A stretch of DNA of 48,103 nt from Myxococcales bacterium (lineage in GTDB: Bacteria; Myxococcota; Myxococcia; Myxococcales; Myxococcaceae), in the NCBI GenBank assembly GCA_016191815.1, contig JACPVI010000034.1:1-48103 (forward strand). The letters are read 5' to 3'. Below, one piece after another: positions 1-48,103 of the stretch. The position numbers were made by a program, and so were the translations under genes. A model generated the notes under the pieces. That model ran no database searches, was not told the origin of the DNA, and saw nothing but the letters and a program-made list of their open reading frames with translations. Within the stretch, counting starts at the first letter, position 1. Each line of letters starts with the position of its first letter.

Positions 1-164
1 ACTTCGTCGAGCAGCGAGCGGCCCGGAGCGCGAGGGAGGTGCTTCCGGGTGCGTCAGTCTCGTCGCCGGCAACCTCGGGCGGGGGGCGTCAACTGAATTC
101 GTACGGCCGATGCATTTTTTCTGGGTGCACCCGGAGGCGTCAGGGGGGGCGACACGGCCTCGAG

Positions 165-241
165 TCGAGCCGGCCCCGAGCTGGAGGCCGGGCTGCGGGC
201 CTCGAGCAGGTGCATTGCTGACAGCCCAAGCCCTCCGCCAC
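165..241 (+). repeat. 77-bp direct repeat, copy A
   Basis: This copy matches 321-397 with about six mismatches in 77 bases, at a spacing of 156 bp. Both copies carry the core GAGCTGGAGGCCGGG and the run ATTGCTGACAGCCC. The period is a multiple of three, so the repeat could once have been a coding duplication, but the frame of the downstream gene has a stop inside copy B. Confidence 0.85.
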
Positions 242-320
242 GGGAGCCCGCCGCCGCAAGCGCATCGATGCCACCCGTTCGCCTCGCGCGGCGCGGCACC
301 GCACCGCGAGCCCCGTCGGG

Positions 321-397
321 TCGAGCCAGCCCCGAGCTGGAGGCCGGGCCGCGGGCCTCGAGCAAGTCCATTGCTGACAGCCCCTGCCCTCCGCCAC
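321..397 (+). repeat. 77-bp direct repeat, copy B
   Basis: Second copy of the repeat at 165-241. Its TGA at 375-377 is the last in-frame stop before the subtilase-like gene that starts at 513. Confidence 0.85.
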
Positions 398-512
398 CTC
401 GGGCAACGCAGACACGCCCCCGCCGGGAGCCGCCGATCAGCTCGCCGGCCCACCGGATGCGCCGGCCATCGCCGCGCTGCCAGACCTGGCGCCGCCTGAG
501 ACCACGGACTGG

Positions 513-2315
513 GTGCAGGTCCCGCCGCTGCTGGTCTCGGCCTCACGCGTCTCGCTCGCTCTCGAGGACGACGCGACCATCGGGCAGGTCAACCAGTTGC
601 TCGCCGAGCTCGGCGCGACGATCGTCGGCGGCGCTCCCGACATGGCGCTGCTGGAGATCGCCGTCGTTCCCGACGCGTCCGGCGCCGGCGCCGCGGTTCA
701 GCTCGCCAGCGGGCACCCGGGAATCGCGGTGGCGAGCTACGACTTGGGTGGCGCCCAGCCACAGCTTTTACCCCCGGCGCACGACTCGGACATCGTCGGC
801 GAGGCCAAGGAATGGCGATGGGCCACGGCGGACGGCGGCTCCAACTGGGGCCTCAAGCAAACCGGCGCACCCTTCGCATGGAACCTGCGAGACCGGCTCG
901 CCGCGGCCGCCGCGAAGTGGGGGGCCAGGCCCCGCGTGCTGGTGTTCGACGACGGATTTCGGAAACACGCCGACCTCTGGATGCACGACGACTCCGAGTT
1001 CGGAGCGACCGTGCCGGATCTGACCAGGCACCCCTGCAACAACATCCACGGGCTATGCGTGAGCGGCGTGCTCAATGCCCGGTTCGATGCCAGCGGCATC
1101 GAGGGCGTCGTGCCCGTGGACGTGCGCCCCCTCGGCTACCGCGTCACCGAATCGATGGAGCGCGATCTGCACCGGCTGAGGGCCGTGCTCTCGGTCTACC
1201 CGGAGCTGCGCCTGGTCAACTACTCGAACGGCGTCCAGTACGTGACCAAGGAAGCGCAGCGCTTGCCTACCTCTCGCTGCGAGGGGGCCGAGTGCAAGTT
1301 CAGCGAAACCATCGAGGAGATGGTGCGCCGCCTCGGGGAGACATGGGCGCGCTCGCTCGACCGATTTGCCGCGGCGAATCAGCGGGAGCTGCTGGACATT
1401 CTCCTCCAGCGCGGCGATGGCTGCGTGGATATGGCGGATCTGCGGGCGCTCCGCGACGCCATCCGCCTCGCACCCAAGGGCGACGGCATCGACACCGCCA
1501 GGCTCGACAATCCCAAGCGCGACCTGAACGGCGACGGCGTGGTCAAGGCGGCCAGCGCAGGCAAGTCGTGGGTGCCCGACGAGGACCTCTTTTCGCGCTT
1601 CGATCTGAACGTGGACCAGAAGCTCGATCCGGGCGACCTCCTCGAGCTGCACCCCGTGTGGGGGAATTGCGGCGATCCCACGGTGCACAAGCAGGCCGCG
1701 CCGCAGCTCGAGGGGCATGCGGGGGCGTCCTACGCGGCGCTCTTCGAGCTGTTGGGGACGCGCGACTATCGGCTCCCGGTCGCCTCCGGCTCGCAGACGC
1801 TCACCGCCACCGGTGCGACGAGCTACGAGGTCGACGGAGCGTCGCCGTTCGCCGTCCATGACGGGGGCTATGCGCCGATCAGCGCACGAGTCTCCTGCGG
1901 CGGAGCGGTGCGCGCCTGCGTGCTGCGTCCCGGGGCCGATGAGATGCAGCTGCTCTGCGACGACGGGCTTCTGGCGGTGCAGTGGGATCAATGGGCAAAG
2001 CCCGTTCCCCCTCCGGAGGTAGCCCCGCTCTCCTTCAAGAGCGACCGGGGCACGTTCAGCGGAACATCCTGCGGGGGCAAGGGATGCTTCGGCGACCTGG
2101 TCTTCGGTGTGGGAGGTGTGCTGTTGCCTCCGATTCCGCTCGACGGCTTCGACGGCCCCTTCGTGCCGTCGCCCAAAGGTGGGGTGACCGCGGGCTTGCC
2201 CCCCACCCGTAATCTTGGGGGGAGGCTCCTCGTCGTGGGTCCACCAACCCATCTCCTCGTCGCGCCTCGCGGTGCGGGCGCGGCGCGGTGCTCGGTCCGG
2301 GATCTGACGCAGTAG
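513..2315 (+). CDS. Subtilase-like protein with EF-hand-type insert, probably degenerate
   Basis: This 600-residue protein has no clear family name. Residues about 10-80 resemble an I9-type subtilase propeptide. A stretch VLVFDDGF (Asp146/147) resembles the DTG motif of S8 peptidases, and HGLCVSGVL (His179), followed by GIEGVVP, resembles HGTHVAG...GVAP. The serine motif is not clear; GASYAA after the insert is the only candidate. Between them lies a calcium-loop region with DLNGDG and DLNVDQ, like EF-hands or dockerins. Such proteins are normally secreted, yet no signal peptide follows the GTG at 513, and the coding character extends upstream of it. The N-terminus may be lost or start on an unusual codon. 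The fold call is inference from motif order. Confidence 0.6.
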   Translation: MQVPPLLVSASRVSLALEDDATIGQVNQLLAELGATIVGGAPDMALLEIAVVPDASGAGAAVQLASGHPGIAVASYDLGGAQPQLLPPAHDSDIVGEAKEWRWATADGGSNWGLKQTGAPFAWNLRDRLAAAAAKWGARPRVLVFDDGFRKHADLWMHDDSEFGATVPDLTRHPCNNIHGLCVSGVLNARFDASGIEGVVPVDVRPLGYRVTESMERDLHRLRAVLSVYPELRLVNYSNGVQYVTKEAQRLPTSRCEGAECKFSETIEEMVRRLGETWARSLDRFAAANQRELLDILLQRGDGCVDMADLRALRDAIRLAPKGDGIDTARLDNPKRDLNGDGVVKAASAGKSWVPDEDLFSRFDLNVDQKLDPGDLLELHPVWGNCGDPTVHKQAAPQLEGHAGASYAALFELLGTRDYRLPVASGSQTLTATGATSYEVDGASPFAVHDGGYAPISARVSCGGAVRACVLRPGADEMQLLCDDGLLAVQWDQWAKPVPPPEVAPLSFKSDRGTFSGTSCGGKGCFGDLVFGVGGVLLPPIPLDGFDGPFVPSPKGGVTAGLPPTRNLGGRLLVVGPPTHLLVAPRGAGAARCSVRDLTQ

Positions 2316-2410
2316 ACGCCGTGCGCCGTTGCGCACCGCCATGCTTGAGAATGGCCTCGGCGCCAAGCGAGCGGAATCTCTTGGTTCCACCGACCATTTT
2401 CGTAGCAGGG

Positions 2411-2549
2411 CTAGCAGCGTGCGGGGAAATGCGCCGACGCGGTGCCAGCCGATCAGCCTCGCCGCATTACCGACCGCGCGAGGGACTCTTGCGCCAACGA
2501 GTCGATCGAGCCGCAGTGGCCGGGCACGCATTTCCCCGCACGCTGCTAG
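2411..2549. repeat. 23-bp perfect inverted repeat around a 93-bp core
   Basis: The left arm 2411-2433 (CTAGCAGCGTGCGGGGAAAT plus GCG) is the exact reverse complement of 2527-2549. The element fills the space between the ends of two convergent genes. No flanking target duplication is visible. It could be a small non-autonomous mobile element or a long terminator-like hairpin. Confidence 0.85.
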
Positions 2550-2573
2550 GCGCGAGCCACGTCGAGCCGTCGA

Positions 2574-3602
2574 TCATCTCCCGCCCGAGCCGAGGGCGTC
2601 GACCCAGGACTGCAGCCGCCCGAGGCTGGAGCTCACCAGCGAGCGCGGCTCTTCGCCTTCGCTCTCGAAGGTGGCCACCACCGACTCGTTCTCGGTGTCG
2701 ATCACCGTCCCCTCCAGCCGCCAAGCGGAGGCGGTGCGGCTGAGCCGGGCGAGCACCGGGTACCGCAGCCCGATGGCGCCCAGGGCGGCGCAGGAGTCCG
2801 CATCGCCTCGCTCCACCGCCTCGAAGCCGAGCCCCCGGCGGCGGAATTCCTCCCACACCGCGATGCGGGCGACCCACCGCACGCCGCTCAACCGCGGGCC
2901 GAGGAGGTCGAACTCCTCCTGGACCTGCTGGGCGAGTTGCTCGGCGGCGGGAGACTCGTCGTGGCGGAGGTGGACCATGCTCACCGTGACCGGCTGGGAG
3001 GAACGGAAGAGCATAGTGGCCGCGGCCGCGCCGGCCAGCACCGCCGCCAGCAGAGCGATGGCGAGCGGCGCACGTGTCGCGAGGCGGCGCCGCAGGGCCC
3101 AGGCGAACGGCCGGGGCTCCGGGGGCAAGAGGAAGATGGGCATCGGCGCGGGGATGTTCTTGAGCCTCCGCGGCGGGAGCCAGGCGCCCTCGAGCGCAGA
3201 GTGGTTGCGGAGCTGCGCCTGCACCACCTCGGACATCGCGATACCGCCGGGGTCCGCCAGCGGCTGGATGCGCGCCGCGATGTTCACCGCGTCGCCGAAG
3301 ATGTCGCCCTCGCGCTCGGTGATTTCGCCCAGGTGGAGTCCCACCCGAACCTGGAACGGCCGGGCCTTCGCCAGCACCGCCCGCGCGCAGGACATCGCCG
3401 CGGCGGCGGTGGGAAACTCCGCCAGGGAGCCGTCGCCGAGGAGCTTCACCAGCCGCCCGCCCGCGGCCGGCACCGCCTCCCGCACGATGCGCTCCAGCTC
3501 GGCGACCGAACGCAGCGCCGCTGCCTCGTCGTGGGACATCAACCTGCTGTAGCCCACCATGTCCAGGAACATCACGGTGGCCAGGCGCCGGCTCGAGTCC
3601 AC
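2574..3602 (-). CDS. Class III adenylate/guanylate cyclase, C-terminal membrane anchor
   Basis: It converts a nucleoside triphosphate to a cyclic nucleotide. The catalytic domain opens at the start with RRLATVMFLDMVGYSRL, a typical class III opening with metal-binding Asp, followed by LVKLLGDGSLAEF and VGLHLGEITEREGDIFGDAVNIAARIQ, which carry the second metal Asp and the conserved dimer-interface segment. A single hydrophobic segment (about APLAIALLAAVLAGAAAATMLF) separates it from a C-terminal domain of about 150 residues that I do not recognise. The open frame continues into the divergent ssb gene, so I chose the GTG at 3602, which gives 342 residues and places the cyclase domain at the N-terminus. 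No strong ribosome site precedes it. An ATG at 3572 is the alternative start. Confidence 0.85.
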   Translation of the reverse strand: MDSSRRLATVMFLDMVGYSRLMSHDEAAALRSVAELERIVREAVPAAGGRLVKLLGDGSLAEFPTAAAAMSCARAVLAKARPFQVRVGLHLGEITEREGDIFGDAVNIAARIQPLADPGGIAMSEVVQAQLRNHSALEGAWLPPRRLKNIPAPMPIFLLPPEPRPFAWALRRRLATRAPLAIALLAAVLAGAAAATMLFRSSQPVTVSMVHLRHDESPAAEQLAQQVQEEFDLLGPRLSGVRWVARIAVWEEFRRRGLGFEAVERGDADSCAALGAIGLRYPVLARLSRTASAWRLEGTVIDTENESVVATFESEGEEPRSLVSSSLGRLQSWVDALGSGGR

Positions 3603-3614
3603 GGCGGAGAAATA

Positions 3615-3624
3615 GCAAATTTGC
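3615..3624. promoter_or_regulatory. AT-rich palindrome in the cyclase/ssb divergent gap
   Basis: GCAAATTTGC is a perfect 10-bp palindrome about a dozen bases upstream of the cyclase start, in a GC-rich setting. It could be an operator or part of a promoter. The gap also holds GATATAGG near 3650, a possible -10 for ssb, but with no well-placed -35. Confidence 0.3.
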
Positions 3625-3711
3625 GCCGCTGCCGGCGTCGGAGGGGGCTGATATAGGGGGACCCAACTCGCCCGCGACGGGCGGGTCCTCGAAAGAAAGG
3701 CACGTGACGTC

Positions 3712-4170
3712 ATGGCAGGAGGAGGAGTCAACAAGGCGATTCTGATCGGCAACCTCGGCGCGGACCCGGAGGTGCGCTTCACGCCCGGAGGCCAGGCGGT
3801 AGCCAACTTCCGCATCGCCACCAACGAGGTGTGGACCGACAAGCAGGGCCAAAAGCAAGAGCGCACCGAATGGCACCGCATCGTGGTGTGGGGAAAGCAG
3901 GCCGAGGCCTGCGGCGAGTACTTGAAGAAAGGCCGCCAGTGCTTCGTGGAGGGGCGCTTGCAAACCCGGGAGTGGACCGACAAGGAGGGGAAGAAGAACT
4001 ACACCACCGAGGTGGTGGCGACCTCGGTCCTCTTCCTCGGCGGGCGGGACGGCGCGGGCGGGAGGGCGAAGGGCCCCGATGACTTCGGGCCTCCTCCTCC
4101 GGGCGTGGACGAGGGCTCCAACGGCGGCGGGCCTGCGCCTTCCGGGGGAGAGGACGACGTCCCCTTCTAG
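3712..4170 (+). CDS. ssb: Single-stranded DNA-binding protein
   Basis: SSB coats single-stranded DNA during replication, repair and recombination and recruits partners through its C-terminal tip. The 152-residue product opens with [16 protein letters not shown], contains the OB-fold signatures [10 protein letters not shown] and [13 protein letters not shown], and has a Gly/Pro-rich linker. It ends in EDDVPF, the acidic tip that binds partner proteins. Length and layout are normal for bacterial SSB. The ATG at 3712 leads directly into the OB fold. It is divergent from the cyclase gene and stands alone. Confidence 0.97.
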
Positions 4171-4391
4171 CGGTTTGCGCTTTCTGGCCGAGTTGCCCTA
4201 GCCTCTCGGTCGTCGCGAGGCCGGTCGCTTCAGTCGGGGCGCCCGGCCTTGCTGTTTTCCGAGCCAGCTTCGCCAGCGGCCGCAAAACCGTTGACAGCCA
4301 GCCGGCGATTGGATGAGTCTGCGCGCCCTCCGAGCAACGGGGCACAACCTTCCGCCACGGCCCGGTGTGGCGATTCTGGAGAGATGAGACG
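4171..4391. promoter_or_regulatory. Intergenic gap with possible promoter for the Cys-rich gene
   Basis: A perfect -35 hexamer TTGACA lies at 4291-4296, but the bases 17 further on (TGAGTC) are a poor -10. A weak hairpin (CCTCTCG/CGCGAGG) follows ssb. Nothing else is recognised here. Confidence 0.3.
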
Positions 4392-5647
<1,256 letters not shown>

Positions 5648-5648
<1 letters not shown>

Positions 5649-5848
5649 TCGAGCGTCGAGGGTCGAGGGTCGAGTGATTGTCTAGCGCTGAGTCGAGCGT
5701 CCGCGGTGACGCTCGACTCCGCTGGTCGCGAGGTCGAGCCTCGGTGGTCGAGGCGATGCCGCCGGAGCGATCACCGGCTCGACCGCTACCCGCCGGCGCT
5801 CGACCGCCGCTGGACGGTCCCCTCGACGCTTGACCCTCGACCCTCGAC
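5648..5848. repeat. GTCGAG-heptamer intergenic element 1
   Basis: The left edge (5648-5674) is built of 7-bp units GTCGAGC/GTCGAGG, and the right edge (5822-5848) of the inverted units CTCGACG/CTTGACC/CTCGACC. Inside is a perfect hairpin: AGTCGAGCGTC at 5691-5701, a 6-base loop, and GACGCTCGACT at 5708-5718. Near the right edge is the motif GCTGGACGG, shared with elements 2-4. The element fills the gap between the two neighbouring genes. Confidence 0.85.
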
Positions 5849-5868
5849 CGCATTACGTCGCCTCCTCC

Positions 5869-6900
5869 ATGGACTGCTTCCCGCTTCTCGCCGACGGCGG
5901 ATTCGAGGCGCTGCACTACTTCGCCGACCGAGAGTCGGGACTGCGCGCGCTGGTGGCCATCCACTCCACCAAGCTCGGGCCAGCGTTGGGCGGCACCCGC
6001 GCCCTCGCCACCTACCGCAGCGAGGAAGCCGCGGTGGTGGACGTGCTCCGGCTCGCCAAGGGGATGACCTGCAAGGCCGCCCTCGCCGGCCTCCCCCACG
6101 GCGGCGGCAAGGCAGTGGTGATGCTGCCAAAGGGCCGCTTCGACCGGGCCCGCCTCTTCGACGCCTTCGGACGGGCGGTGGAGTCTCTGGGCGGCCGCTA
6201 CGTCACCACCGAGGACTCCGGCACCAGCCCCGACGACATGGAGCACGTCCGCGCCCAGACCCGACACGTCGTCGGTCTCAAGGCCACCAGCGGAGATCCA
6301 TCTCCCGTCACCGCCCTCGGCGTCGCAAGGGGGATGGAGGCGGTGTGCAAGCACCTCTTCGGTGGCCCCGAGCTCGAAGGCCGAAGAGTCACCTTGCTGG
6401 GAGTCGGACACGTCGGCTTCGCCCTCGCCGGCGAGCTCCACCGCCGCGGCGCCCGCCTGTTCGTCTCGGACATCAACCCCCAAAACCTCGAGGCCGCGGT
6501 GGAGGCCTACGGCGCAGTACCGCTGAGCGACGAGGAGCTGCTCTCCGCCGAGGCCGACGTCTTCTCGCCCTGCGCCCTGGGAGCCATCCTCGATGACCGC
6601 ACCATCCCCAAGCTCAAGGTGAAGGCAGTCGCCGGCGCCGCCAACAACCAGCTCGCCGAGCCGCGGCACGGGAAGGTGCTGGCGGACCGCGGCATCGTCT
6701 ACGCCCCGGACTACGCCATCAACGCCGGCGGCCTCATCAACGTGGCCCAGGAAGTCGCCGGCTACGACCGGGCCAAGGCCCTCGAGCGGGCCGGCCGAGT
6801 CTTCGACACCATCGACGAGTTGCTCACCCGCTCCAAGGAAACCGGCGAACGGCCCGAGGAGGTCGCCGACCGGATGGTGGAAGAGAAGCTAACGCGCTGA
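5869..6900 (+). CDS. Glu/Leu/Phe/Val dehydrogenase, leucine dehydrogenase type
   Basis: This enzyme family carries out NAD-dependent oxidative deamination of branched-chain amino acids to 2-oxo acids. The 343-residue product has LGPALGGTR near the start and LPHGGGKAV with the catalytic Lys. It also has EDSGTSPDDM and a Rossmann segment VTLLGVGHVGFALAGEL that ends in an acidic residue (SDIN), consistent with NAD rather than NADP. ANNQLAEPRHG and YAPDYAINAGGLINV complete the family pattern. Length and the LGPALGGTR form favour leucine or valine dehydrogenase over glutamate dehydrogenase. ATG 5869 was chosen because upstream candidates lie inside the repeat element. It ends one base into the region before the next Cys-rich gene. 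Confidence 0.9.
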   Translation: MDCFPLLADGGFEALHYFADRESGLRALVAIHSTKLGPALGGTRALATYRSEEAAVVDVLRLAKGMTCKAALAGLPHGGGKAVVMLPKGRFDRARLFDAFGRAVESLGGRYVTTEDSGTSPDDMEHVRAQTRHVVGLKATSGDPSPVTALGVARGMEAVCKHLFGGPELEGRRVTLLGVGHVGFALAGELHRRGARLFVSDINPQNLEAAVEAYGAVPLSDEELLSAEADVFSPCALGAILDDRTIPKLKVKAVAGAANNQLAEPRHGKVLADRGIVYAPDYAINAGGLINVAQEVAGYDRAKALERAGRVFDTIDELLTRSKETGERPEEVADRMVEEKLTR

Positions 6901-6956
6901 TGCGCGGTGGGCGAACCAAAGGCCAACCCGCTATGCTCCGCCCGCCCCTATCCTCG

Positions 6957-9008
6957 ATGAGAAGCAAACGCCCACTGTTTGGCCTCGCCCTCGCCCTCCT
7001 CTTGGGGTGCCCTCCTCCTCCGCCCGTCCCCGACGCCGGAGAGCCCATCGACGCCGCCCTGCCGCCTCCTGCCTGCGACTCGCCCGAGGACTGCAAGCTC
7101 GCCGGCTTCGCCGGAGTCTGCCGGCAGGGAAGCTGCCAGAGCCAGGTCCCTTGCACCGACGACGTGGAGTGCGGCCTGGGCGAGAGCTGCCACAGTGGCG
7201 CCTGCGCCTTCACCGGCTGCACCGCCGACTCCGAGTGCCCAAGCGGCCGCTGCCGCACCGACGTCTTCGCCTGCACCGAGTGCGGCAAGGCCTCCGACTG
7301 CCCCCGGGACCGGCCGGTCTGCGACGAGGGGCCGGGCAAGTGCGTCCAGTGCAAGAAGGACGTGGACTGCGCCTCCCGCGGCGCCGCCTACTGCCAGGCC
7401 TCCTCCGGCGCCTGCGTCTACTGCCTCAAGGACGAGCACTGCCCCAACGGCCTCAACTGCGGCCCGGACGGGCTCTGCCACGGCGCCCCCAAAGGCGCTC
7501 CCTGTCCTGATGGAGTGGCCTGTGACTTTGGCCTCATCTGCGTCTTGAGCGGAAGCACACCCTTCTGCCGGGTGGCCTGCAGCCTGTACACGCCCAACTG
7601 CGCCCAGGGGGAAATCTGCCTCAAGCTCACCTTCAGCCAAACCAACTCGCTGGTGTTCGACCGCGGCGAGCCATTGGGCATCTGCTCTCCGCCCTATAGC
7701 GGGCTCAAGTACTACCGGGAGGGCTGCACCCGCACTCCCCAGGGGCAGAACTGCCAGCCGAATCTGGAGTGCGTGCCCGACAGCTCCACCTCCGCGCTCT
7801 GCCGCTCCTTCTGCGATCCAAACCAGAACGCCTGCGCCCAAGGAGAGATTTGCCACCCCTTCCCGGGCGACTTCTCCGGGCACCAGTACGGGCTGTGCTA
7901 CGCCGACAACGGTTACGGGGACCGCTGCGCCAAGGACGCCGACTGCCGCACCGGCTTCGCCTGCACCCCCGGGGATGACCCGTCGGTGAGCCAGCGCCTC
8001 TCCACCTTCTGCCACTTCGCCGTGGGGACTGCCCCCGCCCTCTCCCCCTGCGCCGGCCAGAAGCTGCCCGACGGAGGAGCCGCCCCGCCAGACCAGGTCT
8101 GCCAGAGCGGAGCCTGCCGGGGCGACAGCGTCTTCCAGACCCAGCCTTTCTTCTGCTTCGGCGCCTGCTTGAGGGACTCCGACTGCCAGGTGGCGGGCCG
8201 AGCCGGCAGCTGCGACGGCACCTTCACCTTCCAGGGGACCGGCGTCACCGGCACGGTGAAGGGCTGCCGCCCTGCCTGCGGCGCCCCCGCGGAGTGCCAG
8301 CCCTACGGGGCCAGCTTCACCTGCCGGACCAAGCTCGAGCTGGTGAACTATTCGCCCAAGCTGTCCCAATCGTGCGGGCCCCGACTGGGCGCCGCCGGGC
8401 TGGGAGAGGCCTGCACCCAGGACTCCGACTGCCAAGCCGGCTACTGCGTCCTGGAGGATGCGCGCGGCCAGCTTCGCCAAGGCACCTGCGCCCACCCCTG
8501 TGCCCAAGTCTCCGATTGCGCCTCCGCCGACGGCCTGGACGGCGGCGCGCCCGACGCCGGCTTCCGCACCGGACCCTTCGCCTGCGAGGAGGTGGCGCTG
8601 CTCGGTTTCAAGGGCTGGGACGGAAACCCCAACACCCCCGACGACGTCTTCCTCAAGTCCCGCCACTGCGCGGGCGGCCCATGCCTGCAGGATTCCGACT
8701 GCGGCCCTGCTGCCCGCTGCGTGCCGGTGCCGAGCGCTTCGGACCCCTTGGGCACCCTGTTGCTCCGCTGCCGGCCGCCCCATCGCTTCGGGGCGCGGGA
8801 GGCGGGAGACCCCTGCTCCTTCGACTCGGAGTGCGCCAGCGGGGCTTGCCTTGCGTTGCAGCCGCCCTCCACCGGCTCCGGGAAGACTTGCTTCATGGGC
8901 TGCGACGGCTCCACCGCCTGCCCCGGCACCACCACCTGCCGCGCCGGCGGAGTGCGTGCCCAAAGCGCCAACGGGATGCCCCACAGCTTCACCGCCTGCG
9001 CGCCATGA
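6957..9008 (+). CDS. Large Cys-rich lipoprotein
   Basis: This 683-residue protein has a textbook lipoprotein signal (RPLFGLALALLLGC) followed by a Pro/Asp linker. The rest is a long series of short Cys motifs of the form C-x-D-x-D/E-C, for example CTDDVEC, CTADSEC, CRTDVFAC and CLKDEHC, with no enzyme domain visible. It resembles the multi-disulfide outer-surface proteins common in myxobacteria and is related in style to the proteins at 4392 and 25459. I chose ATG 6957 because it places the signal at the N-terminus; ATG 6933 is possible. Its stop TGA overlaps the ATG of the next gene (ATGA), so the two are probably translationally coupled. Function unknown. Confidence 0.88.
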   Translation: MRSKRPLFGLALALLLGCPPPPPVPDAGEPIDAALPPPACDSPEDCKLAGFAGVCRQGSCQSQVPCTDDVECGLGESCHSGACAFTGCTADSECPSGRCRTDVFACTECGKASDCPRDRPVCDEGPGKCVQCKKDVDCASRGAAYCQASSGACVYCLKDEHCPNGLNCGPDGLCHGAPKGAPCPDGVACDFGLICVLSGSTPFCRVACSLYTPNCAQGEICLKLTFSQTNSLVFDRGEPLGICSPPYSGLKYYREGCTRTPQGQNCQPNLECVPDSSTSALCRSFCDPNQNACAQGEICHPFPGDFSGHQYGLCYADNGYGDRCAKDADCRTGFACTPGDDPSVSQRLSTFCHFAVGTAPALSPCAGQKLPDGGAAPPDQVCQSGACRGDSVFQTQPFFCFGACLRDSDCQVAGRAGSCDGTFTFQGTGVTGTVKGCRPACGAPAECQPYGASFTCRTKLELVNYSPKLSQSCGPRLGAAGLGEACTQDSDCQAGYCVLEDARGQLRQGTCAHPCAQVSDCASADGLDGGAPDAGFRTGPFACEEVALLGFKGWDGNPNTPDDVFLKSRHCAGGPCLQDSDCGPAARCVPVPSASDPLGTLLLRCRPPHRFGAREAGDPCSFDSECASGACLALQPPSTGSGKTCFMGCDGSTACPGTTTCRAGGVRAQSANGMPHSFTACAP

Positions 9009-9628
9009 GCAAGTCCCAGAAGCGAAGAGGCCTCGCCAAGGGCGCGGTGGTGCCGAAGATGGTGTCCATCCCAGAGGACATCCACCTCTCTCCCCAGACC
9101 GAGGCGCCCCGGCACCAGAAGGGAGCGGACAACTCCGGAGCGAGCCGGGCGGCGCTGCGCGAGATTTCCTGGGCGGACTTCGACCGGCTGGTCCAGGCCC
9201 TCTCGGTGGAAATCCGCAAGTCCTTCCGAGCCGAGGCGGTGGTGGGAGTGGCCCACGGGGGAGTCTTCGTCGGAGGAGGAATCGCCTCCGCGCTCAAGTG
9301 CGACTTCTACCCGGTGCGGATCAGCCGGAGGAGCCGGGACAAGCTGGTCCGGCGCACCCCGAAGGTGTTCGGAGCCATGCCTGCCGAGCTCAAGGGGAAG
9401 CGGGTGCTGGTGGTGGACGACGTGGCCGCCTCCGGCGAGACGCTCGAGCTGGCCAAGCAGCTGGCCGCCAAGGTGGGCGCCAAGCAGGTGCGCACCGCCT
9501 GCCTGGTGGCCAAGCTGGAGGGGTACCAGGCGGAGTACGTGGGGCTTCCTACCGACGCGTTCTGCGTGTTCCCATGGGACTACGAGCTGGTGGCCGAGGA
9601 CGGCCGCTTCGACGTGGAGCCACAGTAG
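9005..9628 (+). CDS. Type I phosphoribosyltransferase
   Basis: The 207-residue protein has the PRPP-binding loop VLVVDDVAASGETL and an upstream VVGVAHGGVFVGGGIAS segment that fits the pyrophosphate loop of purine phosphoribosyltransferases. Members transfer a nucleobase to PRPP in salvage, most often hypoxanthine, guanine or xanthine. The exact base is not predictable here. The first 40 or so residues are polar and variable. The start overlaps the preceding lipoprotein stop by four bases (ATGA). The pairing of a cytosolic salvage enzyme with a lipoprotein has no obvious functional reason. Confidence 0.85.
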   Translation: MSKSQKRRGLAKGAVVPKMVSIPEDIHLSPQTEAPRHQKGADNSGASRAALREISWADFDRLVQALSVEIRKSFRAEAVVGVAHGGVFVGGGIASALKCDFYPVRISRRSRDKLVRRTPKVFGAMPAELKGKRVLVVDDVAASGETLELAKQLAAKVGAKQVRTACLVAKLEGYQAEYVGLPTDAFCVFPWDYELVAEDGRFDVEPQ

Positions 9629-9689
9629 CGAAGGGAAGGCGCTGCCGAGGGAACTTGCGAAAGGCGGCGGAACAAGAGAAGGGAAACGA

Positions 9690-9752
9690 CCGGGTTCGGG
9701 ACCGGGACCGGGTTCGTTGCCGGGAACGGGAACGGGAACGGGGACGGAGTGG
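9690..9752 (+). repeat. Short tandem repeats in the selB leader
   Basis: The gap 9629-9857 contains GGGACC-type units followed by CGGGAA hexamers (CGGGAACGGGAACGGGAACG) in near-perfect tandem. No gene or tRNA was recognised in the 229-bp gap. Confidence 0.7.
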
Positions 9753-9857
9753 GGAACGGTTCACGGCTGACGGAGGTCGCGGCGGCGGGCAGGCTCCGGA
9801 GCCCCCGTCCACCCCGTCCCTGCTAATCGTCAGCAGGTCCCCTGCCGCGGAGCGCGC

Positions 9858-11777
9858 ATGATCATCGGCACCGCCGGTCACATCGACCACGGGAAGACCT
9901 CGCTGGTGAAGGCGCTCACCGGCATCGACACCGACCGGCTGCCGGAGGAGAAGCGGCGAGGCATCACCTTGGAGCTGGGCTTCGCCCACCTCGAGCTGGG
10001 AGAGGGGCTTTTGGCGGGAGTGGTGGACGTCCCCGGCCACGAGCGCTTCGTGAAGGCGATGGCCGCCGGCGCCGGAGGGGTGGACCTGGCCATCCTGGTG
10101 GTGGCGGCCGACGAGGGAGCGATGCCGCAGACCCGCGAGCACCTGGACATCTGCGGGCTGCTCGGCGTCCGCCGCGGAGTCTTGGCCATCAACAAGAGCG
10201 ACCTCTTGACCGAGTTGGGCCCCGACTGGCTGGGGCTGCTCCAAGCCGACCTCGCCTCGCTCACCCGGGGCACCTTCCTCGAGGGGGCGAAGATTGTCCC
10301 TTGCTCTGCGAAGACCGGCGAGGGGCTGCCTGCCCTTCGTGAGGCCCTCTTGGAGCTGGCCCGGGCGCTGCCGGAGCGGCCCTCCGAAGGACCAGCCTTT
10401 CTCCCCATCGACCGCGCCTTCACCATGAAGGGCTTCGGCACCGTGGTGACCGGCACCCTCCTCTCCGGCCAGCTCGAGGTGGAGGACTCGGTCTCGCTCT
10501 CCCCCGAGCTGTCGGGCCCCTTTCGAGTGCGCGGCCTTCAAGTGCACGGCCGGCCGGTGGAGCGCGCCTCGGCCGGCCAAAGGGTGGCGGTCAACCTCGC
10601 CGGAGTGGAGACGGAGGAGGTGTGGCGCGGAATGGCGCTCACCCGCCACGAGGAGCTGCCCCCCACCCGGATGCTGGATGTGGAGCTGAGCCTCTTGCCC
10701 GCGGTGGAGGCGAGCCTGCCCCGCCGCTCCAAGCACCTGCTCCACCTGGGCACCGCCCAGGTGGAGGCGACGGTGGCGCTGCTCGGCGAGGCGGAGCTTC
10801 GGCCCGGACAGTCGGCCTTCGCCCAGCTCCGGCTTTCCGCGAAGGTGGCGGCGCTGCCCAACCAGCGCTTCATCCTCCGGGGCTCCACGGCTCTCCCCGG
10901 CCGCGGGGCCACCCTGGCCGGAGGGCGAGTGTTGGCCATCACTCCTCCCAAGCGCAAACGGGGCGCCGCGGCGGCCCTGGCGCCGCTGTTGGACGCCGAC
11001 TCGGAGGGGAGGCTCTCCTTCTTGCTCGAGCAGTCCGGCTACCCGGGGCTCACCGAGAAGGAGCTGTTCGCCCGCTCGGCGATGCCGCAGAAGTCCCTCT
11101 CCCGCTCGCTGGAGCTCTTGTGCACCAAGGGCAAGGCGCTCCTCGTGGACAAGGAGCGGCGGCTGTACCTCTCCGGTCAGGTGTTCTCCGCCATGGGCCA
11201 GCGGGCCATCGACTTGATGGGGCGCTTCCACGACCAGCACCCGATGAAAGACGGCCTTTCCAAGGAGGAGCTGCGCCAGCGGTTGGGGCTCGACTCCGAG
11301 CGCATCTTCTCCCGGCTGGTGGCGTCCCTGCTCGAGGGCGGCAAGGCCGAGGCCAAAGGAGAGCTGTTGAGGCTCGCCGGGCGAGGGCGGAGCCTCAGCG
11401 CCTCCGATGAGGAGGCCTGCTCCAAGCTGGTGTCCGAGCTTACGGCCGCGGGGCTGGCGCCGCCCACCGTGGGCGAGCTTTCCAAGCGACTGTCGCTGCC
11501 GCAAAAGCGGCTCCTCGAGCTCTTGAAGGTGGCCTCTGCCCAGGGCCTGGCCATCAAGGTGACGGACGAGCTCTACTTCGACAAGGGCGCGCTCGAGCGG
11601 CTGCGCGGGCAACTGGTGTCCCACCTCAGGGCCAACCGCGAAATCACCACCCAGGCCTTCAAGGAGATGGTGGGGCAAACCCGGAAATTCGTGATCCCCT
11701 TGTCGGAGTACTTCGACCGAGAGAAGGTGACCTTGAGGGTAGGGGACAAGAGAGTGCTCAGAGGCTCGAGGGTCTGA
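9858..11777 (+). CDS. selB: Selenocysteine-specific elongation factor SelB
   Basis: SelB is a GTPase that delivers selenocysteyl-tRNA to UGA codons by binding a SECIS hairpin in the mRNA. The 639-residue product starts [42 protein letters not shown], here seen as the P-loop GHIDHGKTS, switch region [18 protein letters not shown] and NKSD. EF-Tu-like beta-barrel domains follow. The C-terminal 250 residues form the winged-helix repeats that bind SECIS RNA (for example [17 protein letters not shown]). Length is close to the usual 610-640. No selA, selD or tRNA-Sec was recognised nearby. Its stop overlaps the next start (TGATG), implying coupling to the regulator gene. Confidence 0.96.
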
Positions 11778-13159
11778 TGCCCGGCCACATCCTCGTCGTC
11801 GACGACCAGCGGAACATGCGGGCCACCACCGCGATGCTCCTGCGCTCCGAGGGCTACTCGGTGCTGGAGGCGGCCAGCGGCGACGAGGCGCTGGCCATCC
11901 TGGCGGAGAAGCCGGTGGAGCTGCTCCTCACCGACTTCAAGATGGAGCCGATGGATGGGCTCACCCTGCTCCGGAAGGGGCTGGAAATCTCGCCCCAGAC
12001 CCAGGTCATCATCATGACCGCCTACGGCTCCATCGAGAGCGCGGTGGAGGCGATGCGCGGCGGCGCCTACGACTACCTCACCAAGCCCTTCAAGGAAGGA
12101 GAGCTGGTCCACCGGGTCCAGCGGGCCCTCGAGCGCGCCAAGCTGCTCTCCGCGGTGGACCTCTTCGCCGACGAGTTCAACGCCCGCCACGGCCTCACCG
12201 CCCTCATCGGCCGCAGCCCGGCGATGCGGGAGCTGACCTCCCGCATCCTCAAGGTGGCCCCCTCCGACGCCACCGTGCTGGTCATGGGGGAGAGCGGCAC
12301 CGGGAAGGAGCTGGTGGCCCGCGCGGTCCACGCCCACTCGAGGAGGAAGGATCGGCCCTTCGTCCCGGTCAACTGCGCCGCCATCGCCGAGGGGCTACTG
12401 GAGAGCGAGCTGTTCGGCCACGCCAAGGGCGCCTTCACCGGGGCGATCCGCTCCCGAAAGGGCCTCTTCGAGGAGGCCGACGGAGGCACCCTCTTCATCG
12501 ACGAGGTCACCGAAACCACCCCCGCCTTCCAGACCAAGCTGCTCCGCGTGCTCCAGGACGGCGAGGTGCGCAGGGTGGGCGAGTCCACCTCCCTCACGGT
12601 GGACGTCCGCATCGTGGCCGCCACCAACCGCGACATCGAGGCGGAGGTCAAATCCAAGCGCTTCCGGCAGGACCTCTACTACCGCCTCAACGTGGTCAGC
12701 TTGCGCGTGCCCCCCCTGCGCGAGCGGCTGGAGGATGTCCCCATCCTGGCGGAACACTTCCTCCAGAAGGCCATCGCCCGCTCCCCCCAAAAGCGCCGCC
12801 TCACTGCCGCGGCGGTGGAGCACCTGCTCGGCTACTCCTTCCCCGGCAACGTCCGCGAGCTGGAAAACCTGGTCGAGCAGGCCGCCGCCCTCGCCGAAGG
12901 GGAGGACCTCCTCCCCGAAGACTTCCCCACCCCTAAGGCCAACGGCTCCTCTCCGAATGCCGCCTCCTCCACCCCCATGGCCCCCTCCCTCGCCGAGGCG
13001 GTCGCCGAGGCAGAGCGCAAGGCCATCGTCCACGCCCTCGAGCGCTCCCCGGATGACCTGGCCAAGGTCGCCTTCGAGCTGGCCGTCTCCCCTACCACCC
13101 TCTGGCGGAAGATGAAGCGGCTCGGCCTCAAGGTTTCCCCGGAAGAGCCCCGCGGCTGA
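11777..13159 (+). CDS. NtrC-family sigma-54-dependent response regulator
   Basis: It activates sigma-54 promoters after phosphorylation. The 460 residues contain a receiver domain (acidic pair D9/D10, phospho-acceptor D53 in LLTDFKMEP, Thr in IIMTAYGS, Lys in LTKPFKEG). The AAA+ domain has Walker A GESGTGKE, the GAFTGA loop that contacts sigma-54, and Walker B GGTLFIDEV. A FIS-type helix-turn-helix lies at the end (AKVAFELAVSPTTLWRKMKRLGL). All key residues are present. A matching histidine kinase is not adjacent. It overlaps selB by one base. Its targets are unknown, but a candidate -24/-12 site lies just downstream at 13264. Confidence 0.96.
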   Translation: MPGHILVVDDQRNMRATTAMLLRSEGYSVLEAASGDEALAILAEKPVELLLTDFKMEPMDGLTLLRKGLEISPQTQVIIMTAYGSIESAVEAMRGGAYDYLTKPFKEGELVHRVQRALERAKLLSAVDLFADEFNARHGLTALIGRSPAMRELTSRILKVAPSDATVLVMGESGTGKELVARAVHAHSRRKDRPFVPVNCAAIAEGLLESELFGHAKGAFTGAIRSRKGLFEEADGGTLFIDEVTETTPAFQTKLLRVLQDGEVRRVGESTSLTVDVRIVAATNRDIEAEVKSKRFRQDLYYRLNVVSLRVPPLRERLEDVPILAEHFLQKAIARSPQKRRLTAAAVEHLLGYSFPGNVRELENLVEQAAALAEGEDLLPEDFPTPKANGSSPNAASSTPMAPSLAEAVAEAERKAIVHALERSPDDLAKVAFELAVSPTTLWRKMKRLGLKVSPEEPRG

Positions 13160-13263
13160 TCCGATTTCACTTATGAAATAAGGTTTCACCTTTGCAAGCC
13201 GCCCGCCGTCTGGCGCGGCGCGTAAATGTGCTGAATCAGGCAGTTCGGGATTCAAAAATCCAA

Positions 13264-13279
13264 TGGCACAGTCGCTGCT
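13264..13279 (+). promoter_or_regulatory. Candidate sigma-54 promoter
   Basis: TGGCACAGTCGCTGCT has the invariant GG and GC ten bases apart and a perfect TGGCAC -24 half. The -12 half is CTGCT instead of TTGCA. A strong Shine-Dalgarno-like GAAGGAGGT follows at about 13312-13320 but has no good open frame after it, so the product, if any, may be an RNA. Confidence 0.3.
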
Positions 13280-13360
13280 ATTCGTTTTGATGGGTGCGAT
13301 GACATTCAGTTGAAGGAGGTTCCCCCCCACCACTTCAGCAGTCTCGTCGCACTTGCGTCA

Positions 13361-13403
13361 GAAGACCCGCGGCCCGGCGCTCCCCAAGCGTCGGGCCGCC
13401 TTC
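13361..13403. terminator. Bidirectional terminator between convergent genes
   Basis: The arms 13369-13381 and 13387-13399 pair over 13 bp with one imperfect pair and a 5-base loop (CCCCA). A-rich GAAGA flanks one side and CTTCTT the other. It sits between the ends of the NtrC-type gene and nuoN, and could stop transcription from both sides. Confidence 0.65.
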
Positions 13404-13440
13404 TTGTGCAGAGGGCTGCGCAGGCGGGCTGCTCGGACAG

Positions 13441-14996
13441 CTACTGCCCAAACATCAGTCCCGCCTGCGCCAGCCATTGCGTCACCGGGCCGGGGAGGAT
13501 GCCGAGCAGCACCACCGCGGCGGTGGAGGCCCACAGGGCCACTTCGGTGGCGAGCTGGCGCTCGGCGGGGGGGGCGCCCTCGGTGGCCGGCCGCATGAAC
13601 ATGTAAACCACCACCCGCAGGTAGTAGTAGACGCCGGCGGCGCTGGAGAGCACCGCTACCACGGTGAGGCCGAGAAGCCCCGCGTCCACCGCGGTGCGGA
13701 AGATGAGCAGCTTGGAGATGAAGCCCACGGTGGGAGGGATTCCTCCCAGGGAGAGCATGAAGGCCGCCATCGCCACCGCCCAGAGGGGCCTTCTTTGTGC
13801 GAGGCCGGAGAAGCGATTCAAGTCCCAGGCGGTGCCGCGCTCCTCGTCCTCCCGCCGCTCCAGCGCGGCGACTGCTCCGAAGGCCCCCACCGCGCTCACC
13901 GTGTAGCCCAAGAGGTAGAAGAGGATTCCCCGCAAGGCGTCCGCCTCGAGCGTGCCCACCCCCACCCCGGGAAGGAGCGGGGTGGCCTGCAACACTCCGC
14001 TCTCCCCGCTGGGCCGGGCGAACAAGACGCATACCCCCAAGAGCAAGTAGCCGGCGTGGGCGATGGAGGAGTAGGCCAGCATCCGCTTCACGTTTCGCTG
14101 GGGAAGGGCGAGCAGGTTTCCCCCCACCATGGTGAGGAAGGCCAGGCCCCCGAAGGTGATGAGCGGCACCTTGGGATCCACCGCCTTGCCGGCGAAGACG
14201 AAGACGCGCAGGAGCGCGGCGAAGGCCGCCGCCTTCACTCCGGCGCTCATCAGCGCGGTCACCGGGGTGGGCGCACCCTCGTAGACGTCTGGAGCCCACA
14301 TGTGGAACGGCACCGCCGCGACCTTGAAGGCGAAGCCGGCGGCGATGAGCCCCAAAGCGCAGTAGGCGAGCGGCCGCTGGGAGGGGTCGGCCACCGCCGC
14401 GCGCAGGGCATCGGAGAGGGCGTAGAGCCTGGTGGTGCCGGTCACCCCGTAGAGCAGCGCGGTGCCGTAGAGCAGCAAGGCGGCGGAGAAGGCCCCCAGG
14501 ATGAAGTACTTGAAGCCTGCCTCGGCGGGCCGAGTGCCCCTCCGGAGGTAGCTCGCCAGGGCGTAGGTGGCCACCGAGAGGATTTCCAGGTTGATGAAGA
14601 GCGTCACCAGCTCGGCCGAGGCGGCGAGGAGGCTCATCCCGGCGGCGGAGAAGAGCGCGAGGGCGTAGAACTCGCCGCGTTCGGCGTTCCTCGCCCGAAG
14701 GAAGCCCGCCGCGAGGAGGATGGCCAAGAAGAGCCCCGCGCACACCACTGCGGTGAGGGCGCCGGCGAAGGCGTCCTGAACCCCCATCCCTCCGAAGACG
14801 AGGTGCGGTTGGCCGAAGGCGTAGGAGACCGCCACCACTCCGGCCGCGGCGGTGCAGATGAGCGCCAAGGTGGCCTGGTGGGCCCGCGAGGCGGTGGAGA
14901 GGAAGACTTCGGAGAGGAGCAGGAGCATCGCCCCGATGCAGAGGATGATGGCCGGAATGAGCGGGACGAAGTCCTCGCCGCTGATGACCGGGATGT

Positions 14997-15000
<4 letters not shown>
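13441..15000 (-). CDS. nuoN: NADH-quinone oxidoreductase subunit N
   Basis: NuoN is one of three antiporter-like, proton-pumping membrane subunits of complex I. The 519-residue product is a string of about fourteen hydrophobic segments, with the antiporter-family signatures KVAAVPFHMWAPDVYEGAPTPVTALMS (the conserved Lys and the helix-breaking Pro region) and RNVKRMLAYSSIAHAGYLLLG. Length is slightly above the usual 480-490. Its ATG overlaps the nuoM stop by four bases (ATGA). It is the last gene of the nuoE-F-J-K-L-M-N operon. Confidence 0.96.
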
Positions 15001-19090
<4,090 letters not shown>

Positions 19091-19097
19091 GTCCCGC

Positions 19098-19403
19098 TCA
19101 GTGCCTCATGGTGCGGAGCTCTTCCACGTTGACGGTGTTGCGGCTTCGGAAGACGGCGATGATGATCGCCAGCCCCACCGCCGCCTCGGCCGCCGCCACC
19201 GCGATGACGAAGAAGGCCGCGGCGTGCCCGGAGAGGTCTCCCCGCTCCCGGGCGAAGGCGAGGAAGGTGAGGTTGGCGGCGTTCAGCATCAGCTCGACGG
19301 ACATGAACACCACCAGCGCGTTCCGGCGGATGAGCACCCCCAGGGCGCCCAGGCAGAAGAGCGCCGCCGCCAGGACCAGGTAGTGGGTGATGGGGACCGC
19401 CAT
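19098..19403 (-). CDS. nuoK: NADH-quinone oxidoreductase subunit K
   Basis: NuoK is a small three-helix subunit in the proton path between NuoH/A/J and the antiporters. The 101-residue product has the standard length and the conserved Glu in [14 protein letters not shown] and in [15 protein letters not shown]. It starts 16 bases after nuoJ ends and ends seven bases before nuoL starts. Confidence 0.97.
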
Positions 19404-19419
19404 GCGCCCTCCCTTCGCC

Positions 19420-19932
19420 TCAGATGCGCGACTTGGCCACCACCACCGCGCCCACGATGGCCACCAGCAACAGCACCGACACCGCCTCGAACGGCAGCAG
19501 GTAGCTCGTGTAGAGCAGCTTGCCCACCGAATCCAGCGTCCCGAACGCCGCCGCCTTCGCCGGGTCGGCCGCCCAGGCGTCGGGGCGCACGGGCAGCTTG
19601 AGGATCGAGCCCAAGAGCGCGGCGAACAGCGCCACCGCCGCGCCCGCTCCGAGCAGCCGGGAGAAAGAGAGCTTGGTGCCCGGCCCCACCTCGGCCAGCG
19701 ACAACAGCATGATGACGAAGAGGAAGAGCACCATGATGGCGCCGGCGTAGACCAAGACTTGAAGCACCGCGATGGTGTGGGCCCACAAGAGCACGTAGAT
19801 GCCGGCGAGGGAGAAGAAGGTGCCCACCAGCGAGATGGCGCAACTGAGCGGGCTCCGCACCACCACCACCACCGCGGCGGAGAGGAGCGTGCAGGCGGCG
19901 AACAGCCAGAAGAGGACGACTTCCACGCTCAA
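19420..19932 (-). CDS. nuoJ: NADH-quinone oxidoreductase subunit J
   Basis: NuoJ is a five-helix membrane subunit. The product has [29 protein letters not shown] and [20 protein letters not shown], the latter being the pi-bulge helix region. The open frame runs into the nuoF end, so the start must be inside. I chose TTG 19932, seven bases after GAGGGAGG, which gives 170 residues; GTG 19926 is the alternative. It follows nuoF by 13 bases. NuoG, NuoH and NuoI, usually between F and J, are missing here. Confidence 0.93.
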
Positions 19933-19945
19933 TTCGGGCCCTCCC

Positions 19946-21268
19946 TCAGCCGAACGCGCCGAAGTGGCCCCACGGGCTGTCCCCGAACGGGCACTTCCTC
20001 TGGGCGATGTGCGACTGGAACTCCAGCTTGAACTTCTGCACGAAGGAGTGCACCGGGAGCGCCGCCGCATCTCCCAACGGGCAGATGGTGTTGCCCAGCC
20101 CGATGGGCGGATACGGCGCGATGGAGGAGGCCACCTGCACCAGCATCTCCAGGTCGGCCTGCTCGCCCCGGCCCTCTTCGATTTTCCGCAACAGCCGCGC
20201 CTGCCAGGGGGTGCCCTCGCGGCAGGGGGTGCACTGGCCGCAGGACTCCTCGGCGTAGAAGCGGGCCACCCGCCAGAGCGAGCGCACCAGGCAGGTGGCG
20301 TCGTCCATCACGATGACGCCTCCCGAGCCGGCCATGGTCTGCTTGGCCTTCAAGGCTTCGAACTCCATCGGGAGGTCCAGCTCCTCCGCGGTGAGCACCG
20401 GCGCCGAGGAGCCGCCGGGGATGACCGCCTTCACGCGGCGGCCCTCCGGCATTCCCCCGCCCAGCTGCGGGTCGAAAATCAGCTCGCGGAAGGTGGTGCT
20501 CATCGAGCACTCGTACACCCCGGGCCGGTTGACGCTGCCGGAGAGGCAGATGAGCCGGGTGCCTCCGGACTTCTCGGTGCCGAGCTTGGCGAACCAGTCC
20601 GCGCCGTTCTCGATGATGGCGGGGAGGTTGGCCAGGGTCTCCACGTTGTTCACCACCGTGGGCGAGCCGAACAGTCCCACCACGGCGGGGAAGGGCGGCT
20701 TGAGCCTTGGCCAACCCTTCTTGCCCTCCAGAGACTCGAGCAGGGCAGTCTCCTCTCCGCAGATGTAGGCGCCGGCGCCGCGCACCTGGTGGACGTCCAG
20801 GGCGTAGTCCGTGCCCAGCACCTTGGCTCCGAAGATGCCCGCCTGGTAGGCCTCGCGGATGGCCGCGTCGAGGATGGCGGAGGGCTTCTTGAATTCTCCC
20901 CGGGAGTAGACATAGGCCCGGTGGCAGTCGAGGGCGTAGGCGGTGATGGCGATGCCCTCGAGGAGCATGTGCGGGTCGTTCTCGAGGATGTAGCGGTCCT
21001 TGAAAGTGCCTGGCTCGGACTCGTCGGCGTTGACGCAGAGGTAGATGGGCTTGCCGGTGCCCTTGGGCACGAAGCCCCACTTCATCGCGGTGGGGAAGCC
21101 CGCTCCGCCGCGGCCGCGGAGGTTGGACTTCTTCACCTCGTCGACGATCTGCACCGGCGCCATCGACAGCGCCTTCGTAAGGGCCTGGTAGCCCCCGCCC
21201 GAGCGGTACACCTCGAGGGTGTGGGAGCCCGGCCTGCTCCAGTTCTTCGTGGTGACGGGGGTCAACAA
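19946..21268 (-). CDS. nuoF: NADH-quinone oxidoreductase subunit F
   Basis: NuoF holds the NADH and FMN sites and the N3 iron-sulfur cluster, where electrons enter complex I. The 440-residue product shows GRGGAGFPTAMKW (NADH/FMN), ADESEPGTFKDR, AGAYICGEETALLESLEG, and the cluster ligands SCGQCTPCREG plus a later Cys in GNTICPLGDAA. The start is TTG at 21268 or the next TTG at 21265; neither has a clear ribosome site, and the leader is occupied by a GTCGAG element. Confidence 0.96.
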   Translation of the reverse strand: MLTPVTTKNWSRPGSHTLEVYRSGGGYQALTKALSMAPVQIVDEVKKSNLRGRGGAGFPTAMKWGFVPKGTGKPIYLCVNADESEPGTFKDRYILENDPHMLLEGIAITAYALDCHRAYVYSRGEFKKPSAILDAAIREAYQAGIFGAKVLGTDYALDVHQVRGAGAYICGEETALLESLEGKKGWPRLKPPFPAVVGLFGSPTVVNNVETLANLPAIIENGADWFAKLGTEKSGGTRLICLSGSVNRPGVYECSMSTTFRELIFDPQLGGGMPEGRRVKAVIPGGSSAPVLTAEELDLPMEFEALKAKQTMAGSGGVIVMDDATCLVRSLWRVARFYAEESCGQCTPCREGTPWQARLLRKIEEGRGEQADLEMLVQVASSIAPYPPIGLGNTICPLGDAAALPVHSFVQKFKLEFQSHIAQRKCPFGDSPWGHFGAFG

Positions 21269-21269
21269 G

Positions 21270-21325
21270 GTCGGGAGTCGAGGGTCGAGCGTCGAGTGGG
21301 CCGTTCAGCGGCCGTCCAGCGGCTG
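21270..21325. repeat. GTCGAG-heptamer intergenic element 2, short form
   Basis: Units GTCGGGA, GTCGAGG, GTCGAGC and GTCGAGT lie in perfect 7-bp register from 21270 to 21297, followed by CCGTCCAGCGG, the reverse complement of the CCGCTGGACGG motif in the other elements. It fills the 61-bp gap between nuoE and nuoF, so it is inside an operon and transcribed. Only one flank of heptamers is present. Confidence 0.8.
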
Positions 21326-21329
21326 GGGG

Positions 21330-21833
21330 TCAGGTGAGCTTGGAGAGGAGCTCGTCGAGCTTCTTTCGGTTCAGGGACTCGTGGTGGTCTTCGTTGACCT
21401 GCAGGCAGGGGGCAGTGCCGCAGGAGGCCAGGCACTCCGTCTCCCGCAGGGTGAATAGCTCGCTCGACTGGCCTGCCTTCAGGCCCAGCTTCTGCTCGAG
21501 GTAGGCGAGTAGCTCCTCCGCGCCCCTAAGCGAGCAGGAGAGGTTGGTGCAGACGTCCAGCACGTACTTGCCCGGCTTTTTGGTGTGGAACATCGCGTAG
21601 AAGGTCGCCACCTCGTGGGCGCGCTCCTTTGAGACCGCCAGCCGCTGGGCCACCAGCTCCAAGCCTTGCGGCGGCAGCCAGCCCTTGATGGATTGCAACA
21701 GCCTCAAGGCCGGGAGCATCGCCGCGCTCTTCCGATCCTCCGGGTAGTGGGGGAGCACCAAGGCGAGGCCTTCGTCCAGTCGCCGCTGCTCGTCGGGGGT
21801 GAGGGCAGCGGAGGAGTCGTTGGGCTCCGCCAT
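21330..21833 (-). CDS. nuoE: NADH-quinone oxidoreductase subunit E
   Basis: NuoE carries the N1a 2Fe-2S cluster and works with NuoF in the NADH-oxidising arm. The product contains ATFYAMFHTKKPGKYVLDVCTNLSC and CLASCGTAPCLQVN, giving the four Cys ligands. The open frame reaches back to TTG 21872, but that overlaps promoter-like sequences on both strands, so I chose ATG 21833, giving 167 residues, close to the usual length. The GTCGAG element separates it from nuoF. Confidence 0.93.
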   Translation of the reverse strand: MAEPNDSSAALTPDEQRRLDEGLALVLPHYPEDRKSAAMLPALRLLQSIKGWLPPQGLELVAQRLAVSKERAHEVATFYAMFHTKKPGKYVLDVCTNLSCSLRGAEELLAYLEQKLGLKAGQSSELFTLRETECLASCGTAPCLQVNEDHHESLNRKKLDELLSKLT

Positions 21834-21843
21834 CGCGGCGCGC

Positions 21844-21872
21844 TTCGTAGGCGCCGACGGGTTCGTTGTCAA
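21844..21872 (-). promoter_or_regulatory. Candidate sigma-70 promoter for nuoEFJKLMN
   Basis: On the minus strand a perfect -35 TTGACA (21872-21867) is followed after 17 bases by TACGAA (21849-21844), a moderate -10. The predicted start site would fall only a few bases before the nuoE ATG, so the message would be almost leaderless. Confidence 0.4.
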
Positions 21873-21894
21873 TGAAAACCCTGACTCCTATACT
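21866..21894 (+). promoter_or_regulatory. Strong candidate sigma-70 promoter for the PilZ-receiver gene
   Basis: TTGTCA at 21866-21871, a 17-base spacer and TATACT at 21889-21894 match the housekeeping consensus with one mismatch in each box. The -35 overlaps the -35 of the opposing promoter. Its position argues that the gene starts at ATG 21941 and not at the upstream in-frame TTG or ATG. Confidence 0.65.
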
Positions 21895-21940
21895 GGCGCC
21901 CGAGGACGGAAATCGTCAGGGATTTCGGTCACTTTTCCCG

Positions 21941-22699
21941 ATGAAGGGCGACTGGGGCGAGAAGAGGGAGCACCGACGAGTCACGCTGATCCTCAAGGTG
22001 GTGTGCCCCGATCGTGCCGGCGCCCTCGGTGCCACCGAGAACCTCTCCAAGGGAGGGCTGTTCGTCCAGACCGAAGAGCGCTTCGAACTGGGCGAGCGGG
22101 TGGCGCTGGCTCTTTCTTTCCCCGGGCTTTTGGATCCGATACAAATCGTCGGGCGGGTGGTGTGGCTGCGCCCGGCGCGGGGTGAAGAAGGAGCAGGAGT
22201 CGGAGTGGCGGTGGAGTCGGAGGCCGAGCGCCTCCGACTGGAGCAACTGGTGAACGCGAGCGACACGCACCCTTCGGCCGCGACCACCTCGGCGCTTCCC
22301 GCCGAGGGCTTCCGCGTGCTGATCGTCGAGGACAACCCGCACATCATCGAGATGTACAGCTACGTCCTCAAGAAGCTCGCGGCGCAGGAGCTAGGGGGCA
22401 AAGTGCCCTTCGAGGTCCACTTCGCGCCCGACGGGCACCATGCCCTCAAGCTATTGGAGGAGGGCCGCTTCAACCTGGTCCTCACCGATCTGTACATGCC
22501 AGTGATGGACGGCTTCATCCTGGTGGAGCGGATCCGCCAAAGCGAGTCCTGGAAGTCCATCCCGGTGGTGGTCATCTCGGCCGGTGGGGCTGACGCTCAG
22601 GCGCGGGCGATGCAACTGGGAGTAGACATCTACCTGCGCAAGCCGGTGAAGTTCACCGAAGTGCTGGAGACGGTGAAGCGGCTGCTGAGAATCGGCTGA
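21941..22699 (+). CDS. PilZ domain fused to a receiver domain
   Basis: The 252-residue protein joins an N-terminal PilZ domain (about residues 8-100) to a C-terminal receiver (about 128-250). PilZ binds cyclic di-GMP, and both binding motifs are intact: RxxxR in KREHRRV and NxSxxG in ENLSKGG. The receiver has the acidic pair in VLIVEDN, the phospho-Asp in LTDLYMPVMDG, Ser in VVVISAGG and Lys in YLRKPVKF. It should integrate cyclic di-GMP with a phosphorelay; no output domain is present, so it probably acts by protein contacts, as in motility control. Start chosen from the promoter position. Confidence 0.92.
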   Translation: MKGDWGEKREHRRVTLILKVVCPDRAGALGATENLSKGGLFVQTEERFELGERVALALSFPGLLDPIQIVGRVVWLRPARGEEGAGVGVAVESEAERLRLEQLVNASDTHPSAATTSALPAEGFRVLIVEDNPHIIEMYSYVLKKLAAQELGGKVPFEVHFAPDGHHALKLLEEGRFNLVLTDLYMPVMDGFILVERIRQSESWKSIPVVVISAGGADAQARAMQLGVDIYLRKPVKFTEVLETVKRLLRIG

Positions 22700-22708
22700 T
22701 GAGAACAA

Positions 22709-22850
22709 GTCGAGGGTCAAGGGTCGAGGGTCGAGGGTGACCGGTCGAGCGGCGTTCAGCGCTCGGCGGCTTCCGGTCGACCGAAGGCGTCAGGGGACTC
22801 TCAACGGCCGCTGGACGGCGCACTCGACACTCGACCCTCGACTCTCGACC
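22709..22850. repeat. GTCGAG-heptamer intergenic element 3
   Basis: Left flank: GTCGAGG, GTCAAGG, GTCGAGG, GTCGAGG in 7-bp register from 22709. Right flank: CTCGACA, CTCGACC, CTCGACT, CTCGAC from 22823. CCGCTGGACGG lies just before the right flank. It ends about twenty bases before the start codon of the next gene. Confidence 0.85.
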
Positions 22851-22870
22851 GGCTAAGTTCCGCCTCCGCC

Positions 22871-24319
22871 ATGACCAAGCCGGGCATCAACCGCGAGAAG
22901 GTAAGCGGCGAGGCGCTGTTCATCCTCCGCAACCTGAAGGAGAACGGCCGCCTCGGACGCTCCAACAAGCTCGCAGACGTCAAGACCGCGCTCGAGCCGT
23001 CGGTATCGCTCGAGTTTGACAGCTACTTCTTCTTCCTCCGAAAGTTCCACTACATCGCCATGGACCGGGAGGCTCAGCTCAAGCTCACCGATCAAGGCGA
23101 ACGGGTGGTGGAAGGCGAGCACCTGGACAAGTTCACCACCGAGGTGGGCGACTTCTTCGCCGATCAGCTTTCTCCGGGCGAGGACAACACCCAGTCCGGC
23201 CCGCTGGCGGTTGCTGCTCCGCCCCCAATTGCTGGTGTTTCCACCGACATCCTTCTCGACGAGACCGACATGGCCCCCCCTCCTCCCCCTCCTCCGTCAG
23301 CGCCACCCCCTGCCCGCAGCGGCCGCAAGCCCCCCGCGCCGGCGCTCGACGAGCCGTTGGCTCCGCCCCCCGCCCCACAGGTCACCTCCAGGGTCGAGGT
23401 GCCGGACCTCAAGCGCGAGAGCGGCTTCGCCGGCCAGGCCGCGGCCCAGGCCAGCGCCCAGCAGAAGGGCACGGACATCGACCTTCGCTACGTGAAGTTC
23501 GATCCGATCGGCTCGGGCCCGCTGGGCACGGTGTTCAAGGGCCGCCATAACGCCCTGGGCCTCGACATCTGCGTGAAGGAGCTAAAGGACATCTTCGGCT
23601 ACTTCTCGTTCCTCCAGCGCGGCGAGGTGATCAAGCGCCTGAAGAAGGAGCTCTGCGCCCAGGCCCAGGTTCGCCACCCGGCGGTGGTGGCGGTGCTCGA
23701 CCAGAACACCGAGGTCGCCCGGCCCTACTTCGTGATGGAGCTGTTGAGGGGCTCGCTCAGAGAGAAGCTCGACCAGGCGGGTGGAAAGGGAATTCCGGTC
23801 CCGCAGGCGGTCCGCTACTTCCTGCAGATTTGCTACGCCCTCCGCTCGGCGCACGCCCTGGGTCTCACCCACCACAACATCAAGCCGGAGAACGTGCTCT
23901 TCGACGGCTTCGGCAACGCCAAGATTGGCGACTTCGGCCTGGCGCGGGTGATCGAGGTAGACCAGTCCAAGGGAATGCCCCAGGTGTTCGTGGGCACCGG
24001 CGGGATGGGATACATGGCTCCCGAGCTCATCTCGAGGAACAAGGACGTCGGCAACGCCACCGACGTGTATGGGGTGGGAATCCTGCTCTACGAGATGCTG
24101 ACCGGGCAGATCCCCGGCCGGCGCTCGCCGTTGCCCTCGGAGCTCAACAACGAAGTACCCTCGAAGCTGGACCCCATCTTCGACAAGATGACCCAGGATC
24201 GGAAGGATTCCCGCTACCCGGACTTCGACTCGATGCTCGACGACTTCTACGGAGCTTTCTCCGACGGCGAGTACCTGACGAAGAGCGATCTCATCTTGTG
24301 GTCGGAAGCGAAGGGCTAA
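22871..24319 (+). CDS. Winged-helix-like N-terminus plus Ser/Thr pseudokinase
   Basis: The 482-residue product has an N-terminal helix-rich domain (about 1-100) with a winged-helix look, a long Pro-rich linker (about 112-175) and a eukaryote-like kinase domain (about 207-470). The kinase keeps a Gly loop (IGSGPLGTVFKG), the VAIK Lys (K236 in ICVKELKD), a plausible C-helix Glu, DFG (354-356) and APE (MAPEL). The catalytic loop, however, reads HHNIKPEN instead of HRDxKPEN, so the catalytic Asp is replaced by Asn336. It may bind ATP yet lack normal phosphotransfer, and so act as a scaffold or switch. No membrane segment is present. No clear ribosome site precedes ATG 22871. Confidence 0.88.
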   Translation: MTKPGINREKVSGEALFILRNLKENGRLGRSNKLADVKTALEPSVSLEFDSYFFFLRKFHYIAMDREAQLKLTDQGERVVEGEHLDKFTTEVGDFFADQLSPGEDNTQSGPLAVAAPPPIAGVSTDILLDETDMAPPPPPPPSAPPPARSGRKPPAPALDEPLAPPPAPQVTSRVEVPDLKRESGFAGQAAAQASAQQKGTDIDLRYVKFDPIGSGPLGTVFKGRHNALGLDICVKELKDIFGYFSFLQRGEVIKRLKKELCAQAQVRHPAVVAVLDQNTEVARPYFVMELLRGSLREKLDQAGGKGIPVPQAVRYFLQICYALRSAHALGLTHHNIKPENVLFDGFGNAKIGDFGLARVIEVDQSKGMPQVFVGTGGMGYMAPELISRNKDVGNATDVYGVGILLYEMLTGQIPGRRSPLPSELNNEVPSKLDPIFDKMTQDRKDSRYPDFDSMLDDFYGAFSDGEYLTKSDLILWSEAKG

Positions 24320-24320
24320 C

Positions 24321-24468
24321 CAGTCGAGCGTCGAGGGTCGAGTGTCCAGCGCATCCCGTCGAGCGTCCGTCTGGCGCTCGACCGTTCGGGGTCGAGCCTT
24401 GGACGTCGAAGCGCTGGACGGACCCTGGACGGGTGACACGCGACGCTCGACTCTCGACGCTCGACTGG
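24321..24468. repeat. GTCGAG-heptamer intergenic element 4
   Basis: It is bounded by near-perfect inverted ends: CCAGTCGAGCGTCGAG from about 24320 and its reverse complement ending at 24468, extending to about 25 bp with two mismatches. GCTGGACGG is found inside. The element fills the entire gap between two convergent genes and could fold into a long hairpin that stops transcription from both sides. Confidence 0.85.
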
Positions 24469-24470
24469 TT

Positions 24471-25337
24471 TCAGCTCAGTCCTCGCTCCGCCAGCTCTTC
24501 GGCGCTGCTCACGCCCTTCTCCACCAGCAACTCCGCGAGCGCCTTCAGGATCACCGCGCTCTTGTGCTGGTTGGCTCTGAGTGACTCGAGCCGTTTCTGC
24601 TCCTCCGCGGAGAGCCCTCCGGCCGGAGAAGGTCCCAACATCTCGTCGAGGATCGCCGCCGCCTCCGCGATGCCTTTCCCCGAGCCAGCCTTGCTCTCCA
24701 CCGCGGCGGTGATCCTCGGAGCGGCCACCACCGCCGCTTTCTCCGCCTCCACCTCGGCCGCCAGCCCCGGGTGGACCGACTCCAATGAGCGCATCACCGT
24801 CTTCCCGCTCAGATCGGTGATCTTGAACTCCTCCTCGTCAGGTGGCGGCTCGGCCGCACGCGGCGCCTGGGCCGAAGGTCCCCCCAGCAGCTCCGGCTCC
24901 ACGTTGCGGTAGTGCCGCAGAATCGCCCGGCGAATGTCCCCCTCGCCCGACAACACCGGCTGCACCCGCGCCCGCACCTTCCGGCCTACCGCGTCGATCG
25001 TCTCCAGGTCGGTCGGGTTGGCCATCGCCAATACCAGCGTCCGGCCATTGTCCTTGAGCTGCACCGGGAAGATGCCCTTCTCCTCCGCGAACGACAGCTC
25101 CACCTTCGAAAGCGCCGCCGGGTCCTTCTGCACCGTCCCCAGTTGCACCGCCTGCATCCCCAGGGCGTCCCCGATCGCCTTGGTGACCGCGTCCTCCTTG
25201 GCGAAGCGCATCTCCACCACGATCTTCGCGATCCGCCCACCCCACTGCGCCTGCTGGGAAGACGCCGATCGGAGCTGCAAGTCGTCGATCACCTCCGCCT
25301 TCACCAGGATCTCGGCGATTCGGTCGCGAGCAGCCAT
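24471..25337 (-). CDS. MshEN/GspE N-terminal-domain protein without ATPase
   Basis: The first 150 or so residues resemble the N-terminal domain of PilB/GspE type ATPases (MshEN), for example DAVTKAIGDALGMQAVQLGTVQKDPAALSKVELSFAEEKGIFPVQLK and LAMANPTDLETIDAV. In several proteins this domain binds cyclic di-GMP. Here the usual RLGxxL motif is altered (RIAEIL), so ligand binding is uncertain. No Walker motifs or ATPase domain follow; the remainder is an Ala/Glu-rich, low-complexity stretch and a helical tail. ATG 25337 was chosen because it begins the domain. It ends facing the pseudokinase gene. The protein could be a regulator of a pilus or secretion ATPase. Confidence 0.75.
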   Translation of the reverse strand: MAARDRIAEILVKAEVIDDLQLRSASSQQAQWGGRIAKIVVEMRFAKEDAVTKAIGDALGMQAVQLGTVQKDPAALSKVELSFAEEKGIFPVQLKDNGRTLVLAMANPTDLETIDAVGRKVRARVQPVLSGEGDIRRAILRHYRNVEPELLGGPSAQAPRAAEPPPDEEEFKITDLSGKTVMRSLESVHPGLAAEVEAEKAAVVAAPRITAAVESKAGSGKGIAEAAAILDEMLGPSPAGGLSAEEQKRLESLRANQHKSAVILKALAELLVEKGVSSAEELAERGLS

Positions 25338-25458
25338 CGCCCCCAGCTTACCGCCATAGCCCTGACCGCAATGAATTCTCCACCGCGCCGCCCGACCCCG
25401 ACCGCCAGTGCTACCATCCGGCCAGGGCGGGGCCCGGCCGCTCTCTTGGAGCTCAGCC

Positions 25459-27015
25459 ATGAAACGCGGTCTGCACTGGCTTGCCCCACTGGCCGCCACC
25501 ACGCTCGTCGCCTCCTGCGACTGCGGCGGCTTTCGGCCGGTCACCGACTGCGGCCAGGATAGCTGCGCCGCGTGCGCCGATGGCTGCGCCGCCCGCAACG
25601 GCTGCGTCGATGGGGAGTGGAAGTGCCACTGCGACTGCGGCGCGGACGCCGGCACCGGCGGAGGCGCAGGAGGAGGGGCCGGGGGCGGCGCGGGAGGCGG
25701 AGCTGGAGGCGGCGGCGGAAGCGACGACGCCGGAGCGGACGCCGGGCCGACCCAGGATGCGGGAGTCGACGCAGGCGTCACCCCGAGCAACATCTGCCGC
25801 GACCTGGCCGTGAAGAAGTGCGACTACGCCATCCGCTGCCGCACCGACCAGAACGAGAACCAGGGCCGCAACAACGACTCGGTGGCCGCCAGCGAGCGCG
25901 CCAAGTGCGTCGCCCGAGAGGCGGCCGACCCGGGCTGCACCATCGCCGCCGAAGGCTGGCGCACCGGAAGGGCCACCGTCGACACCGCCGCCTACTTCGC
26001 CTGCATCGACGCCTCCTACCCCGCCTCCGGCTGCGCCCGGGACCTGAACCAGGTGATCAAGCTTTGCGCCCGTTTCCCCTTCATCAAACCGGCCACCTTG
26101 CCCGGAGGCCTCTGCACCGGGGACCTCGAGTGCGCCGCCGGCTTCTGTCTAATCACCGACGGCGGCACCTGCGGGACCTGCCAGCGGCACCTCAACGCCG
26201 GCGGCGGCACCGCCCGCTGCACCCGGGATTCGCAGTGCGACCCTTCGCGCTCCTACTGCCTGGGCAGCGACGGCAACAACCCCACCGCCCTCGGATGCCA
26301 GCCGTTCAAGGGCCTCGGGGCCGCCTGCGGCCAGACCGGAACCGAGCTGCTCCAGCAAGAGGAGTGCGGACCGGGCAAGGTCTGCACCGGCTCCCTCCTC
26401 GGCGGGTTCCAATGCGCAGTGGGAAAGCTGGAGGGCGCCTCCTGCGCGATGAACCGTTTCGAGTGCTTCCGCTCGGGGCGCGGGCTCATCGAGCTGGCCT
26501 GCGCTCCGACCGGCGCCGGAGCCGCTTGCGTCAAGCTGTTCAACTCTGCTCCCGGCGGCCAGTGTGCCACCAGCGAGTACGCCAACCTCCCGGCAGGCGC
26601 CATCCGCGCGCCGTTCTGCCTGGAGACGGAATACTGCTCCGGCAACGGTTGCCAGCCGAGAAAGCCCGCCGATGCGGGCTGCTTCGGAACCGACGAATGC
26701 GCCTTCGGCTCCCGCTGCGCTGGCGGAGCGCTCGGCGGCTCGCGCTGCGTCCCTTACGGCAGCACCGGGGCGGGTTGCACCGGCAGCGCGCAGTGCCAAA
26801 ACCTCCTCGACTGCCCGGGCGGCTCCTGCGTCCCCGCATTCTCCAACCTGGGCGGAAGCTGCGGGGCCAACCTCTCCTGCGCGGAGGGCTATTGCGAGTC
26901 CGACGGCGGCTGCGCCGCGCTCAAGGCCGACGGCCAGCCCTGCACCTCGAACGCCCAGTGCCACAGTTACGTCTGCTCCGCCACCTGCGCCGACGCCTGC
27001 TGGGACGTGCCCTGA
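25459..27015 (+). CDS. Cys-rich lipoprotein with Gly/Ala-rich linker
   Basis: The 518-residue product has a signal peptide with lipobox LVASC, a Cys-rich stretch, and a Gly-rich linker of GGGAGGGAGGGAGG type. It then has Asp-Ala-Gly motifs (DAGADAGP, DAGVDAG) and a large Cys-rich region with motifs such as CTGDLECAAGFC, CGPGKVC and CTGSAQC. Layout matches the protein at 4392 (signal, Cys, Gly linker, DAG, Cys) but the C-terminal halves differ. ATG 25459 follows GGAG and starts the signal peptide. Function unknown; it is expected to be anchored in a membrane and rich in disulfides. Confidence 0.87.
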   Translation: MKRGLHWLAPLAATTLVASCDCGGFRPVTDCGQDSCAACADGCAARNGCVDGEWKCHCDCGADAGTGGGAGGGAGGGAGGGAGGGGGSDDAGADAGPTQDAGVDAGVTPSNICRDLAVKKCDYAIRCRTDQNENQGRNNDSVAASERAKCVAREAADPGCTIAAEGWRTGRATVDTAAYFACIDASYPASGCARDLNQVIKLCARFPFIKPATLPGGLCTGDLECAAGFCLITDGGTCGTCQRHLNAGGGTARCTRDSQCDPSRSYCLGSDGNNPTALGCQPFKGLGAACGQTGTELLQQEECGPGKVCTGSLLGGFQCAVGKLEGASCAMNRFECFRSGRGLIELACAPTGAGAACVKLFNSAPGGQCATSEYANLPAGAIRAPFCLETEYCSGNGCQPRKPADAGCFGTDECAFGSRCAGGALGGSRCVPYGSTGAGCTGSAQCQNLLDCPGGSCVPAFSNLGGSCGANLSCAEGYCESDGGCAALKADGQPCTSNAQCHSYVCSATCADACWDVP

Positions 27016-27032
27016 TGGTGCGGCGAAATCCG

Positions 27033-27614
27033 CTACTTCCTCGCCGCGGCGAGGGCCACCGGCACCTTGAAGAAGTCGATCACCCGCTGGGCTTCCACCG
27101 GCTTCGGCAAGCAGGCGATCGCCCCCGCCTTGATGGAAGCGTCCACCTGCTCGGGGCTGTGCCGCCCTGCCATGGTCAACACCCGGACCCCCTCGAGCTG
27201 CTTGCGCGCCTTCACCCTTCGGACCACCTCCAGCCCGTCCAGCTCCGGCATGGTGAGGTCGATCAATAGCCCGTGGGGACGAAGCTCCGAGACCAGCAGG
27301 ATGGCCTCGATGGCGCTGGTGGTGGTGACCAACTCCACCTCGTTGGCGAACGGCCTGAACGCCCGCTTGATGGCTTCCAGGGCCGGCTTCTCGTCATCCA
27401 CCACCACCAGCCGCACCACCCCGCTCCCCAGTTCGTCCGGCACCGGCATCTGGTGGGCGACCAGGAAAGTCCTCAGATCGCTCTGCCTCACCCGCCGATG
27501 GCCCCCGGGAGTCCGAAACGCCAGCATGATGCCCCGGTCAATCCACTTGCTCACCGTCGATGGGTCTACCTGCAAAAGCCTGCTGATGTCGTGCGTGGTG
27601 TAGAGGCGATCCAT
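27033..27614 (-). CDS. N-terminal HTH plus C-terminal receiver protein
   Basis: The 193-residue protein begins with an excisionase/MerR-like helix-turn-helix (TTHDISRLLQVDPSTVSKWIDRGIMLAFRTPGGHRRV) and ends with a receiver domain. Acidic pair in VVVDDEKP, phospho-Asp in LLIDLTMPELDG, Thr in VLTMAGRH and Lys in CLPKPVEA are all present. The order is the reverse of most response regulators, whose DNA-binding domain is C-terminal. The ATG at 27614 has GGAG at a good distance. It lies 50 bp downstream of kdsC on the same strand and may be co-transcribed with the Kdo genes. It is likely a DNA-binding regulator controlled by phosphorylation; targets unknown. Confidence 0.92.
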   Translation of the reverse strand: MDRLYTTHDISRLLQVDPSTVSKWIDRGIMLAFRTPGGHRRVRQSDLRTFLVAHQMPVPDELGSGVVRLVVVDDEKPALEAIKRAFRPFANEVELVTTTSAIEAILLVSELRPHGLLIDLTMPELDGLEVVRRVKARKQLEGVRVLTMAGRHSPEQVDASIKAGAIACLPKPVEAQRVIDFFKVPVALAAARK

Positions 27615-27664
27615 GGCGCTCCGGCGTCGTTTTGTTCAGTTTCTCTGTAAAAGCACAGCCAGCG

Positions 27665-28234
27665 TCAAGGAGATACTTTTCCGGAGCGCATCAGCTCCAG
27701 GGCTTTGGGCCAGCGGCCGGAGGCCTTGAGAATCAGCTCGATCAGCTCGCGCGCGGCTCCATGGCCGCCGGGCAGCCGGGCGATGAAGAGGGCCTCCTGG
27801 CGGACCTCCAGCGCCGCGTCTGCGGGGCACGCCGGCAAGCCGGCGAGGGCCATTGGAGAGAGGTCATTGACGTCGTCGCCCATGTAGGCACAGGCCTGGG
27901 GTCTGACCGAAAGCTCGGCGAGGAGCCTTTCGAGGCCGGCCCGCTTGTCCTTGTGCCCCTGCATCACCTTGGCGAGCCCCAGCTCCCTGGCGCGCACCTC
28001 GACCGCCCTACTCTTGCGGGCGGTGAGCACCGCCACCTTGAGCCCGGTGAGCCTCGCCAATACCGCCCCGTGCCCGTCGCGGACGTCGAAGCGCTTGAGG
28101 GCCTCGCCCCTGGGCCCGTAGTACAGGCTGCCGTCGGTGAGCACCCCGTCCACGTCGAGCACCACCAGCTCCACCGACCTGGCGAGCGAAAGCAGCTCGT
28201 CCCCGCCGGGTTTTCTGAGGCCCCGGGGCTCCAC
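27665..28234 (-). CDS. kdsC: Kdo-8-phosphate phosphatase
   Basis: KdsC removes the phosphate from Kdo-8-phosphate, the third step of Kdo synthesis. The 189-residue HAD-family protein has the motif LDVDGVLTDGSLYYGPRGE with the nucleophile and acid/base Asp, FDVRDGHG, LTARKS (motif II) and YMGDDVNDL (motif IV). Length is close to the usual 170-190. GTG 28234 is separated by one base from the kdsA stop, which supports coupling. Confidence 0.94.
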   Translation of the reverse strand: MEPRGLRKPGGDELLSLARSVELVVLDVDGVLTDGSLYYGPRGEALKRFDVRDGHGAVLARLTGLKVAVLTARKSRAVEVRARELGLAKVMQGHKDKRAGLERLLAELSVRPQACAYMGDDVNDLSPMALAGLPACPADAALEVRQEALFIARLPGGHGAARELIELILKASGRWPKALELMRSGKVSP

Positions 28235-28235
28235 C

Positions 28236-29054
28236 TCAGCCCGCCTGCCCGAGGGCGCGCCGCACCGCCAGCACCTCGCGGAGCAAGCTCGCGAAGGCCT
28301 CGAAGGTGAGCGAGCAGGGACCGTCGCAGAGCGCCTTCTCCGGCTCCTCGTGGATCTCCGCGAAGAGGGCGTCGATTCCGGCCGCCGCCGCCGCCCGCGC
28401 CAAATGAGCGATGAGCTTCCGCTCGCCGGCGGTCTCCCCCTCTCCCGCCGAGGGGAGCTGCACCGAGTGGGTGGCGTCGAAGCACACCGAAAGCCCCGCC
28501 TCCCGCATCCACACCAGCCCGCGCATGTCCACCACCAGGTCGTGGTAGCCGAACGAGGAGCCCCGCTCGGTGACGAGCACGTTGCGATTGCCTTGGTCGA
28601 AGGCCTTCTGGGCCTGCTGCGCCATGTCCTTTGGGGCGACGAACTGGCCCTTCTTGAGGTTCACGCCCCTCCCGGTGCGGGCCACCGCGGCGATGAGGTC
28701 GGTCTGCCGGCAGAGGAAGGCCGGAACCTGGAGCACCTCGGCCACCTCCGCCGCCTTCTCCGCCTGCCAAGGCTCGTGCACGTCGGTGAGGAGCGGCACT
28801 CCCACCTCCCGCTTGAGCCGCCGGAATATCCGCAAGCCCTCGGAAAGGCCCGGCCCGCGGAAGGACTTGCCGCTGGTGCGGTTGGCCTTGTCGAAGCTGG
28901 CCTTGAAGGCGAAGGCCACCCCGAGCTTCTCGCACACCTCCCGCACCCTGCTGGCGTGGCGGAGCACCATCTCCTCTGACTCGATGACGTCGGGCCCGGC
29001 GATGATGAACAGGGGCTGGCCTTCGCCCACCTTCTGGCCGCACAGCTCTATCAA
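28236..29054 (-). CDS. kdsA: Kdo-8-phosphate synthase
   Basis: KdsA condenses arabinose-5-phosphate with phosphoenolpyruvate. The 272-residue product shows IAGPDVIES, FKASFDKANRTS, LTDVHEP, PAFLCRQTDL, LKKGQFVAP, TERGSSFGY and CFDATHSVQLP, a complete set of family motifs. The start is TTG 29054, which gives the usual N-terminus, since no ATG lies near. It lies between pyrG and kdsC on the same strand. Confidence 0.96.
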   Translation of the reverse strand: MIELCGQKVGEGQPLFIIAGPDVIESEEMVLRHASRVREVCEKLGVAFAFKASFDKANRTSGKSFRGPGLSEGLRIFRRLKREVGVPLLTDVHEPWQAEKAAEVAEVLQVPAFLCRQTDLIAAVARTGRGVNLKKGQFVAPKDMAQQAQKAFDQGNRNVLVTERGSSFGYHDLVVDMRGLVWMREAGLSVCFDATHSVQLPSAGEGETAGERKLIAHLARAAAAAGIDALFAEIHEEPEKALCDGPCSLTFEAFASLLREVLAVRRALGQAG

Positions 29055-29142
29055 GGTGGGCGCACACTACGAGCTTCCGCCGCGGGCCGGAAGCGCTCAC
29101 CACGCCGGCCCTCGAAGAGTAGGGCGCAACACTCCGCGACCG

Positions 29143-30813
<1,671 letters not shown>

Positions 30814-30827
30814 CTAGAACGCTGTCC

Positions 30828-31670
30828 ATGCGGACCCGCCCGTTGGGAAGGACCGGCTTCGAGCTGCCGCTCGTGGGCCAGGGAACCTGGAATCTGGAGC
30901 TGGCCGATCGGCGCGGGGCGCTGGCTGCGCTCCGAGCCGGGCTGGACCAGGGGATGAGCCACATCGACACGGCCGAGATGTACGGTGGCGGTATGGCGGA
31001 GGAGCTGGTCGGCGAAGCTTTGGCGGCTCGCCGAGGCGAGGCGTTCATCGCTTCGAAGGTGTTGCCGTCGAACGCCAGCTTCGAGGGCACCTTGTCGGCG
31101 TGCGAGCGGAGTCTGAGGAGGCTTCGCACCGACCGGCTCGACCTCTACCTGCTGCACTGGCGGGGGCCGCACCCGCTCGAGGAGACGTTTGCGGCGTTCG
31201 AGAAGCTGCTCCAGCAAGGGAAGGTGCGGTCGTGGGGGGTGTCGAACTTCGACGTGGCCGACCTGGAGGAGGCGCTGAAGAGTGCGGGCGAAGGAAAGCT
31301 CGCTTGCAACCAGGTCCTCTATCACTTGAAGGAGCGGGCGATCGAGGAGCGGCTGGTACCGTTTTGCGAGCGGCACCGAATCACGGTGGTGGCGTACAGC
31401 CCGTTCGGCTCGGGGGATTTCCCGCTGGCGAGGGGGGCTGGGGGCAGCGTGTTGGCGGAGGTCGCCGCGGCGAACCGCGCCACTCCCCGCCAAGTTGCGC
31501 TCGCCTTCCTCCTCAGGCTGAAGGGGGTGGTGGCCATCCCCAAGCACTCGACCGTGCCGCACGCGGTGGAGAATGCGGGCGCCGCGCAGCTGGAGCTCTC
31601 CGAACGGGACATCGCTCGCCTCGACCAGGCATTCCCGATGCGGTCGAGGAAGGGGCTGCCGGTGGTTTGA
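30828..31670 (+). CDS. Aldo/keto reductase
   Basis: The 280-residue NAD(P)H-dependent oxidoreductase of the AKR superfamily has the catalytic Asp and Tyr in HIDTAEMYGGG, Lys in FIASKV and His in LLHWRGPHP. The later parts have WGVSNFDV, CNQVLYHL, VVAYSPFG and the cofactor-binding end VVAIPKHST. The substrate cannot be told. ATG 30828 begins at MRTRPLGRTGFELP, the standard family start; the frame is open further upstream. It converges on kdsB. Confidence 0.93.
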   Translation: MRTRPLGRTGFELPLVGQGTWNLELADRRGALAALRAGLDQGMSHIDTAEMYGGGMAEELVGEALAARRGEAFIASKVLPSNASFEGTLSACERSLRRLRTDRLDLYLLHWRGPHPLEETFAAFEKLLQQGKVRSWGVSNFDVADLEEALKSAGEGKLACNQVLYHLKERAIEERLVPFCERHRITVVAYSPFGSGDFPLARGAGGSVLAEVAAANRATPRQVALAFLLRLKGVVAIPKHSTVPHAVENAGAAQLELSERDIARLDQAFPMRSRKGLPVV

Positions 31671-31678
31671 AACCTCGA

Positions 31679-32629
31679 CTAGTTTCTCTTCATCGCCTCG
31701 ACGAGCTTCTCCACCGCGGGGAGATCTCCCGGCACATCCACCGCGGCGCTCCTGTGCGAGGTCGGCCGGCAGGCGATGCGTACGCCGTGCTCCAGCGCCC
31801 GAAGCTGCTCCAGCCCCTCGATTCTCTCCAGCGGGCTCGGTGGCAGCGAGGCCACCGTGAGCAGGGTCGCCCAGCGGTAGCCGTAGATGCCCACGTGCGC
31901 CCATCGCGCCACCGGCGAACGCGCCTCCCGCGCATGGGGGAGATCTGCCCGCGAGAAGTACAGCGCATGGCCGTCTTCTCCCACCACCGCCTTCACCACG
32001 TTCGGGTTGGCCCGCTCGCCTTCGTCCAGCGGACGCACCAAGGTCGCCATCTCTACCTTGGGATCCTCGAAGGCCCCCGCCAGGGTGCGCAGCGCCTCGG
32101 GGTGGATGGCGGGCTCGTCTCCTTGCACGTTGATGAACACCATCTGGTCCGGCGTCCTCGCCAAAGGCACGTCGCGGCCATGCGGCAGCCAGCGCTCCAT
32201 CGAGCGGGCAACCTCCGCCACCCGGTCGGTCCCGCTCTCACAAGTGCCCGAGGTGAGCTGGGCGTGGCCGCCGAACGCCTCCACCGCCGAGGCCACCCGC
32301 GGATCGTCGGTCGCCACCAAGACCTGGGAGAAGGCGCCGCTCTCCACGCAACGCTCGTGCACGTGCTGGATCATCGGCTTGCCGCACAGCTGCGCCAGCG
32401 GCTTTCCCGGAAACCGCGTCGAGGCATACCGCGCCGGAATCACTGCCACCGGCCGCTCGGCCACCCGAGCGCTCGCCTCCTTGGGGTGGGCGTGGCCGGA
32501 AAGGTCCTTGGCCACCGCCACGCACTCGTCGCACAAGAGCCCATCAGGCCCCGGCACCAGACGGCGAAGGTGCTCCGGCCCCCTGCCGCAGACCGAGCAG
32601 CGAAGGCGCCCATCGTCAGCCTCGTACAC
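31679..32629 (-). CDS. kdsB: CMP-Kdo synthetase with N-terminal ClpX-type zinc finger
   Basis: KdsB activates Kdo with CTP to CMP-Kdo. The enzyme part starts near residue 58 with VAVIPARYASTRFPGKPL and includes VATDDPRV, SGTDRVAEVA, FINVQGDEP and RWAHVGIYGYR. The first 56 residues are unusual: CSVC (11-14), an 18-residue gap and CDEC (33-36), with LRRLVPGP between, match the C4 zinc-binding domain of ClpX in spacing and sequence. The GTG at 32629 has AAGGAGGT five bases upstream, the strongest ribosome site in the region, so the zinc finger is translated. Total 316 residues against about 250 for the usual KdsB. Confidence 0.95.
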   Translation of the reverse strand: MYEADDGRLRCSVCGRGPEHLRRLVPGPDGLLCDECVAVAKDLSGHAHPKEASARVAERPVAVIPARYASTRFPGKPLAQLCGKPMIQHVHERCVESGAFSQVLVATDDPRVASAVEAFGGHAQLTSGTCESGTDRVAEVARSMERWLPHGRDVPLARTPDQMVFINVQGDEPAIHPEALRTLAGAFEDPKVEMATLVRPLDEGERANPNVVKAVVGEDGHALYFSRADLPHAREARSPVARWAHVGIYGYRWATLLTVASLPPSPLERIEGLEQLRALEHGVRIACRPTSHRSAAVDVPGDLPAVEKLVEAMKRN

Positions 32630-32734
32630 CGGGACCTCCTTGAGCGGAACGTGCGCGTCGAGCTTCCCCTTATACTCCGTCCGCCCCGCAGCGCGCTGGC
32701 TCCTCTGCTCCCCGGTGGCTAGCTTCCGAGCTCA

Positions 32735-33877
32735 ATGAAGACCGTCGTCCATGTCGTAGGCGCCAGGCCCAACTTCATGAAGGTCGCGCCGATTCACCGG
32801 GCCCTCGCCCGACGCGGCGCCCTGGCCCAGCGGCTGATTCACACCGGGCAGCACTACGACTCGCAGATGAGCGACGTCTTCTTCCAGGACCTCGGCATGC
32901 CGCCTCCGGACGTCCACCTGGGAGTCGGCTCCGGCTCCCACGCCGAACAGACCGCCCGCGTGATGGTCGAGTTGGAAAAGGCGCTGGAGAAGGAACCGCC
33001 CGAGCTGGTCTCCGTGGTGGGGGACGTGAACAGCACCCTCGCCGCCGCGCTGGTGGCCTCCAAGCTGCTCATCCCGGTGTCCCACGTGGAGGCCGGACTC
33101 CGCAGCTTCGATCGCACCATGCCCGAGGAGATAAACCGGGTCGTCACCGACCGGCTGGCGGAGCTGTTGCTCACCCCCTCCCCCGATGCGGACGACAACC
33201 TCTTGCGCGAGGGAGTGGAGAAGTCCCGCATCTTCCGGGTGGGGAACGTGATGATCGACAGCTTGCTCTCCGCCCGCGCCAAGGCTCAGGCCCTCCCGGT
33301 GCTCGGGCGGATGCGGCTCTCCCCGCGAAGCTACGCGGTGTGCACCCTGCACCGGCCCTCGAACGTGGACCAGCCGGAGGTGTTCCCCGGCATCCTGCGC
33401 GCCTTGGGCGCCGTCTCTCAAAGGCTGCCGGTGGTGTTCCCGGTGCATCCGAGGACCCGGAGGATGATCGCCAAGCACCGGCTGGAACCGCTGCTCTCCT
33501 CCCACCCTTCGCTCAGGCTGGTCGAGCCGATGGGCTACCTCGAGTTCCTCTGCCTCACCTCGCAGTCCAAGCTGGTGATCACCGACTCCGGAGGCCTCCA
33601 GGAGGAATCCACCGCGCTCGGAATCCCCTGCCTCACCGTGCGGGAAAACACCGAGCGGCCGATCACCGTGAGCGAGGGCACCAACCTCGTCGTGGGCACC
33701 GACCCTGCGCGCATCCTGGCCGAGGCGGAGCGCATCCTCGAGGGGCGCGGCAAGCAAGGCCGCGTCCCCGAGCTGTGGGACGGGCGCGCCTCCGAGCGCA
33801 TCGCCGAGGTCTACGAGCGCTTCCTCGCCGTCGCGCCGGCCACTGCCGCCAAAGAACCCGGCCCTCAGCCGCGCTGA
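32735..33877 (+). CDS. wecB: UDP-N-acetylglucosamine 2-epimerase (non-hydrolysing)
   Basis: It interconverts UDP-GlcNAc and UDP-ManNAc for surface polysaccharides. The 380-residue product has VVGARPNFMKVAPIHRAL, HTGQHYD, VVGDVNSTLAA, HVEAGLRSFDRTMPEEINR, TLHRPSNVD, MGYLEFLCL, TDSGGLQEESTALGIPCLTVRENTERP and GTN. All conserved residues are visible. It is divergent from kdsB across a 105-bp gap with TATACT-like sequences and is therefore likely transcribed from its own promoter. Confidence 0.96.
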   Translation: MKTVVHVVGARPNFMKVAPIHRALARRGALAQRLIHTGQHYDSQMSDVFFQDLGMPPPDVHLGVGSGSHAEQTARVMVELEKALEKEPPELVSVVGDVNSTLAAALVASKLLIPVSHVEAGLRSFDRTMPEEINRVVTDRLAELLLTPSPDADDNLLREGVEKSRIFRVGNVMIDSLLSARAKAQALPVLGRMRLSPRSYAVCTLHRPSNVDQPEVFPGILRALGAVSQRLPVVFPVHPRTRRMIAKHRLEPLLSSHPSLRLVEPMGYLEFLCLTSQSKLVITDSGGLQEESTALGIPCLTVRENTERPITVSEGTNLVVGTDPARILAEAERILEGRGKQGRVPELWDGRASERIAEVYERFLAVAPATAAKEPGPQPR

Positions 33878-33892
33878 CCGTCGCCCCGACGG
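33878..33892 (+). terminator. Hairpin just after wecB
   Basis: CCGTCG-CCC-CGACGG begins at the base after the wecB stop. A T-run is absent, so it is a weak terminator candidate. Confidence 0.35.
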
Positions 33893-33992
33893 CGTTGAAT
33901 GCCCCGGCCGGCGGCCGCGCGTCGCTCGAGCCGCTCCTCCACGACCGCGCGCACACTCTCGGCCTGGGTGGGGTGGGGTCCGCAAGGGGGTC

Positions 33993-34088
33993 GTAATCGT
34001 AAACGTTACGATTGAGGAACCCGCAAGAATTCAGCAGCGATATCCAGCGCTTGGCGCGCGTAACCACAATCGTAACGTTTACGATTAC
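33993..34088. repeat. 22-bp perfect inverted repeat with palindromic arms
   Basis: TAATCGTAAACGTTACGATT at 33994-34013 is the exact reverse complement of 34068-34087, and the match extends one base on each side. Each arm is itself a 19-bp palindrome, AATCGTAA-ACG-TTACGATT. The arm centres are about 74 bp apart, close to seven helical turns. The arms are AT-rich in a GC-rich region. It sits between the ends of two convergent genes. Confidence 0.9.
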
Positions 34089-34142
34089 AGGCACCCTGCG
34101 AAGACCCCATCCACCCTCCCCTGTTTCACTATCGGCAAACCG

Positions 34143-35177
34143 CTAGCCTGCCGGGGGGCAGACGAGGCCGGCACAACTCATCCCGTTGGCGCAAGTCTTC
34201 CCGTCGCAGTCGGGGTCGGCGCAGTCGGCCTGTCCGTCGCCGTCGTCGTCCGAGCCGTTGCCGCAGGCGCTCTCCCTCGGCACGCACGCCCGCACCGGCG
34301 CGCCAGCGTCGCCCGGGCCACCGTCTCCTCCGTCGAAAACACCGCCGTCGCCGGGCGCTGGCCCCGCATCAAGTGGCCCGCCATCGAGCTCTCCTCCGTC
34401 GGTCCCGGAGTCTGCTCCGCCATCCGGGCCGGCGTCGGCGTCGCCCGCGTCCGGGGCTCCCGCATCATCTCCCGCATCGGGGTCGCCTCCGTCGGCGCCG
34501 CCATCGGTGCCGGAGTCCGCTCCTCCGTCCGCTCCACCCGCATCGGCCTCCGGGAAGGCCAGGCCGCAATTCACCGACGCATCCGCCGACTCGCAGGCTG
34601 CGCCGAGGCAGTCGTCGTCGTCGCAGTCAACCGCCAAGTCTCCATCGTTGTCGGCCCTGTCGCTGCACGAAGCCTCGCGGCAGTTGCTCAGCACACAGAG
34701 GGCCCCGGCCAGACACGGGCGGTTACAGCCTCCGCAGTGACGGGCGTCGGTGGCCAGGTCGAAGTCCTCGTCCGCGCTCCCGTCGCAGTCGTTGTCCCGC
34801 GAGTCGCAGGCCTCCGGTCCCGCCGGCGTGAGCGGCCGGCAGGTCACCGCCCCGTCCACGCATGCGAAGGCGCCGGCGCGGCACACCCCCGGAAGGGCGG
34901 TGGTGCATGCTTGCCCCTCCGTCGCGAAGGACTCGTCGGTCAGCCCGTCGCAGTCGTCGTCCTTCCCGTCGCAGCTCTCCTCGCCGCAGGCCCCCTTGAG
35001 GAAGCACAGCCCGCCGCCGCTCGCCTGCGGCCGGCACTCCCAGCCCGGGCCGCAGTCCGCATCGCTCCCGCACGAGAATCGGCCCTTGTCCGGATCGACA
35101 TCCGAGCGGCAACCGCCGGCGAGCGCGCACAGGCAGATCGCCCAGGAAGCCAGCCCGGATATCTTTCTCCCCTCCAT
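34143..35177 (-). CDS. MopE-like Cys/Asp-rich lipoprotein
   Basis: The 344-residue product has a signal peptide ending LAGGC (lipobox-like) and two units of the type C-DGKDDDCDGLTDE / CDSRDNDCDGSADEDF, the repeated Asp-rich motif of MopE-type putative metal-binding proteins. A third Asp-rich motif (DDDGDGQADCADPDCDG) lies near the end. Between them is a long Asp/Ala/Gly linker (DGGADSGTDGG). Such proteins bind calcium or copper on the outer surface; the metal here is not known. Its ATG overlaps the stop of the upstream PEGA gene (TGATG), so the two are co-translated. Confidence 0.9.
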   Translation of the reverse strand: MEGRKISGLASWAICLCALAGGCRSDVDPDKGRFSCGSDADCGPGWECRPQASGGGLCFLKGACGEESCDGKDDDCDGLTDESFATEGQACTTALPGVCRAGAFACVDGAVTCRPLTPAGPEACDSRDNDCDGSADEDFDLATDARHCGGCNRPCLAGALCVLSNCREASCSDRADNDGDLAVDCDDDDCLGAACESADASVNCGLAFPEADAGGADGGADSGTDGGADGGDPDAGDDAGAPDAGDADAGPDGGADSGTDGGELDGGPLDAGPAPGDGGVFDGGDGGPGDAGAPVRACVPRESACGNGSDDDGDGQADCADPDCDGKTCANGMSCAGLVCPPAG

Positions 35178-36250
35178 CAGAACCGCCCTCGAAGCTCAAC
35201 GCCCGCCCCTGCGGGGCCGGCCGCCGGCGTCACCGAGGCCGTCGTCCCGGAGTCGAGCAGCGTGAACACCACTCCCGCCGCCAGCGCCGCGCCTGCCACC
35301 GCGAAGGACACGTTGGCGACCGTGGCGCCCCGCTTCGCGGCCAACGCCTCGCGCCGGGTGCCCTGGTACACGTTGCGTTCCGGATCGAACCCCGAAAGGA
35401 GCTTCCGCTCGGTCGTCCAGGAAGAGACGCCGAAGAAACCTCCCGCCCCCAGCGCGGCCAGGGCCACGCCTCCTGCCAGCCAGGCGTTCTGCGGCACTCT
35501 GAGGCCCTGTCCTGCTCCTTCCTTGGGCACCGTGGCCGCGGCGATCGGCGGGACGACTTCCTCCTCGGGAGTCTCACCCGGCCGGACCAACAGCCGCACC
35601 TCCACCTGGGCGATCTGGTTCGGCTCCACCGTCACCAGCCGCTCCACCGGCATGTACGCCTTCTTCTCCAGCTTCACCTGGTGCTTGCCCGGCTTGAGGC
35701 GCACCTCCAGCGGCGCCGTTCCGGTTGACTCCCCGTCCAGCGTGACCTGGGCGCCCTGCACGTTGGAGGTCAACTTCAAAGTGCCCAAAGCCTCCCTCTC
35801 GCCGCGGAGCAGCGCCGGAATCGCCGAGGTGACGTCCTTCATCAGCCGCCGCGAGGCGATGAGGATGGACCGGTCCACCTCGGAGATCACCTTCAGCTCG
35901 CGCATGTCCAACAGCCACAGCCGGACCTGGTAGTTCTTCTCGTCGCGGTTCAGGGCGCCGATGGCCACTCGGTCCGCGGCGATTCCTCCCAGCCGGGCGG
36001 CCACGCAGCTCGGGCTTCCTCCGCAGCCCTGCAGGTCGCCGTAGTCCTTCTCGCCCAGGCGGGCGCGGATGGCCGCCGGCTCCACCAGCTCGTAGCGCTG
36101 GGCCCTGGCCTCGGCGAGCAGGGCCTCGGTGATCTGCCCCGCGAGGCCGATCATGGTAGGAGGGGAGCCGACCTCCACCACCGCGAGCCGGCCCGGACCG
36201 GGCGCGGCGCTCGCGAAAAGAAGCAGCGCTGCTGGCAGCGCAGGGAGCAT
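35177..36250 (-). CDS. PEGA-domain protein
   Basis: The 357-residue product has a signal peptide (ALPAALLLFASAAPG) and an N-terminal alpha/beta region that resembles periplasmic proteins with LGEKDYGDLQGCGGSPSCVAARLGGI. A PEGA domain follows (LKLTSNVQGAQVTLDGESTGTAPLEVRLKPGKHQVKLEKKAY, about residues 195-240), an envelope beta-sandwich module. Near the C-terminus are two hydrophobic segments (AGGVALAALGAGGFFGV and VSFAVAGAALAAGVVFTLL) that suggest membrane anchoring. It is upstream of and overlaps the MopE-like lipoprotein gene. Together they suggest an envelope complex of unknown role. Confidence 0.9.
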   Translation of the reverse strand: MLPALPAALLLFASAAPGPGRLAVVEVGSPPTMIGLAGQITEALLAEARAQRYELVEPAAIRARLGEKDYGDLQGCGGSPSCVAARLGGIAADRVAIGALNRDEKNYQVRLWLLDMRELKVISEVDRSILIASRRLMKDVTSAIPALLRGEREALGTLKLTSNVQGAQVTLDGESTGTAPLEVRLKPGKHQVKLEKKAYMPVERLVTVEPNQIAQVEVRLLVRPGETPEEEVVPPIAAATVPKEGAGQGLRVPQNAWLAGGVALAALGAGGFFGVSSWTTERKLLSGFDPERNVYQGTRREALAAKRGATVANVSFAVAGAALAAGVVFTLLDSGTTASVTPAAGPAGAGVELRGRF

Positions 36251-36294
36251 GTCCGGGAAGATAGCTGCAAACGGACCCGGTTGAGAGTGCAGTG

Positions 36295-37236
36295 ATGGAA
36301 GAGCGCGTCGTGGAGATTGAATTCGTGGTGGAGCCCAACTACGCCGGCTGGAGGCTGGACCGCTACCTCTGCGAGAAGATCCGCCGCCTCTCCCGCTCGC
36401 GGGTCCAAAGAATCATCGAGCGGGACCTGGTCTCCGAGCGAAAGCTCAAGCCGTCGAGCCTGGTCCAGCCGGGGCTCACCTTCCGGCTCCGCCGCCGGGC
36501 GATGGAGGAGCCGGCCGTCCCCGAGCAGGTCACCGAGCTTTTCCGGGACGACGCCCTGCTGGTGCTTGACAAGCCGGCGGGCCTGCCCATCCACCCCACC
36601 GCGCGCTATCACCACGGCACGCTGGTGGCGCTTCTCCGGAAGCGCTACGGGCCCGACTTTCGCGCGGACCCCGCCCACCGGCTGGACCGGGAAACCTCGG
36701 GCCTGTTGGTCTGCGGCCGGACCGAGCAGGCGTGCCGCTGCCTGATGCGCGCCTTCGCGGGGGGCGAGGTGGAAAAAGAGTACCTGGCCATCTGCGAGGG
36801 CCACCCCAAGGAGGAGCAGTTCCTCATCGACGCGCCGATCGCCGAGGGCGGAGCGGTGGTGCGCATCGCGGTGCGCATCGACCCGGTGGCCGGCAAGCCC
36901 TCGCGCACGCGTTTTCAGGTGCTCCGCCGATTCGAGCGCGATGGTCAGCCGTTCTCGCTGCTCCGGTGCCATCCGGAGACCGGCCGCCAGCACCAGATCC
37001 GCGTGCACCTCAAGGCCGCCGGGCACCCCTTGGTGGGCGACAAGATTTACGGCCACGACGAGGGCTACTTCGACCGCTTCTCCCGCCACTGCCTGGAGGA
37101 CGAGGCCTGGGAGAAGCTCCGGCTGGAACGGCATGCGCTGCACGCGGCGAAGATCCGTCTCCCTCATCCTGAGGACGGAGAGCCGCGCACTTTCGAGTCA
37201 CCGCTCCCCTCTGACCTGCGGGCCTTCCTCGAGTAG
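36295..37236 (+). CDS. RluA-family pseudouridine synthase
   Basis: It converts specific uridines of rRNA or tRNA to pseudouridine. The product has an N-terminal S4 RNA-binding domain (GWRLDRYLCEKIRRLSRSRVQRII), then DDALLVLDKPAGLPIHPTA, the catalytic motif AHRLDRETSGLLV with the essential Asp, and HPETGRQHQIRVHLKAAGHPLVGDKIYG. Length (313 residues) fits the RluC/RluD group; which target is modified cannot be told. GTG 36292 directly before the ATG is an alternative start. Confidence 0.95.
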   Translation: MEERVVEIEFVVEPNYAGWRLDRYLCEKIRRLSRSRVQRIIERDLVSERKLKPSSLVQPGLTFRLRRRAMEEPAVPEQVTELFRDDALLVLDKPAGLPIHPTARYHHGTLVALLRKRYGPDFRADPAHRLDRETSGLLVCGRTEQACRCLMRAFAGGEVEKEYLAICEGHPKEEQFLIDAPIAEGGAVVRIAVRIDPVAGKPSRTRFQVLRRFERDGQPFSLLRCHPETGRQHQIRVHLKAAGHPLVGDKIYGHDEGYFDRFSRHCLEDEAWEKLRLERHALHAAKIRLPHPEDGEPRTFESPLPSDLRAFLE

Positions 37237-37238
37237 TT

Positions 37239-37263
37239 CCCTCTCCCCGCGCGCGGGAGAGGG
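37239..37263 (+). terminator. CCCTCTCCC hairpin after the pseudouridine synthase
   Basis: CCCTCTCCC (37239-37247) pairs perfectly with GGGAGAGGG (37255-37263) over a CGCGCGC loop, two bases after the stop codon. TGAGGGTGAGGGG follows. Such hairpins are frequent intergenic repeats in GC-rich Proteobacteria and relatives and may act as terminators or mRNA stabilisers. Confidence 0.6.
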
Positions 37264-38733
37264 TGAGGGTGAGGGGCGACCCACCCGGTCCCGCCGGACC
37301 CACTCCGGCGGCGAAAAAGCACCCTGTCCACGGTCAGTTGCGGAGGCGAGCAAAAGGCACGCCCCATGCTTCGACCCCCGCGGGCGCCGTCTGCACTGGC
37401 GCCGGTGGGCAACCGGCCATGAAGCCGCGGTATGACTCAACCGAGCGGGGAGAGCGGAAGCCGCCGAAGGTGTTGGTGGTGGACGACGATCCCTCCACCG
37501 TAAGGCTCCTGGAGCGCTACCTCCAGGCTGATGGCTACCAGGTGGCGTGCGCCTCTTGCGGGTCGGAGGCGCTGGAGCGGCTTTCCCAAGGCGGCATCTC
37601 GCTGGTCGTCCTCGACGTGCGGATGCCGCTGATGAACGGCTTCGAGGTGTGCCGGCGGATCCGCGCCTCGCCGAGCAACGCCCGCATCCCGGTCATCTTC
37701 CTCACCGCGGAGAGCACCGACGAGGAGAGCGAGCTGCAAGGCCTGAGCGTGGGTGGAGACGACTACCTGCGAAAGCCCGTTCGCCACCGGCTGCTCGCGG
37801 CGAGGGTGAAAAACCTCATCAGGCTGGCGGACGCCGAGCGGGACCGGGCGTTGCTCACTCAGCTCGCCCACAGCGAGAAGCTGGCGACCATCGGGCAGAT
37901 CGCCGCCGGCACGGCGCACGAAATCAACAATCCCCTCGCCTTCATTCTCTCCAACCTGAACACGCTCAAGGGGTACCTCTCCGACGCGCGGGAGGTAATT
38001 GAGGCCTACCGCAGAGGCATGGAAGAAGGCCGCAAGGCGGAGGGCGAGCTTGGTTTCTCCGAGACCCTGGAGGACCTGGGCCCGCTGCTCGGGGAGACGG
38101 TGGAAGGCTGCGAGCGCGTACGGCGAATCGTGCAGCAGCTCAAGACCTTCTCCCGGGAGGACGGCGAGGAGCAGCTCCAGCCGGTGGACATGGCGGAGGT
38201 GGTGGCCTCCACGCTCATGCTCACCGAGCGGGAGCTGTCCCGTCGCGCGGTGGTGGAGAAGCAGCTCTCCCCCGCCTCCATCTGCGCCGCGCCGGCGGGA
38301 GCGCTCCGCCAGGTGACGCTGAACTTGCTGATGAACGCGCTCCAGGCGGTGCGGGACGGCGATCCGTCGCGTGACCGGATCCGGGTGGCGACCTTCGCCA
38401 AGGACGGCCAGGCGGTGCTGGCGGTGTCGGACACCGGCTGCGGCATCCCGCCGGAGCACCTACAGCGCATCTTCGAGCCGTTCTTCACCACCAAGCCAGT
38501 GGGGGTGGGCACCGGGATGGGGCTTGCGGTGTCGATCAACATCGTGCGGAAGCTGGGCGGCACCATCGACCTCCAGAGCGAGGTGGGCCGCGGGACCACG
38601 GTGACGGTGCGAATCCCCTGCGAGCAACCGGAGGATGAGCCATCAGCCGAGGTTGGTTGCCGCGCCGTGCAGGAAGGCCCTGGGTTTCGCCTGCGGGCAG
38701 GCGTTTCGCGCGAGTCATCGCCGGCCTCACCGC

Positions 38734-41247
<2,514 letters not shown>

Positions 41248-41261
41248 AGGTGGCCTCCCGG

Positions 41262-42668
41262 CTAGCCCACGGTGGTGATCGGCACCACCCGTCCCTCCCG
41301 GCGCTCCGAGCTGCCCGCAGGCTCGGCCGCCAGCGGCGTCAGGTACCGCCCGGAGAAGCAGGCGTTGCAGAAGCTGCCCGACTCGCCATCGCCCACCGCC
41401 TCGCCCAGGCCCTCCAGCGAGAGGTAGCCCAGGGAGTCCGCGGTGACGTAGCGGGCGATCTCCTCCACCGAGTGGGAGGAGGCGATCAGCTCCTGCCTGG
41501 AAGGGGTGTCGATGCCGTAGTAGCAGGGCCAGCGGGTGGGCGGGCTAGAGATGCGCAGGTGCACCTCCGTCGCCCCCACGCCGCGGAGCATCTTCACAAT
41601 CTTCCTCGAGGTGGTCCCCCGCACGATGGAGTCGTCCACCACCACCACCCGCTTGCCCTTCAAGACCGAGCGCACCGCCGCCAGCTTGAGCTTCACCCCG
41701 AAGTGGCGGATGGACTGCTGGGGCTCGATGAAGGTGCGCCCCACGTAGTGGCTGCGGATCAGCCCCACGTCATAGGGAATGCCCGAGACCCCCGAAAAGC
41801 CGATCGCCGCCGGCACTCCCGAGTCGGGCACCGCCACCACCAGGTCCGCCTCCGCCGGCTGCTCGCGGGCGAGCTTCTGCCCCAGGCGCTTTCGCACCTC
41901 GTACACCGAGAGCCCGAACAAGGTGGAGTCCGGCTTGGCGAAGTAGACGTGCTCGAAGACGCAGCGGCCCGCCCGGGCGGAGCGGAAGGGCCGGCTGGAG
42001 CGGAGCCCCCCCTCGTCGATCACCAGCATCTCCCCCGGCTCCACCTCGCGGATGAACTCCGCCTCGATGAGGTCCAGCGCGGTGGTCTCCGAGGCGAGCA
42101 CGTACGCGTTGCGCAGCTTCCCCAGCACCAGCGGCCTAAAGCCGTGAGGGTCCCTCACCGCGAGCAATTGCCGCTCGGTGAGGAAGAGCATGCTGTAGGC
42201 GCCCACCACCCGCGAGAGCGCCTCCACCACCTTCCGCTCGAACGACGTCTCCTTCGAGCGGGCGATGAGGTGGATCACCACCTCGGTGTCCGAGTCGGAT
42301 TGAAAGATGGCCCCCGCCCGGCCCAGCTCGTCCCTTTGCGCCTCGCCGTTCACCAGGTTGCCGTTGTGGGCCACCGAGAGCTTGCCCCCCGCGTATTCCA
42401 CCAGGAGCGGCTGCACGTTCTTGAGGTGGCTCACCCCGGCGGTGGAGTAGCGCACGTGGCCGATCGCCGTCCTTCCTGCCAGCCGCTCGAGCACCGGCGC
42501 GGTGAAGATGTCCGCCACCAGCCCCATCTGGCGCCAGGAGCGCAGCCCTTCCCCATCCGCCGAGACGATTCCCGCCGACTCCTGCCCGCGGTGCTGCAGG
42601 GCGTGCAGGCCCAGGTACGTCAGGTTGGCCGCCTCGTCGTGGCCGTGGATGCCGAACACGCCGCACAT
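41262..42668 (-). CDS. purF: Amidophosphoribosyltransferase
   Basis: PurF performs the first committed step of purine synthesis, joining the amide of glutamine to PRPP. Cys2 after removal of Met is the nucleophile (MCGVFGIHG). Later motifs are [17 protein letters not shown], and the PRPP loop [16 protein letters not shown]. Cys in [18 protein letters not shown] and [11 protein letters not shown] match the 4Fe-4S cluster positions of the Bacillus-type enzyme. Length 468 is typical. It is followed closely by glgP. Confidence 0.97.
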
Positions 42669-42856
42669 GCCGTTTGCTTTATGCCCGCTTCCTCGCGAAA
42701 GAGAAACGGCCTTGGGGCTGGCCGAAAGTCCCGATCCTGACGCGGCCGGTCATTTACTGCGGCGCGCCAAAGGAATAAACGTTGCCGCCCACTTTGGGCT
42801 GCACTCGAGGCGAGCGTCCGGGGTGATTCTCAGCAGAACAGAAAAAAGCGCCGCCC

Positions 42857-43351
42857 ATGGCTGACCCGAGGGTGGCAGAGCTGTACCGCAAGTATGGGCC
42901 CACCATCTACTCGCGGTGCCGGCGGTTGTTACGGGACGACGTGGCGGCGGAGGACGCCACCCAGGAGGTTTTCTTGCGCGTCCTGCGCCATATCGAAGCG
43001 GCTCCCCAGGAGCAGGCGGCCCTGGCGTGGATTTACCGCATCTCCACCAACTACTGCCTCAACTGGCTCCGCGACCGCTCGCGTCAGGCCGAGCCGGTGG
43101 AGGAGCTGCCGGAAGCCGTTGGAGAGCACCCCGAGCCACTGATGCTGGACCGCGACCTGGCGATGCGGCTGGTGATGAGGGCGCCCGACAAGCTGCGCGC
43201 CCCGGCGGTGCTCTACTACGTCGACGGCCTGGAGCAGGAGCAGGTGGCCAAGGCGCTCGGCGTCTCCCGGCGCACCGTGATCAACCGCCTGGGACAGTTC
43301 GCCAGCCGCGCCCGGAAGTTCATCTCCCGCGAGGAGGTGCGCCATGAATGA
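42857..43351 (+). CDS. ECF-type RNA polymerase sigma factor
   Basis: The 164-residue protein has sigma region 2 (DDVAAEDATQEVFLRVLRHIEAAP...WIYRISTNYCLNWLRDRSR) and region 4 (YVDGLEQEQVAKALGVSRRTVINRLGQFASRARKFI) joined by a short linker, the layout of group 4 sigma factors. It directs polymerase to stress or envelope promoters. It overlaps the next gene, an anti-sigma factor, by eight bases, so the two are co-made. No strong autoregulatory promoter was identified upstream. Confidence 0.94.
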   Translation: MADPRVAELYRKYGPTIYSRCRRLLRDDVAAEDATQEVFLRVLRHIEAAPQEQAALAWIYRISTNYCLNWLRDRSRQAEPVEELPEAVGEHPEPLMLDRDLAMRLVMRAPDKLRAPAVLYYVDGLEQEQVAKALGVSRRTVINRLGQFASRARKFISREEVRHE

Positions 43352-44093
43352 CCGCGGGCACCTCTCGGTGGAGACCATCGACCTCTTGGCGCTCTCCTCG
43401 CTCTCGCCCACCAAGGAGCAGGACGCCAGGGCCCACCTCTCGAGCTGCGACTCCTGCCAGGCGCGGCTCTCCGAGCTCGAGGAGGACAAAGCCCACTTCC
43501 AGCGCTTCGTCTTCCCCCGCACCGTGGCCAAGGTGGAGGAGCGGGCCCGCACCTGGGCGCTGCCCGACCGCCTGCGCGGCTACTGGAAGATGTGGATTCC
43601 GGCGCTGGGGATGGCGGCCGCGGCGGCGCTGGTGTTCGTCACCGCTCCCTCCAGCCAGACCGAGGACGAGCCCTACATCGGAGTGAAGGGAGTCAGCCTG
43701 CCCCTCTTCGAGGTGGTGGCCAGCCGGCCAGAGGGGAGCCAATTCCAGGTGAAGGACGGCACCCGGCTCAGGCCGAAGGACCGCATCCGCTTCGTGGTGG
43801 AGCCGGCGGGAGCGCGCTTCTTGCTCATCGCCTCCAAGGACGGCCAGGGGAACGTCACCGTCTACCACCCCTACGGGGGGCAACAGAGCGCTCCAGTGCA
43901 GCCCGGAAAGCGAGAGCTGCCCGGCAGCATCGAGCTGGACGAGGTGTTGGGCCGCGAACGGCTGGTGGCGGTCTTCTCCGACTCCCCCATCTCCGCCGAG
44001 CGGGTGAAGGACGAGCTGGCCCGGGCCGATTCGCCGCACCTCATTCCCGGGACCAGGGCGCTGGTGAGCCTCCTGTTCACCAAGGAGCCCTGA
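43344..44093 (+). CDS. Zinc-binding anti-sigma factor with DUF4384-like periplasmic domain
   Basis: The 249-residue protein begins with a ZAS-type motif H31-x3-C35-x2-C38 (HLSSCDSCQ) that marks zinc-binding anti-sigma domains; these hold ECF sigma inactive. A membrane segment follows at about residues 82-102 (IPALGMAAAAALVFV). The outer domain (FQVKDGTRLRPKDRIRFVVEPAGARFLLIASKDGQGNVTVYHPYGG...) looks like DUF4384, a domain that I recall as a partner of caspase-like domains. The start has GAGGAGG six bases upstream. The caspase gene follows with no gap. It may sense an envelope state and release the sigma factor. Confidence 0.9.
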   Translation: MNDRGHLSVETIDLLALSSLSPTKEQDARAHLSSCDSCQARLSELEEDKAHFQRFVFPRTVAKVEERARTWALPDRLRGYWKMWIPALGMAAAAALVFVTAPSSQTEDEPYIGVKGVSLPLFEVVASRPEGSQFQVKDGTRLRPKDRIRFVVEPAGARFLLIASKDGQGNVTVYHPYGGQQSAPVQPGKRELPGSIELDEVLGRERLVAVFSDSPISAERVKDELARADSPHLIPGTRALVSLLFTKEP

Positions 44094-45662
44094 GTGCAGA
44101 GGCGCGGACTTTCGGGCGCGGCCGGCTGGCCCGTCGCCCTCACGCTCTTGTTCTCGGCATCGCCCGCCCTCGCCGAGTCCAGGCGAATCGCGGTGGTGGC
44201 AGGCAACAACGCCGGCTCGGGCGAGCTGCCGCCCCTCCGCTACGCGGAGAACGACGCGGGGAAGATGGCGCGCGTGCTGGTAGAGCTGGGCGAGGTGGCG
44301 GAGGAGGACGTGAGGCTGCTGCAGGGCCGTGGGGTCTCCGAGCTGGAGAAGTCCTTCGCCGAGGCCAGGGAGCGGGTGGCCGCCCTCGAGCGCTCGCCCG
44401 ACACCCGGACGGTCCTCCTCTTCTACTTCTCCGGACACAGCGACGGCGAGGCGATCGAGATGGGGAGGGAGAAGCTCCCCTACGGACGGCTCAAGGCGCT
44501 CCTCGCCGGCACCGGGGCGGACGTGCGGGTGGCCATCGTGGACGCCTGCAAGAGCGGCGCGGCGGTACTGGAGAAGGGCGGGCGGCCGGCGGAGCCGTTC
44601 ACCATCAAGCTCACCGACTCCCTGGTGGCCACCGGCGAGGCCTTCATCACCTCCAGCGCGGCGGACGAGTCGGCCCTGGAGTCGGCGGAGGTGATGGGCA
44701 GCTTCTTCACCCACAACCTGGTGTCCGGGCTGCGCGGGGCGGCGGACGAGTCGGGGGACAAGCTGGTGACGCTGGCCGAGGCCTACCGCTACGCCTACGA
44801 CCGGACCGTCTCCGCCACCGCGATGATGCCGGTGGGCTCGCAGCACCCCACCTACGACTACCGCTTGTCGGGGCAGGGTGAGCTGGTGCTCTCCACGCTG
44901 CTTCGCACTTCGGCGCTCCTGGTCCTGCCCCAGGGGGCGGAGCGCGCGCTGGTGACGGATCTCTCGCGGGACCAGGTGCTGGTGGAGCTGCCGCAGTCGG
45001 CCGCCCGCGAGGTGGCGGTTGCCCCCGGCAGCTACGGAGTGCGCCTGTTCAAAGAAGGGAAATCCTTCGGGGGCCGCTACCAGGTGGGCGAGCGCTCCCG
45101 CACCGTGGTGCGCTGGGAGGAGCTGTCGCCGCTCTCCAGCTCGGTGGTGGTGGCGGCCAAGGGCGCGGAGGTGCGAAAGCCCGCGCCGGAGCCTTCCCCG
45201 CGGGCGCCGCTCTTGGCCCTGTCCTTGGGCGGAGCCCTGGGGGTGGCACAGGGATTGGGGCTCCAGGGGATGGCGCGGCTCACCTTCGAGCCGTCGTCCT
45301 CCTCCGGGCTGTCCTTCGGGCTGCTCGGGGCCACCGGGAGCTCCGCCGCCGAGGGCTTCAGCGAGAGCGGGTTGCAGCTTCGCGCCGGCTATCGCCTGGT
45401 GTGGAGTTTCGGGGCGGTGTCCCTCTCGGCCGGAGGGGAGTTGGGCTTGGCCTACGTGTGGCAGCGATTCCCCGCGGAGCCCACGAGGTCGGCGCTCTCC
45501 TTGGGTGCGGGGCCGCGAGGCACGGTGCGCGTGCAGGCTTGGGGGCCGGTGTGGCTTTCGGCGGAGGCGGACCTCCCGGTGTTCCTCTTCTCCACCGACG
45601 GGCGGCTGCAACTGGTGCCGATGCCCACCGGCAGCGTCGGCCTGGCGCTGATGCTGAGGTGA
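44094..45662 (+). CDS. Secreted caspase-like (C14) protein with C-terminal beta-barrel-like region
   Basis: The 522-residue product has a signal peptide ending ALA (residue about 27), then a caspase fold at about 30-260. The catalytic dyad is visible as His115 (FYFSGHSDG) and Cys152 (VAIVDACKSGA), with a later ITSSAADESALES. After a middle beta-rich domain, the last 150 residues are alternating amphipathic stretches (LSLGGALGVAQG, GLSFGLLGATG, LQLRAGYRLVWSFGAVSLSAGGELGLAYVW, LSAEADLPVFLF, GSVGLALMLR) like an outer-membrane barrel. GTG 44094 directly follows the anti-sigma stop. Such a layout would place a caspase in the periplasm, anchored to the outer membrane. Substrate unknown. Confidence 0.88.
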   Translation: MQRRGLSGAAGWPVALTLLFSASPALAESRRIAVVAGNNAGSGELPPLRYAENDAGKMARVLVELGEVAEEDVRLLQGRGVSELEKSFAEARERVAALERSPDTRTVLLFYFSGHSDGEAIEMGREKLPYGRLKALLAGTGADVRVAIVDACKSGAAVLEKGGRPAEPFTIKLTDSLVATGEAFITSSAADESALESAEVMGSFFTHNLVSGLRGAADESGDKLVTLAEAYRYAYDRTVSATAMMPVGSQHPTYDYRLSGQGELVLSTLLRTSALLVLPQGAERALVTDLSRDQVLVELPQSAAREVAVAPGSYGVRLFKEGKSFGGRYQVGERSRTVVRWEELSPLSSSVVVAAKGAEVRKPAPEPSPRAPLLALSLGGALGVAQGLGLQGMARLTFEPSSSSGLSFGLLGATGSSAAEGFSESGLQLRAGYRLVWSFGAVSLSAGGELGLAYVWQRFPAEPTRSALSLGAGPRGTVRVQAWGPVWLSAEADLPVFLFSTDGRLQLVPMPTGSVGLALMLR

Positions 45663-45663
45663 C
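45634..45663 (+). repeat. 30-bp direct repeat, copy 1 (end of the caspase gene)
   Basis: This stretch, covering the last codons and stop of the caspase gene, recurs at 46733-46762 with one mismatch (29 of 30). The Cys-rich gene lies between the copies. The core shared segment is GGCCTGGCGCTGATGC. Confidence 0.9.
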
Positions 45664-46650
45664 TCAGCGGCAATACCCGTCGTCTTCGCAGGTGCCTCCA
45701 GGGCATTGAAACCCCATGTTTCGGCAGTCCGCGAGGCAGAAGCCCGCACCTCCGTCGCTTCCCTTGACCGGGTAGCAGAGGTAGCCGGGCCGGCAAGAGC
45801 TCTGGCCTCCGTCTTCCGGGGTGCAGAAGGCGTGGCACAGAGGGGGATGCGGCCAACCGAGCGGGTGCCGCTCCGCGCAGATTCCGCCGTCGCCGCACAG
45901 GGACGGCTCTTCCCGGCACGGCGCCGAGCAGTGCCCGCCGGGCCAGCCGCTGAGCCCACCGTCCAGCTTCCACTCCGTCTCGCAGAAGCCGTCCGGTGGG
46001 GGGCCACGGCACAGCGAGTCGTCCATGCAGGGACCGCCCATCTGACCGGGAAGGGCGGGGCCCGCGTCCTGGAGCGGGTCGCGGGCGATCCAGCAAAGCT
46101 CCCGGCCGTAGCTCACGCCGGGGGCAATTCTGCAAGCGTACCCGGGCGTGCGACAGGGGGCGGCGTCGCTGCAACTCTGCACGCACATTTCCGAAACCCC
46201 GTCTGCTCGCCAGCAGAGGGAATCGGGCGGGCACTGCCAAGAGCCGGATCCGCAGCTGGTTGTGCAATAGCCGTCTCGGTAGAGCAGTCCGGACCATGTC
46301 CACTTCAGGCATTCGCCCCCAGGCAATTGCGAACAATCGCCATCGCTGTCGCAGGGCGCCCCCACCACGCCGATGGGCCGCACCGGATAGTCGAAGTCGT
46401 CGCATGCATCAATGCAGGCGCCACCCCAGCAGCAGGCGCTGGATTTTGGACACCCCTTGCATTGGCCGCCGTCTATGCCGCAGGCCTCCAGGCGGTCACC
46501 GGGCAGGCAGCGACCGTCCGCATCGCAGCAGCCGCGGCAGGTCTTCTCGCAGCGGGAGCAGTTGCAGTTGACCGCAGCGAACATCGGCACCACCAGCGCC
46601 GCGACGACTACCAGCCATCGAGCACGGCCCGCTTTCAACCGCAGTGGCAC
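45664..46650 (-). CDS. Cys-rich exported protein, paralogue of the 4392 gene
   Basis: The 328-residue product has a hydrophobic N-terminal segment (WLVVVAALVVPMFAAVNC) and many Cys (CEKTCRGCC, CGIDGGQCKGC). It matches the protein of 4392-5648 in its C-terminal half: PPDGFC, GWPGGHCSAPC, CGDGGIC, and CRNMGFQCPGG against CNNPGNACPQG. It lacks the poly-Gly linker. The start is not certain: GTG 46650 has GGAGGAG about ten bases upstream and gives a good signal peptide, whereas TTG 46701 would add 17 polar residues. The gene runs against the caspase gene, with its stop codon one base after it, and lies between 30-bp direct repeats. Confidence 0.85.
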   Translation of the reverse strand: MPLRLKAGRARWLVVVAALVVPMFAAVNCNCSRCEKTCRGCCDADGRCLPGDRLEACGIDGGQCKGCPKSSACCWGGACIDACDDFDYPVRPIGVVGAPCDSDGDCSQLPGGECLKWTWSGLLYRDGYCTTSCGSGSWQCPPDSLCWRADGVSEMCVQSCSDAAPCRTPGYACRIAPGVSYGRELCWIARDPLQDAGPALPGQMGGPCMDDSLCRGPPPDGFCETEWKLDGGLSGWPGGHCSAPCREEPSLCGDGGICAERHPLGWPHPPLCHAFCTPEDGGQSSCRPGYLCYPVKGSDGGAGFCLADCRNMGFQCPGGTCEDDGYCR

Positions 46651-46732
46651 CGGGAGCGACTCCTCCGCCGCAGCTTGATTCTTCTCGCCTCCGGCGAGCA
46701 AGCTGGCCCAGGCGTGAGGTGAGACCTCGCTG

Positions 46733-46762
46733 GCGTCGGCCTGGCGCTGATGCAGAGGTGAC
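46733..46762 (+). repeat. 30-bp direct repeat, copy 2
   Basis: Copy of the caspase 3' end (45634-45663) with one A-for-T change. It lies outside any gene and borders the 1.07-kb segment with the Cys-rich gene. Confidence 0.9.
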
Positions 46763-46793
46763 GGTCAGCTGGTCGACTCTCTCCGTTTGGCCT

Positions 46794-46810
46794 GCACGTA
46801 GGATACGTGC
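46794..46810. promoter_or_regulatory. Operator-like palindrome before vapBC
   Basis: GCACGTA-GGA-TACGTGC is a perfect 17-bp palindrome with a 3-base centre, 13 bases before the antitoxin ATG. VapB-type antitoxins usually repress their own operon through such sites. Confidence 0.55.
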
Positions 46811-46823
46811 TACACCACGGCCC

Positions 46824-47063
46824 ATGGCCAAGCAGAACCTGACCGTGCGGCTCGACAAGGAGATCATCCGCAAGGCGCGGATGCTGGCGGCCGAGCGAGG
46901 CAGCTCGATCAGCGAGCTCGTCTCGCGGACGATCGACGAGATGGTCTCGAAGGCCGAGTCCTACGACCGGGCTCGTGACCGGGCGCTGAGGCTACTGGAG
47001 CAAGGCTTCCATATGGGCAAGGCGAGGCGCGTCTCTCGCAGCGAGCTCCATGAGCGCCGATAA
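46824..47063 (+). CDS. vapB: Antitoxin of a VapBC-type module
   Basis: The 79-residue protein has a ribbon-helix-helix-like N-terminus (NLTVRLDKEIIRKARMLAAERGSSISELVSRTIDEMV) and a charged, probably flexible C-terminal tail (GFHMGKARRVSRSELHERR) that would wrap the toxin. The ATG at 46824 starts exactly at the domain. It overlaps the toxin gene by 14 bases. The symbol is given from operon context; the protein resembles the small RHH antitoxins paired with PIN toxins. Confidence 0.88.
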   Translation: MAKQNLTVRLDKEIIRKARMLAAERGSSISELVSRTIDEMVSKAESYDRARDRALRLLEQGFHMGKARRVSRSELHERR

Positions 47064-47478
47064 GGTCTTCGTCGACACCAACGTTCTCGTTTGCGCGCAC
47101 AACGCCGACGCCAGCTCCAAACACGAGATGGCCAAGGCGCGCATCGCCGAGCTCTGGCGCGCAGGGCTCGGCGTCATCAGCGTCCAAGTGCTTCAGGAGC
47201 TCTACGTGACGGTCACCCGGAAGATTCCGGTTCCGCTCCCCCGGAAGACCGCCCGCGAGCTCATTCGCAACTACCAGCCATGGCTCACTGCGCCTACGGA
47301 CCTCGATTTGATCTCGCGCGCCACTGAGGTCGAGGAGCTTCATCAACTGTCGTTCTGGGATGCTCTGATCGTCGCAGCGGCTCACCGGGCCGGAGCCGCG
47401 GTGCTGCTTACGGAGGACTTGAACGACGGGCAGCTCATCGAGGGCGTGAGGATAGAGAATCCGTTCCGACCGATATGA
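47050..47478 (+). CDS. vapC: PIN-domain toxin of a VapBC-type module
   Basis: VapC proteins are Mg-dependent ribonucleases that cut specific RNAs when the antitoxin is lost. The 142-residue product has the PIN acidic residues in VFVDTNVLV (Asp), SVQVLQELYV (Glu), SFWDALIVAAA (Asp) and LLTEDLND (Asp). All four positions are conserved, so it is predicted to be active. It overlaps the antitoxin by 14 bases. The module stands next to the repeat-bounded Cys-rich gene. Confidence 0.93.
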   Translation: MSADKVFVDTNVLVCAHNADASSKHEMAKARIAELWRAGLGVISVQVLQELYVTVTRKIPVPLPRKTARELIRNYQPWLTAPTDLDLISRATEVEELHQLSFWDALIVAAAHRAGAAVLLTEDLNDGQLIEGVRIENPFRPI

Positions 47479-47551
47479 GCCGGATACGCCCCGACGACAC
47501 TATGGCCGCGCCGCCTTGACCCCCCGCGAGGGCGGTCCGTATCGTCCGACC

Positions 47552-47656
47552 GTGCTCGCCTCGCTCGCGCTGTTGTTGCTCGCGGCGGATCCGGGCCTCG
47601 CCCTGGCGGAGCAGGCCTTCGAGCAAGGCGTGGTGGTGAAGGAGACGATGCTGTGA
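47552..47656 (+). CDS. Small open frame upstream of the ceramidase-like gene
   Basis: A 34-residue frame starts at GTG 47552 and begins with a hydrophobic run (LASLALLLLAADPGLALA) followed by a short polar tail. Its stop overlaps the next start (GTGA). It could be a short leader or membrane peptide, or the remnant of a longer gene. No ribosome site is clear and the length is small, so it may be chance. Confidence 0.3.
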   Translation: MLASLALLLLAADPGLALAEQAFEQGVVVKETML

Positions 47657-48103
47657 GGCGGCGGCCGATCCTCCGGGCCACCGCGATGGCGGCGCTGCTC
47701 GTCGCGGGAGGCACCTACGCCATCGCCTCGCTTGACTTCTGTGGGCCCTGGCCGGTCGAGGAGCCCGCGGTGCTGGGCGCGGGCGCCGCCCGAGGGAAGC
47801 TCCGCGCCGGCGCTGCTCGGGTGGAGCTATCACCACCTTTCCCGGTGGTGGCCGCAGGCTACCCTCCGCCGCGCTCGGTGGCCGACCGCGCCGAGCACCC
47901 GCTCCACGCCCGCGCGCTGGTGCTGGAAGCGGAATCGGTGCGAGTGGGGCTCGTTTCCTTGGACCTGCTCTCGGTGCCGGCGCCGCTCGCCGAGGAGATC
48001 CGCTCCCGCGTTTCAGCGCTGGGACTGGCCGACCTCTGGGTGTCGGCGACCCACACCCACTCGTCCTTCGGAGGCTATGACGCGCGCCTCGTCTCGGAGC
48101 TGG
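47653..48103 (+). CDS. Neutral ceramidase-like protein, N-terminal part
   Basis: The frame from GTG 47653 is open to the window end (150 residues seen). After a hydrophobic N-terminal segment (ATAMAALLVAGGTYAIAS) comes KLRAGAARVELSPPFPVVAAGYPPPR, then HPLHARALVLEAESVRVGLVSLDLL and WVSATHTHSSFGGY. The pattern of an Ala-x-Gly start with 'SP', 'LHARALVL' and a 'THTHS' motif with zinc-ligand His is typical of the neutral/alkaline ceramidase N-terminal domain. Such enzymes hydrolyse ceramide or act on related lipids. The gene is incomplete here. Confidence 0.75.
   Translation, partial: MRRRPILRATAMAALLVAGGTYAIASLDFCGPWPVEEPAVLGAGAARGKLRAGAARVELSPPFPVVAAGYPPPRSVADRAEHPLHARALVLEAESVRVGLVSLDLLSVPAPLAEEIRSRVSALGLADLWVSATHTHSSFGGYDARLVSEL

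Follow-up and report, generated by a model that had tools for sequence, protein, structure and literature searches.

An outer-membrane caspase that cuts its own membrane-bound anti-sigma factor as a site-1 protease, and so forms a switch across the cell envelope, is probably the best explanation of a conserved triad of ECF sigma factor, anti-sigma factor and secreted caspase found in myxobacteria. To our knowledge, few natural substrates have been identified for the caspase homologues of bacteria. What is new here is a set of three basic-Gly dipeptides, two in the caspase (sites A and B) and one in the anti-sigma factor (site C), each of which lies in a linker that AlphaFold models with low confidence.

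The window, meaning the whole stretch of 48,103 nucleotides that was analysed, is one contig (C24) in a 6.77 Mb genome, and it carries the three genes of the triad on its forward strand (Table 1). Their coordinates confirm the compact layout given in a preliminary description of this DNA, with an 8-bp overlap between the sigma and anti-sigma genes and a gap of 0 between the anti-sigma and caspase genes. The upstream neighbour, which starts at 42668 on the opposite strand and which we take from its translation to encode an amidophosphoribosyltransferase, is separated from the sigma gene by 188 bp, leaving room for a promoter. Five complete triads are present in this genome, namely the window locus, C4, C7, C63 and C73. 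Profiles built in this analysis mapped 122 unique caspases; the unique triads that are complete, with the three genes adjoining, number 98, as a comparison of neighbourhoods in relatives had been proposed to establish; the sigma and anti-sigma genes overlap by 4 bp in 75 of these 98, and the window triad is thus no chance arrangement.

Table 1. Features of the triad and of its upstream region, with residue numbers referring to the respective protein.
Feature	Position	Strand	Evidence or remark
Promoter-like element CTGCAC-N15-GGGGT	42799..42824	+	32 nt 5' of the sigma ATG
ECF sigma factor, 164 aa	42857..43351	+	Pfam Sigma70_r2 (62.6 bits) and NCBIfam TIGR02937 (73.3 bits), both above cut-off
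Anti-sigma factor, 249 aa	43344..44093	+	Helical N-terminus with zinc motif; single TM helix; outer domain resembling DUF4384
TM helix, residues 73-97	43560..43634	+	AlphaFold helix, hydrophobic
Juxtamembrane linker, residues 98-120	43635..43703	+	Low AlphaFold confidence
Site C, Lys115-Gly116, proposed site-1 bond	43686..43691	+	[KR]G conserved
Outer domain, beta sandwich, residues 121-247	43704..44084	+	Block pLDDT 89-98; DUF4384 match
Secreted caspase, 522 aa, ending in an outer-membrane barrel	44094..45662	+	GTG start
Caspase domain, residues 28-268	44175..44897	+	His115, Cys152, acidic S1 residues Asp54 and Asp150
Site A, Lys161-Gly162, proposed self-processing bond	44574..44579	+	Loop after Cys152; loop pLDDT below 50
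Small beta domain, residues 265-347	44886..45134	+	AlphaFold strands
Site B, Lys356-Gly357, proposed release bond	45159..45164	+	Caspase-to-barrel linker; linker pLDDT below 50
Outer-membrane beta-barrel, residues 373-520	45210..45653	+	Block pLDDT 92-98; Foldseek

Profiles and AlphaFold models bear out the earlier assignment of the products as an ECF sigma factor, a zinc-motif anti-sigma factor with one TM helix and a caspase with the dyad His115/Cys152; the C-terminal barrel then proposed survives structure prediction, and the placing of a DUF4384-like domain in the anti-sigma factor, split from the caspase, is supported by relatives that score above the cut-off. The sigma protein has regions 2 and 4 only and falls within the ~160-190 aa of ECF (group IV sigma-70) factors, with a region 4 match of 25.3 bits, slightly below the 25.7 cut-off. 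The promoter-like element recurs as YTGCAC-N15-SGGKT, with equal spacing, upstream in 18 of the 22 closest triads, against an expectation of 0.02 in shuffled sequence. A genome-wide scan for a regulon returned 34 sites versus 36 with the reversed motif as control, and since the motif shows no enrichment across the genome, it supports autoregulation at most. A TMEM43-like gene with a motif site 47 nt upstream was rejected as a regulon member, the sole orthologue found (in G009) being without the site.

Class I zinc anti-sigma factors are recognised by an Hx3Cx2C motif in a helical domain followed by one TM helix; the window protein, a candidate member, shows H31-x3-C35-x2-C38 within its helical domain and the TM helix 73-97, and its zf-HC2 profile match of 13.9 bits lies below the 22.2 cut-off. 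AlphaFold models of the anti-sigma factor and the caspase were built from 41-sequence alignments. The former reaches a mean pLDDT of 88.8, with block values of only 45-64 over residues 101-120 of the juxtamembrane linker, where 101-110 and 112-114 fall below 50. The DUF4384 (PF14326) match of the outer domain covers residues 143-215 at 22 bits (E 1.8e-4) and does not reach the Pfam cut-off of 27, which is passed by the same-genome C4 paralogue (27.5 bits) and by anti-sigma factors of other triads (up to 43). Because these relatives exceed the cut-off, the family link appears sound and the window copy divergent. Weak Ig-like structural matches of the sandwich (Z about 8) may merely reflect a common arrangement.

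The caspase begins with a hydrophobic, signal-peptide-like N-terminus and belongs to Peptidase C14, with a PF00656 match of 49.7 bits versus a cut-off of 21.4; its match to the profile of EACC1-associated caspases (NF047832, 69.1 bits) stays below the cut-off of 140 for membership. VIA-align places residues 26-268 on procaspase-7 (Z 19.8, 201 residues, rmsd 2.8), Foldseek matches the protease part to the yeast metacaspase Yca1, and a PDB sequence search with the caspase returned metacaspase-4 alone (E 0.03). The model has a mean pLDDT of 87.1 and drops below 50 in the loop 155-176 and the linker 350-368, and the small beta domain between protease and barrel has no Pfam match. In the model, the C-terminus forms an 8-strand meander barrel of the OmpA/NspA/OmpX class, for which Foldseek found NspA (E 4.9e-6, TMt 0.68), OmpA, OmpX, Ail and OmpW. 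Since an even-stranded barrel keeps its N-terminus inside, the protease domain would sit in the periplasm and the barrel in the outer membrane.

Metacaspases and orthocaspases favour Lys or Arg at P1 (PMC4357240, PMC5756287), and the S1 pocket of TbMCA2, which contains Asp95 and Asp211, accepts these residues (PMC4357240). Judged by the metacaspase-4 alignment and by where the catalytic Cys lies, Asp54 and Asp150 would be their equivalents. The dyad and Asp150 are present in all 122 unique caspases and Asp54 in 120, giving the family the acidic S1 pocket of C14B metacaspases and orthocaspases. This pair suggests a pocket that takes Lys or Arg, and cleavage after these residues is predicted.

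Dipeptides of exactly this kind occupy the three linkers. Site A sits nine residues past the catalytic Cys, near the processing place of effector caspases, and site C lies 18 residues past the TM helix, directly after the stretch with pLDDT below 50 and near the end of the low-confidence linker. Conservation was assessed in 91 non-redundant full-length triads with a median identity of 32% for the caspase and 26% for the anti-sigma factor. With Lys and Arg pooled, the alignment columns of the three sites are 98-100% conserved, compared with median linker columns of 0.49 (A), 0.19 (B) and 0.25 (C), and K115 and G116 are the most conserved columns in the anti-sigma factor. Because aligners draw identical pairs together, [KR]G was also counted anywhere in the linker windows, where it is present in 91 of 91 triads at each site. 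Shuffled linkers, which leave shared ancestry in the counts, averaged 49.6, 29.5 and 29.4 for sites A, B and C, with maxima of 63, 43 and 41, and the reversed G[KR] occurs in 43, 17 and 7 of the 91, respectively. The excess is weakest at site A, since the loop in that window is rich in Arg and Gly. As a control, KG was found near the TM helix in one of the seven other zinc-motif proteins of the genome judged to be membrane-anchored.

Presence and absence of the two families run parallel across the relatives scanned with the caspase and with the anti-sigma factor. Caspase relatives occur in 52 of 60 related genomes, mostly named Myxococcota, with up to 11 matches per genome, and of 195 Myxococcota genomes, 152 match the anti-sigma profile at E <= 1e-20. 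Four relatives searched both ways (G019, G044, G049 and G050) have neither a caspase match nor a strong anti-sigma match. A plasmid collection yielded three weak matches, all to other caspases.

Further evidence comes from a change of the P1 residue. A search with the C73 caspase led to a distant clade, in some members of which the caspase gene is divergent from the sigma and anti-sigma genes. In this clade, site A carries Arg in 31 of 31 caspases (as Arg-Gly, with Pro-Arg-Lys in five), site B is Arg-Gly wherever covered, and site C has Arg in all 30 anti-sigma factors read, 16 of them Arg-Gly and 14 Arg-Ser. Sites A and C are Lys in the other clades, with the one exception of L123 (Arg at A and B, Lys at C). 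In a loop-masked tree, the Arg group forms one side of a single branch (SH-aLRT 98), so that the switch between Lys and Arg appears to have been one concerted event and not many; the placement of the clade beside L269 is uncertain. Along the same branch, the S1-pocket position 113, equivalent to Ser156 of TbMCA2, changes from Ser to Ala, Thr or Val, and Glu192, invariant across the Lys clades, is lost.

Loss of the partner is likewise reflected in the motifs. Sites A and B are absent from eight caspases that lack sigma factor, anti-sigma factor and barrel and that form one derived clade. Conversely, the anti-sigma factors L360 and L361, from two genomes where they are paired with a sigma gene and have no adjoining caspase gene, have lost both KG and the linker, and they are still 46-47% identical to a triad member; the motif is also missing from L363, which ends near a contig edge. 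A Fisher test of this association is given no weight, its counts being rough and the relatives not independent of one another. The anti-sigma factors L260, L261 and L265 keep KG, and no adjoining caspase gene was found on the available sequence, which for L260 is shortened by contig ends; other caspases encoded in these genomes could serve them in trans. Site A is retained in around a dozen caspases that have no anti-sigma gene next to them, and self-processing alone can therefore explain that site.

Taken as a mechanism, these motifs would describe the following sequence of events, in which the cutting of the three bonds, the caspase as the cutter and the order of cuts are all putative. The anti-sigma factor would keep its ECF sigma factor bound at the inner membrane, and the exported caspase would be anchored in the outer membrane through its 8-strand barrel, with the protease domain facing the periplasm. 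Upon a trigger, for which the barrel loops, the small beta domain and barrel assembly are candidates, the zymogen would make two cuts in itself, one in the interdomain loop behind Lys161 and one behind Lys356 in the segment that joins protease and barrel, and would thereby free the protease from the outer membrane; a tethered caspase may be unable to reach a bond close to the inner membrane before site B has been cut. The freed caspase would then cut the anti-sigma factor close to the outer face of the inner membrane, behind Lys115, and trim off the DUF4384-like domain. A site-2 protease, for which M50 genes are present in the genome, together with cytoplasmic proteases, would complete the removal of the anti-sigma factor, and the released sigma factor would use the conserved element upstream to drive transcription of the operon that encodes it. 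That cutting would activate rather than silence the system is judged by analogy with known anti-sigma systems (PMC7593790). The earlier proposal that a periplasmic caspase cleaves the anti-sigma factor is thereby supported at the level of sequence and narrowed to one putative bond, K115-G116. The fuller picture, in which a self-activating and self-freeing outer-membrane caspase zymogen acts as a cysteine-type site-1 protease in parallel paralogous channels, several to a genome, with motifs of protease and substrate changing together, has in our judgement an even chance of being right.

It is conceivable, though we regard it as rather improbable, that the sigma factor merely induces the caspase, which would process itself at A and B and act on other targets in the envelope or outside the cell, with the anti-sigma factor switched in another way and its KG serving as a spacer or docking element. 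Both caspase sites are intelligible as self-processing only and are kept by barrel caspases without a neighbouring anti-sigma factor, and the caspase is the final operon gene behind a sigma-type promoter motif. Such an effector role, however, leaves three things unexplained: that the anti-sigma factor bears the identical dipeptide, that its P1 turns into Arg alongside the caspase sites, and that anti-sigma factors with no caspase gene beside them have lost KG and the linker. Quite unlikely, in turn, is that another periplasmic protease, of trypsin- or gingipain-like type, cuts the basic-Gly sites, activates the caspase and controls both proteins; the data give shared motifs and not the identity of a protease, but the P1 preference of metacaspases and orthocaspases themselves (PMC4357240, PMC5756287), the conserved acidic S1 residues and the S1-pocket positions that change on the P1 branch all speak for the caspase. 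That the anti-sigma KG is the structural beginning of the DUF4384 sandwich and no cleavage site is very improbable: it lies about five residues ahead of the first strand and persists in three anti-sigma factors without a caspase neighbour, but other DUF4384 anti-sigma factors lack the motif together with the linker (L360 and L361) or, near a contig edge, the motif (L363), and a structural residue is not expected to become Arg together with two sites in another protein. Counting against cleavage by the outer-membrane caspase itself, as far as sequence comparison can tell, are the single origin of the Lys/Arg switch, with L123 having switched A and B and not C, the 14 Arg-clade members that have Arg-Ser at site C, and the retention of KG in L260, L261 and L265.

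The preliminary description had suggested that a barrel-borne caspase wired to ECF signalling would be a new pathway; the operonic link between sigma factor and caspase was already published in 2012, and the gene neighbourhood is not a novelty. Asplund-Samuelsson et al. reported that sigma factors share operons with four of the five metacaspases of M. xanthus and that the same layout occurs in Anaeromyxobacter, Haliangium, Sorangium, Ralstonia and Fibrobacter (PMC3501461). Their myxobacterial operons are very probably the triads described here. A word search of that text for anti-sigma returned no mention, and its section on sigma/metacaspase operons is without the barrel, the cleavage sites and the mechanism. 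The death-type pathway also suggested earlier found no evidence in this analysis, and the suggested role in envelope stress is plausible in view of the outer-membrane anchor.

Several known systems share parts of this logic. In Craspase and the type III-E CASP system (Csx29, Csx30 and CASP-sigma, PMC10028731), a caspase-fold protease likewise cuts an inhibitor of an ECF sigma factor, and CASP-sigma is thought to autoregulate its locus (PMC10028731). Craspase, however, is a cytoplasmic, RNA-activated TPR-CHAT protease acting with Cas7-11, whereas the present family pairs a membrane anti-sigma factor with a secreted C14 peptidase borne by an outer-membrane barrel; no CHAT or TPR Pfam match was found in the three window proteins, which sets them apart from the type III-E class. 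The proposed cascade resembles the regulated intramembrane proteolysis of RseA by DegS and RseP in the sigma-E pathway (PMC7593790), where a one-TM anti-sigma factor receives a juxtamembrane site-1 cut and then a site-2 cut. The site-1 proteases listed there are the serine peptidases DegS, DegP, SipS, SipT and Prc (PMC7593790), in contrast to which a cysteine caspase would form a new class. Cell-surface signalling of the FecAR/FoxAR type (PMC11637429) also passes a signal from an outer-membrane barrel protein to an inner-membrane anti-sigma factor, but it does so through a TonB-dependent receptor; here there is none, and an 8-strand barrel carries the protease. Caspase-3 and caspase-7 share the fold (Z 19.8) and an interdomain processing site soon after the catalytic Cys, and they differ in their acidic P1, where a basic P1, a periplasmic location and a barrel tether are expected here. 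A search of open-licence PubMed Central papers found no report of a caspase cleaving a membrane anti-sigma factor.

For a family that extends across Myxococcota, the analysis thus predicts a caspase substrate, the exact bond to be cut and two bonds for self-processing. If the prediction is true, caspases would acquire a signalling role across the envelope, the site-1 proteases that control sigma factors would gain a cysteine enzyme, and the cutting of a sigma inhibitor by a caspase-fold enzyme, as in Craspase, would have arisen in more than one setting.

The secreted caspases at L052, L053, L054, L056, L062, L067, L068, and L079 are short (about 390-430 aa) and form a derived clade; they lack the outer-membrane barrel, sigma and anti-sigma neighbours, and the basic-Gly sites. 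Long caspases of about 680-830 aa, with a far longer C-terminal part, are encoded at 12 loci (L057, L061, L065, L070, L072, L147, L150, L168, L170, L172, L174, and L175), and their caspase-to-barrel linker site is Arg-Gly rather than Lys-Gly.

One triad, L179 (BNCN01000006.1, labelled Comamonas sp. KCTC 72670), is near-identical to a myxobacterial triad and is placed by the caspase tree, on short branches, as sister of the copy in genome G022; either mislabelling or contamination of the genome probably lies behind this record. At locus L078 on contig C4 of the source genome (G000), two sigma/anti-sigma/caspase clusters adjoin in opposite orientations, and one of them has its caspase gene some 1.2 kb upstream of the sigma gene.

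The window genes downstream of the caspase gene are listed below; the putative antitoxin has its start, MAKQNLTVRLDKE, within the first ORF.

Features downstream of the caspase gene in the window
Position	Strand	Feature	Remark
45664-46701	-	Cys-rich protein, probably secreted	Convergent with and immediately 3' of the caspase gene
46644-47478	+	Two overlapping ORFs	By translation alone, one resembles a ribbon-helix-helix antitoxin and the other a PIN-domain VapC-type toxin

Zinc-motif Cys residues have been lost from the family anti-sigmas L260, L265, L363, L364, L057, L061, L065, L070, and L072, so that sigma binding in these proteins must be independent of that zinc site.
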